Shown here: piece after piece, positions 1 to 41,949 of the stretch
Numbering within the stretch: position 1 is the first letter of the stretch
How the letters are laid out: each line of letters begins with the position of its first letter
Source: a virus
Virus record (IMG/VR): IMGVR_UViG_3300021354_000012
Span: 1 to 41,949 of that record
Reading direction: 5' to 3' (one strand)
Length of the DNA stretch: 41,949 nt
Made by a program: the position numbers and the translations under genes
The notes under the pieces: model-generated
What the model was told of the DNA's origin: nothing
The model's input: only the letters and a program-made list of their open reading frames with translations
Databases searched by the model: none

Positions 1-144
1 GTGGCCCCCGATGTACCATCAATAATCATGCTCATATATTTCCTTTACAGCACCACAAGGCGCGAACCTGTTGGCAGCGTTAGCGTTACGCCCGTGGGAA
101 CTCCCATGGGTCCGACCATCAATGCGTTCTTCCCAGAGGGGACC
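1..144. repeat. Terminal overlap, left copy
   Basis: These 144 bases recur at 41806-41949 with two differences (positions 15 and 18, A here and G there). Positions 19-144 are identical to 41824-41949 over 126 bases. The simplest reading is that both ends of the contig are the same stretch of a circular or circularly permuted genome. The first 35 bases are the start of the C1q-like fibre gene on the minus strand, and both mismatches fall at third codon positions and are synonymous (GAT/GAC, GGT/GGC). Confidence 0.9.
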
Positions 145-704
145 GAATAACTTGTGGTCATGCTTGGCGAGTTCAGAGCAAACACTGCATCTGCGCCTCC
201 GCCTGTTGCGCCTCCGCCCATCTGGACCCACGAGACTCCGTTCCACCACTCCATTTGTCCCGTGGTGCTATTAGCCCTGCTGTAACCAAATACCGGGCTT
301 GCATCACGTTGTAGAGTGGTTCCTGAGGGGTTTATCAAAGATCCTGTAGGAGTAGTGATAATTCCAAGATTGGCTAAAGCACCCGCGGCTGTAGAAGAGT
401 TTGTCCCACCATTAACAATAGGAACAATACCTGCAACGCTTGAAACACTAGACCAGACAACAGGTGACGACCATGAAATAGAGGCATTCTGTGAACTGAC
501 AACTGCCAAACTCATCCATACAGAGGTAGTAGGGATGACAGGAGCATTTACCCATCCGCTAGGAGGAGTACCTACACTACTTTGAAAGTTCCAACTTCCA
601 CCTACCGGAGTAGCTGGAGCCGTTGCAGACTGAGTAAAAATAAACCATGTGAAATAGGAAAGAATTCCTGAAGAACTGTTTCCATACAAGCCACCCGTTG
701 CCAT
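45..704 (-). CDS. Tail fibre / receptor-binding-like protein
   Basis: 219 residues starting at an ATG preceded by AAAGGAAG. The composition is Ser/Gly/Thr/Val rich. The middle carries IVNGGTNSSTAAGALANLGI (about residues 95-114), a signature of phage fibre shaft/knob proteins. The C-terminus (GVTLTLPTGSRLVVL) resembles terminal fibre segments. The stop is followed after about 10 bases by the C1q-like gene, whose main copy lies at the other end of the contig, so across the join this is the first of a run of fibre genes. A structural, host-binding role is inferred from the signature and the position directly after the adaptor gene. Confidence 0.7.
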   Translation of the reverse strand: MATGGLYGNSSSGILSYFTWFIFTQSATAPATPVGGSWNFQSSVGTPPSGWVNAPVIPTTSVWMSLAVVSSQNASISWSSPVVWSSVSSVAGIVPIVNGGTNSSTAAGALANLGIITTPTGSLINPSGTTLQRDASPVFGYSRANSTTGQMEWWNGVSWVQMGGGATGGGADAVFALNSPSMTTSYSVPSGKNALMVGPMGVPTGVTLTLPTGSRLVVL

Positions 705-713
705 AATCTTCCT

Positions 714-1679
714 TTATTTGAAGTTGTACCTATTGGTACGGGGCTGAAATTCAGAAGTAAGGTGCAAGTCGCCACCTTTCCACTTGCCGCGATTGTTTTG
801 ATCTTCAATTTCCCCATAAGCATCTGCAAATAATGCATCCCATTTTTGAGCTTCTGCATCATTTTTGTTTTTTGCGTAGTAAGCCCACAAGGTAGAGTAA
901 AAATACCCTTCAGGAAAAGACGCTAAAACTGCATTGGTCTGTACTATAGGATTCGCAAGATCATTCTGTATGGAAAACAATTGGGGGAATGTCTTGTAGT
1001 AATACGCTTTGATTGTCGTGCCAGCACCAGGATTCGGAGTAAAAATGTAATTTCCAGCCACTTCTGAAAAAGAAGCACGTATTACCCTTGGTACGCCAAA
1101 TGGTCTGACAAACAATTGGTCAATCATCCTGAGGCGAATTATTTCTCTGTCTCCAACACGGTCATAGATGATCCATGGACCCATTGATGTTGTGGATCCT
1201 GCAGCCGTATCTTGGAAAAACAGAATAGGCCAGTTCATATCCACAGGAATAGGTGCTAGACCATTACTATCAACTGTTAGGTAACTAGGAGTAGCTCCTG
1301 AATAAGGATCTGATCTTAAAGCAGGCAGTTCCAGAGTACGCATTTTGAGTTCTGCCATCTGAACACAAGAATAAATCTCTACCGTAGAACTGGACGGTAC
1401 TTTCAAGATGGCTGTCGGCAACGTAGCTGTATTCCAAATACCATCAGGATCATTAATCGTAATGGCTGCTGCATTGATTGCAGTAATGATAGCAAATGGA
1501 CCTTGGATATTGAATCCAATCATGTCGCCAATTGCTAACAAAGCAGTAGTAGAAGACGCAGTCGTAATGAGATTGGAAGAAAATACAGTCGCATTTACAC
1601 CTATGGAACTAGGAATGGCTCCAACCCATTGCGCTACTCTACTTACAAGAGCATTTCCAGATTGGATAAAGTTCGCCAT
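714..1679 (-). CDS. Head-tail adaptor (SU10/P22 gp4-type)
   Basis: 321 residues. The C-terminal third looks like podovirus adaptors that bind the portal: an extended region with LFVRPFGVPR and YYYKTFPQLF, then a helical segment (SFPEGYFYSTLWAYYAKNKN, AQKWDALFADAYGEI). The N-terminal half (about residues 1-110) is beta-rich and less typical. It lies between the capsid genes and the fibre genes, where head completion genes belong. Adaptor identity is inferred from the C-terminal pattern and synteny. The start is an ATG next to the previous stop. Confidence 0.6.
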   Translation of the reverse strand: MANFIQSGNALVSRVAQWVGAIPSSIGVNATVFSSNLITTASSTTALLAIGDMIGFNIQGPFAIITAINAAAITINDPDGIWNTATLPTAILKVPSSSTVEIYSCVQMAELKMRTLELPALRSDPYSGATPSYLTVDSNGLAPIPVDMNWPILFFQDTAAGSTTSMGPWIIYDRVGDREIIRLRMIDQLFVRPFGVPRVIRASFSEVAGNYIFTPNPGAGTTIKAYYYKTFPQLFSIQNDLANPIVQTNAVLASFPEGYFYSTLWAYYAKNKNDAEAQKWDALFADAYGEIEDQNNRGKWKGGDLHLTSEFQPRTNRYNFK

Positions 1680-1687
1680 TTATAGCC

Positions 1688-2194
1688 TCATACTGTAGGT
1701 ATTAACACGTTTTTTGGCAAAGGTATCTTACCAGAAGGATGGCATACAAAATCAGAGTAATGCTCATTTACTATGGCATAAAACTTTAACTTGTCTGCCT
1801 TGTCCATTTTGATTAATTCCCAAGGACGGTTGTTAAACCATTTTGAGCTAATTTCATGAGCAAAACACTTAGGAAGATTCATTGCATGGAAAGTACCAGC
1901 AAAGAAAGGATTAGCAGTTCCATGCTTTTGGTAAAATTCTCGTGTTTCCTTGCAAGCCAAACGAATAGCTTCTACGTTCTTTTGGTCATACTGAACATAC
2001 CGGACGCCATCTTGTGCACCAATCTTGTAATCTAGGTTATCAGTTTTAAACGTTTGTGACCAAGTACCAGATTTAACCTCATTAAACATTTTATTGTTTT
2101 TAATGAGCAAGCCTTCAATACCACCAGCCATGTTGCCTTGCGTATAGTAATCCTCGTTTACGACTGCTTCTTCATTTTCCAAGTTCAATTTCAT
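1688..2194 (-). CDS. Conserved-looking structural-region protein, unknown function
   Basis: 168 residues, not recognised. It is polar and mixed-charge, rich in Asn, Lys, Phe and Trp, with no signal peptide or membrane segment. It reads like a soluble globular protein (segments such as GTFHAMNLPKCFAHE and IVNEHYSDFVCHPSG). The ATG at 2194 follows AAAGGACAAAT, a good ribosome-binding site. It lies downstream of a terminator (2303-2328) and a 145-bp non-coding gap, so it may be expressed at a different level from the coat genes. Location between capsid and adaptor genes suggests a virion or assembly role, which is inference. Confidence 0.55.
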   Translation of the reverse strand: MKLNLENEEAVVNEDYYTQGNMAGGIEGLLIKNNKMFNEVKSGTWSQTFKTDNLDYKIGAQDGVRYVQYDQKNVEAIRLACKETREFYQKHGTANPFFAGTFHAMNLPKCFAHEISSKWFNNRPWELIKMDKADKLKFYAIVNEHYSDFVCHPSGKIPLPKNVLIPTV

Positions 2195-2257
2195 ATTTGT
2201 CCTTTAATACCACCCTCCAAAGTGGCGGGTGTGGGGGTGTCGTTGGGGATGGGCGGG

Positions 2258-2284
2258 TTAGTTCTGTTTGAAATTGGTCGCCAT
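2258..2284 (-). other. Possible 8-codon leader ORF
   Basis: On the minus strand ATG GCG ACC AAT TTC AAA CAG AAC TAA (MATNFKQN) follows a textbook AGGAG five bases upstream. It sits just after the terminator at 2303-2328 and before the 168-residue gene. It could be a translated leader or chance. No conservation data are available here. Confidence 0.25.
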
Positions 2285-2302
2285 GGCTACTCCTAAAAGC
2301 CT

Positions 2303-2328
2303 TTAAAAAAGGAGTCCTAAGACTCCTT
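2303..2328 (-). terminator. Intrinsic terminator after the 268-residue capsid-type gene
   Basis: Read on the minus strand, AAGGAGTC (2321-2328) pairs with GACTCCTT (2309-2316) through a 4-base loop and runs straight into TTTTT. The 8-bp stem plus U-tract lies 12 bases beyond the stop of the gene at 2340. It probably reduces read-through from the capsid genes into the adaptor/fibre genes rather than blocking it, as I see no strong promoter after it. Confidence 0.7.
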
Positions 2329-2339
2329 GATAAAGACTC

Positions 2340-3146
2340 TTAGTCTTTTGGTAGGATTTCGATTGAATAACCTTCGATCACTGCTGTATCCGTTGCAACT
2401 GCACTGGTATTAGTCAGCGCAATGAACGTAGTAGCAGAAGTATCGATAGCCGTGTAAACAGCAGCACCTGTAGCAACTCCACCAACCACTTGGCTAGAGT
2501 TAAAGTTTTGTGCACCGTTGTTACGGATAGCAATCATCTGCGTACCACCAGTAGACGTAGTATAAGCACCCGACTGACCAACCTGAGAAGCACCCAAATA
2601 AGTCTTGAAGGTTTTAGCACCAGCGCTGTTATTAGTGGTTTGATTCACAGTAACGCGAATCTGGCCTTGCAGACCGATAGCAGCAGCAGGAACCGTCACG
2701 TTAACCAAATAGGTTTCAGTGGTTGAACCTGTGAATGCACCGTTGGTCGTAGTAGGAGCAACCAAGGAAGTCGGGTAGAAAGGCTGGAAAGGCAGAGCAA
2801 CAGTGTTAACACCGTTTGCCACACCTTGTTTGCCAGCATAAATCTGACCAACAGTCGTGGAGGACATGATTGCAAAGTACAGACCACCTGTCGCGTCACC
2901 AACCACAGCGTTAGATGGCAAATACAGCCAGATTGCAGGGTAGATGCGCGGCAGAGCAGTACCCATGGTAATAGCGCCTGTAGTGTTCAAAGAACCTGTA
3001 GGAGCTACTGCAACCGGAATACCACCAGAACCAAGAGGTTGGTTAAAGAAGTTCAGTTGACCTTGAAGACCAAGAGTGCCTGTAACAGCGCCAGTATTGG
3101 CATCATACGTTTGGGCAGTCATGCCCTGTTTAAATACGATTGGCAT
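2340..3146 (-). CDS. Capsid-associated protein, possibly decoration/head fibre
   Basis: 268 residues, very rich in Ala, Gly, Thr, Val and Asn, with few charges: a beta-rich virion protein composition. It begins MPIVFKQGMTAQTYDANTGA and has repeated small-residue segments. It follows the major coat gene by about 50 bases, the usual place for a decoration or head-fibre gene, and ends at an intrinsic terminator. I do not recognise a named domain. The virion role is inferred from composition and position. Confidence 0.5.
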   Translation of the reverse strand: MPIVFKQGMTAQTYDANTGAVTGTLGLQGQLNFFNQPLGSGGIPVAVAPTGSLNTTGAITMGTALPRIYPAIWLYLPSNAVVGDATGGLYFAIMSSTTVGQIYAGKQGVANGVNTVALPFQPFYPTSLVAPTTTNGAFTGSTTETYLVNVTVPAAAIGLQGQIRVTVNQTTNNSAGAKTFKTYLGASQVGQSGAYTTSTGGTQMIAIRNNGAQNFNSSQVVGGVATGAAVYTAIDTSATTFIALTNTSAVATDTAVIEGYSIEILPKD

Positions 3147-3196
3147 TTTATTTTCCTTAAAAGATGAAGAACAAGGGGGTGATTAGCCCCCTACCA

Positions 3197-4357
3197 TCAT
3201 GCGAGGTAGCGCTGAACCTGTGCAGTTGCACGAGGAACAGTAACCGCAGCACCTGTGGACTGAGTGGAAGCTAGAACAGCCACACCAGCGGGGTTGCGAA
3301 CAATCAGAGTTCCTTCCATGATGTACTGGTCAAGACTTGCATCAGCATTCGAGAACACTTCGTTGTTCGGGCCAAGTTCACGCAACGAACCCCACTGGAT
3401 AACGTCAGGGTTCAGGAACAGTGCAGAGGTATTGGAAGCTCCGGTTTGATCCATGATCCAGTCATCATCGATTTGGTACGTGTAGTTGAAGTCACCTTCA
3501 TAGGTGGAAATCGTATCACCTTTATCAGCCGGATTAAAACGGTTGATAGAACGGCTGGTAGGCATCTGGTCAGAGATGTGAGTACGCATGGAAGTAGGAA
3601 CAACCATATTGGTAATCTTTGCATTGAACCGCTGTTCAGCAACCGTCACCAACTGTTTGTAGGTGAAAGGAGAGAACACTTGCATTGTTTCAGTAGCAGA
3701 ACCAAACGTGAAGTAACCCAAACCAGCATTTGCCAAGTTGCCAGCAAAAGGCTGGTTAGTCGCCGTGGCAGAAGTCACATCATTGCCGTCAGAGGTAGCA
3801 AGATTCAGTGATGCAGTACCAGAAGTAGGATTGGCAGAGCGTGTACCAGCAAATGAGTACAGCGAACCAAAACGACGACCCGTGTTAGGTGCACCACCTT
3901 GAGTTGCAGCCTGACCAGAGTACTTGATGGAAGCACCGTCAGCACGAACCATTTGCAGTTCAACGTCAAACATAATTTCAGTCAATTGCTTGACTTCTTG
4001 GTATGCCTGAGGATCACCGCCAGCTTGTTCAACAGCACGGGCAGTGCCAGTAGCACCGATAGTGGTTGTGAAGATCTGGGTGTAGTTGCCGCAGTTAGCA
4101 CGGGTGTTGTTTGCAGCGTCAGAAGACGATACACCAGCACCTTCAAGCTTCGCATTCAGAGACGGTTGACGGAAATAGTCAACAGGCCAGATGTGCAACG
4201 TAGAGTTAATCTTGCGTTTCTTACTCATCGCCATGTTGGTGATGGGTGTACGGTCTTTCACGTAGTTAGAAACAGTCAGGTCTAGGTCTTTAACAACGAT
4301 GTCGGTGTTATATGTACCAGCACCATTGCCCAAGTTAGCAGAGGTAATCGTAGCCAT
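3197..4357 (-). CDS. Major capsid protein (SU10/DUF5309 type)
   Basis: 386 residues, normal size for an HK97-fold coat. It has features of the SU10 major capsid family: an N-terminal segment leading to VKDRTPITNMAMSKKRKINS, the central QLTEIMFDVELQMVRADG helix-like stretch, and a C-terminal YQIDDDWIMDQTG...ALFLNPDVIQW followed by NVGxL-like LRELGPNNEVF. It follows the scaffold gene by 11 bases and is preceded by AAGGAGT. Order (portal, scaffold, coat) fits. Confidence is high for coat, moderate for the exact family. Confidence 0.85.
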   Translation of the reverse strand: MATITSANLGNGAGTYNTDIVVKDLDLTVSNYVKDRTPITNMAMSKKRKINSTLHIWPVDYFRQPSLNAKLEGAGVSSSDAANNTRANCGNYTQIFTTTIGATGTARAVEQAGGDPQAYQEVKQLTEIMFDVELQMVRADGASIKYSGQAATQGGAPNTGRRFGSLYSFAGTRSANPTSGTASLNLATSDGNDVTSATATNQPFAGNLANAGLGYFTFGSATETMQVFSPFTYKQLVTVAEQRFNAKITNMVVPTSMRTHISDQMPTSRSINRFNPADKGDTISTYEGDFNYTYQIDDDWIMDQTGASNTSALFLNPDVIQWGSLRELGPNNEVFSNADASLDQYIMEGTLIVRNPAGVAVLASTQSTGAAVTVPRATAQVQRYLA

Positions 4358-4368
4358 TTAAGGACTCC

Positions 4369-5481
4369 TTATTTGCGTCGTTGTCGATTGGACGCGATAA
4401 ATGTTGACAAAAGGTCGCGTGTCGCATTCTTATCGCCAGACTGTGCCTTCTTCTGAAGCTCTTCTACCTTACTCTCTGGCGCGGTCTTCCCGCGAGAACT
4501 TTGCAGCTTGTTAGCAGCAAGAGAACCTCCAGCATTACGAACTTTTGGACCTTCTCGGAACTTCATACCGTCCCGCACTAATCCTAGGATGTACTCATCA
4601 CTAGAAATCAGGTCCAAGTTCTTAACACCAGGAATATATCCAGAGTTAGCATTCTTCCATTCACGGGCAAGTTTGTCTCTCAGTTCATTAAAGTTTGCCT
4701 TGTTCGCCAGTTCCTTGTCAGAGAATAACTGCCTTGATTGCTCAAGTAATTTAGTCACTTCCTGTGCGCGGTTCTGATAGAACCATTCGACTTTTGGTCG
4801 ATTGTCTTTAATGTACTGAGACTTCTCTTGAATCAAAGCTTGGTTTTGGCGTATTGCAGCCTCGGCCCTAGCCCTTCCTTCAGGAGTAGTTTCACTGTCC
4901 CTAATCTGCTCCCATTTCTGGTTATAGCCTTGGAGCGTTACCAGTTCATCAGCAGCACTTTGCAACTGGGGTACTACGGTTAACTCCAAACCTATTTGCA
5001 GACCATCTAAATCCTGCTTTCGTTTGGCTTCATACTCTTCAAAATCAGCACGTTCAGCTTTAAGCTTACGAGCACTTTCATGGATGGCACTACCTTGACC
5101 TAGAATCGCTGCCGCTTTATCAGCGGTAAGTTCCACAAATCCACCTTCTGCATCCTTATTGGGGATGCGGAAAACTGCATCAGGGTTTTCTTTTGCAAAT
5201 GCAAGAAAATCAACTGAGTTACTTACGCCTTCAGCGGGTTCCTCTGATCCTTCTTCATCTACCGACTCATTAGTCTCATTACTACTATCTTCAGGTTCGA
5301 CTTCCATCTCTGGAGTCGCCTCAGGGGTTGTAGGTTGCCCTTCAACTTGTCCTGCTGGTGGCGGGGTACTACCTTCTGGCTTCTGAACGTTACGCCTGTT
5401 GGCGGCGATCATTGAAGCTATTTGGTCTACCGGATTACCAGTTTGCTCAGGGGCCGCTACTTCCGTAGTTAGGTCTGACAT
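4369..5481 (-). CDS. Capsid scaffolding protein
   Basis: 370 residues. The first about 100 residues are acidic and disordered (PEGSTPPPAGQ, long Glu/Ser/Pro runs), followed by predicted helix and coiled coil (about 135-280, many Glu/Lys/Gln/Leu), and a basic C-terminus ending NRQRRK. A disordered acidic start, helical core and positively charged coat-binding tail are typical of scaffolds. It sits directly upstream of the coat gene. Not identified by a specific signature; the call rests on composition and position. Confidence 0.75.
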   Translation of the reverse strand: MSDLTTEVAAPEQTGNPVDQIASMIAANRRNVQKPEGSTPPPAGQVEGQPTTPEATPEMEVEPEDSSNETNESVDEEGSEEPAEGVSNSVDFLAFAKENPDAVFRIPNKDAEGGFVELTADKAAAILGQGSAIHESARKLKAERADFEEYEAKRKQDLDGLQIGLELTVVPQLQSAADELVTLQGYNQKWEQIRDSETTPEGRARAEAAIRQNQALIQEKSQYIKDNRPKVEWFYQNRAQEVTKLLEQSRQLFSDKELANKANFNELRDKLAREWKNANSGYIPGVKNLDLISSDEYILGLVRDGMKFREGPKVRNAGGSLAANKLQSSRGKTAPESKVEELQKKAQSGDKNATRDLLSTFIASNRQRRK

Positions 5482-5484
5482 ATA

Positions 5485-5811
5485 TTAATCTTCTTTCGTT
5501 AAGTTTTTCAATACCAACTTAGCGAGATATTCTTGCTTCTCAATGAAGTCAATAAAATCACGCACTCCAGCAACATACGTTGCATTTTCAATTCGTTCAA
5601 GATCTGTCTTTACCTCTTCCAGACGTTCTAGCATCTGAAATCGGTACAGGTTGAACATCAAAGCAAAATCTTTATTAGCTAACAGCTTCTTAGCTGACTC
5701 ACCATTTTCAATGACTAGAGTCCGTTTTTCTAAACTAGCACTTTTATGTGCATCTATTGCCTTCGTTCTGCGATTAAAAAACTCATTAATATGCAATACA
5801 AGACTTTTCAT
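5485..5811 (-). CDS. Small helical protein between portal and scaffold
   Basis: 108 residues, highly helical and charged (FFNRRTKAIDAHKSA, LERLEEVKTDLERI). No domain recognised. The ATG overlaps the last base of the portal gene and the stop is 3 bases before the scaffold start, so it is translationally linked to both. Small helical proteins here are common in podoviruses and are usually assembly accessory factors, which is all that can be inferred. Confidence 0.6.
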   Translation of the reverse strand: MKSLVLHINEFFNRRTKAIDAHKSASLEKRTLVIENGESAKKLLANKDFALMFNLYRFQMLERLEEVKTDLERIENATYVAGVRDFIDFIEKQEYLAKLVLKNLTKED

Positions 5812-8045
5812 TAATCCATCTCCACAGCCGTTAATTTACCACGTTTGGCTGCTTGCGCAACAAACGCATTATCAGTGTCAATATCTTGTGCTTTCTTCAA
5901 ATCCAATGCGGCTTGTGCTTCTGATTTCTTCACATTGGCATTATTCAAATCAGTCTTGGATTTGGTTTCCAATGCTTCAGGTGTCGGAGGCTTTTGAGCT
6001 GCAGATTGCGCCATCTTAGCCCCCTCTGCCATAGTTGGCAAATATGCGTCAACATCCTTAACACCTAATACACGCAAAGTATCTTCAAAAGGTCTACGTA
6101 GTTTGGAGAACATCTCAGGAACTGAAGGGTCAATCTGCATCATGGCCTGAGTAAACTGCATTTGAGCCTGACTAATCATTTGTTGACGGGTTAGACGGTT
6201 CTCATCAGACAAGAAACCCAATGCCAGATCCACGTTAATCAGTTGACGGTCAATAAACTCATACCTATCCATTGAATCTGCGTCCAAGAATGGTTGACCA
6301 TTTGCTACTGCGTGAGCCAGTTGCTTAATGTTGTAGTCATCCTTGTACTGGATCATGGTCTTCCAAGTGAGATAAATCACTTCTTTAAGACCCAAAGCAC
6401 AGTTCTTGACCATTTCATCCTGGATAAGCTGATTTGGCCCCATAGCCAGTTGAAGTTTGTAGCCAGAATTGCCATCCTTCATAACCTCAGGATTCATCGT
6501 ATCGTTGGGGCTTGTCATGCCAACAATATTCATTCGGTCAGACTCAAACCGTTGCATAGCAGATTCGACATAACTCAGATTGCCCTGCATAGGCTGGAAT
6601 TCATACACATGCTTGTTCTGGTCAAACTTACGATCCAGAATAAACAAGGCAGATACTCCACGCTGCATTTCCTCTGCATCCACAAATTCAGGATTTACAC
6701 CGATACGTGGAGTAGACGCTTGCATCGCAAAGGAAATCTCAGCACGGTTAATTGCCGTACTATATTCCTGCATGGGAACCAGTCGTTCAGCCATTGAGTA
6801 ACCAAAGAAGTTACCCGTAAGTGGCTTAGGACACATATTGCCCAAAGGGATGAAGTCAACTTCCTTCGCGTAAATGACGTATGAGCCTGAATAGCAAATC
6901 TCAACAATCTCTTCTTCACCATCATTGTCAATGTCCTTACGGTTCCAGACCGTAGAGATCATTACGACATTGCTGTATTTATCAGCGCCTCGAGAAGCTA
7001 CCGCACCTTGGCCTGGGACTGGAGTTGAATCACGAGCATGAATCGCCAGATCGTTTTCCAAAGCACCTGCTTGGTAGGCTCCTGCAGGCCCATAGGCAGC
7101 GTGTTCAGCAAAAAGTTCAAGGTCTATGCTTGGGAACTGTGCTTTAGCCTCATGGATCGTCATTGGGTCGTAGAAACCACAGAAGTCCTGGTCCTGAATA
7201 CGAGGGATTGTTGGATTACATATCCAGTAGTGTTGGGCAACCTGCTTGATGCGTATGCTTGTGGAGAATCCAGTTAACTTGTATCTGGCACGGTAGATAG
7301 TGTTTGCGTTCAGCGCGTCTACTAGGTCAGCACCACTCGGTAGCGTTGGCATTCCCTGCGGAGCTTGTTGCTCAGGTAGTGGGTTATCTAGTGGATTAGG
7401 TTCCCACTGTGGATCCTCGTAATCAGTAGGTGTGGATGGCATCCCCATTGCGCCTTGAAGGTCCACATCAATCTTACGCATCTGTTGACGCTTGGCAGTA
7501 AGACCTTTGTCAGCAGCCATGATCTCAAAAGACCGTAACTGATCACGAGTACCTTCTACTTCCTTGTATTGCGTTATCTTGTCCCGCACAGGTGACACCA
7601 TGACAATACCGTTTTTATGCAGTAATGCATCCTGCGCCCAATCACGTACAAATTGGTAAGAATCATTCTTACTGTTGAGCATGTACTTGACCATCTCTGT
7701 GGCTTGATTGGATGCAGTCACATCTGTTTCTGCAAACCTCTCAAACTCAAAGTTAATCTTTCCACTAGGCATTAGACACTTTGTCACCACTGCCGTGGCG
7801 TAATCCACTCCGGGGGTTACTACAGGATGAATATAATCAATACCTCGAATTGGCTCTGTAGAATTGGATACAGGGATGTTTAGATAGTGATAATCTGACA
7901 TCCTATTGATAGCATTCTTAGCTTGAGTCAACCTCAGGTAGTCAACCATCTTCACGTAAGCTTCATGCGCTACTTTGGCAATGACACTGTCTTTACCATC
8001 AGGCGATGTAATCCCCTGTACGATTACATTCTGTTTATCAAGCAT
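5811..8045 (-). CDS. Portal protein
   Basis: 744 residues, in the size range of P22/SU10-type portals. Recognisable stretches include YHYLNIPVSN and GIDYIHPVVTPGVDYATAVV near the N-terminus, YDPMTIHEAKAQFP in the wing, FFGYSMAERLVPMQEYSTAI and the following stem-like helix, then RQLINVDLALGFLSDENRLT. The last about 70 residues are Ala/Lys/Gln-rich helix, as in a barrel or tail extension. It lies 9 bases after TerL and before scaffold and coat. It forms the dodecameric DNA channel at the head vertex. Confidence 0.85.
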   Translation of the reverse strand: MLDKQNVIVQGITSPDGKDSVIAKVAHEAYVKMVDYLRLTQAKNAINRMSDYHYLNIPVSNSTEPIRGIDYIHPVVTPGVDYATAVVTKCLMPSGKINFEFERFAETDVTASNQATEMVKYMLNSKNDSYQFVRDWAQDALLHKNGIVMVSPVRDKITQYKEVEGTRDQLRSFEIMAADKGLTAKRQQMRKIDVDLQGAMGMPSTPTDYEDPQWEPNPLDNPLPEQQAPQGMPTLPSGADLVDALNANTIYRARYKLTGFSTSIRIKQVAQHYWICNPTIPRIQDQDFCGFYDPMTIHEAKAQFPSIDLELFAEHAAYGPAGAYQAGALENDLAIHARDSTPVPGQGAVASRGADKYSNVVMISTVWNRKDIDNDGEEEIVEICYSGSYVIYAKEVDFIPLGNMCPKPLTGNFFGYSMAERLVPMQEYSTAINRAEISFAMQASTPRIGVNPEFVDAEEMQRGVSALFILDRKFDQNKHVYEFQPMQGNLSYVESAMQRFESDRMNIVGMTSPNDTMNPEVMKDGNSGYKLQLAMGPNQLIQDEMVKNCALGLKEVIYLTWKTMIQYKDDYNIKQLAHAVANGQPFLDADSMDRYEFIDRQLINVDLALGFLSDENRLTRQQMISQAQMQFTQAMMQIDPSVPEMFSKLRRPFEDTLRVLGVKDVDAYLPTMAEGAKMAQSAAQKPPTPEALETKSKTDLNNANVKKSEAQAALDLKKAQDIDTDNAFVAQAAKRGKLTAVEMD

Positions 8046-8054
8046 GATTTTTTC

Positions 8055-10496
8055 TCATATACGTTGGAGTTTGCCCTCTACGGGTGCTGGTCTACGGAAG
8101 GCAAAGGTATTAGCCCGACTAACGACAGACTCTCCATGACCCTGAATAAGGGCCAATACACCAATACGAGCAGAGTCAATATGGTCATCTTTTCCTAAAA
8201 ACTTGCCATTTTCATCGATAGCATAATTCCGAGCTTCATCCAGAAACTGCGTACATGCTTCATTGATCATAAATGTACCACGCTCCAAACCTAAACGTAT
8301 AACATTAATGCCATACGCTTTAAACATAGTAACCTTGCCCTGATCGTTTGCGGGGTTCATAACAGCACCAGAGATAACATTCAACCCGTAGTTATCTTCA
8401 AATACTTCCCGCACTGATTGTTCCGTCAACGTATATCGTCCAGCCTGTCCTGCATCATGGGGGAGCGCAATCGGAACCCCTTTGGATTCCCTGTCCATCA
8501 GGTAATGAACATATTCATCAGGAGTTGCGCCTTGTTCTACCGTCACTTGTCGATGGAGATAGATAATTTCTTCTACAGGATTCATAAAGAAAAATGAGAT
8601 CACCGTCGGATCGTTCTTAATCCCTAAGTCAAACGAAATGAGCCGCTCCATCTTGGGATCATTCTTCAAGTCAATATCGGTAGACTTGTAGATAGGCCAT
8701 GAAAGCATTGGGAAGACAACTCCCTTACCAACCATTGGGATACCGTTAATCCGGCATTCTCTTTCCCAAGGCATAAAGTCTCTGGAGAGTTGGTCCCGTT
8801 CTTTCTGAGAGAAGAACTCCTCCCCCCATTCGTTTACAAAAGGAATATCGCTCCATCCAACCCTGACATGGGTATAGCCTTCAATATTGTCCCAGAACTT
8901 TCTCACAAGTCCTGACATACCCTTCAGGGGAGTGAAGGAACACAGGACTTGTCCGTTTCTGGCGGCAGTACGTACCACCAACTCCGAGAAAGTCTCGTCC
9001 GGTGGTTGCTCGTCGAGGACGATGAGGTCAAGCTCGAATCCTTGGAGGTGCCGGACTTGTTGCGTGTAGTTGGAGAAGTAGAGTTTGGACTTACCACCTG
9101 AGGCGTGTTTAACCTCGATGGAAAGCACGTTTGCTCCGTCGGTTCGTATGCTTTTGTCATCGATGGCATCCCTTGGTATTGATCCTGTACCAAGTTTATA
9201 TCCTTGCTTGATATCATCACATCCCAAAAGCTTGTTTTGTAGTGTTTTTGCAACCTGTTCCCATGATTCACCTGCACACATGCAGATAATAGGCTGGTCC
9301 CAAACCTTACCTTTCCACCATTTTGGATATCTTCCAGTCAAATGGTAAGCAGCTTCAAAGGTAGATGCGACAGTGTTGTGATGAACAATTCCACAGCTAA
9401 TATAGTTTTCTGTTTCAGGAACAGTGAAATCATATACATCATGGATCCCAATAGGTTCGTATGCTACAATCTGATTACCACCAGTCGCAAAAGGAGATAG
9501 CAATGAAGGCAATTCAGTTTGACATTGACCAGCTACGAGATTTGATTGAAGTCCAACAGATGCAGCAACACAAAGTCGCTGTAATGCTTGGAGTTCACTG
9601 TTCAACAATTGAAAGGATTTGTCGGAAACTCGGTTTAAAAACTCAAAGAACTGGACCGAGAGGTGGCGAGTTACATCCAGAGTGGAAGGGAGGAAGAACG
9701 ATGATAAAAGGGTATTGGTATGTTTATTCCCCTGAACACCCAAACAGGACAAAAAAGAATCGTGTTTCAGAGCATCAACTTGTAGCTGAAAAAACCCTTG
9801 GACGTTATTTGTTGCCTTCAGAAGTCGTTCACCACATAAACGGGATACCGACAGACAACCGACCAGAAAACCTTGCAGTTTTTCAGACAAACGCAGACCA
9901 TTTACGTCATGAATTGACAGATCGCGTACCGAATTGGACTCCTGAAGGTTTGGCAGCGATTGAAGCAGGGATTCACAAAAGACGTATTCAGCTTTTGAGT
10001 TCAAAACGCGATGCCCAAGGGCGGCTTCTATCCAACGACCATCAGACATCCATAAACGAACACAAGGTTCTTTAGGCTTTTTAATGGGTTGAATGGCAGT
10101 TTTAATGACTGCTTTCTCTCCATCCCATGACCAAACCTCAAAGGACTCGCCGCGCTCATACATCTCACCATAAGTGATTTGTTTTCCATTAGGAAGATCA
10201 AGAACTGTTGCTGCCGTACAACATTTTCCTGTGCGGTTCCCAGCGATCATCCCCCGTCTTGCATGGGATTCACCTGTTTCAAAAAACTTGTTTTGATATG
10301 GGAAAGGCCTGAACCACTTCAACTGGTTGAACTGCATATCTTTTGCGATAGCAGTTCTGGTCTTTTGCATTAACTTGAGTTGATCAGGAGTCAGGTTCTT
10401 GATGGCAGATTTACCACCAGCCATCTTAACAAGGTGCTTTATGGCACGTTGCTTGTATATGGTTTGGATGTAATCGGATGCTTCACTCTTTGCCAT
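8055..10496 (-). CDS. Terminase large subunit interrupted by an intein
   Basis: 813 codons, of which 530 remain after removal of the intein at residues 92-374. The packaging ATPase has Walker A GNRTGK (86-91) joined after splicing to T375-V-A-S, and Walker B LIVLDE (491-496) followed by QPPDETF. The coupling motif CSFTPLKG is near 519-526. The C-terminal nuclease has acidic residues in FDLG (D623), HDAGQ (D681) and KDDHIDSAR (D770-D774). The ATG at 10496 overlaps the preceding gene by 14 bases. Without splicing the P-loop Lys-Thr pair is separated, so unspliced precursor should be unable to package DNA. Confidence 0.93.
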   Translation of the reverse strand: MAKSEASDYIQTIYKQRAIKHLVKMAGGKSAIKNLTPDQLKLMQKTRTAIAKDMQFNQLKWFRPFPYQNKFFETGESHARRGMIAGNRTGKCCTAATVLDLPNGKQITYGEMYERGESFEVWSWDGEKAVIKTAIQPIKKPKEPCVRLWMSDGRWIEAALGHRVLNSKAEYVFCESLLQSLPNLQESNSVRDLSIHDVNGLRLSEKLQGFLVGCLSVSRLCGERLLKATNNVQGFFQLQVDALKHDSFLSCLGVQGNKHTNTLLSSFFLPSTLDVTRHLSVQFFEFLNRVSDKSFQLLNSELQALQRLCVAASVGLQSNLVAGQCQTELPSLLSPFATGGNQIVAYEPIGIHDVYDFTVPETENYISCGIVHHNTVASTFEAAYHLTGRYPKWWKGKVWDQPIICMCAGESWEQVAKTLQNKLLGCDDIKQGYKLGTGSIPRDAIDDKSIRTDGANVLSIEVKHASGGKSKLYFSNYTQQVRHLQGFELDLIVLDEQPPDETFSELVVRTAARNGQVLCSFTPLKGMSGLVRKFWDNIEGYTHVRVGWSDIPFVNEWGEEFFSQKERDQLSRDFMPWERECRINGIPMVGKGVVFPMLSWPIYKSTDIDLKNDPKMERLISFDLGIKNDPTVISFFFMNPVEEIIYLHRQVTVEQGATPDEYVHYLMDRESKGVPIALPHDAGQAGRYTLTEQSVREVFEDNYGLNVISGAVMNPANDQGKVTMFKAYGINVIRLGLERGTFMINEACTQFLDEARNYAIDENGKFLGKDDHIDSARIGVLALIQGHGESVVSRANTFAFRRPAPVEGKLQRI
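9375..10223 (-). mobile_element. Intein in the TerL Walker A motif
   Basis: A 283-residue in-frame insertion between K91 and T375 of TerL. Block A begins at Cys92 (CCTAATVLDLPNG). Block B is around SDGRWIEAALGHRVL with His162, though the usual Thr of TxxH is Ala159. Block F is DVYDFTVPETENYI (353-366) and block G is SCGIVHHN (367-374), followed by Thr as the +1 nucleophile. This is a class 1 layout (Cys1, penultimate His, terminal Asn). No in-frame endonuclease motif is present; residues 141-332 are the antisense of the HNH gene at 9503-10075. The remaining coding of about 130 residues matches a mini-intein. Confidence 0.92.
9503..10075 (+). CDS. HNH homing endonuclease encoded antisense inside the TerL intein
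   Basis: 190 residues from an ATG preceded by AAAAGGAGAT with 6-base spacing. An upstream in-frame ATG at 9461 lacks this site, so 9503 is preferred. Residues 24-46 form a helix-turn-helix (VAVMLGVHCSTIERICRKLG). Residues 91-136 are an HNH_3 domain: SEHQLVAEKTLGRYL, then VVHHING (His110, His111, Asn113), then DNRPENL with Asn119, and a C-terminal HLRHEL. The whole gene lies opposite intein codons 141-332 of TerL. It probably cleaves inteinless terL alleles to drive homing; that function is inferred from family and location. Confidence 0.9.
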   Translation: MKAIQFDIDQLRDLIEVQQMQQHKVAVMLGVHCSTIERICRKLGLKTQRTGPRGGELHPEWKGGRTMIKGYWYVYSPEHPNRTKKNRVSEHQLVAEKTLGRYLLPSEVVHHINGIPTDNRPENLAVFQTNADHLRHELTDRVPNWTPEGLAAIEAGIHKRRIQLLSSKRDAQGRLLSNDHQTSINEHKVL

Positions 10497-10671
10497 ACAT
10501 GTCGCGGATATTCAGCAGTAACTTTGCTGCTGTGGACAGGTGGTATATCTCTTCAGGGTTAAGCTTTTGGTCCCCTTGAAGGTCTTTTTGCAACCATTCA
10601 AGGGTCTTTCTAGCACAAACCTCTGCTTGAGTAGGCAGGAATTCTTTGAACCTGTCCTTATATTCACTCAT
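10483..10671 (-). CDS. Small helical protein preceding TerL
   Basis: 62 residues from the ATG at 10671 (MSEYKDRFKEFLP); a TTG two codons upstream is less likely. That ATG forms an ATGA overlap with the stop of the upstream gene, and the gene ends 14 bases inside terL, so all three are coupled. Highly helical (TRKTLEWLQ-like and IYHLSTAAKLLLNIRD segments). Position makes it a candidate packaging accessory or unusually short small terminase, but no signature supports this. Confidence 0.65.
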   Translation of the reverse strand: MSEYKDRFKEFLPTQAEVCARKTLEWLQKDLQGDQKLNPEEIYHLSTAAKLLLNIRDMYGKE

Positions 10672-11306
10672 GCCCAAGGATCAGTGATGTTTTTCGCATC
10701 AATGCTGACAATATCCTTGTCAATCAAAGGCCAGATGCCTGAACCTTTCTCGCTAATACAGTATGTATGAAGTCCTCGACCCTTCTGAGTGAAAGTTCCA
10801 TCAGCACGGCGCAAGACACATTCAGCAGTACGTGGGTCAATCCATGTGTACTTCTCGGGCTGACTTTGACCGAACTTATTGATACGTGATCCAACAGCTT
10901 GTTGCTCCAATGGGCCAGTAATCTGATACGTTATCAACCCATTATCGTACTTGCGAAAGTCAATAGTGACCTTTTTATCAGACTGTGGGTCGAAAGGATG
11001 CGGCATATTGGTCGCACCAAAGAAATGAATCCTGTTCTCTTCAGGAGGAACATCTTTCTCTTTTCCTGGTGGTGGCTTAATATCATCAACAGGGATGAGT
11101 TCCTTCTTATCGACATAAGGGTTCTCATCTGTCATGAACCCTTTTGGGATATCTTTGTTTTCCAGCGCCGCTTTAGCTACAGCGTATTGTTCATCTTTTG
11201 CTTTGCCGATAAGGTCCAGTGCGATGCCTGTCTTATCGTAAACAAATTGAGCCAAATCTTTAGCTGTGGGAAGGTCTGCGCGTAATGCGCCAATATCATA
11301 TGCCAT
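10668..11306 (-). CDS. Packaging-region protein of unknown function
   Basis: 212 residues. The N-terminal 65 are helical. A Pro/Lys/Glu-rich linker (about 75-90) follows, then a beta-rich domain with TIDFRKYDNGLITYQITG and VLRRADGTFTQKG. No membrane segment. It ends in an ATGA overlap with the 62-residue gene just before terL. Not recognised; co-expression with the terminase suggests a virion or packaging role. Confidence 0.6.
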   Translation of the reverse strand: MAYDIGALRADLPTAKDLAQFVYDKTGIALDLIGKAKDEQYAVAKAALENKDIPKGFMTDENPYVDKKELIPVDDIKPPPGKEKDVPPEENRIHFFGATNMPHPFDPQSDKKVTIDFRKYDNGLITYQITGPLEQQAVGSRINKFGQSQPEKYTWIDPRTAECVLRRADGTFTQKGRGLHTYCISEKGSGIWPLIDKDIVSIDAKNITDPWA

Positions 11307-11319
11307 ACAAATACCTCAA

Positions 11320-11565
11320 TTAAACAATAGGAGATTCAGAAACTTCTTCAGGGATCACTTCAAGGACTTCGATAGCCACTTCTTCAGAGATGACTTCAAG
11401 TGGCGCTTCTTTTGAGTGATGGAACTCATCACCTTCTTGAAACACGTAGTCGCCAACAATAGGTTTGAAGTCGGCAACAAAAGAAAAAGGAAGGATCAAT
11501 CTTTCAGATCCTTCAATGGCAACAATCTGATCCGCGTCATTACGCTCAAAATATTGGATATTCAT
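11320..11565 (-). CDS. Small acidic protein, unknown
   Basis: 81 residues. The first 45 look like a small beta-barrel (AIEGSERLILPFSFVADFKP, GDYVFQEGDEF), and the rest is a Glu/Val-rich acidic tail with repeated EVxxEEV-type units. The start overlaps the stop of the upstream gene by 4 bases. No family recognised. A small SH3-like fold is possible from the pattern but unproven. Confidence 0.6.
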   Translation of the reverse strand: MNIQYFERNDADQIVAIEGSERLILPFSFVADFKPIVGDYVFQEGDEFHHSKEAPLEVISEEVAIEVLEVIPEEVSESPIV

Positions 11566-11822
11566 ACGTTCTTTTGCTTTGGTGGAAGAGTGAAATTATT
11601 GCCTTTTTTGCCACCAAATTTGTCAGAAACCTGACCCACTTGGATGTCATTGAAGTTAGGCGCAGAAAGATTCTTTTGCTTAAATGCATCACGGACTTGT
11701 TTGGCAAGAGATTCACGCTTATCACGCTTATCATCCAATTGGTCTAGCTTATCGTTAATGCCTTTGGTCAAGCCCTTTTGCATCTGTGAGCCACCAGAAA
11801 TGATTCTTCCAAAACCGCTCAT
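11562..11822 (-). CDS. Small basic protein, unknown
   Basis: 86 residues from the ATG at 11822 (MSGFGRIISGG), which has a strong GGAGG seven bases upstream; a longer TTG start is unnecessary. A Lys/Asp/Arg-rich helix spans about residues 20-50 (DKLDQLDDKRDKRESLAKQV) and the C-terminus is basic (KFGGKKGNNF). Coupled to the following gene by a 4-base overlap. Unknown role in the packaging/assembly cluster. Confidence 0.6.
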   Translation of the reverse strand: MSGFGRIISGGSQMQKGLTKGINDKLDQLDDKRDKRESLAKQVRDAFKQKNLSAPNFNDIQVGQVSDKFGGKKGNNFTLPPKQKNV

Positions 11823-11823
11823 A

Positions 11824-12195
11824 TCAACCTCCAAACTTCAGGTTGTTTTTGGCAATGTAGCCAAGGTTAGATGCAGCATACTTCTTGGGCGGCTGAGACA
11901 ACTTCACTGGGCCAACATTAGTACACCCTGTACGGCATCCATCTGGGTGTGGCTTAGGAATAGGCATACCAGAAGCACTAGGAGCGCCTTGTGCGCCTTT
12001 AGGCTGCGACAGATTGATCTTGTCAGAGCGTTGGTTTGTAGCACCCGTAGTACCCATACGACCGCCATTATCATCAGGAATCATCTTCGATTGATTACCA
12101 TATCGATTTGGTGCTTGAGCATACAAAGCAGGATGCTCAATAACTTTGTTCCTGATGCCCTTGTTCAGGACAGTAAGTTGTTTCTTATCATTCAT
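11824..12195 (-). CDS. Low-complexity Pro/Gly/Asn-rich protein
   Basis: 123 residues, mostly Pro, Gly, Ala, Asn, Gln and Lys, with little predicted fold. Two cysteines lie close together in DGCRTGCTNVG (about residues 85-95). The ATG overlaps the stop of the 50-codon gene upstream, and the stop is one base before the next ATG. No homology recognised. Confidence 0.55.
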   Translation of the reverse strand: MNDKKQLTVLNKGIRNKVIEHPALYAQAPNRYGNQSKMIPDDNGGRMGTTGATNQRSDKINLSQPKGAQGAPSASGMPIPKPHPDGCRTGCTNVGPVKLSQPPKKYAASNLGYIAKNNLKFGG

Positions 12196-12344
12196 TTGGA
12201 ACCCTTTCGTTTAGCACGGTTAGATTTGATGTGGGCAGCAATCTCTTGCGTAGGATCATTATCCTTTGCTTCCATAGGAGAAAACTTCTTTGGGGATTTG
12301 AACTGCTTTTGAGTGGCAGCTTTGGTTTTACCAGATATAGCCAT
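12192..12344 (-). CDS. 50-residue basic protein
   Basis: Found by reading the gap between two larger genes. It begins MAISGKTKAATQ and ends NRAKRKGSK, with 12 Lys/Arg in 50 residues. The start is 2 bases after the previous stop and the end is an ATGA overlap with the next gene, so it fits the operon pattern exactly. A very basic small protein in this place could bind DNA or RNA, but there is no signature. Confidence 0.65.
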   Translation of the reverse strand: MAISGKTKAATQKQFKSPKKFSPMEAKDNDPTQEIAAHIKSNRAKRKGSK

Positions 12345-12346
12345 AG

Positions 12347-12676
12347 TTACGCTTTCTTCAACGAAAGTAGGAAATCTTCCATAGCCTCTTCTACCGTAGC
12401 CTCTTCCCGGCTAGTAACATTCTGAACAAACTCAGCAGTGATAATCGGTGCGCGTGAAGATTCATAAGATGCGAGTTTATCAGCAATCTTGGCCCTCTCC
12501 TTAATATCCAAATCACTCTCAGGCTGAATCGCCTCAATCAACACTTCCATAGCCGTTGTCAATTGAGGCAGTCCAGCAGCAATACGCTTCTCATTCAAAC
12601 TGTTGAACAAAGCACCATACTCGGTAACCTTGTTCACAACAGAGGGCTTCTTCTTAATATTTACTACTTCTGCCAT
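12347..12676 (-). CDS. Candidate small terminase / packaging accessory
   Basis: 109 residues, helical. The centre (DIKERAKIADKLASYESSR, about residues 57-75) resembles the helix of small terminases and related packaging proteins that precedes a portal/TerL cluster, and the tail is acidic (SREEATVEEAMEDFL). Its start overlaps the end of the upstream gene. The small-terminase idea is inference from pattern and location only. Confidence 0.5.
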   Translation of the reverse strand: MAEVVNIKKKPSVVNKVTEYGALFNSLNEKRIAAGLPQLTTAMEVLIEAIQPESDLDIKERAKIADKLASYESSRAPIITAEFVQNVTSREEATVEEAMEDFLLSLKKA

Positions 12677-13181
12677 TGAGTTCTTTCATTGCTTCTTCAG
12701 TACGAATCCACGCATAACTACCGTGAACAATAAATCCACGCTTCCTGTGTATCCTCATAAACCCTTCATGGTCCCCTCGGATACTCGTTGAACACACCAC
12801 AGGAATCTTACACATGTCTGCCCATAATATGTGCTGATCAATCATGTCGTTAAGTAGCTTATATCTCGTCCTCACCGACAATGTCAAGTCAACATGGTGG
12901 AACCTAGCATTCGATATCTCTTCCCTCGAATACGTCGTATATCCACCTCTATCGTACCAACAGTAACCAAGAATCGAATAAGGATCTTCCTTCGCAACCG
13001 CGATGAATTCCTTGTACTTGTCAAACAACTGATTCGTACAACTCACCGTCACATGATGCCGGAACACTTCAGGATCTGTTCTCACAATCATCCCGTCTTC
13101 CTGACTCAAGTACTCCTTGCCCATCTCAACAATGTAATCAACATCCCTCAATGGATGCGCCAGTTCCCAACGGTACTCCAT
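12654..13181 (-). CDS. GNAT-like protein
   Basis: 175 residues from the ATG at 13181 (MEYRWELAHPL) preceded by TTGGAGA. The pattern resembles phage GNAT-fold proteins found near terminase genes: a central SILGYCWYDRGGY strand pair, then HHVDLTLSVRTRYKLLNDMIDQHI-type helix and a C-terminal HEGFMRIHRKRGFIVHGSYA. That last stretch matches the usual ending where a repeated contact rank and neighbour name are compared. Acyltransferase activity is not shown; it may have a structural role. Confidence 0.45.
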   Translation of the reverse strand: MEYRWELAHPLRDVDYIVEMGKEYLSQEDGMIVRTDPEVFRHHVTVSCTNQLFDKYKEFIAVAKEDPYSILGYCWYDRGGYTTYSREEISNARFHHVDLTLSVRTRYKLLNDMIDQHILWADMCKIPVVCSTSIRGDHEGFMRIHRKRGFIVHGSYAWIRTEEAMKELNGRSSKY

Positions 13182-13236
13182 ACATGTCTCCAAACAATAT
13201 CCGCATTCTAGCTAGAAAAGTTTTAAAGCAAAATTT

Positions 13237-13722
13237 TTATACAGGGACCTTGTTTATAAGTTTTTCATATGCATTCTCATACTCAACCATTGCTTGCTTT
13301 AAATGCTTGTTTTCTGCTATCAGCTTATTATTTGCCCTTATCAGCGTGGAGTTAGCTTCTTGCAAGCTGGAAATTTTTTGCTCTAGTTCTTTAGCAGCTT
13401 CAGCTATTTGCTTTTCCATGAGAATACGCCAAGAATTTTTTTCATCCATGAGTTCCTTGACTTTCTTTTTCATGGCGACCTTCCCATACATTTTTGTGTA
13501 TTCACTTACCACTTTTTCGTTTGGGTGATTTTGGTGATGCTCATGGTGACATTTAAAGCACAGCGTAATACCGTTATCAATGTGTAACTTTAATTCTGGA
13601 TCCTGTGATTTAGATTTGATGTGATGTGCCTCTAAGTTTTCTAACGAGCCACATTTGGTACATGACCCATCACGCAACCGTACAGCCTTACTCCATTCCG
13701 ATAGCGTCCTGACGACATTCAT
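13237..13722 (-). CDS. HNH endonuclease with coiled-coil tail
   Basis: 161 residues. Zinc-ribbon HNH: Cys21-x-x-Cys24, His33-His34 (EAHHIKSKS), Asn50 and Cys55-x-x-Cys58 followed by HHEHHQNH. Residues about 80-155 form a long coiled coil. HNH proteins at the start of packaging operons commonly assist terminase, so this may be a packaging nuclease rather than a selfish one. It is the first gene of the late minus-strand operon; the ATG overlaps the region of a DnaA box (13726-13734). Confidence 0.8.
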   Translation of the reverse strand: MNVVRTLSEWSKAVRLRDGSCTKCGSLENLEAHHIKSKSQDPELKLHIDNGITLCFKCHHEHHQNHPNEKVVSEYTKMYGKVAMKKKVKELMDEKNSWRILMEKQIAEAAKELEQKISSLQEANSTLIRANNKLIAENKHLKQAMVEYENAYEKLINKVPV

Positions 13723-13725
13723 AAG

Positions 13726-13734
13726 TTATCCACA
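13726..13734 (+). promoter_or_regulatory. Perfect DnaA box
   Basis: TTATCCACA matches the bacterial DnaA consensus TTATNCACA exactly. It lies immediately upstream of the HNH gene and at the edge of the 0.9-kb non-coding region. I found no second perfect copy nearby. It may mark an origin or DnaA-dependent control, or be chance. Confidence 0.4.
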
Positions 13735-14626
13735 GTATATGGTTTTTGTGTTTTGTATTATGCCGTTTAAATCGATACTTTGGTAAGAAAAAAGCAATAT
13801 TTTGTTTTGCGTTTCCTTATAAATCAAAGACTTACGTCACTGCCTATTTTTTAAGCAATAGCACTTTTACAAGCAAAAAGAAGAAAACCCAGTCCCTTTC
13901 TCTCATATAAGTAAATAAGAACATGAAGCCACTATGTTTTTATTTGGAAAGTTTTTAAAAGAATTTCGACTCTGGGGGAGTGGCCCCCCTCCTTTTACTC
14001 CAATTCCTGGCCTACCCCCTGCCCGCTTTGCCCGCTGAAATAACCTTAGGGGGGGGTCTGTAGCTATAGGAATAGCTTAAGGGGGACAGTGATACGTGAT
14101 TTGGTATGGTGGGATATAGATTTGCGTATCGCAGGGGGGCAATCACTTTTATGATGTTGGAATGAACTGGGCTAGAGATGCACGAGCTAGAGAGTCAGCT
14201 AAGGGTTTACTATTACCCTATAACTAAGTCACATACATGCTTTAGGTTTCTTTTCTTTTCTTTTCGAAAAACCCTGTATCTACTAGCTGCGCCATGCATT
14301 CATCCAACTAACACGGTTTCTAGCTCAAGCCGTGCACATTGCCGCCACGTAAACCTATCAGCCTATACATTACCCTTCATGAGTGTGTTCTAAGCTTGTA
14401 AGAGGCTTTACGTCGCATGGTCTCCTGGGATCATGAGTTTTTCTCATGCGCAACCTTGAATCAATCAAAAAATAGTCAATTCACTGTACACATACACAGC
14501 ATAGGGTTTCCCCTAGTACCATATAAATCAACTACTTACGTGTAGTCGGCACGGTTCTCTTATGCTTATAGGGTAAGAGACAAGTTTTTTTGTCTCTACT
14601 TAGACCAATCAATACAGGAATCAATT
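13735..14626. other. Large non-coding region between divergent operons, possible origin or control region
   Basis: About 890 bases without a convincing gene. Contents: an AT-rich left part with a possible minus-strand promoter (TTACCA, 18 bases, CATAAT, reading toward the HNH gene); G-runs of 5 to 8 at 13974, 14049, 14081 and about 14134; hairpins AGCTAT/ATAGCT (14062-14077) and CATGAG/CTCATG (14432-14448); four TTTTC units near 14246-14266; and three small stem-loops at 14531-14597 just before the plus-strand cassette. The two transcription units diverge from here, so it must hold promoters. Confidence 0.5.
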
Positions 14627-14731
14627 ATGTCTAACTCTTACTTTCACCACGTCGCCAATTGCATTGTGATAGGTGCCACTCCGCTTACCTATGTTGCCTT
14701 CATTCGCTTGGTAAACAAGCTAGGGGCTTAA
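14627..14731 (+). CDS. 34-residue membrane peptide
   Basis: First gene of the plus-strand cassette, too short for most gene callers. It begins MSNSYFHHVANCIVIG and contains one hydrophobic stretch (about residues 12-28), consistent with a single membrane span. AGGAA lies 6 bases before the ATG, and the stop is 2 bases before the next ATG. Function unknown. Confidence 0.55.
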   Translation: MSNSYFHHVANCIVIGATPLTYVAFIRLVNKLGA

Positions 14732-14733
14732 AA

Positions 14734-14940
14734 ATGATGTACACAGCAAAAGTTACAGCAGTCACATGCAATGCTTTTGGTCAAGGTAAGACGGACCATG
14801 CTGCATTGTCTGACGCTATCAGCAAAATCCCCGGCCAATGGCAAACACCATGCACCATAAGGATTTACCAGCAATATGCAAATAAAGAAGTCTTTCTATA
14901 TTCCGGAACATTGACCCAATACTTGGAGAATACAAAATGA
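14734..14940 (+). CDS. Small protein, unknown
   Basis: 68 residues starting MMYTAKVTAVTCNAFG; a longer upstream start overlaps the previous gene and is not preferred. The pattern of beta strand, TDHAALSDAIS helix, strand (TIRIYQQYANKEVFLYSG) and short tail suggests a small alpha/beta fold. It ends in an ATGA overlap with the next gene. Not recognised. Confidence 0.6.
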   Translation: MMYTAKVTAVTCNAFGQGKTDHAALSDAISKIPGQWQTPCTIRIYQQYANKEVFLYSGTLTQYLENTK

Positions 14941-15242
14941 TCACTCGCAAAATTGGATTGAATCGGGGAATACCTAGATTATGGCTTGAAGGTGCAATAC
15001 TATCTACTAACGGTTTCCAAAATGGTGACCATTTCAGTATTACAAACAAAAAAGATTCAATAGTGGGATATGCATTGACTATTGTCTGGAATTCTGATGG
15101 AGATAGAAAAATAGCGGGTAAGCCAGACCGCCCAATCATCGATATAAATGGCTCATCCATTTTATGGGGCTTTCAGCATGGTGACATTGTCAATGTGTCA
15201 GCATCCAAGGGTTTAATTGTTATTACTAAATTAGGTGAATGA
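14937..15242 (+). CDS. Protein with two AbrB/SymE-like half repeats
   Basis: 101 residues. The N-terminal half has IPRLWLEGAILSTNGFQNGD and the C-terminal half has IIDINGSSILWGFQHGDIV, so the phrase L-x(2,4)-GF-x-x-GD occurs twice (about residues 20-33 and 76-86). This resembles SymE/SpoVT-AbrB-type swapped-hairpin DNA-binding folds and a group of phage proteins of this shape. DNA binding is inferred from the fold resemblance only. Overlaps both neighbours by 4 bases. Confidence 0.55.
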   Translation: MITRKIGLNRGIPRLWLEGAILSTNGFQNGDHFSITNKKDSIVGYALTIVWNSDGDRKIAGKPDRPIIDINGSSILWGFQHGDIVNVSASKGLIVITKLGE

Positions 15243-15244
15243 AT

Positions 15245-15586
15245 ATGTCAGCATATCTTATGGATCAATACGATACTACTAAATTAGCTGTATTTGCCGA
15301 AGATTATGGTCTAGTGCCATGTGCCATTAACGCAGCTAAATCACTACGCAAAGCTAACAATTTTGCATTAATGGAACGTTATGGAGACAAGCCTATTTAC
15401 TTGCGTAATGTGCCATTATCATTAAATGAAAATGCAGGATCTTTTGTAAAAATCGATCCTGACTACCATCATAAAGACATTCTGGCTTTAGCTCATAGAT
15501 TCTTATATCAATGCGATACAAGCATAGAATGTGAGAATCAAAAAGGATATAAATTGTTAAATCAGATCATTAATATATTGGAATGA
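15245..15586 (+). CDS. Small helical protein, unknown
   Basis: 113 residues from the ATG at 15245; AGGTGA is better spaced for it than for the ATG at 15239, which overlaps the previous stop. Mostly helical with AEDYGLVPCAINAAKSLRKA near the start and a His-rich DPDYHHKDILALAHRF in the middle. No known domain. Coupled to the next gene by overlapping stop/start. Confidence 0.6.
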   Translation: MSAYLMDQYDTTKLAVFAEDYGLVPCAINAAKSLRKANNFALMERYGDKPIYLRNVPLSLNENAGSFVKIDPDYHHKDILALAHRFLYQCDTSIECENQKGYKLLNQIINILE

Positions 15587-15588
15587 AT

Positions 15589-16308
15589 ATGTTTAAATTA
15601 AATGCAGTTACTGAATCAATGAAATTCCATTTAACTATGGTTTCATCTAACGTTAAAACGGGACCGATACCAGTCAGCACTAGCTCACGCGAGACATGCT
15701 CTCCAATATGCCCATTTTTCGATAATGGATGCTATGCAGAGTCAGGACCACTCCGTATTCATTGGGAATCGGTCACACATGGATTGCGCGGGATGTCATT
15801 CCCTGAATTCTGTAATGTCATTTCATCATTTGATGATGGTCAACTCTGGCGCTTGAATCAAGCGGGTGATTTACCCCATATCGGGGGTGTGATAGATCAG
15901 GGTGCCATGCGCCTATTGATTGAATCCAATCACGTCAAAAAGGGTTTTACTTATACACATCATGATGTAACCCTAGGTGACAATCTAACCATTATTGAGG
16001 AATGTAACATTAACGGGTTTACTGTTAATTTGTCAGCTAATGACCTAGACCACGCTGACCAATTGATCGAATATGGTCTCCCCGTTTGCGTAGTATTACC
16101 AATTGATCAGGATACAAACACAATCACACCTAAGGGTAAAAAAGTGATTGTTTGTCCTGCAGCTATTCGAGAGAATGTGTCATGCATGACATGCCAGCTA
16201 TGTTCTATAGCTGATAGATCAGTGATTATCGGGTTTCCATCTCACGGCACTGGTGCCAAAAAAGCCAATGCAATTGCATCCCGTATTATTCCAATAAAAT
16301 CGATATGA
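15589..16308 (+). CDS. Cys-rich phage protein (DUF7227-like)
   Basis: 239 residues from the ATG at 15589, better spaced from GGA than the ATG at 15583. The N-terminal signature S-S-R-E-T-C-S-P-I-C-P-F-F-D-N-G-C-Y-A-E-S-G (about 32-53) and C-terminal cluster CPAAIRENVSCMTCQLC followed by SVIIGFPSHG are typical of a family of phage proteins of unknown activity. Two cysteine clusters imply a metal or Fe-S site; the N-terminal spacing recalls radical-SAM-related Gp37/Gp68 proteins but is not the classic CxxxCxxC. Central gene of the cassette. Confidence 0.6.
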   Translation: MFKLNAVTESMKFHLTMVSSNVKTGPIPVSTSSRETCSPICPFFDNGCYAESGPLRIHWESVTHGLRGMSFPEFCNVISSFDDGQLWRLNQAGDLPHIGGVIDQGAMRLLIESNHVKKGFTYTHHDVTLGDNLTIIEECNINGFTVNLSANDLDHADQLIEYGLPVCVVLPIDQDTNTITPKGKKVIVCPAAIRENVSCMTCQLCSIADRSVIIGFPSHGTGAKKANAIASRIIPIKSI

Positions 16309-16391
16309 GATATATAATTGAATTAATTCAGGCCTTAGTAATAACAATTATGTTTACTTGGCCTATTTTGTATATTATTTGGAGAATGTAA
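16305..16391 (+). CDS. 28-residue membrane peptide
   Basis: Begins MRYIIELIQALVITIM and is almost entirely hydrophobic to its end (about residues 3-26): a single membrane span. It makes an ATGA overlap with the Cys-rich gene and its stop touches the ATG of the next gene, so it sits exactly in the operon spacing. Function unknown. Confidence 0.5.
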   Translation: MRYIIELIQALVITIMFTWPILYIIWRM

Positions 16392-16661
16392 ATGCGTAAG
16401 ATTGATTATCAAATACTAGCTCAGACAATTAAACGTGATATAGATGCATTTAATTTGCAAAAGGATAAGCAAGTTCTACTTGGATTGTCTGACGATATCC
16501 ACGGAGAAGCTTTAGAAAATATCATGCAAGCCATTAAAACCCTTGATTCAAAAATAGCATACTGCAAACTACTAGCGCATAGTCTAGGGTCTAAACTATC
16601 CGTCGATAAAGCCGCATTTATACGTGAGTGTGGAGTTTGGTCTGGGTCAGTATTCGACTAG
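16392..16661 (+). CDS. Small helical protein, last gene of the cassette
   Basis: 89 residues beginning MRKIDYQILAQTIKRDI, with GGAGA upstream. It is predicted all-helical; the C-terminal SVDKAAFIRECGV segment is a second helix. No family recognised. A strong terminator follows 45 bases after the stop. Confidence 0.6.
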   Translation: MRKIDYQILAQTIKRDIDAFNLQKDKQVLLGLSDDIHGEALENIMQAIKTLDSKIAYCKLLAHSLGSKLSVDKAAFIRECGVWSGSVFD

Positions 16662-16705
16662 CTGAAAACCCGAACCGTCTACCGGGACGTTAAACCGACC
16701 GACTA

Positions 16706-16737
16706 GGGTCTAGCTTTCACCAGCTAGACCCTTTTTT
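16706..16737 (+). terminator. Strong intrinsic terminator
   Basis: GGGTCTAGCT (16706-16715), six-base loop TTCACC, AGCTAGACCC (16722-16731), then six T. A perfect 10-bp stem with a U-tract, ending the plus-strand cassette. Confidence 0.9.
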
Positions 16738-17077
16738 GTTGCCTATTTGCTTTGCGGGATGTTCGAGCTACTCAGGAATGCCGATTCTAGGCTATACAAG
16801 CCCCTTTTTAGCCGTCTTTTAAGCTTGGCAATAGGAATGTGGCTTGATGGTCCAAAAAATGATCCTATAGCGTTTAAACGCGTTTCCCTAGAATCCACCT
16901 AGCTTTACATGCGATGCGCGTATGCGTGTGCATGCGTGTATGCGTACATGTGTACATGTGTGTATGCGCGTACACACGTATATAGAAGCCCCCCCCGGTC
17001 AAAAAAATGGACCATCTTTTCAAAATAATCCTGATGTTTTTGGTTCTAGGAAAAATGCCATAGAAAAATGGGTCTTT
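16738..17077. other. Non-coding region between convergent units
   Basis: About 340 bases with no supported gene. It contains a weak second stem (GGCT/AGCC near 16793) before a T-run, an inverted GATGGTCC/GGACCATC pair (16846-16853 and 17009-17016) flanking the purine-pyrimidine tract, and a C7 run at about 16989. Confidence 0.6.
16914..16984. repeat. 71-bp perfect alternating purine-pyrimidine tract
   Basis: Every base from 16914 to 16984 alternates purine and pyrimidine without a break, mixing GC, GT, AC and AT steps, with short internal repeats such as GTATGCGT and TACATGTG. This is a strong Z-DNA-forming or cruciform-prone pattern. Confidence 0.9.
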
Positions 17078-17374
17078 TTAAAACAACCCTTTGTCCATCA
17101 AGATCAATCTGGATAGCTCCATTCCTTTTGTGAAATATGTTTCTACATCCACCAATGTCATTCCTGCAGGCCTCTTGTGCTGACGATCATAGACCATGTG
17201 ACATGCGTAGCATGCATACGCTCCACGCTCATCATGTGCCTTCTGCCCCATTGCCTTTCCATCATGTCCACGGTTTGAATGCGCCCACACTGTTGTTGAT
17301 CTGTCGTAGTTACATACACCTGGAATCCTCAAGGTGCATTCTTCATCTCTGGCTGATTGAGTTATTTTTGACAT
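17078..17374 (-). CDS. YbcO-like nuclease (DUF1364)
   Basis: 98 residues beginning SKITQSARDEECTLRIPGVC (after Met). The family signature is present: CTLRIPGVCNYD, WAHSNRGHDGKAMGQKAHD, then GAYACYACHMVYDRQH, giving Cys/His metal-binding residues of an HNH-like fold as in lambdoid YbcO. AGGA precedes the ATG by 6 bases. Stands alone on the minus strand, with 415 non-coding bases upstream. Likely a DNA-processing nuclease; the partner is unknown. Confidence 0.8.
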   Translation of the reverse strand: MSKITQSARDEECTLRIPGVCNYDRSTTVWAHSNRGHDGKAMGQKAHDERGAYACYACHMVYDRQHKRPAGMTLVDVETYFTKGMELSRLILMDKGLF

Positions 17375-17789
17375 AGCTTATCCTAGGGTGGTTAGAGAGC
17401 TAACCTACCTGTTCCAATGTGTACAAATAATGCAAAAAACTATTCATATATCAATTACGTGTTCATCAATTCAATGTTTCTATACACATCCAAGTGCGCT
17501 GGACGGGTTGATTCACTTATACCAATGGCCTAGTTACCACCTGAGTTACCAATGGCTTTAAACGATACCTCAACCAAGTTCGTTCGCACAAATCGGGGTG
17601 TAGCGATAGGCAGTGTTTTCTTCCAAGCAACCCATGCAGGTCCACTGGTAACGTCTAGAGTACGATCCAGAAAGCAGAAAACCTTTAGGCTCTACTCTCC
17701 ACGGCGCAATCATGTTGCCCATCTAAGGGCTGAGAGTAGAAGCTAAAGGCATCTGACATCAAACGATTGCGCCATTTGATGTACGGATT
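17375..17789. other. Non-coding region upstream of the YbcO-like gene
   Basis: About 415 bases without a supported gene. The right part (17678-17782) holds the paired-hairpin element described separately. The left part, AT-rich at 17425-17480, is the likely place for the promoter of the YbcO-like gene (on the minus strand TTGAAT, 18 bases, TATATG is a weak candidate). Confidence 0.5.
17682..17782 (-). ncRNA. Two-hairpin element with complementary loops; candidate structured 3' end/terminator
   Basis: On the minus strand, just after the stop of the 17790 gene, hairpin A pairs ACATCAAA with TTTGATGT (17756-17763 and 17775-17782) and its loop contains GGCGCAATC. Hairpin B pairs 18-base arms (17732-17749 with 17682-17699, two mismatches) and its loop contains GATTGCGCC, the exact complement of the loop of A. 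An inner GCCC/GGGC pair lies in loop B, and TTTT follows. It can act as an operon terminator; kissing of the loops is inferred from complementarity. Confidence 0.5.
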
Positions 17790-18125
17790 CTAACCTAGAT
17801 TTTTCAATTCTGCTCTACGAGAATATTCGGTAGTTTTCCAAATTTCCAATTTCGCCTGTGCAGAAGTCATTTGCCAACGGTAAGTCTCCTCTAGTTCCAC
17901 CGCTTCTCGCAATCCATTCAACTGGTCTACATACTTCTGTGATGCATATGCGTCTGCTTCTCGTTGACCAAGAGATGTGGCATCTGATGCCCCCATCAGT
18001 TGACTTTTTACTGTGCGTAGGTAGTTCTCAATGAAAGTCCGGTCAGCTTTAGCCTTCGCAAATTTAGGTGCAGTTTCTTGGATGAACTTTGCACAACGTA
18101 ATGGGTCTATTTCATTGATGTCCAT
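17790..18125 (-). CDS. Phage protein of unknown function found with recombination genes
   Basis: 111 residues from the ATG at 18125 (MDINEIDPLRCAKFI) preceded by GGGGAAG; the longer frame starting at 18221 would overlap a coupled small gene and is not preferred. All-helical: LRCAKFIQETAPKFAKAKAD, then READAYASQKY and LEETYRWQMTSAQAKLEIW. This pattern occurs in many phages without a known role. Last gene of the minus operon; its start shares one base with the stop of the 43-residue gene. Confidence 0.65.
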   Translation of the reverse strand: MDINEIDPLRCAKFIQETAPKFAKAKADRTFIENYLRTVKSQLMGASDATSLGQREADAYASQKYVDQLNGLREAVELEETYRWQMTSAQAKLEIWKTTEYSRRAELKNLG

Positions 18126-18256
18126 TATTTCTTCCCCAGTGCAAACAAATCCATTACAAAACAATAGCCCAAAGCACACCAAAACAAATCTTGGGTTGTT
18201 TTTGACAATTGCGTCGTACACAATACCGCTGATGCTACCAAAATTGCTACTCTCAT
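18125..18256 (-). CDS. 43-residue hydrophobic protein
   Basis: Begins MRVAILVASAVLCTTQ and has a second hydrophobic stretch (LFWCALGYCFVMDLFAL), so one or two membrane segments. It starts in an ATGA overlap with the upstream gene, has AAGGAA before it, and ends in a TAATG overlap with the next gene. Missed by length cut-offs. Function unknown; the N-terminus could also act as a signal sequence. Confidence 0.6.
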   Translation of the reverse strand: MRVAILVASAVLCTTQLSKTTQDLFWCALGYCFVMDLFALGKK

Positions 18257-18513
18257 TTCAATTCCTTACTATATTTAGATTTCAAAACTTCAATCTCTTT
18301 ATTCACTAACTCTTCATCTGTCTTCAAAATAGTAAACGCTGCCCTGTATACCTTGTATTCCTTGACCTTTCCACCTGATCCCGGCCTCCATCCTCCTCGA
18401 GTACTGGGTGGCCTGCCTAACTTGGCTTCTTTCTCCAAAAGCTTCCTTGCTTTTTCTCTTTCTTTTTTAATTTCCGGATAGTTCTCAAACGGATCTTCAA
18501 GGATTTCAATCAC
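18253..18513 (-). CDS. Small basic protein, possible DNA-binding
   Basis: 86 residues from a GTG at 18513, where GTGA overlaps the RusA stop and AGGAG lies about 9 bases upstream; a longer GTG start at 18564 is possible. Residues about 35-50 are GRPPSTRGGWRPGSGGK, an AT-hook-like basic segment, between charged helices. The DNA-binding idea rests on that segment alone. Confidence 0.6.
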   Translation of the reverse strand: MIEILEDPFENYPEIKKEREKARKLLEKEAKLGRPPSTRGGWRPGSGGKVKEYKVYRAAFTILKTDEELVNKEIEVLKSKYSKELK

Positions 18514-18935
18514 AGTAAATGCTCCTGAAACCCCACTGTTATGCAGCCTACCAATCCGTAACACTTAACCGCATTCAAACTCACAATCTGGGCATCATCC
18601 TTGTAAACAATGCCATTCATACCGTCGAACAGGGACTTGCACAGATTATCGATGTCCGGCTTCTTAGTATGCGATTCCTCACCAGACGAGCAAGCCAAAC
18701 GGCGTTTTTTTGAATACGATGCAGGGATAGGCATCACAAAGGTAATAAACATCCTGAGCGGTGTCTCCAGTGGCCCTACATCACCCATTACTGACCTCGC
18801 TGCTTCAGCCACCAAGTCTTCAAAGTCCTTAGTCTTTTTCGGAGTGTATGTAGATACAAACTTTCCTACCCTTCTGAAGCGGCTTCTGCCTTTCGCAACT
18901 GGGATTTCTTCCACTGTAAAACTTCTTGCGAACAT
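18510..18935 (-). CDS. rusA: RusA-family Holliday junction resolvase
   Basis: 141 residues. The catalytic signature is intact: KKPDIDNLCKSLFDGMNG with Asp94, Asp96, Asn97 and Lys100, then VYKDDAQI with Asp113-Asp114. Length matches E. coli RusA (120) and phage relatives. It resolves four-way junctions, here probably during recombination-linked replication or before packaging, together with the Sak annealing protein. The start lies inside the preceding gene by 70 bases. Confidence 0.92.
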   Translation of the reverse strand: MFARSFTVEEIPVAKGRSRFRRVGKFVSTYTPKKTKDFEDLVAEAARSVMGDVGPLETPLRMFITFVMPIPASYSKKRRLACSSGEESHTKKPDIDNLCKSLFDGMNGIVYKDDAQIVSLNAVKCYGLVGCITVGFQEHLL

Positions 18936-19090
18936 TGATATTCCTTCATGGCTTGTAACAGTTCATGCTTCTTCACTACCCTCTTGATAACAGCTTCTGG
19001 TATCTCCAAAGTAGAAATCCGTTCACCATCTTCTGAACGATACCTTCTCCATTTCATTCCCTTACGATTCCTGGTCTCTAAGATCTTCAT
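18866..19090 (-). CDS. Small charged protein, unknown
   Basis: 74 residues from the ATG at 19090, which overlaps the upstream stop (TGATG) after CAGGAG. Begins MKILETRNRKGMKWRRY, a basic start followed by helices (EAVIKRVVKKHELLQAM). It overlaps the RusA start by 70 bases, an unusually long overlap in this operon. Unknown. Confidence 0.6.
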   Translation of the reverse strand: MKILETRNRKGMKWRRYRSEDGERISTLEIPEAVIKRVVKKHELLQAMKEYQCSQEVLQWKKSQLRKAEAASEG

Positions 19091-19278
19091 CACCCACACT
19101 CCTGTTCAAAGTTACGTTTGGCAGTGAGATAACTTGTCCGTTCTTCTTCTGCTTCCCTCTTCAATAAAATCTGCTGTGCAAAAGACAGTAAATATGCATC
19201 AGGTATGGGTTCACCATACTCGTATGCGTCAGTAACCCCTGTCAGCTTGGCAAGGGCCAGTATTTCGTCGTTGGTCAT
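19090..19278 (-). CDS. Small phage protein, unknown
   Basis: 62 residues: NDEILALAKLTGVTDAYEYG, then IPDAYLLSFAQQIL and a charged helix. This short helical arrangement is common in early phage operons without a known function. Starts in an ATGA overlap with the upstream gene. Confidence 0.6.
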   Translation of the reverse strand: MTNDEILALAKLTGVTDAYEYGEPIPDAYLLSFAQQILLKREAEEERTSYLTAKRNFEQECG

Positions 19279-19472
19279 TCCGGTTTCCTTATAAGTGGTA
19301 TCCAGCCTGTCGTGTCATCAGGCTTATGCTTGCGGTAGTGGCAGGTTTTCTCATGTGCCCATCCTGCTATGGGTGCGGATTTTATGGCGGCTAATTCTTC
19401 CTCGTACATCTTTACCACTATCTTCAGGAATTCGATATGGTTGTATGGATCGTATTCTTTTGCATGTGTCAT
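19275..19472 (-). CDS. Small phage protein, unknown
   Basis: 65 residues with an amphipathic helix (EFLKIVVKMYEEELAAI) and a C-terminal segment GWAHEKTCHYRKHKPDD containing Cys and His residues. Both ends are ATGA overlaps. No family recognised. Confidence 0.55.
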   Translation of the reverse strand: MTHAKEYDPYNHIEFLKIVVKMYEEELAAIKSAPIAGWAHEKTCHYRKHKPDDTTGWIPLIRKPE

Positions 19473-20413
19473 TTCAGTGCCTCGCGTAGTGCTTCAATCG
19501 CTTGTTTTGGCGCATGTGAACCACCTAGCCTCCACACTGCTACCGCGCCTTCATGCCCATACCCACTAAGCGGGAACAGTGTCTCCAAAGCCTCCAGCGC
19601 CTGCTGTGCCGCCTTGCGTAGACCGTCTTGGGGTGCGGTGTAGAGTGAGCGAATCGGCCAAGATCCATCTGCTATGGTATTGTCGTAGTGGCGTTGGTCA
19701 CTAAAGGCGCACCACTTTCCATCACGCGCCTGAAACTCATAACTGACAGGCTCCTGCACTGGCTCGGCCTTTGGCTGTGAGTGGGGTGGGTGGGAAAATA
19801 GCGGCTCGGCTTCCATGCCACAACATGCTGAATGCGCGTCCCGCTGGTCTGGTTTGTGGATCAGCGTCCATTTGTCAGACACTTTAAGCATACCGTCCTT
19901 GTCAGCAAATGGACTGACTGAGTGGTAACGCCACGCCACAGGCTCCGCATCAATCTCCTGCAATTCTGCGAGTTCTTTGCGTAAGACTCCAACATCATCG
20001 CACTCCATCTGCTTCACTTCGTTGTGAAGGCGCTCTACATCTTCAAGTAGCTGATCGCGCTCACTCAGTAGCGCAGCTTCACGACTTCCTGACATGCCCA
20101 ACAGCCTAGCCTGTTCTTCGCACTCTTTCTGTGCTGCGTCACGCTCCGCTATCACTGCGCTCCACATATTCGACAGATTCTCGTTTTCTGCACGCAGTGC
20201 ATCAGCATCATCTTGGCAAGCCTGTGCGTACGCCTTCACATGAGAGACTTTCTCACGGAGTTCATCACGCTCCGCTATAACTGCGCGGGTGTAGTCTTGC
20301 TCGGATTGGATTGCTGCTTCAAGTGCGGCTCGACATTCGGCTATGTCATGTTGTGTTAACCCCCCCGCATACGCTATGCACAGGGTGTCGATTAAAGCTG
20401 TTATGCGGCTCAT
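19469..20413 (-). CDS. Ea22-like coiled-coil protein
   Basis: 314 residues. Residues about 25-155 are a long coiled coil with a repeated AVIAERDxxx unit (two copies, from a near-identical DNA segment around 20142 and 20267). The C-terminal half has the phage Ead/Ea22 pattern EPVAWRYH...PLFSHPP and EPVSYEFQARDGKWCAF...SLYTAP. Such proteins are variable early-operon products with no assigned biochemical role. Ends and starts in ATGA overlaps. Its GC-rich codon use differs from the AT-rich cassette nearby, hinting at separate acquisition. Confidence 0.7.
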   Translation of the reverse strand: MSRITALIDTLCIAYAGGLTQHDIAECRAALEAAIQSEQDYTRAVIAERDELREKVSHVKAYAQACQDDADALRAENENLSNMWSAVIAERDAAQKECEEQARLLGMSGSREAALLSERDQLLEDVERLHNEVKQMECDDVGVLRKELAELQEIDAEPVAWRYHSVSPFADKDGMLKVSDKWTLIHKPDQRDAHSACCGMEAEPLFSHPPHSQPKAEPVQEPVSYEFQARDGKWCAFSDQRHYDNTIADGSWPIRSLYTAPQDGLRKAAQQALEALETLFPLSGYGHEGAVAVWRLGGSHAPKQAIEALREALK

Positions 20414-20664
20414 GTCTTTTCTCCTGCAAGTGCGCGGATAGCTTCAGCAAGAAACTCCGCAGTTGAGTAACCGCCGCTTTCGTATTGGCTGACATTGGAA
20501 TAAGGCTCTGGATTGCACTCTGCATCACACACCTTCGCAGCTTCTTCCAAAGCCTCAAGCCTCACTGCGCGTCCGTAGTCACGCATCTGGTCGGCGGTGT
20601 AGTCACCAGTGTTGACAAAATAGTCGCCAAAAAAAGAGCCATCAGGTTGAGGTAGTTCAGTCAT
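20410..20664 (-). CDS. Small protein, unknown
   Basis: 84 residues from the ATG at 20664 (MTELPQPDGSFFGDYF), which overlaps the upstream stop and has GGAGAAAGA before it; a longer start would overlap further. Helical C-terminal part (LEALEEAAKVCDAE, TAEFLAEAIRALAG) as in many phage early proteins that carry YGRAVRLEALEEAA-type segments. Confidence 0.65.
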   Translation of the reverse strand: MTELPQPDGSFFGDYFVNTGDYTADQMRDYGRAVRLEALEEAAKVCDAECNPEPYSNVSQYESGGYSTAEFLAEAIRALAGEKT

Positions 20665-20831
20665 TCTTCTTTCTCCAAAGGCACATCGCGCCATTCAGTC
20701 TCAATCACAATCGGCCAATCTTTGTGCCGCCACTTCTGCTGCAAGATGCGAACGACCACGGTGTATGTCTTGTTGTCAGTAACTCGTTTTGCTTCACGCT
20801 CAACAAAGCGCAGTTCTGCGGTAGGTGTCAT
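20661..20831 (-). CDS. 56-residue protein, unknown
   Basis: Begins MTPTAELRFVERE and ends WRDVPLEKEE. The pattern (strand RFVEREAKRV, strand TYTVVVRILQQKW, strand DWPIVIETEWRDV) suggests a small beta protein. ATGA overlaps at both ends place it firmly in the operon. The segment 'LRFVER...LQQKW...WRDVP' is typical of short early phage proteins. Confidence 0.65.
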   Translation of the reverse strand: MTPTAELRFVEREAKRVTDNKTYTVVVRILQQKWRHKDWPIVIETEWRDVPLEKEE

Positions 20832-21013
20832 TTCGCATCCTCCTTGTAGAGCAGCATGTCACTTATTTCATCGCTGATAAGTTTCAGGAACTCGTCATGT
20901 GGCATGCGGTTCAACGTGGCTTTTGCTGTATCCATAGCGTCATGCCAGTTGATTCCATTCTTGTCATGACCGTGTGTGAGCCATGCGTATATACGATCTT
21001 CAAGCGAGTTCAT
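20828..21013 (-). CDS. Small protein, unknown
   Basis: 61 residues, helical (MNSLEDRIYAWLTHGHDKNG, then DEFLKLISDEISDMLL). Overlaps both neighbours by 4 bases. Unknown. Confidence 0.55.
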   Translation of the reverse strand: MNSLEDRIYAWLTHGHDKNGINWHDAMDTAKATLNRMPHDEFLKLISDEISDMLLYKEDAK

Positions 21014-21048
21014 TTCTCATCTCCCAATGCTGCATGGGCAGCGTCAAT
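21010..21048 (-). repeat. Gene-junction repeat, copy 1
   Basis: 39 bases shared with 21381-21419 with one mismatch (T/G at the eighth base). Each copy contains the end of one gene and the ATGA start of the next. Confidence 0.9.
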
Positions 21049-21384
21049 GTGGTCGGCGCAGTAGTTGGCGGCGTCAACACCTTCAATGAACCCTGACACT
21101 CCATAGTCCATAGCAATACAGCGAAGTTCAGCAGGTAGTTTGTCAAGCAAGTCACGCAGCTTCGAGTTCTCTGCCTCAAGCCTGACAATTTCAGTTTCTT
21201 GCTCTAGCCCTGCTGAATAAGCTCTGCCATTGGCACTACCATCGTCAACCATCTTGCGTAGGCCTGCAAGATTCTTTCGAATGGTCGCGTTCTCTGCCTT
21301 CAGTGCATCAATCTCTGCTGTTAGACGCATTACCTCTTGCGAGTTCATAGATTGCCAATTTTGCTCGGCGGTTTTTGTGGTCAT
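21010..21384 (-). CDS. Coiled-coil early protein, related by its end to the upstream gene
   Basis: 124 residues. Coiled coil at about 18-50 (VMRLTAEIDALKAENATI) and 70-85 (EIVRLEAENSKLRDLL). The last residues HIDAAHAALGDEK nearly repeat the end of the next gene upstream in transcription (AIDAAHAALGDAK), from a 39-bp DNA repeat. Unknown function; typical of modular Ea22-like proteins. Confidence 0.65.
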   Translation of the reverse strand: MTTKTAEQNWQSMNSQEVMRLTAEIDALKAENATIRKNLAGLRKMVDDGSANGRAYSAGLEQETEIVRLEAENSKLRDLLDKLPAELRCIAMDYGVSGFIEGVDAANYCADHIDAAHAALGDEK

Positions 21385-21419
21385 TTCGCATCTCCCAATG
21401 CTGCATGGGCAGCGTCAAT
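21381..21419 (-). repeat. Gene-junction repeat, copy 2
   Basis: Partner of 21010-21048, 38 of 39 bases the same. The pair suggests recombination or duplication of the gene between them. Confidence 0.9.
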
Positions 21420-21686
21420 AGCTTTGTCTGCGCAGTCAACGCAAACATGGCAACGCTTGTCAACAAACTCCATTTGCGCTTCGCAACGTATGCACTTGTT
21501 CATGTAGTAACCCTTGGCATACCCGTAGTGCAGGCGAGCAATGTCCCGCAGCTTCTCGTTCTCCGCATCAGCGGCGTCGAGTGCCGCCACCAGTGCGGCT
21601 CGGGCATCGCGTTGTACGTGGAATTTTTTTCCAAGCGCATCCGTGCAAGTATCTGCCAGCGGCAGGATGGTTTCTTTAATGGTCAT
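21381..21686 (-). CDS. Small protein with zinc-ribbon-like cysteines
   Basis: 101 residues. N-terminal helix and coiled coil (VAALDAADAENEKLRDI), then Cys65-x-x-Cys68 and CHVCVDCADK (about 79-88), a CxxC...CxxC pair that could bind zinc. The end (DAAHAALGDAK) is duplicated in the following gene. Overlaps neighbours by 4 bases. Unknown. Confidence 0.6.
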   Translation of the reverse strand: MTIKETILPLADTCTDALGKKFHVQRDARAALVAALDAADAENEKLRDIARLHYGYAKGYYMNKCIRCEAQMEFVDKRCHVCVDCADKAIDAAHAALGDAK

Positions 21687-21994
21687 TGCTCATCTCCTGA
21701 AAACTCACGAATTGCTTCTTCAATCTTCTCAATGTCCTTGGGATTGTTGAAGGTTTCATCCGTAAACGGTACTTTTGTGTCTTCCCCATCATCAAAGTAG
21801 CACTCCATAATGGTGTACTCGATCTCTTCGTAACCGTGATAGTCCATGTCTGATGCTGCGTTGTAGGAATACGAACCCTGAACGCAGTTGTATGTGTCTA
21901 CACGCACAATCAGAACAACGTCAGCATCGTACTCATATCCATCATCGTCTAACAGGACCATGCTGGTGCAGACTTCAAGTTCATCTCTCATCAT
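21683..21994 (-). CDS. Acidic protein, first gene of the minus early operon
   Basis: 103 residues, very acidic with many Asp, Glu and Tyr (DDDGYEYDADVVLIVRV, DGEDTKVPF). The ATG at 21994 is followed at once by a second ATG; AGGAATTGAT precedes both. An acidic, beta-rich early protein could mimic DNA, but this is speculation from composition. Confidence 0.6.
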   Translation of the reverse strand: MMRDELEVCTSMVLLDDDGYEYDADVVLIVRVDTYNCVQGSYSYNAASDMDYHGYEEIEYTIMECYFDDGEDTKVPFTDETFNNPKDIEKIEEAIREFSGDEQ

Positions 21995-22108
21995 ATCAAT
22001 TCCTTATCAATTAGTGGGTTTAAGGCTTTTATTCTAGTGGCTTTTTGGCATTTTCAACTAGGTACAAACCCTAATATACAAAAAAAAGATTGGGAGTAGG
22101 CTTACAGG
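21995..22108. promoter_or_regulatory. Divergent promoter/operator region
   Basis: 114 bases between diverging operons, AT-rich. Plus-strand candidate -10 TAATAT at 22072-22077, with TTTTCA 15 or TTGGCA 21 bases upstream (neither ideal). Minus-strand candidate TTGAAA (22052-22057) with TAGAAT 15 or AATAAA 18 bases further. The middle TAGGTACAAACCCTA has a loose TAGG/CCTA symmetry that could be an operator, perhaps for the HTH protein at 26374. Promoters are certain to exist here; the exact hexamers are not. Confidence 0.45.
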
Positions 22109-22291
22109 ATGGAACTTGAAACCAAAACAGCAGAATTGCTCGTAGCCCTTGCCTCGGACGTAGTCTCTGACTACTATGACGTAGAAGATTGGGATGCGGG
22201 AATAGTCGCGGTCTTAGGACGTGCAATGGAACTTGCCACTGGCAGGACGCTTAAACCTTTGGAGGAAATATGGACTACAACGACTTCTTAG
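22109..22291 (+). CDS. Small protein, first gene of the plus early operon
   Basis: 60 residues, acidic and helical (LVALASDVVSDYYDVEDW, AVLGRAMELATG). The nearest Shine-Dalgarno-like sequence, GGGAG, is rather far from the ATG. Overlaps the next gene by 22 bases. Unknown. Confidence 0.5.
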   Translation: MELETKTAELLVALASDVVSDYYDVEDWDAGIVAVLGRAMELATGRTLKPLEEIWTTTTS

Positions 22292-22470
22292 TGCAATCAA
22301 TGCAGGCTGGTGCTCAGATGGACAATCAAGGCAACATCCAGCACACACCCGCATCCATTGCTACGTTTACAGCAAACCAGGAACATTGGAACTTGTTCAA
22401 CAATCAGGAGCCACCACGCATTCCTGTGTACGGTAACCCATCTTCTTTTTGGGATATCTTTAAGTTTTGA
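22270..22470 (+). CDS. Small protein, unknown
   Basis: 66 residues preceded by an excellent GGAGGAAAT. Gln/Asn-rich (MQAGAQMDNQGNIQH, FTANQEHWNLF). No domain. Followed by the structured region and terminator-like hairpin at 22492-22606, so it may be translated from a short early transcript. Confidence 0.6.
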   Translation: MDYNDFLVQSMQAGAQMDNQGNIQHTPASIATFTANQEHWNLFNNQEPPRIPVYGNPSSFWDIFKF

Positions 22471-22491
22471 TGGAACTTGGTGTATAGTTTG

Positions 22492-22606
22492 ATCTAACGC
22501 TTGGTCGCGTTATCTTCAGGTAAGACTTCACATGCATTCTGGCGGATACCTGTCCGTTCGACCAACTCTCTTGTCGGAGAGAGAATGCAGGTGAAGTCTT
22601 TTTTTT
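22492..22606 (+). terminator. Structured leader with terminator-like long hairpin
   Basis: A first hairpin TAACGC/GCGTTA (22495-22512) precedes a long stem pairing 22522-22540 with 22582-22600 (18 of 19 positions) and then eight T. The 41-base interior can form CGGA/TCCG (22543-22556) and CTCTC/GAGAG (22566-22581) or a competing CGAC/GTCG stem. It ends 9 bases before the ATG of the replication gene. It could terminate the short upstream transcript, attenuate the replication operon or release a small RNA. Confidence 0.65.
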
Positions 22607-22615
22607 GGACTAAAA

Positions 22616-23233
22616 ATGAGCATACGAATTAAGAACTGGTCTAAGCATCAGCATTTCAAAGACAGAACACCCCCATGGATAAAGTTGTATCGAGAAATCC
22701 TTGATGACCCTGATTGGCATGACCTTGATGGTGATGACGCAAAGTTGCTTATCGGCCTTTGGCTGATAGCAAGTGAGGATGAAACCCACCAAGGAACACT
22801 TCCAGACCTAAGAAAACTTGCTTTTCGGTTGCGTATGAAAGAAAGTCAATTAAATCAACAACTTACCAAGCTTTCACATTGGTTGATACGTGATGATATC
22901 AACGTGATATCAGATGGATGTCCAGTTGTCTCCCCAGAGACAGAGACAGAGAAGAGACAGAGTGCGAAATATGTCGATCAGGAAAACCAATTCAGTGAGT
23001 TTTGGGAACTCTATGGGAAGAAAACTGGCAAGGTTAACGCCAGAAGAAATTGGGATAAGTTGAATCCTGACAAACAACTTTTTGATGAAATTATTTCTGG
23101 ACTACGGATGTATCTTAGGTCTAGCAAAGTTTTGAGTGGTTATCAAAAAGATCCTGAGCGTTGGATAAAGGAACGTCTTTGGGAAGACTACGAAAATGTT
23201 TCTCTTGTTCCTCAGATAGCAGGTGCGATATGA
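22616..23233 (+). CDS. Replisome organizer / primosomal-type protein
   Basis: 205 residues. N-terminal winged-helix-like region as in phage replication proteins: KNWSKHQHFKDRTPPWIKLYR, then ALLIGLWLIASEDE-type helix and LRKLAFRLRM. A polar linker (about 105-120) is followed by a C-terminal helical domain FSEFWELYGKKTGKVNARRNW and DPERWIKERLWED, a pattern seen in DnaD/O-like proteins that load the helicase. It lies just before the DnaB-type helicase. Shine-Dalgarno is weak and close to the terminator U-run. Confidence 0.7.
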   Translation: MSIRIKNWSKHQHFKDRTPPWIKLYREILDDPDWHDLDGDDAKLLIGLWLIASEDETHQGTLPDLRKLAFRLRMKESQLNQQLTKLSHWLIRDDINVISDGCPVVSPETETEKRQSAKYVDQENQFSEFWELYGKKTGKVNARRNWDKLNPDKQLFDEIISGLRMYLRSSKVLSGYQKDPERWIKERLWEDYENVSLVPQIAGAI

Positions 23234-23559
23234 AGGGCCATGAAGGGATCATTCGTATGAGGATGAATGGCAAGAAACCTGCCATCGTATTCATCCAAGA
23301 AACAATGTACGCAACAGATTGGGAACAGTATGGAGACTATCCAACAGTTTGTATCAAACCGGATGAAGACCTGCATCTTCTTGATTTACGGTTTTTAGTA
23401 GGTCTGGCGGTATCGGTATCAACTTCCGAAAAAAACCGCTTAAACGCTTTCCAATCCATCTGCAAACAGTACTGTGACACGGTTGCGTCTTGTCTTGTTG
23501 TCCAGAATGAAGGGAAGAAAACTTTTACAACGATTGAAGGTGAGATATGGCACAGATAA
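23230..23559 (+). CDS. Small replication-operon protein, unknown
   Basis: 109 residues from the ATG at 23230 forming an ATGA overlap. A beta-rich start (GIIRMRMNGKKPAIVFIQET) with VCIKPDEDLHLLDLRFLVGL in the centre and a helical Ser/Cys-containing rest. It overlaps the helicase start by 13 bases. Position suggests a helicase partner; no signature supports it. Confidence 0.6.
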   Translation: MKGHEGIIRMRMNGKKPAIVFIQETMYATDWEQYGDYPTVCIKPDEDLHLLDLRFLVGLAVSVSTSEKNRLNAFQSICKQYCDTVASCLVVQNEGKKTFTTIEGEIWHR

Positions 23560-24524
23560 TTGATGACACAATGGATTTCTCTCAGTACATGAAAGAGACT
23601 GAAGAAAAGACAAAGGTAAAGGGTTCCAGTGCTTACATTGGTCAACTAAAGAACTCTTTGAGACTGAAGAAGCTTGTAAAACAGAACTTGCTTCCTTGGG
23701 AGAAAACCCATGAGAACTTTGCTTTTCGTAAAGGCGAAGTGACTTTGTGGTCTGGGCAGAATGGACATGGTAAGTCTCTCCTGGTGACAGAGGTTGCTAT
23801 TTCACTGATGGCACAAGGCGAGAAAGTCTGTATTGCTTCCTTTGAAATGAAACCTTACGTCACACTTCAACGTATGGCACGTATGTGGGTTGGTATGAAC
23901 CCGTTCAACCCAGAGTTCCAAGGTGAAGAAGGTTTGGCAGCATTGGATACGCTCTATGACCAGTTTGGGCAATGGACTGATAAGAAGCTTTGGTTGTATG
24001 ACCAGATGGGTACTGCTGATCATCGTATGGTTTCAGCCATGTCTCGCTACTGCGTGAAAGATTTGGGTATCACTAACGTATTCATTGACAACCTCGCCAA
24101 GTGCATGGAGACAGAGGATGACTACAACGGTCAGAAAGCTTTTGTCAACGAGCTGACTGCGATTGCACGGGACTACGATGTCCATATCCATCTTGTCCAC
24201 CATCTGAAGAAGCCGCAGAACGAAAATGCACTGCCTGACAAACACGACAACAAAGGGTCTGGTGCGATAACGGATCAGGTTGATAACGTGATGCTGGTAT
24301 GGAGAAACAAAGCAAAAGAGGATGACATCCGTAATGCGGGTAAGTTTTCCAAGTTTGCAAATGAACCTGACAACTACCTTCTTTGCAGGAAACAACGGAA
24401 CTATGATGGTAGCGGAGAAGGTGAACCTACGATAAAGCTTTGGTTTCACCGTGATTCACAACAGTATCAAGGTGATATCAGTCTGAAACCTCTACAAATG
24501 TGGAGTTGGCCTCATGTCTACTAA
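23547..24524 (+). CDS. DnaB-type replicative helicase/ATPase
   Basis: 325 residues. RecA-like core without the DnaB N-terminal domain: Walker A SGQNGHGKS (69-77), SFEMKP (99-103, H1a-like), Walker B VFIDN (178-182), HLVHHLKKP (215-223) and KGSGAITDQVDNVMLVWRNK (236-255) containing the expected Gly-Ser-Ala loop and Arg253. This is the Twinkle/DnaB-C-like form used by several phages. It unwinds DNA at the fork; the phage must rely on a host polymerase as none is encoded. Confidence 0.88.
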   Translation: MAQIIDDTMDFSQYMKETEEKTKVKGSSAYIGQLKNSLRLKKLVKQNLLPWEKTHENFAFRKGEVTLWSGQNGHGKSLLVTEVAISLMAQGEKVCIASFEMKPYVTLQRMARMWVGMNPFNPEFQGEEGLAALDTLYDQFGQWTDKKLWLYDQMGTADHRMVSAMSRYCVKDLGITNVFIDNLAKCMETEDDYNGQKAFVNELTAIARDYDVHIHLVHHLKKPQNENALPDKHDNKGSGAITDQVDNVMLVWRNKAKEDDIRNAGKFSKFANEPDNYLLCRKQRNYDGSGEGEPTIKLWFHRDSQQYQGDISLKPLQMWSWPHVY

Positions 24525-24963
24525 CAAATGGGAAGCATTGAAGACGTTTTACAAAAGCGTGGAATTCAACATCATGTCGGCTGGTAGAAATGAATGGGGA
24601 ATCCATCCGTATGAGTGGGAACAATTCACCACTATGACTCAGATTGAAGCATGGTTTTGGCAGGATGTACGCATAGCTGACATTGTTCTATACCCACAGT
24701 ATCCTGTTGACAGGTTTTTTGTTGATTTTGCAAACCCTGTCGCAAAAGTTGCAGTTGAGTGTGATGGGCGTGATTTCCATGTTGACAAAGAAAAAGACAA
24801 AAGGCGTGATGACATCTTGAGCGCAATCGGATGGAAGGTCTACAGGATCACTGGTAGAGATTGCCGTAAAGACTTCAATGGAAAGACAATGGAACGATCA
24901 GCATCTAGAAAGTTAGTTGACTACCTTGGTGAACGTCACAAAATTTCTAGGGCAGGGCAATGA
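24514..24963 (+). CDS. PD-(D/E)XK endonuclease (DUF559/Vsr-like)
   Basis: 149 residues. The nuclease core is visible: Glu45 in the first helix, VDFANPVAKVAVECDGRDFH with Asp71, Glu82 and Asp84, His89, then DKRRDDILSAIGWKVYRITG. Short and single-domain like Vsr/DUF559 nucleases. It overlaps the helicase by 11 bases and the methylase by 4, so it could serve DNA repair, recombination or a nuclease/methylase pair. DNA target unknown. Confidence 0.8.
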   Translation: MSTNKWEALKTFYKSVEFNIMSAGRNEWGIHPYEWEQFTTMTQIEAWFWQDVRIADIVLYPQYPVDRFFVDFANPVAKVAVECDGRDFHVDKEKDKRRDDILSAIGWKVYRITGRDCRKDFNGKTMERSASRKLVDYLGERHKISRAGQ

Positions 24964-25631
24964 CCTCTGGAGTTCTGGAACAAATGGCCTCACTAAAAAT
25001 TTTGATTGCTTGTGAATACAGTGGTCGTGTTCGGGATGCATTTCTGAAAAAAGGGCACAAAGTAATGTCTTGTGATCTACTACCAACTGAAGTAGAAGGA
25101 CCGCATTACCAAGGTGATGTAAGAGACATCCTGTATGACGGCTGGGACATGATGATAGGACACCCGTATTGCACCTACAACACGCTATCAGGCATAAGGT
25201 GGATGTACCACCCAGACGATACCGATTTGCCTGCTGAAGAGCGTCGTAGACATCCTCAGTACCCTAACCGTATGAATGATTTTCTTGAAGGAATCGACTT
25301 CTTTAAGACACTGCAAAACGCTCCAATAGAAAAGATTTGCCTTGAGAACAGTCAACCACATGGGATGGCAATGGACCACATAGGAAAGTACAACCAAGTC
25401 TTGCAACCGTGGATGTTTGGTCACCCAGAAGTGAAAGCCACTTGTCTATGGCTGAAGAACCTACTTCCATTGGTTCCAACCCATGTAAATGGTGGTGATC
25501 TCTTCTCTGAGGCTGCACCTGAAGAACGCAAAGCGGTGGTTCACTTCATGGCCCCAGGTGTTGATAGATGGAAAGCAAGAAGTCGGACTTACCAGTTCAT
25601 AGCTGATCAGATGGCAGAACAGTGGTCATGA
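24960..25631 (+). CDS. Small phage DNA cytosine methylase-like protein
   Basis: 223 residues. SAM-binding start ILIACEYSGRVRDAFLKKGH, then HPYCTYNTLSGIRW (68-81) where the normal Pro-Pro-Cys of motif IV reads Pro-Tyr-Cys71, then ICLENSQPHG and KATCLWLKNLLPL. These are hallmarks of small Dcm-like phage methylases. The catalytic cysteine is kept, but the Pro-to-Tyr change is unusual. Starts in an ATGA overlap after the nuclease gene. Activity is likely but not assured. Confidence 0.75.
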   Translation: MTSGVLEQMASLKILIACEYSGRVRDAFLKKGHKVMSCDLLPTEVEGPHYQGDVRDILYDGWDMMIGHPYCTYNTLSGIRWMYHPDDTDLPAEERRRHPQYPNRMNDFLEGIDFFKTLQNAPIEKICLENSQPHGMAMDHIGKYNQVLQPWMFGHPEVKATCLWLKNLLPLVPTHVNGGDLFSEAAPEERKAVVHFMAPGVDRWKARSRTYQFIADQMAEQWS

Positions 25632-25876
25632 AAATATTTTCAGAACTTAGGGTTTTCCCTAGTAAAAAAAGTAGTAATTCGACTATACTACGTTCAGGTG
25701 ATACGGAAATCTTAGAGATGGCACAGGCCAGAGAGATCTACATCACCTACTGTTTCACTAAGGACAGGATGCTGGCAAACAAACAATGCCAGTACGCTGC
25801 CAAGTGGTACGGTCAAGATGGGGCCAAGAGAATTCTTGGTTATTTGAAATTGATTTATAGTAAAGAATTGGATTGA
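25628..25876 (+). CDS. Small protein, unknown
   Basis: 82 residues from the ATG at 25628 in an ATGA overlap. Basic N-terminus, helical C-terminus (EILEMAQAREIYITYCF, CQYAAKWYGQDGAKRILGYL). Unknown. Confidence 0.6.
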   Translation: MKIFSELRVFPSKKSSNSTILRSGDTEILEMAQAREIYITYCFTKDRMLANKQCQYAAKWYGQDGAKRILGYLKLIYSKELD

Positions 25877-25878
25877 AT

Positions 25879-26067
25879 ATGAACTACGAAAATTCCCGCT
25901 GCAATACATTGTGGTACGGTCAAATGGAAGGGCACATGCAAGCTATTGGAAGCTTGATGATCCAAGACGCACTGACATACGCAGAAAAACATCAAATCGT
26001 TATGAACTTGATGTACATCCAGTCCTCCTGCGAAGCCATCACTAAACAACTCAAAGAAGCAAAGTAA
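25879..26067 (+). CDS. Small helical protein, unknown
   Basis: 62 residues from the ATG at 25879 (MNYENSRCNTLWYG); a TTG two codons earlier is not preferred. Rich in Met and Gln, all-helical (MQAIGSLMIQDALTYAEK). Unknown. Confidence 0.55.
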   Translation: MNYENSRCNTLWYGQMEGHMQAIGSLMIQDALTYAEKHQIVMNLMYIQSSCEAITKQLKEAK

Positions 26068-26074
26068 ATTCCTG

Positions 26075-26362
26075 ATGCAAACTGAAACTATGACTTGCCG
26101 TAAGTGCAATGAAATCAAGCCTTTGGCTTTGATGCGTAAGAAAGGGCAGGGAAAGTATGAACATACCTGCAATGCTTGCTCTGCTGCTCATAAACGTGAA
26201 TTAAGGAACAAAGTTGCAGCTTTTACTAAAGCTGTGGCGTTGGAAGAGGCAAAGGTTGTTAAGTATGAACCCAAGTACACCGTAACGACTTATGTCCCGC
26301 AAACAGTCTGGGTTCGCAATGGTGGACTTAAGCATATTAAATCTGTTGGTTTTCCATGTTAA
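26075..26362 (+). CDS. Small zinc-ribbon protein
   Basis: 95 residues. CRKC near residue 8 and CNAC near residue 32 (TCRKCNEIKPLALMRKKG, YEHTCNACSAAHKREL) form a CxxC-x20-CxxC zinc ribbon followed by a basic helix. This form is common in phage early operons and probably binds nucleic acid or protein. The Shine-Dalgarno is weak. Confidence 0.65.
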   Translation: MQTETMTCRKCNEIKPLALMRKKGQGKYEHTCNACSAAHKRELRNKVAAFTKAVALEEAKVVKYEPKYTVTTYVPQTVWVRNGGLKHIKSVGFPC

Positions 26363-26373
26363 AGGAGACTTGA

Positions 26374-26607
26374 ATGTCTAGAGAAGCAATTAAAGCAGTC
26401 ATTGATGAGTTTGGTGGTCAAAAGAAGATGGCAGTCATGCTAGGTGGTTGCCAACAACTGATGGCTAACTGGGTTAAGCAAGGGTACATGCCAATCAAGC
26501 ACGTTAAAAGCGTGGCAGCAACGACCAAAGTACCTTTAATTGATCTGGTCCATCCTGAAATTTATGAAATTATTAAATTGATTGAGAAACAAAATGCACA
26601 AATTTAG
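26374..26607 (+). CDS. Cro/YdaS-like HTH regulator
   Basis: 77 residues: AIKAVIDEFGGQKKMAVMLG, then CQQLMANWVKQGYMPIKHVK and LIDLVHPEIYE. This is the YdaS/Cro-like helix-turn-helix pattern, with the second helix pair at about residues 19-40. AAAGGAGACTTG precedes the ATG. No CI-type partner or integrase is present, so it is probably a timing regulator of early or late genes rather than a lysogeny switch. Confidence 0.75.
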   Translation: MSREAIKAVIDEFGGQKKMAVMLGGCQQLMANWVKQGYMPIKHVKSVAATTKVPLIDLVHPEIYEIIKLIEKQNAQI

Positions 26608-26887
26608 TACTGTCACTGGCGTTATTAGTCGTGATGTAGATGTTGAATATGATATTGACCAAGATGGAAAGTTTAAATACCTGTATGTCCTCATTTACTC
26701 GGAAGATGGGCCTGTGGATATCTCAACATATCTCTCAGCCGCTCAAATCGATGCCATTGAATATGAAGCTCAAATGCACTTCCGCGAGTATCACATGGCA
26801 CTTGCAGAAAAAGACATACTTGGAAAACACGCTGCTGACGATAGTATTTCTTATTTCGATGGCTACCTGCATCAGGTGGTGAAATGA
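26594..26887 (+). CDS. Small acidic protein, unknown
   Basis: 97 residues from the ATG at 26594 (MHKFSTVTGVISRDV), overlapping the end of the HTH gene by 14 bases. Beta-rich N-terminus (VEYDIDQDGKFKYLYVLIYS), helical C-terminus. Unknown. Confidence 0.6.
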   Translation: MHKFSTVTGVISRDVDVEYDIDQDGKFKYLYVLIYSEDGPVDISTYLSAAQIDAIEYEAQMHFREYHMALAEKDILGKHAADDSISYFDGYLHQVVK

Positions 26888-27099
26888 AACTAGGAGGGGA
26901 TCGTAACCAGTGTCAAGGTTGCAAAAAATACTTCAACAGTACTTTTGCTTTCGACAAGCACCGTCATGGTCAACATGGAGTTGATCGTCGGTGTATGACA
27001 ACAGAAGAAATGGAAGATATTGGGATGTTGATATCTTCTTCTGGATTCTGGATCACTGAGAAACGTAAAGAAAATACGATTGGAATTGATAATGACTGA
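26884..27099 (+). CDS. Small zinc-finger protein
   Basis: 71 residues: CQGCKKYFNSTFAFDKHRHG with Cys10, Cys13, His26 and further His residues (GQHG), then RRCMTTEEMEDIGM. A C2H2-like finger of a type frequent in phages (F-D-x-H-R-x-G...RRC). Likely binds nucleic acid. ATGA overlap at its start. Confidence 0.7.
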   Translation: MKLGGDRNQCQGCKKYFNSTFAFDKHRHGQHGVDRRCMTTEEMEDIGMLISSSGFWITEKRKENTIGIDND

Positions 27100-27280
27100 A
27101 AATGAATTTGATAAGGCATTTGAAGATATGGAACTGGACCATCTCTATGCGACCTACATTGAAGAGAATTGTGGCGGTGACCGTTTCATCACTGATGACA
27201 ATCTTGTAGAAGCAATGGAAGAAGGATATTTGCTTGACTCATTTAAAGAATCATTGGTGACTGTATGGAATACAAAATAA
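27092..27280 (+). CDS. Small acidic protein, unknown
   Basis: 62 residues from the ATG at 27092 (MTENEFDKAFEDMELD). Strongly acidic and helical with a Cys-Gly-Gly-Asp turn. A TTG start four codons upstream is possible. Unknown. Confidence 0.55.
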   Translation: MTENEFDKAFEDMELDHLYATYIEENCGGDRFITDDNLVEAMEEGYLLDSFKESLVTVWNTK

Positions 27281-27429
27281 ATACTGAATGGGTTTATCCT
27301 CCAATTCCCAACCGTAACTATGATTGGGCTGCAACTTTAGAAGGATATGAATCAGGAGACTATATTGGATATGGTCCAACGGAAGAAAAGGCTAAAGAAA
27401 ATTTAATTGAACAATTGGAGTTGACATGA
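27265..27429 (+). CDS. 54-residue protein, unknown
   Basis: Found in the gap before the Sak gene. Begins MEYKINTEWVYPPIPN and ends NLIEQLELT; the middle ESGDYIGYGPTEEKAKENL looks like the phage/host pattern 'gyGxTxeeAxxnL' seen in small proteins related to HicB-like folds. It overlaps the previous gene by 16 bases and the next by 4. Confidence 0.65.
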   Translation: MEYKINTEWVYPPIPNRNYDWAATLEGYESGDYIGYGPTEEKAKENLIEQLELT

Positions 27430-28094
27430 GCATTGAAAAATTACTTGCAACAAACGTAAACGCACACGTTGAGAAAAAAGTAAACCTGTCTTACCTATCA
27501 TGGGCATGGGCATGGGATTACGCACTTAGGGCTGATCCTACAGCTACATACAAGGTAGAAACCTATGAGGAACATGGTGCGAATGGTGCTCGTCGTACAG
27601 TGCCATACATGTCTATCAATGGCACTTGTATGGTATGGGTTACCGTGACCATCTTTGGCAAAGCAATGACTTGCCAATTACCAGTAATGGACCATCGTAA
27701 TAAAGCAGTACCTGATCCTGATGCTTTCCAAGTCAATACAGCAATCATGCGTTGTATGACCAAAGCACTCAGCTTACATGGTCTTGGTTTGTATATTTAT
27801 AGCGGTGAAGATTTGCCATCCCCCTATGAAAAATTTGTACCCAAAGAAGAAAAAGAAACCCCTGCTCCCAAACTAGCAGCAATGGACGGTATAGGAGACG
27901 ATCTTCCAAAAGAGGACAAAGAGTACCTACTAGACCTTGCAGCGTCTGCTACAGAGTTGGTAGAGGCTGGAAAGGCTATTAACGCACTAACCATGTTGCG
28001 TGAACAGAACTTGGATGCGGATGCACGTATCTTTGTTGACCGTCATCTTGCATCAAACATCAAAACCGCAATCCGCAAAGCAGGAGAGATATAA
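27426..28094 (+). CDS. Sak-type single-strand annealing protein (DUF1071)
   Basis: 222 residues. Family signature throughout the first 140: VNLSYLSWAWAWDYALRADP, ATYKVETYEE, PYMSINGTCMVWVTVTIFG, CQLPVMDHRNKAVPDPDAF, QVNTAIMRCMTKALSLHGLG and LYIYSGEDLP. The rest is a variable helical tail. These proteins bind single strands and anneal them, supporting recombination and concatemer formation. Paired with the SSB-like gene immediately downstream and RusA elsewhere. Confidence 0.88.
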   Translation: MSIEKLLATNVNAHVEKKVNLSYLSWAWAWDYALRADPTATYKVETYEEHGANGARRTVPYMSINGTCMVWVTVTIFGKAMTCQLPVMDHRNKAVPDPDAFQVNTAIMRCMTKALSLHGLGLYIYSGEDLPSPYEKFVPKEEKETPAPKLAAMDGIGDDLPKEDKEYLLDLAASATELVEAGKAINALTMLREQNLDADARIFVDRHLASNIKTAIRKAGEI

Positions 28095-28349
28095 ATGGCT
28101 CAAACATACGACAAAACAAATTCTGGTGCTATCTTTATCAACACCAACAGAAAGTCAGATACACATCCTGACCGAACAGGATCTCTGGACGTTGAAGGTG
28201 TGGACTACTGGATTTCTGGCTGGATGAAAAAAGACAAAGAAGGGAAACCTTACCTTAGTCTGTCCATCAAGCCTAAAGAAGAACAACCTCGTCAATCATC
28301 TGCTCCTACTCGCAAGAGTAAAAACGATGATTTTGATGTGCCGTTTTAA
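28095..28349 (+). CDS. SSB-like small protein (DUF736-like core)
   Basis: 84 residues. Core NSGAIFINTNRKSD, then VDYWISGWMKKDKEGKPYLS and LSIKPKE, a small OB-like pattern, followed by a disordered basic linker and the ending DDFDVPF, which mimics the acidic SSB tip (DDDIPF). It starts on the base after the annealing protein's stop. A role as single-strand binding partner or recruiter of host proteins through the tip is inferred. Confidence 0.65.
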   Translation: MAQTYDKTNSGAIFINTNRKSDTHPDRTGSLDVEGVDYWISGWMKKDKEGKPYLSLSIKPKEEQPRQSSAPTRKSKNDDFDVPF

Positions 28350-28358
28350 TTAAATAAC

Positions 28359-28406
28359 GGGGATGTTGTAAGCAGGTCGCTCCTGTTTCGGCTAACGCCC
28401 ATCCCC
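28359..28406 (+). ncRNA. Compact intergenic stem-loop
   Basis: GGGGATG (28359-28365) pairs with CATCCCC (28400-28406). Inside, AGC/GCT (28371-28373 with 28391-28393) and AGG/CCT (28374-28376 with 28382-28384) continue the fold. No U-run follows, and the next Shine-Dalgarno (AAGGA) is 8 bases downstream. It may protect mRNA ends or control DUF3310 gene translation. Confidence 0.45.
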
Positions 28407-28422
28407 ACCTTTAAGGATTGCA

Positions 28423-28704
28423 ATGACCGCAGATAAAGTTCAAATTGCAGGTACACATTACGTGGATCTGGAAATACAACCTTGGGAAGTTATTGAAAAG
28501 AATGGGCTAGGATTTTTTGATGGCAATGCTCTTAAGTACATCATGCGATACAAGAGTAAAGGAGGGGTAGAAGACCTCCGAAAAGCCAAGCATTACATTG
28601 AAAAATTGATTGAGATGGAAACTGCCATTACTGCAAAATGTGATGGGAAGGAACACTTGGTTGAATCAGTGTTTGCAAAGAACAAGGAATTTAAACTCAA
28701 ATGA
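28423..28704 (+). CDS. DUF3310 protein
   Basis: 93 residues with the complete family pattern: GTHYVDLEIQPWEVIEKNGL, then FDGNALKYIMRYKSKGGVED and LRKAKHYIEKLIEME. DUF3310 proteins occur in many lytic phages, often near nucleotide metabolism genes; their biochemical role is not established. AAGGA lies 7 bases before the ATG. Confidence 0.85.
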   Translation: MTADKVQIAGTHYVDLEIQPWEVIEKNGLGFFDGNALKYIMRYKSKGGVEDLRKAKHYIEKLIEMETAITAKCDGKEHLVESVFAKNKEFKLK

Positions 28705-28958
28705 AATCACAGCAGTTCATGGGGGCGGGGATGTTGTTGGATCGTCTCACAGCACAGGTAGGTGACCGAGATCAGGCAATCAAAATTCTCATAGAAAGAG
28801 GACATATGACTCCTGATCAAAAGTGGACACCTGAAGGTGCTAAACGCAATGCCATGACTGCTGCTGAAAGAGCAAAGGACCGTGCTTCAAGGGAAACAGG
28901 CTTACCTGTCTCACACTTCAAGTACGATCCTAAAACTAATAAAGCGACTAAGCGTTAA
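28701..28958 (+). CDS. Small basic protein, last gene of the early operon
   Basis: 85 residues: helical N-terminus (GAGMLLDRLTAQVGDRDQAI) and basic C-terminus (ASRETGLPVSHFKYDPKTNK). Its stop shares the palindrome GTTAAC with the stop of the converging late gene, so the two operons meet end to end with no terminator between them. Unknown function. Confidence 0.6.
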   Translation: MKSQQFMGAGMLLDRLTAQVGDRDQAIKILIERGHMTPDQKWTPEGAKRNAMTAAERAKDRASRETGLPVSHFKYDPKTNKATKR

Positions 28959-30328
28959 CCTTGTTGCCCAACACGTTTGGCAATATAACGGTTCATTTCA
29001 ATCTTATCTTCGATTTTCTTTTGCTCTGGCGTCATCAAGAAGCGTTGATACGCTTTCAACACACTTGGAGACTCTCCAGCATCTTTGGAAAACATCAAAG
29101 CCTGTGCTGCTGGCGGCATAACACCCATAGCAGTGTTCCCAACGACATTGGCACGTTCTCCAGTAGTTTTAGCATTGGCAAGATCCGCTACAGCTAAACC
29201 GAGGCCAGCAATACCACCAACTTTCAATGCTGTTCCTAGCTTTCCAAAGTTGCCAAATCCTGATGGAGGAATACCGCGCTCTGTACGGATGTCTTTTGGA
29301 ATTGCTGGGCCAACCTTTGAAGCTTGTAACTGCTTTTCAAGATTTTGTGCATTTTCATAACTTCCAACAGGAACCCCATTGTTGAAGTCTTTGATAACTG
29401 CTTTACGACCTTCATTGCCATAAGTGTTAAAGATGTGGTTATCACCGGGGCCATAACCAGGAAGAAAGGTCGTTCCTTCTTTTAACATCAGCTTGGCTGT
29501 CGTAGCATCATCAGCTTTATAGGTCAGCTTTTGGCGTTGGGCTTTTGCAGCAGGAGTTTTCAGTTCTGGCTCTGGTGGTGGTGCAGGTTCAATAGTCGTG
29601 GCACCAGTGGCATTTTGCGTTACTACTGTATTTGGCGAATTGGTGGTGGTTAAAGGTGCAGTTGGTGTATCGACCACTTTAGAAACGGTTGATTGCAACT
29701 CTACCGGAGGATCCGTTACAACTGGTGCATTGGGAGCCTCTGGCGCTGCTGTAGGACTGACTTCTGGAGGAGGAGATGCTGATCCCTCCATAGAAGATTT
29801 AATGCTTGCAATCTTAGCCTGTAAGTCAGCTTGTGCTGGTTGTTCAGGAACATTCACAGATGCAACATCCTTTGGTACATCAGGTGTCACTGGAGTTTGT
29901 GGTGTTTCTACAGGCTTAGGTGCTTTAGCGTAATTAGGATGTGATGGGTCATTGGCATCATTTTCCAAACGCATTTTCCGCAAGGTTTCCTGTTTGATCT
30001 GTTCATCAACTCCTAAAGTTGGTGCTGGTTGCATCAGTTTCTTTAGGCCATATGCGGCAGCACCCGTAACCGCCGCAGCAGCTACAGGAAGAGCTAATGA
30101 ATTAGGAACATCGTACCCAGCAATATTTGTTGTCTGCGCTTTTTTTGCAGCATCAAAATGTTCGTTGGCCTGTTGTTTCGCCAAAGCCATTGTTGGGCTA
30201 TCAATTGACACTGGAGGAGGTGGTGTGTCAAATTTCATTGTGGCTTTGTGCTTGGCAATCTCCTCTGCGGAGTAGCCATCAGCTAATGCCTGTTGTGCTT
30301 TTTTATCGAACTCTGCTTCAGTCATCAT
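28955..30328 (-). CDS. Putative ejection/internal virion protein
   Basis: 457 residues. Two hydrophobic Ala/Gly segments (LALPVAAAAVTGAAAYGLKK at about 55-74 and GGIAGLGLAVADLANA at about 388-403) flank a Pro/Val/Thr/Ala-rich disordered middle (about 130-260). This composition fits a DNA-ejection protein that inserts in the host envelope. It is the last gene of the late operon. The start shares a base with the upstream stop. No family assigned. Confidence 0.5.
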   Translation of the reverse strand: MMTEAEFDKKAQQALADGYSAEEIAKHKATMKFDTPPPPVSIDSPTMALAKQQANEHFDAAKKAQTTNIAGYDVPNSLALPVAAAAVTGAAAYGLKKLMQPAPTLGVDEQIKQETLRKMRLENDANDPSHPNYAKAPKPVETPQTPVTPDVPKDVASVNVPEQPAQADLQAKIASIKSSMEGSASPPPEVSPTAAPEAPNAPVVTDPPVELQSTVSKVVDTPTAPLTTTNSPNTVVTQNATGATTIEPAPPPEPELKTPAAKAQRQKLTYKADDATTAKLMLKEGTTFLPGYGPGDNHIFNTYGNEGRKAVIKDFNNGVPVGSYENAQNLEKQLQASKVGPAIPKDIRTERGIPPSGFGNFGKLGTALKVGGIAGLGLAVADLANAKTTGERANVVGNTAMGVMPPAAQALMFSKDAGESPSVLKAYQRFLMTPEQKKIEDKIEMNRYIAKRVGQQG

Positions 30329-31926
30329 TAGCTCCCAAAATACTCAGCAACAGATTTTTTAGCCTTAGGTGGTGTCACAGACCTATGTGAGGGAGGGACA
30401 CTTCCTGATGGCCCAGATGGTTTCGACACTGCTGGTGGGATATCCGCAACTGGCTTTTGAACAGGAGCCTGATCATCTTGCTTAAACAAGCCAGAAACAG
30501 TTTTTAAATAGTTTTGCTGCAAAGATTTGAACTCAGGCGTTCTGGAATATGCAGCTTGCAATTGTGCGCTAGATGGGACATCAGTAGGATCACCGTGATT
30601 CTTCATCTGTTCATCATAAAACCGTTGATAACCTGCAGTAAGAGCATCATTCAATTTGTAATGTTCGTTTTTAACTTGCAAGGCAGTAATACCATTACTT
30701 GCTTGGTTATCGCTAGGAATAGTAATAAAACTTGGAACATTATTTGATTCGCGCAAGACTTTATTGTTAGCTTCAATAGAAGCGTAATTGTCAAAAATGT
30801 TTAAGTAACGGTCTAAATCACCTTTAGGCATGCCTTTGGCAGTAGCAGCTTTAATAATTTCATTACGTGCTGTTTGAACACTATTGCGATTTTCGTTTTC
30901 ATTACCACTAGAAGTAGTACCAATTTTGTTTTCAGAATACGCAGTGTTTTTACCAGATTCATTCCCAGTATTCCCACTGATACCCAAACCAGAACCACTG
31001 CTAGATTCCGCACCAGCACCAACACCACCACCAGCTTTTAAGCCTGAAGAAGTCTTGTCAGAAGTACCAGTACTATTATTGGTCTGCCCAGTATCACTTT
31101 TAGATTTACGTGCAGTAGATGCTGCTCCATAAGTCTTGGTAATTATTTCTAAAGCATTAGAGAGAATATTGGCATTGGGATCGTACTTTTTGATTTGTGC
31201 GAGATCTTGATCCAGCAAACTACGTTGTGCTGATTGACCGCTATTTGCAGCAGCAAATTTCCCAAAAGCTATATTGCCTTTTGTAAGGTCATCAACATTG
31301 GAAGCAGATATCGCAGCAGCATTTTTTCCACGCAAAGTTTCTGCCACAGAATTATATGTACCACCCCGTTTACTGAATTCAGAATCACTCACTGAATGAC
31401 CATCTTCCATATCAGTGCGGGAAAGTGTTTCACCCAAGGCATTGGCAATAGTTTTGATACCTTTACCATTGAGGTCATACGTTGTCGTTGTCACAGGACT
31501 ACCACCTGTCACCAAATTTGCAGCACCTTGTTTGTCACCCATTAAGTAACGAATTAAGGCTGTCCCCCATTGCGGCGCATCAGCTACGGTTTTGTAAATC
31601 TCAGCCGCTTTAATATGTTGTTCTTGCGGAGTTTTAGCACTGGACAAAGGTTGAACAATAACTTTATCAAATTCTTGTTGCGCAGGAACAATGGTATCTA
31701 ACGCATGACTAGCAGCATCTCCAGCGGGAGTACCAATATTACGTTGGGCAAACGATACTAAATCAGGAATATTTCTTTGACTTACTTTATCAGAGTACTC
31801 TTGCGAAATTGGGTCAGTACCAGGAATGGCAACCGCAGTTGGTTGTTGAATAGAGCTGCTAACAGGAGGAACAGCAGGTTGTACACCTTGATCTGGTGTT
31901 GATGGAGGAATAATAGGATCAGCCAT
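30328..31926 (-). CDS. Putative ejection/internal virion protein (large)
   Basis: 532 residues. The N-terminal part is Pro-rich, then a helical region (about 45-270), a Gly/Ser/Asn-rich low-complexity block (about 275-345), and a second helical region with KAAEIYKTVADAPQ-like and LDRYLNIFDNYASIEANNKV stretches. Together with its neighbours it forms the ejection cluster. No catalytic motif seen; a muralytic domain is not apparent. Confidence 0.5.
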   Translation of the reverse strand: MADPIIPPSTPDQGVQPAVPPVSSSIQQPTAVAIPGTDPISQEYSDKVSQRNIPDLVSFAQRNIGTPAGDAASHALDTIVPAQQEFDKVIVQPLSSAKTPQEQHIKAAEIYKTVADAPQWGTALIRYLMGDKQGAANLVTGGSPVTTTTYDLNGKGIKTIANALGETLSRTDMEDGHSVSDSEFSKRGGTYNSVAETLRGKNAAAISASNVDDLTKGNIAFGKFAAANSGQSAQRSLLDQDLAQIKKYDPNANILSNALEIITKTYGAASTARKSKSDTGQTNNSTGTSDKTSSGLKAGGGVGAGAESSSGSGLGISGNTGNESGKNTAYSENKIGTTSSGNENENRNSVQTARNEIIKAATAKGMPKGDLDRYLNIFDNYASIEANNKVLRESNNVPSFITIPSDNQASNGITALQVKNEHYKLNDALTAGYQRFYDEQMKNHGDPTDVPSSAQLQAAYSRTPEFKSLQQNYLKTVSGLFKQDDQAPVQKPVADIPPAVSKPSGPSGSVPPSHRSVTPPKAKKSVAEYFGS

Positions 31927-31928
31927 AT

Positions 31929-32354
31929 TTATCCAAACATTAACATGAGAGTTGAAATCAAACCTGGGCCTTGAGAGTAATCTGAAGGCGGTGGAACAGG
32001 AGAATTAGACTGTGGCGCACTTGCTTGAGAGAATTGTGTATCCATAGGATGCTGTTCTACCATGCCTAAAGTGGCTTTTGCACGAGGATCAATGTCATCA
32101 GGTTGACCAACAGAAGGCATTGTAGGCTGAACCATTGCAGGAGCCGCAATTGGAGGTACTGCATTGGGTATCTTTTGCAACTTGCCACCAGAGAATTCAT
32201 AGCCTTCTGGAGCATTTTTATTCATAAACGTTGCCAAACCAGATTTATCCATACCATAGGCAACTGCAAACTTACCCAAACCACCATCAGAAGCACTCTG
32301 ATAGTTGTTTTCATTTCCTAGTTCACCCAATCCTAGATTAGTAAATCCTGCCAT
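31929..32354 (-). CDS. Ejection-cluster protein, unknown
   Basis: 141 residues from the ATG at 32354 (MAGFTNLGLGELGNENN), with AAGGA upstream. A globular first half (FAVAYGMDKSGLATFMN) and Pro/Gln/Ser-rich disordered second half. Its place between two ejection-type genes suggests the same role. Confidence 0.5.
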   Translation of the reverse strand: MAGFTNLGLGELGNENNYQSASDGGLGKFAVAYGMDKSGLATFMNKNAPEGYEFSGGKLQKIPNAVPPIAAPAMVQPTMPSVGQPDDIDPRAKATLGMVEQHPMDTQFSQASAPQSNSPVPPPSDYSQGPGLISTLMLMFG

Positions 32355-32363
32355 GATCAATCC

Positions 32364-33086
32364 TTAAAGCTTGAAGCCCTTGCTCGAGCTACCACCAGAA
32401 TTAGTAGAACCCTGAGTGCCAGCAAAGTTGGGAGTCGTATTTCCTTGCGGAACACCAAAGACTACAGAAGCATACTTTGAGTACAAATCCTGAGGGGCAG
32501 ACGCATAATTAATGCGTGAGGCAGCAGATTGATTAGCCGCTCCAAGTTGGCTGGATCCCGCATTTAACAAAGCACCCGCTGCAGAAGCCTTGTTAGCTTG
32601 AACACCCGCTCTTGCACCCGCTGCAGCCGTTGCCTGACGCTGCGCGTTGAGTGAGGCTAGGTTGCTATCAGCTAGTGCCATTCGAGAGCTTCCAAGCCCT
32701 CCTGCCCCACCATACATCGCATTTTGACCGGCTTGTGACTCACGAGCAGACTCACGACCAGCCTGAAGTGCTGCATCAACTTGCCCTTGTTCATAATTTG
32801 GGTCAAACAAGGATTGAAGTCCAGCAGCACCCGTCAAAGAATTGACAGTCCCCATGCCTTGATTCAAAGCACCTGTTTGACTAGCAACATTCATTGCAGT
32901 GTTTGCCGCAGCGTTAGTAGCTCCAGAAGCGTTGTTATAGACGTTCTTAGCTCCGCCAATCGTACTTTGATAAGCAGGAAATGCCGTCCCCGTCAGAAAG
33001 TCTGTCTGAGCTTTTAACGCCGCTCTCTGTTCAGGAGATTCCTGAACAGTAGTGGTCGAATTACCTGATGATTTACCGCCGCCCAT
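32364..33086 (-). CDS. Internal virion / DNA-transfer-like protein
   Basis: 240 residues, Ala/Gly/Asn/Gln/Ser rich and helical, beginning MGGGKSSGNSTTTVQESPEQ. The central GAGGLGSSRMALADSNLASL and long alanine stretches are characteristic of podovirus pilot/ejection proteins that leave the head with the DNA. No membrane span. Family match is by composition and a recurring beginning seen in such proteins. Confidence 0.6.
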   Translation of the reverse strand: MGGGKSSGNSTTTVQESPEQRAALKAQTDFLTGTAFPAYQSTIGGAKNVYNNASGATNAAANTAMNVASQTGALNQGMGTVNSLTGAAGLQSLFDPNYEQGQVDAALQAGRESARESQAGQNAMYGGAGGLGSSRMALADSNLASLNAQRQATAAAGARAGVQANKASAAGALLNAGSSQLGAANQSAASRINYASAPQDLYSKYASVVFGVPQGNTTPNFAGTQGSTNSGGSSSKGFKL

Positions 33087-33088
33087 GT

Positions 33089-33388
33089 CTACGCTCCTTT
33101 ACCTGATGGCTGACCACCAGATTGTGAAGATGAAAATCCTTTTCCTCCACCGCTTCCTTTACCAAAAGGATTTTGTTGCCCAACTTGGGCATTATCCCAT
33201 GATGGTTGCATCATAGAATTAAAGTTTGATTGGGCAGGATTGTGCTGTGGTGCAGATGCCGTAGGAATTGGTTGGGGGCTAGGAGACATATCTCCACCTT
33301 GAGCATACTGATTAGGTTGTCCCATAGAGGGTTGTGCTGTCTTTCCACCTGTAGTGGGTGACGGTGCTACGCTTGACATTGATCCCAT
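33089..33388 (-). CDS. Disordered Gly/Ser/Pro/Gln-rich protein
   Basis: 99 residues almost wholly of low complexity (MGSMSSVAPSPTTGGKTAQP, GKGSGGGKGFSSSQSGGQ). No fold expected. Located 2 bases before the pilot-like gene, so probably a co-assembled minor virion protein. Confidence 0.45.
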   Translation of the reverse strand: MGSMSSVAPSPTTGGKTAQPSMGQPNQYAQGGDMSPSPQPIPTASAPQHNPAQSNFNSMMQPSWDNAQVGQQNPFGKGSGGGKGFSSSQSGGQPSGKGA

Positions 33389-33396
33389 GATATTCC

Positions 33397-34809
33397 TTAA
33401 AGTTTCAAGACCATCATATTGGAATTACCCTGATATGAAGCTAATGGCAAGGTATAAGCTGCACCAATAACATTTAAACCACCAGTACCACCAAATGTAG
33501 TTAATAAAGACATTACCCAATTAAATTCTAAAGAATCAGAATTTGTAAATGTTTGCCCCCAAGTACTTGTTAAATTATCCACAACATCTTCAATTCTGAC
33601 ATTTCTAACAGTATTAATAGGCACGTTGGAAACGTAATATGAAGATCCACCTACAATAAGATTAGTCGCACCATAGTAAGAGCTTTGGATCCCAGATCTT
33701 GCTTGAGAATCAGCATAAGTTGCCGCATACCATGTCGATGTGCCAACTTTTCTTGCACAAAGTTGCATCATTCCATATACTGCATTAAAAGCTACCACGG
33801 CAGTAGTACCAATGGTTAATAATCCATTAGCAGATGCCAGCAAAATACCTTTTAATGGATACGGCGTGGAAATATTGGCACTTGGTACAACATAAGTGGA
33901 TGTTGGAGTCACTGTGTACCATGTGGTATTAAGTGGAGGTGGAATTCTATTGTGTGAATAAATATATGTACTAACATCATCGCCATCTCTATTGGAAAAT
34001 CCACCAGAACTAGCAAATCCATTAATAATAATGTTAGATCCTGTATTTACAACATTAGCAGTACTATTACCAAATGCAAAAGTTCCATCAGGATTCACTA
34101 AAGCTCCAGCGGTTCCTGCTTGAATAGTAATTCCAGATATGATAGGTGGTGTCGCTCCAACAAACAATTGTTCTACAGTAACGTATTTGGTATACGTAAT
34201 CCAATTCGTTCCATCAAACTTGTACACAGCAGATTGCAACCCACTGTTGTAATTGACAGTGCAAATATCCAATGCTCTTGGTGTTCTTCCAATAGCCGCA
34301 ATACATTCTGCATCTGAAGGAAATGTAGAACTTGTCGTAGAACGTACTACTGCAAAATTAGCGACAGCGTTTGTTGAGGAAGTGACATCCAAATCTATCG
34401 CACTTCCTGAATCAACCAACCATCCTGTGTTTGGTGTAGCAGTCGCAACAGCAAACTGAATCTGTCTTCCACCTGTGGTTAGGTAATACAGAAACTTGGT
34501 AACTCCAAATCCACCAGAAACAGTGGACCAGACATAGTCAGCAGGGTTCGTAGACTCTGTACTACTATTTGAATTGTGCAACCCAAAATATGTAGCATTA
34601 GTGGGTACATTGCTGAACCCAACAGATCCATCATAGGACGTTGCATACTTAACCCACAAGTACTTGTAGACGTACCCTACAACATTCCCACCAGATACGA
34701 CCTGACCTGAACTGGTCGTGTTCAATCCTGTATTGATGTTAGCCAACAGATAGTTAACCGCAGAAGTTATCTCCTCTCCTGAAGCGTTCGCAATAAGGTT
34801 GAAGTCCAT
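33397..34809 (-). CDS. Tail fibre/spike-like protein
   Basis: 470 residues, beta-rich with Ser, Thr, Asn, Gly and Tyr and almost no charge. Contains DLDVTSSTNAVANFAVVRST and VPINTVRNVRIEDVVDNLTS; the early part KYLWVKYATSYDGSVGFSNV resembles central-fibre domains of phage host-specificity proteins. Begins one base within the nozzle gene stop. Placement after the nozzle fits a tail tip or fibre. The function is inferred. Confidence 0.6.
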   Translation of the reverse strand: MDFNLIANASGEEITSAVNYLLANINTGLNTTSSGQVVSGGNVVGYVYKYLWVKYATSYDGSVGFSNVPTNATYFGLHNSNSSTESTNPADYVWSTVSGGFGVTKFLYYLTTGGRQIQFAVATATPNTGWLVDSGSAIDLDVTSSTNAVANFAVVRSTTSSTFPSDAECIAAIGRTPRALDICTVNYNSGLQSAVYKFDGTNWITYTKYVTVEQLFVGATPPIISGITIQAGTAGALVNPDGTFAFGNSTANVVNTGSNIIINGFASSGGFSNRDGDDVSTYIYSHNRIPPPLNTTWYTVTPTSTYVVPSANISTPYPLKGILLASANGLLTIGTTAVVAFNAVYGMMQLCARKVGTSTWYAATYADSQARSGIQSSYYGATNLIVGGSSYYVSNVPINTVRNVRIEDVVDNLTSTWGQTFTNSDSLEFNWVMSLLTTFGGTGGLNVIGAAYTLPLASYQGNSNMMVLKL

Positions 34810-36407
34810 CAGAATGCATCCTCAACAACATCTGTTTGCCAATTCAAAGCCGTTAGATTCCATGAATTAGTCGCATCATTCGATTCAATCTTGACGGATA
34901 CAGTACGACCTTTATTTTGCTGTGTCGTGACCCAAGGAGTATCAGTTATAACAGAAACAGTAGCTGTTTGCCCATAAGAAGGAGATTGCGCAACAGAATT
35001 AGCACTACCCACAGTGACATTTAAAGTTCCACCAGTGCCGGTCACTTCAGGCAATACACGGTGAACATACACTGATGAACTGTAAGGCACAGGAACCCCT
35101 TGTTCATCCAAGAACATCATGTTGTTTCGCTCAAATAGAGTAGGAATAGCATTCCCGCTAAAAGAGGTTCCAGATCCCATCTGTACCAACTGAGATCCTG
35201 CATTGGCACCTTTGGCGTAAGAAATAGTTCTGGAAGCAAGATTGAAAGCCCCAGATTGGTAAACAGGTGATTCAGTGGCTGCACAAGCATTCTGAACATC
35301 TCTAGGTGGATTCCATACATTGATGTCATACCTCCAAGAAAGCATTTTGTTGCACCAACCCGTACTGTTTAAATCAGCAAAGTAAATTTCAATCTTGTAC
35401 TCTTGGGTATTGTTCACAATGAACGTCCTGCCAGAATACAAAGGATTCAGATTGCTGTAAAAGTATTTCCTGACCTTTTGATTGGCAAGAGAACTAAAAT
35501 TGGATCCATCAAAAGTCCAGATATCTCTGGAATCAATACCATAAACATTGGTGTCAGTATTGCACCAGCAATTGTTATTGAATAATCCTCTACCAGTGTT
35601 AAACAACCTCACTCCAAAGACAGGAGCCGTTGTGTTTTGATACGCCAATGGAGATAAAACAGCCGTATCCCAGTAGGAACACATAAAGAAGTTCGTACCT
35701 AAAAAGAAACCATCAATGATTGGTCCTCTCAATGGAACTTCTTGTTCATTCGCAACGTTTGATAAAGTTGGTTGCCATGTACCTGGGATTCCAGTGTTAG
35801 CAAATGCCTGTGACCAACGAACTGTAGTAGGATAGTTGTAGCTAATACCACCTATGATTTTTGTAAGGTTGGCAGCAATATTGATATTTCCGACATTGGG
35901 AGAACAAAAGTTTCGGACAAACCCTGCTGTTACCTTGGTCACTGAAGGTTCGTAGTTCCATTGGGCATCGGCAGTAATTGTTATCTCTGTTGCCGTAGGT
36001 AGAAAGTACATTGGGTTATTCAATGTATCATTTATAAAGAACACAGTCCCTACCCATGAGGTAGTGATGTTCAAATCATCGTTGTATCCAGCTAAAGTAA
36101 TTGCAGGATTTGCTCCTACACCGGGAGTAATGTTTGTAATACCAGCAGAGGTAATCATCCACCAGATACCTTCTCTGGTGGCGACGATATAGACAAAGCT
36201 GGTTTGACTTCTAAATCCTGAGTCAACAAAAATGATATTGCCGGGGACTACAGAAAGAATTGCACTTTCACCATCTACCTTTTTGATACCGCGAACATCT
36301 GCCTCAACATTCAAGCCATTGTTGTATTCGTTTGGTGCAAGTGCATTCGAAGGAACGTCTGGACACCACGACATTCCTGCAAAAGGTGTTCGTAGTTTAG
36401 CTGTCAT
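34809..36407 (-). CDS. Tail nozzle / DNA-stabilisation-type protein
   Basis: 532 residues. Beta-propeller-like sequence beginning LRTPFAGMSWCPDVPSNALA with ADVRGIKKVDGES and IVATREGIWWMITS, followed by repeated YFLPTATEITIT-like strands and EVPLRGPIIDGFFLGTNFF. This arrangement is found in podovirus nozzle (P22 gp10/SU10 type) proteins that close the portal channel. Overlaps the holin gene by 4 bases. Confidence is moderate as no exact signature is available by eye. Confidence 0.65.
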   Translation of the reverse strand: MTAKLRTPFAGMSWCPDVPSNALAPNEYNNGLNVEADVRGIKKVDGESAILSVVPGNIIFVDSGFRSQTSFVYIVATREGIWWMITSAGITNITPGVGANPAITLAGYNDDLNITTSWVGTVFFINDTLNNPMYFLPTATEITITADAQWNYEPSVTKVTAGFVRNFCSPNVGNINIAANLTKIIGGISYNYPTTVRWSQAFANTGIPGTWQPTLSNVANEQEVPLRGPIIDGFFLGTNFFMCSYWDTAVLSPLAYQNTTAPVFGVRLFNTGRGLFNNNCWCNTDTNVYGIDSRDIWTFDGSNFSSLANQKVRKYFYSNLNPLYSGRTFIVNNTQEYKIEIYFADLNSTGWCNKMLSWRYDINVWNPPRDVQNACAATESPVYQSGAFNLASRTISYAKGANAGSQLVQMGSGTSFSGNAIPTLFERNNMMFLDEQGVPVPYSSSVYVHRVLPEVTGTGGTLNVTVGSANSVAQSPSYGQTATVSVITDTPWVTTQQNKGRTVSVKIESNDATNSWNLTALNWQTDVVEDAF

Positions 36408-36910
36408 TTTGGTGTTGCTTGTGCCAATAGTTGATCTTTAGCCTGACTTCCATGACTTGATCCAAAATAAAATCCAATGATCATGGTCCATGCAGTACCT
36501 AATGAACCCAGCATAACCAATAATGGCTCACTTGGCACTAGCGATTTATCAAATATCATCAATCCAAGAATCCCAAAAAATCCCAAAGTGACTACAGTTG
36601 CTAACAATGGAGGCACATTAGATTTGACACTAATTTGCATTTGTCTTGCAGAATCAGTATCTTTAAACTCCAACTCTGAATACTTGAACCCTAGATCCTG
36701 TTCATGTTGCTTGAATTCCATCTCAAGCTTACGGATCTCAGCTAGTTGATCCGGAGTAATCTTGCCATCAGCAATGGCTTTTGTGATATCTTTCTGAGTA
36801 GCCCCATCGATACCAAAGATCTTACCTAATCCAGCTACGGCTATGCCGCCTAGAGGACCTAGAAGTGCAGAGGCTATAGTAGGTGCCAAGTTCATCAAAA
36901 AATCGTTCAT
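36404..36910 (-). CDS. Holin (3TM, GTA-type)
   Basis: 168 residues from the ATG at 36910 in an ATGA overlap; the longer frame to 36985 is antisense-free but unneeded. Segments: LAPTIASALLGPLGGIAVAG, then a charged helical middle (KQHEQDLGFKYSELEF), then VPPLLATVVTLGFFGILGLM and VMLGSLGTAWTMIIGFYFGS. This matches holins of the three-TM gene-transfer-agent family. It would open the inner membrane at lysis. Neighbours the DUF5675 enzyme. Confidence 0.8.
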   Translation of the reverse strand: MNDFLMNLAPTIASALLGPLGGIAVAGLGKIFGIDGATQKDITKAIADGKITPDQLAEIRKLEMEFKQHEQDLGFKYSELEFKDTDSARQMQISVKSNVPPLLATVVTLGFFGILGLMIFDKSLVPSEPLLVMLGSLGTAWTMIIGFYFGSSHGSQAKDQLLAQATPK

Positions 36911-37119
36911 AGTTCGCCCCATCCTGTATCTACGTCTTTGTATTCCATGAAACACTGCCACATGATTCTCAAAGCCTGTTTGCAACCTTGAGCCTCAAGT
37001 GGCCTACCTTTTGCCACATACCTCTCGTACTTATCTCTGACCATGCATAAAGCAATGCTCTGACTCTTGACCAACAAAGGGTTATACGGATCAATTACAT
37101 CAAGGTCAATACCGTTCAT
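36907..37119 (-). CDS. Lysis-region small protein, unknown
   Basis: 70 residues: DPYNPLLVKSQSIALCMVRDKY, then Cys-containing helix QGCKQALRIMWQCFMEY. Both ends are ATGA overlaps with lysis genes. No signal or membrane span is clear. Unknown. Confidence 0.55.
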   Translation of the reverse strand: MNGIDLDVIDPYNPLLVKSQSIALCMVRDKYERYVAKGRPLEAQGCKQALRIMWQCFMEYKDVDTGWGEL

Positions 37120-37514
37120 ACATACTCTATCATGACCGTTTCACCTCGTGTGATGGCATCCCGAATCTTTGGGTAAAGTGAGTCGTATGCGAGTCTGCTG
37201 TTATGGACTGCGGTTGAGTCTCTACTCTGTCCAACAAGTAAACATCCGTGGGTGTCTTCTGTAGTGTTTCCCGGGTGGATTCGGATGCCGCTGAAGTTGG
37301 GGACACCAATAAGCAAAGGCATATCGCGCTGAAAGCGATTACTAAAAGTAATGACAACATCGTATTCTCCGTATGGAATTGCAGTATCTCCGGCCACCTT
37401 TTCGCCATTGGGACGTACCACATCTTCAAGCGTGTAGCACTCGAACACACCGTTAACAAACAGCTTGCCCATAGTGCATGTAGCACCACAGTTACGTATG
37501 ACTTGAAGTTTCAT
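37116..37514 (-). CDS. DUF5675 protein, probable lysis enzyme
   Basis: 132 residues with the whole-family pattern: FVNGVFECYTLEDVVRPNG, TAIPYGEYDVVITFSNRFQR, MPLLIGVPNFSGIRIHPGNT and EDTHGCLLVGQ (His80, Asp87, His89, Cys91). DUF5675 proteins sit in phage lysis cassettes and are thought to act on peptidoglycan; His and Cys in the conserved DTxGC loop recall L,D-transpeptidase-like folds. Adjacent holin supports the role. Start is an ATGA overlap. Confidence 0.75.
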   Translation of the reverse strand: MKLQVIRNCGATCTMGKLFVNGVFECYTLEDVVRPNGEKVAGDTAIPYGEYDVVITFSNRFQRDMPLLIGVPNFSGIRIHPGNTTEDTHGCLLVGQSRDSTAVHNSRLAYDSLYPKIRDAITRGETVMIEYV

Positions 37515-37900
37515 GGTAGCCCCAACTTTGTTTTGATTGCCACAAAAACAGCACTAGCCAAGAACGCCAGAAGTCCAAGACCTGCCCACTTAGCCGCAGC
37601 TATTCTCATCTCCTGCCAGAACTTTGCCTTCTCCTCTGCTTGCTTGATAACCAGCTCATGATGCAGCCTATGCCCTGATGGATCAGACTCTGGGAATGCT
37701 TCTGCCATCAGCTTGGCAACAGCTTGTGCAAGTTCATCCGTTTCCTCACTCATGTGAACTGTCAACCGTGCATCTAAATCCTTCTGGGATTCATGTACAC
37801 GCCTAAGCAACTCCAAAATAACCGGCATAGGTGAATCCCTACGTCGATCACTGAATTCCCCGCTAAGGATTGCGAAATCACTTTCATATGAGTCATGCAT
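37511..37900 (-). CDS. Membrane protein of the lysis block
   Basis: 129 residues. Long helical ectodomain (about 25-95, LLRRVHESQKDLDARLTVHM; EETDELAQAVAKLMAEAFPE) and one C-terminal span (AGLGLLAFLASAVFVAI, about 108-124). Proteins of this shape next to holin and DUF5675 genes are common in beta/gamma-proteobacterial phages and may act as antiholin or spanin-like parts. Overlaps the next gene by 8 bases. Confidence 0.65.
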   Translation of the reverse strand: MHDSYESDFAILSGEFSDRRRDSPMPVILELLRRVHESQKDLDARLTVHMSEETDELAQAVAKLMAEAFPESDPSGHRLHHELVIKQAEEKAKFWQEMRIAAAKWAGLGLLAFLASAVFVAIKTKLGLP

Positions 37901-38198
37901 CGAAACGTGCCGCCTTAATATGTTTGCCCAGTGGGTCTACTCGATTGATCTTCCTAGCTATCTCAAGAAATAACTTATGGTCAGGGTGTTTGAAGTCAAC
38001 ACATAGACGTTCAAGCGTGTCGGAGATAGTCACTTCACCATCTTTAGGCCAGCCAAAAGCAATGGCCCATGCGGTGTGACATAGGATGCAATCAACTACC
38101 CAGCCCGCCACAGCAAACGGAATGAGATACCAATACTTGCGCGGGTCGCTCACTGCATATAGTGCAGGCTTTAGTAAAAGACAAAGCAACTCAGTCAT
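37893..38198 (-). CDS. Small membrane protein of the lysis block
   Basis: 101 residues with an N-terminal hydrophobic part (LLCLLLKPALYAV and YWYLIPFAVAGWVVDCIL) and a soluble C-terminal half (TISDTLERLCVDFKHPDHKL). Also common beside phage lysis genes. Function unknown. ATGA overlap at its start. Confidence 0.6.
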   Translation of the reverse strand: MTELLCLLLKPALYAVSDPRKYWYLIPFAVAGWVVDCILCHTAWAIAFGWPKDGEVTISDTLERLCVDFKHPDHKLFLEIARKINRVDPLGKHIKAARFDA

Positions 38199-38509
38199 GC
38201 TAGTTGGTCCCGCAATGCTTTGATCTGATCATCAAATGCCTTGAGAGGAGCATACCCCGGCATTGCTGTCAGGTTGTTTGTCTCCACAAACAAAAGCATG
38301 AATTCGCGTGTAGCTCGGGGCATCAGTTGCGCTTGCTCCAATGAGGCTATTTGCGCTTTGATTGCTTCTTTTGGATCAGGAATGTCAGCAGGCTCTGGCG
38401 TGTTGCCTTGAGCTATCCAATCCTGCACTTCCGGTACGGTTACCAATCCACTCCAACCGTTATCGTCAGAAACAACCAGATTTGTGGTGTCTGTAAATTT
38501 GTAGGTCAT
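38195..38509 (-). CDS. Fibre assembly chaperone-like protein
   Basis: 104 residues. Begins TYKFTDTTNLVVSDDNGWSG with PEVQDWIAQGNTPEPADIPD, then a helical part (EAIKAQIASLEQAQLMPRAT) and DDQIKALRDQL. This is the usual form of the short gene directly downstream of a fibre gene, assisting its assembly. ATGA overlap with the fibre gene. Confidence 0.7.
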   Translation of the reverse strand: MTYKFTDTTNLVVSDDNGWSGLVTVPEVQDWIAQGNTPEPADIPDPKEAIKAQIASLEQAQLMPRATREFMLLFVETNNLTAMPGYAPLKAFDDQIKALRDQLA

Positions 38510-39648
38510 AGCTCACATCCTGTTGCAAGGACTGTTGAAGGGGTAGTGGTTGCAATAAGGCATGTTGCGTTGCCTGCAACTAGCGTTGACGGGCTTGTAG
38601 GGGAAACAGTTACACCCGATAAACCAGCGCTTGCAAACGTAATCGCACCAGTGCCAGTTAGCGACCCTGCTGCCGTTGTGCACTGCACGGATTGACTGCT
38701 TGAAATACCTGTTGCAGCAACTCTAGGCGTTACCGGATAAGGCAAAAATACCTGTGCAGAAGTTGCGCTAAAGCACTGGCCTGTGAATTCATAACCCGCA
38801 GCTATTTGCCAAGAAGGTAGATAACGCTGACACAGCGCCAGTTCCAATCCAATAGGACGCTGCTCGAATGTTGTTGCTACGGAGCCGACTTCGATCTGCA
38901 ATTCGCCAATTAAATACAGCTTTGAAACCACTGTATTTGCTGCATCCGAATCCAAAACATATACGGCAATTCCGTTGCTTGCGTCGGATGCTCCAAGTGT
39001 TACCGTATAACTAAGCGGCGTAGTAACCCCACTAGGAACTGACGTAGCACCAGATGTAAACAGCGAAGTTTGTGCACCGTGGTTGTCAACCGAGTTAGCC
39101 TTTACAAGACTGATCTTGAAGTTACGAGCGCCGCCAGTGTTTTGGTACGCTTTGCAAGATATGGTGATAGTCTTGCTATTTAAGTCAATGCAGTTTACCG
39201 CTTCAATACGGTGTTGCAGGTTGAAATTACCCGCAGTCCATGATGCGTTCACGCCGCACGCATAGCCGCTAGCGACGCCAGCTAAACCCGTCCACTGGGT
39301 TATTGATCCTGCAAATCCAGTTCCCCCGACGATGGCGATCATGTGACGGTCTACTTGCCCGTACTGATAGGCCGCAGAGGGCAACACGGCGGCGCGTTGT
39401 GCAATCTGCATACCACCATTGATGATTCGATTGCGCAAGCCTGCTAGTTGGCCTCCGTTGATTGAGGTTATTCCCGTAGGAGTAGGTATCACTGGAGCCG
39501 GTATCGTCATGTTCCCCGACGCATCAATGCTCATCGCCGTGACTGGCGAACCCGCAGGACCAACCGACAGGACAAACGTCCCATCATTGCCGGAAGTTAG
39601 CGATGCGCCGTTAGTGGCGTTTGCTGCTTGTAATACCGTGACGCTCAT
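38506..39648 (-). CDS. Tail fibre with conserved fold core, paralogue of the 40431 gene
   Basis: 380 residues. The first 65 are a variable connector, then INGGQLAGLRNRIINGGMQI (about 65-84) and, further on, LQIEVGSVATTFEQRPIGLE followed by LALCQRYLPSW. Those blocks are shared with the 303-residue paralogue at 40431. The C-terminus is Thr/Ser/Ala rich. A receptor-binding fibre is inferred. DNA identity with the paralogue is very high in a 40-base segment (38855-38894). Confidence 0.75.
   Translation of the reverse strand: MSVTVLQAANATNGASLTSGNDGTFVLSVGPAGSPVTAMSIDASGNMTIPAPVIPTPTGITSINGGQLAGLRNRIINGGMQIAQRAAVLPSAAYQYGQVDRHMIAIVGGTGFAGSITQWTGLAGVASGYACGVNASWTAGNFNLQHRIEAVNCIDLNSKTITISCKAYQNTGGARNFKISLVKANSVDNHGAQTSLFTSGATSVPSGVTTPLSYTVTLGASDASNGIAVYVLDSDAANTVVSKLYLIGELQIEVGSVATTFEQRPIGLELALCQRYLPSWQIAAGYEFTGQCFSATSAQVFLPYPVTPRVAATGISSSQSVQCTTAAGSLTGTGAITFASAGLSGVTVSPTSPSTLVAGNATCLIATTTPSTVLATGCEL
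38855..38894 (-). repeat. Shared fibre segment, copy in the 380-residue gene
   Basis: 40 bases matching 40660-40699 with a single mismatch, encoding the VGSVATxFEQRP block. Such identity inside otherwise diverged fibres points to recombination. Confidence 0.9.
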
Positions 39649-40430
39649 GCTGGTACTCCTAGAGATTTACAGTTACTAAAATGCCATCGGTTTGCAGTAC
39701 CTTTATTTTTGCCCTGTGTCATACAGTGTGGGCAAGTCCATGACTGCAATTCCATAGTCGCCTTCATCTTGGCTTTGCGCTCTTCGGACATTGGTCCCAT
39801 AGACCAGTACGCAACGGTTCCCTTTTTTGATGCAGAAATTCTTTGCTTTGTCTCTTCTGACATCACTACGCCACGTCGACGATTGTTGGCAGACTGCCAT
39901 GCTTTCATCTTGATGATGGTTTCTGGAGATGCTTTTCTGCCACGGGTTGCAGCGCTAACCTTTGCTTTTTGTTCATCAGACATAGGCATACCCTTGTTAT
40001 GCGGAGTCATGCCTTTTGGGAAATGGTAGTCGCCACCAACCACTTTAAGGTTAGCTACTATTTTTGCCCTAGTCTCAGGGCTCATATTCAGGATAGCGTC
40101 ACCACCATCAGTGCAGTTGGTCAGGATTCCAGTGCCAATATCTCTGCGTCCATATTTGCTGATAAATTCTTGCTCAACCAATAGTGCGAATTCATCATCA
40201 ATATTAGTAATCAACTTCTCAATGATTGGCTCTTGTCCCTTGGCTAAAAGACCTCTTGTAACCTTTACAACAAAAGTCTTGGCAAGCTGATGCATTTTCT
40301 TAGCGTTGCGGATATGGTCCCTCATGCGAGGACCAGTGCCTTTACCAACATAGTAAGGCGCTCCATCAGGAAGTTTGTAGACATACACGTATCTATTCTG
40401 CGGGGCTGCTTGTAAAGTTGTAGTTGGCAT
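39645..40430 (-). CDS. GIY-YIG homing endonuclease with NUMOD3 repeats and zinc finger
   Basis: 261 residues. GIY-YIG core: YVYVYKLPDGAPYYVGKG (14-31) with Arg35, and an acidic helix around residue 87. NUMOD3-type units occur at about 150-165 (MSDEQKAKVSAATRGRKAS), 167-200 (SEETKQRISASKKG) and near 213 (MSEERKAKM). A C-terminal zinc finger has Cys233, Cys236, His250, Cys254. It is a Seg-like free-standing endonuclease, a selfish element between two fibre paralogues; homing into fibre loci is inferred. Confidence 0.85.
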   Translation of the reverse strand: MPTTTLQAAPQNRYVYVYKLPDGAPYYVGKGTGPRMRDHIRNAKKMHQLAKTFVVKVTRGLLAKGQEPIIEKLITNIDDEFALLVEQEFISKYGRRDIGTGILTNCTDGGDAILNMSPETRAKIVANLKVVGGDYHFPKGMTPHNKGMPMSDEQKAKVSAATRGRKASPETIIKMKAWQSANNRRRGVVMSEETKQRISASKKGTVAYWSMGPMSEERKAKMKATMELQSWTCPHCMTQGKNKGTANRWHFSNCKSLGVPA

Positions 40431-41342
40431 TTATAGTTCAGCCTCAAGTAAAAGTGTTTGGTTGCCGCGCGTGGTTTGGTAGCAGATCAGTGAATCCGCT
40501 GTGGTGCCAGTAGTTGTAAAGCCTGCCCCACCACCAGTGATAGAAGTGGGTGTAACGCGCATGTCAATTGGCATGAACGTAAACACATCAGTTGCATTGT
40601 TTACGGGGACAACTTGCTTGCGTGTGTAACGCCTGCAAAGACTTTGTTCCAACCCAATCGGACGCTGCTCGAATGGTGTTGCTACGGAGCCGACTTCGAG
40701 TTGTACTAATGTGCAATAGACATTGCCAGTAGTGAGATTGGGGAAACGAATTGTAGCGTACAAACCTTTGGAAATTTCAGCGTATCCAGAAGTGTCAACA
40801 GTTGCTGAAATTTTCGTCCAAACTCCACTTGAAACAGCGGAAATAGACACGCTTCCATACTGCGTTGATCCGGTATAGTTGTCGGTAGCCGATGGGCATC
40901 CAAACAACATTAAAGGCGTCATGCTGGAGCCTGTGTTCTGATACACCCAAGCCGAGAATGTCACAGTACCGCGAAGCCCTGCGTTAACCTCAGCCGCTTC
41001 AATGCGCTGGGTTAAATCAACGAACGTATTGCCAACCGCACCAGCAAATCCGATTCCATTAAGATTGGCAACCCCATATCCAGTGACTGGATTTAAAGAA
41101 GGAGTTTTGCTTACAGTTACCGCAGCACCAGCGGCATAAACGCAGAATCTATCTGCAAGATAGGTGTAAGTCGTAAGCCCCGAACTAAGCGAAGTACCGC
41201 GCTGCCAATGATCAAACCGTCCATTGATGATTCTGTTCCTCATCCCCGCCAACTGACCCCCGTTCACAGAGGACAAGTTATTTATAGGACTCCCACCAGT
41301 GTCAAACGTTAGGCCGTTTGTGCCGTCTAAAGATAATGACAT
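40431..41342 (-). CDS. Tail fibre with conserved core, paralogue of the 38506 gene
   Basis: 303 residues. Begins SLSLDGTNGLTFDTGGSPIN and VNGGQLAGMRNRIINGRFDH, then QLEVGSVATPFEQRPIGLEQ and SLCRRYTRKQV. The N-terminal DGTNGxTF tag also occurs in the C1q-like gene upstream (DGTSGATF). It is the typical adsorption fibre type of many proteobacterial phages, with the N-terminal tag attaching to the tail. Followed directly by the GIY-YIG gene. Confidence 0.75.
   Translation of the reverse strand: MSLSLDGTNGLTFDTGGSPINNLSSVNGGQLAGMRNRIINGRFDHWQRGTSLSSGLTTYTYLADRFCVYAAGAAVTVSKTPSLNPVTGYGVANLNGIGFAGAVGNTFVDLTQRIEAAEVNAGLRGTVTFSAWVYQNTGSSMTPLMLFGCPSATDNYTGSTQYGSVSISAVSSGVWTKISATVDTSGYAEISKGLYATIRFPNLTTGNVYCTLVQLEVGSVATPFEQRPIGLEQSLCRRYTRKQVVPVNNATDVFTFMPIDMRVTPTSITGGGAGFTTTGTTADSLICYQTTRGNQTLLLEAEL
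40660..40699 (-). repeat. Shared fibre segment, copy in the 303-residue gene
   Basis: Partner of 38855-38894, 39 of 40 bases the same. Confidence 0.9.
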
Positions 41343-41840
41343 TTATGCAGCCCTCGCTAGGAAACCTGAGAACACGTTGTCCCCGTCAGCTGTTTGTAGA
41401 TTAATCGCTGTTCCTTGGTTTTGCCACAGAGTGAACTCTACATAGTCGGTAGACCCATTAAGATACACAAGGCATGAGGCTGCGACCTTTCCACCAACTA
41501 GTGAGTTATTTGGTACTGATGAACCAGCAGCAATTTGTGTAACTGTATTCTTCTGAAAGTAACACTGAACATAACCAACTGTCCCGCCGCCACCAGCTAC
41601 ACACGCATTGAGTTGGTAGTACCCAGCTACTAGCGGTTGAAAGCGGTAATTGGTAGTAGAGTCATACGCATTAGCTGTATCAAAGTTTTCTACATTGAAT
41701 TGAATTTTGGTAAAGCTTGAAGTAGGGATACTCTGCGCTGTTTTGCTATAAGCACTAAACGCTGGCCCCGTCTGTGACTTAGCCTGCACACTCAGATCGG
41801 GGAATGTGGCCCCCGATGTGCCGTCAATAATCATGCTCAT
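41343..41840 (-). CDS. Fibre tip with C1q/TNF-like domain
   Basis: 165 residues. The N-terminal tag MIIDGTSGATFPDLSVQA is followed by a beta-jelly-roll of C1q type: AFSAYSKTAQSIPTSSFTKI, then QPLVAGYYQLNACV and VAASCLVYLNGSTDYVEFTL, ending GDNVFSGFLARAA. C1q-like trimers are used by phages as receptor-binding heads. ATG preceded by AAAGGAAATAT. The first 35 bases of the contig are a second, slightly different copy of this gene's start because the contig ends overlap. Confidence 0.8.
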   Translation of the reverse strand: MSMIIDGTSGATFPDLSVQAKSQTGPAFSAYSKTAQSIPTSSFTKIQFNVENFDTANAYDSTTNYRFQPLVAGYYQLNACVAGGGGTVGYVQCYFQKNTVTQIAAGSSVPNNSLVGGKVAASCLVYLNGSTDYVEFTLWQNQGTAINLQTADGDNVFSGFLARAA

Positions 41841-41949
41841 ATATTTCCTTTACAGCACCACAAGGCGCGAACCTGTTGGCAGCGTTAGCGTTACGCCCGT
41901 GGGAACTCCCATGGGTCCGACCATCAATGCGTTCTTCCCAGAGGGGACC
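41806..41949. repeat. Terminal overlap, right copy
   Basis: Matches 1-144 with two mismatches (41820 and 41823, G instead of A). It carries the end of the 219-residue fibre gene in partial form and the start of the C1q-like gene. It shows that the contig closes on itself. Confidence 0.9.

Follow-up and report, generated by a model that had tools for sequence, protein, structure and literature searches.

A putative mobile intein in a phage terminase gene with its predicted homing endonuclease encoded on the opposite strand

The virus contig IMGVR_UViG_3300021354_000012 (IMG/VR), whose entire 41,949 nt form the window analyzed here, carries a terminase large subunit gene (terL) that appears to be interrupted at its Walker A motif by an intein and, inside that intein, a putative HNH endonuclease gene that runs in the opposite direction. 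This arrangement raises the question of whether splicing and homing, the pair of activities that a mobile intein combines, can be divided between two genes on the two strands of the same DNA, or whether one of the two frames no longer has such a role. We favor the former with a probability of about 0.87: the locus would be a mobile intein of new architecture, with a HINT splicing domain in the terminase frame and a separate HTH-HNH_3 endonuclease encoded opposite to it. Splicing, cleavage, homing and transcription of the HNH gene are steps that we infer from sequence. The terL gene, which adjoins a SU10-type portal gene, is divided as follows (a slash marks the insertion point).

8055-10496, minus strand: terL, terminase large subunit gene with the in-frame intein; one open frame of 813 codons plus stop
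10224-10496, minus strand: TerL N-extein, residues 1-91, ending GMIAGNRTGK
9375-10223, minus strand: predicted intein of 283 aa (C1...VHHN) at Walker A K/T, from PF14890, TIGR01443 and 47 empty alleles
9939-10223, minus strand: N-terminal splicing block of the intein, residues 1-95, with nucleophile C1 and conserved H71; pLDDT 92-97 to residue 90, codon position 3 fastest
9477-9938, minus strand: antisense-coded linker of the intein (residues 96-249), most of it predicted to be disordered; pLDDT mostly 40-70, codon position 2 fastest
9375-9476, minus strand: C-terminal splicing block of the intein, residues 250-283, with H282 and N283; TIGR01443, pLDDT 93-97

The intein would comprise TerL residues C92-N374, between K91 and T375, leaving 530 extein residues. 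Its borders, proposed in the original prediction, are fixed to the codon because 47 uninterrupted TerL alleles (46 viral contigs and one phage record) run through Walker A at the predicted point with a continuous GMIAANR[AS]GKT. The window residues that precede the intein are AGNRTGK (10224-10253), and all 47 uninterrupted alleles (L001-L046, L128) have AANR[AS]GK. The intein alone matched PF14890 (Intein_splicing) at E=4.5e-7 and 30.2 bits, which is under the Pfam cut-off of 35.8, and TIGR01443 (intein_Cterm) at 22.8 bits, over the cut-off of 15.6. In the PDB, a profile built from the family matched the inteins of Ssp DnaB (1mi8; E=1.8e-19) and Mtu RecA. Residues 1-90 and 251-283 of the AlphaFold model have a pLDDT of 92-97, with the middle mostly at 40-70, and Foldseek matches to the model are mini-inteins at E of about 1e-6 (for example Npu DnaE, 4kl5; TM 0.86 by target). 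The model thus has a confidently predicted HINT fold, with disorder across the antisense-coded middle. The class 1 splicing residues are present (C1, block B H71, penultimate H282, terminal N283 and T at +1), and the first four are kept at 90% or more in a 56-row intein alignment. By its splicing residues, HINT fold, in-frame position and precise absence from relatives, we identify the insertion as a cis-splicing class 1 intein that is predicted to splice.

Three other kinds of element were considered and rejected: (i) a split intein or fractured gene, since TerL is a single open frame; (ii) a conventional large intein with an in-frame endonuclease, since the HNH gene is on the opposite strand and none of 59 full-length relatives has a same-strand HNH; and (iii) a group I or II RNA intron with a homing endonuclease gene, since Rfam gave no match at E<=1 in 8000-10600.

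The features on the other strand are:

9503-10075, plus strand: HNH_3 homing-type endonuclease gene (predicted), 190 aa, nested antisense in the intein; PF13392, phrog_7545 (E=1.9e-25), 69-row alignment, AlphaFold (AF2) model
9489-9498, plus strand: Shine-Dalgarno sequence AAAAGGAGAT of the HNH gene, read directly
9524-9631, plus strand: residues 8-43 of the HNH protein, a three-helix, HTH-like N-terminal part with a putative role in DNA binding; AF2 model, weak RWP-RK/HTH matches
9773-9883 (approximate), plus strand: HNH_3 motif EHQLVAEKTLGRYLLPSEVVHHINGIPTDNRPENLAV, residues 91-127; PF13392
9939-10075, both strands: double-coding stretch in which the variable C-terminal tail of the HNH protein (plus) lies over intein block B (minus; H71 codon at 10011-10013)

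The antisense HNH_3 gene with its own Shine-Dalgarno sequence was likewise borne out: the frame matched PF13392 at 37.7 bits (cut-off 24.8; E=1.6e-9). Catalytic residues H111, N119 and N123 are invariant in the 69-sequence alignment, and in the AF2 model (mean pLDDT 91) three helices at the N terminus are followed by the HNH region and, at the C terminus, by one long helix. Foldseek with this model returned nothing at E<=0.001, only HTH-like fragments. Motif and catalytic residues thus predict an HTH-HNH_3 endonuclease of the homing type. It had been proposed that this gene fills the slot usually held by an in-frame endonuclease domain. That is correct for its conserved core, which faces the intein middle; its variable C-terminal tail extends further and overlaps block B.

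To what extent does this layout recur? An HNH-first search through collections of viruses, genomes and phages scored 254 HNH matches, and in 113 of these one antisense frame holds intein N- and C-block matches on either side of the HNH; the window is counted twice among them, leaving 112 distinct loci, some of them copies of one contig. The antisense phase was identical in 112/112. Nestedness is part of the hit definition in this search, which therefore presupposes it, so a second search was run from the intein N block alone (A3/A4 alignments against viral contigs), without HNH sequence. This intein-first search yielded 118 loci, 67 of them non-redundant: 59 full-length inteins and 8 mini-inteins. 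All 59 full-length inteins (276-340 aa) have an antisense HNH of more than 100 bits in the same phase, and 0/59 have one on the same strand. The mini-inteins (127-148 aa) have lost the HNH, with one of the eight retaining a fragment. Pooled, both searches gave 118 non-redundant nested cases. The intein query found only weak matches, to Gordonia terminases, among phage records, and a plasmid search found HNH matches only, each covering at most 66% of the query.

The antisense-endonuclease layout thus recurs in about 120 distinct insertions, in phages and in some bacterial ATPase genes; the original prediction understated a large, apparently mobile family. Where the HNH has been lost in this family, it has been cleanly deleted to leave a mini-intein, and the opposite pattern, HNH frames regularly broken within preserved inteins, was not found. 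The sole decayed full-length case seen is a single in-frame stop in a nested HNH (L338:4581-4583) whose intein frame is intact. Five inteins (L263, L266, L268, L272 and L279) end QKN/SGKT rather than with HHN, the penultimate His being replaced by Lys. One HNH that falls within the nested part of the tree has no intein found around it (L278:516-989); it has possibly escaped or relocated.

The exteins are mainly terminases of several families (Terminase_6N/6C, Terminase_3). Others match a SNF2-type helicase (L132), a DnaG-Toprim-MCM protein (L065), a Strawberry-notch helicase from Polaromonas (L134), an SMC protein (L271, below cut-off) and an SbcC-like protein (L275, weak). Insertion is almost always within Walker A, either at GK/T, the site used in the window, or a few residues before it, at x/SGK. 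One contig of the Polaromonas sp. CG9_12 chromosome carries two HNH relatives (L134 and L141), one of them nested in the intein of the Strawberry-notch-type helicase. A contig that already has the Walker A intein (L053) probably has a second intein at its TerL nuclease motif (KKNDH/CLTGDT, C block 2721-2825), the halves of which may differ in frame. Related elements occur in nine named isolates: Pectobacterium phages Ymer, Abuela, Sabo, Koroua, Amona, Taid and Pappous, Dickeya phage Setonix and Pseudoalteromonas phage PHS3. Ymer and PHS3 were verified frame by frame and the other seven by sequence match. These two records illustrate an annotation blind spot, in that pipelines retain either the terminase or the HNH: the Ymer record (L127, OP748252.2) lists terL as a hypothetical protein and misses the HNH, and the PHS3 record (L408:1703-3826, KX912252.1) calls the HNH (2968-3678) and truncates TerL, of which a 708-codon frame crosses the HNH.

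Sequence comparisons show both frames to be preserved. Synonymous shuffling of the window HNH gene leaves a mean of 7.3 antisense stops, and 0/5000 shuffles were stop-free, so the earlier estimate that such an open frame arises by chance about once in 10,000 was not overstated. Among the 19,824 intein-frame codons opposite the 118 non-redundant nested HNH genes there is not one stop, against 601 expected from synonymous shuffling; per 100 codons, stops number 3.1 and 5.2 in the other two antisense phases of these genes, and 4.57 in the corresponding phase of 127 free-standing HNH relatives. From 21 independent pairs, we measured differences at intein codon positions 1/2/3, obtaining.129/.092/.364 in the N block,.140/.306/.112 in the HNH overlap and.122/.124/.275 in the C block; extein differences peak at position 3 (.496). 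In the overlap, therefore, intein position 2 (the HNH wobble position) is the fastest and intein position 3 (HNH position 2) the slowest. On this same DNA, amino acid identity is 0.82 for the HNH and 0.63 for the intein frame, with the HNH higher in 21/21 pairs. Because of the codon-position switch and this difference in identity, we conclude that the intein middle is selected as HNH and, as intein, merely kept stop-free; the low pLDDT of most of this middle in the AlphaFold model fits that conclusion. The excess at position 3 in the N and C blocks in turn indicates selection on the splicing domain.

These measurements bear on two alternatives. According to the first, the HNH frame is a non-translated relic: the antisense of coding DNA is often open, and the middle would be an old linker. 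Such a reading would fit the stop in L338 and some observations on expression. A search of the plus strand around the window HNH gene gave no sigma-70-like promoter, and an SD-like motif is present in 59/118 family members, only half, against 27/118 controls. The codon-position switch disfavors a dead frame, however, as do the higher conservation of the HNH protein in every pair, its invariant catalytic residues and its confidently predicted fold, and we consider a relic very improbable. Independent translation of the window HNH from its own SD is plausible. The proposal that the HNH is made early from plus-strand transcripts found no support: in addition to the missing promoter, the genes recognized on either side of the HNH are minus-strand genes, and the replication genes encoded on the plus strand are situated downstream, at about 22.6-28 kb.

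The second alternative is that the insertion no longer splices and that the HNH is a parasitic gene within terL. HNH insertions of the ShiLan type, which lack intein blocks, have been described (PMC11855218), giving this idea a precedent. It is disfavored because the splicing blocks are under selection; moreover, C1, H71, H282 and N283 are retained, the intein frame is never broken, and the site is the Walker A motif of an essential enzyme. We give it about the same slight chance as the relic. A hidden HNH of the ShiLan type is in any case not what the window contains, since the HNH is on the opposite strand and a HINT domain is present.

The HNH could instead be a packaging partner of TerL, like HK97 gp74, placed beside terL for packaging and not for homing. 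HNH proteins encoded next to the terminase are known to take part in packaging (Kala et al., cited in PMC10448857). We regard this as the least probable of the readings weighed here, because no convincing HNH relative turned up in the flanks of 48 loci (480 kb) from relatives without the insertion; in addition, the element also occurs in helicase-, SMC- and primase-type genes, and near-identical copies are common to diverged terL genes.

Those copies also argue for mobility. In three members of the window's own TerL family (L211/L373/L374), intein DNA is 97-98.5% identical where extein DNA is 80-82% identical, and identity falls to about 0.8 at both intein borders. The gap is smaller in L370/L371 (90% intein against 80% extein). 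For the window intein, identity to its relatives is 70-73%, much as for its extein, and by this measure the window copy is not a recent arrival. Since the flanks of the recently moved copies show no clear extended tract of raised identity, we infer, rather than observe, transfer by break repair. A link across host genes points the same way: in the HNH tree, the HNH nested in the DnaG-MCM gene (L065) and the one nested in a terminase gene (L069) are sisters (SH-aLRT 95). From these comparisons, and given the 47 empty alleles, the elements are apparently mobile and actively spreading.

The origin of the layout is a separate matter. Instead of one ancient nested element, HNH genes may have inserted repeatedly and independently into existing inteins, a rival on origin only and compatible with the mechanism that we favor. 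In the HNH tree, nested HNHs do not form a single supported clade (at least two changes are forced and four are needed), as repeated insertion would predict. Yet the antisense phase is identical in every case, and HNH and intein distances correlate (rho 0.51; Mantel 0/300 permutations) more than the common history of the exteins explains (partial rank correlation, controlling for the extein, 0.34). Repeated insertion is thus unlikely, if less so than the three alternatives above.

The mechanism that we propose, that of a mobile intein with its endonuclease on the opposite strand, would operate as follows. The two HINT blocks would excise the intein and rejoin TerL at Walker A, and the residues between the blocks would form an unconstrained loop of which the sole demand is that it contain no stops. 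The HNH, made from the other strand, would recognize and cut the Walker A DNA of uninterrupted alleles, and repair off the occupied allele would copy the entire element into the cut allele. More broadly, it is likely that the family represents a widespread, undescribed class of mobile inteins with splicing and homing on opposite strands in one fixed phase, which targets Walker A of phage terminases and other P-loop ATPases and in which expression of the homing enzyme is uncoupled from the host gene. Consistent with the earlier statement that no such family was known, we found no description of an antisense-endonuclease intein in the literature searched, which covered few subscription papers or preprints, so this absence is no proof.

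The element matters for several reasons. Two functions of a mobile intein are split over two genes and two strands, and therefore expression and loss of the endonuclease need not, in principle, be tied to splicing. The family also provides a sizeable natural collection of genes with antisense double coding, in which constraint is measurable strand by strand, and its 118 non-redundant insertions, nearly all of them at P-loop motifs, are a basis for working out how the HNH chooses its target. The nine named phage isolate records make the element testable now.

Among known systems, the mycobacteriophage TerL1-a inteins, which lie at Walker A K/T, are large inteins with an in-frame endonuclease domain (Kelley et al. 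2016, PMC5050341). They share with the element described here the two-block HINT domain, the TerL P-loop site and the position of the endonuclease between the blocks. Here, however, the endonuclease is outside the intein polypeptide, in a separate gene on the opposite strand, and the matching intein residues are a predicted disordered loop. The ShiLan domain of a phage methylase, proposed to be parasitic, and the Pacc40 insertion resemble our element in hiding an HNH within an insertion that keeps a phage host gene open, but their HNH is on the same strand in another frame and no splicing domain was detected in them (PMC11855218). In the Didymium nuclear group I intron, the gene for homing endonuclease I-DsqI is antisense, and its expression and its cleavage of the empty site have been demonstrated (PMC9548176). 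Both are self-splicing elements (here by prediction) with the endonuclease gene on the opposite strand; unlike the window intein, the Didymium element is RNA in eukaryotic rDNA, encodes a His-Cys box enzyme and has no protein frame to keep open. Here a protein intein lies in a protein-coding gene, and therefore both strands are coding. Free-standing phage HNH_3 homing endonucleases (I-HmuI type, 1u3e) similarly combine the HNH_3 motif with an added DNA-binding part; ours differs in being nested in an intein with an antisense frame that stays open. Finally, fractured genes, in which split inteins have an intervening endonuclease gene, were reportedly described by Dassa and colleagues in 2009. 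They too have an endonuclease gene separate from the intein polypeptide, but there the host gene is in two parts with a split intein, whereas TerL and its intein form one continuous frame.
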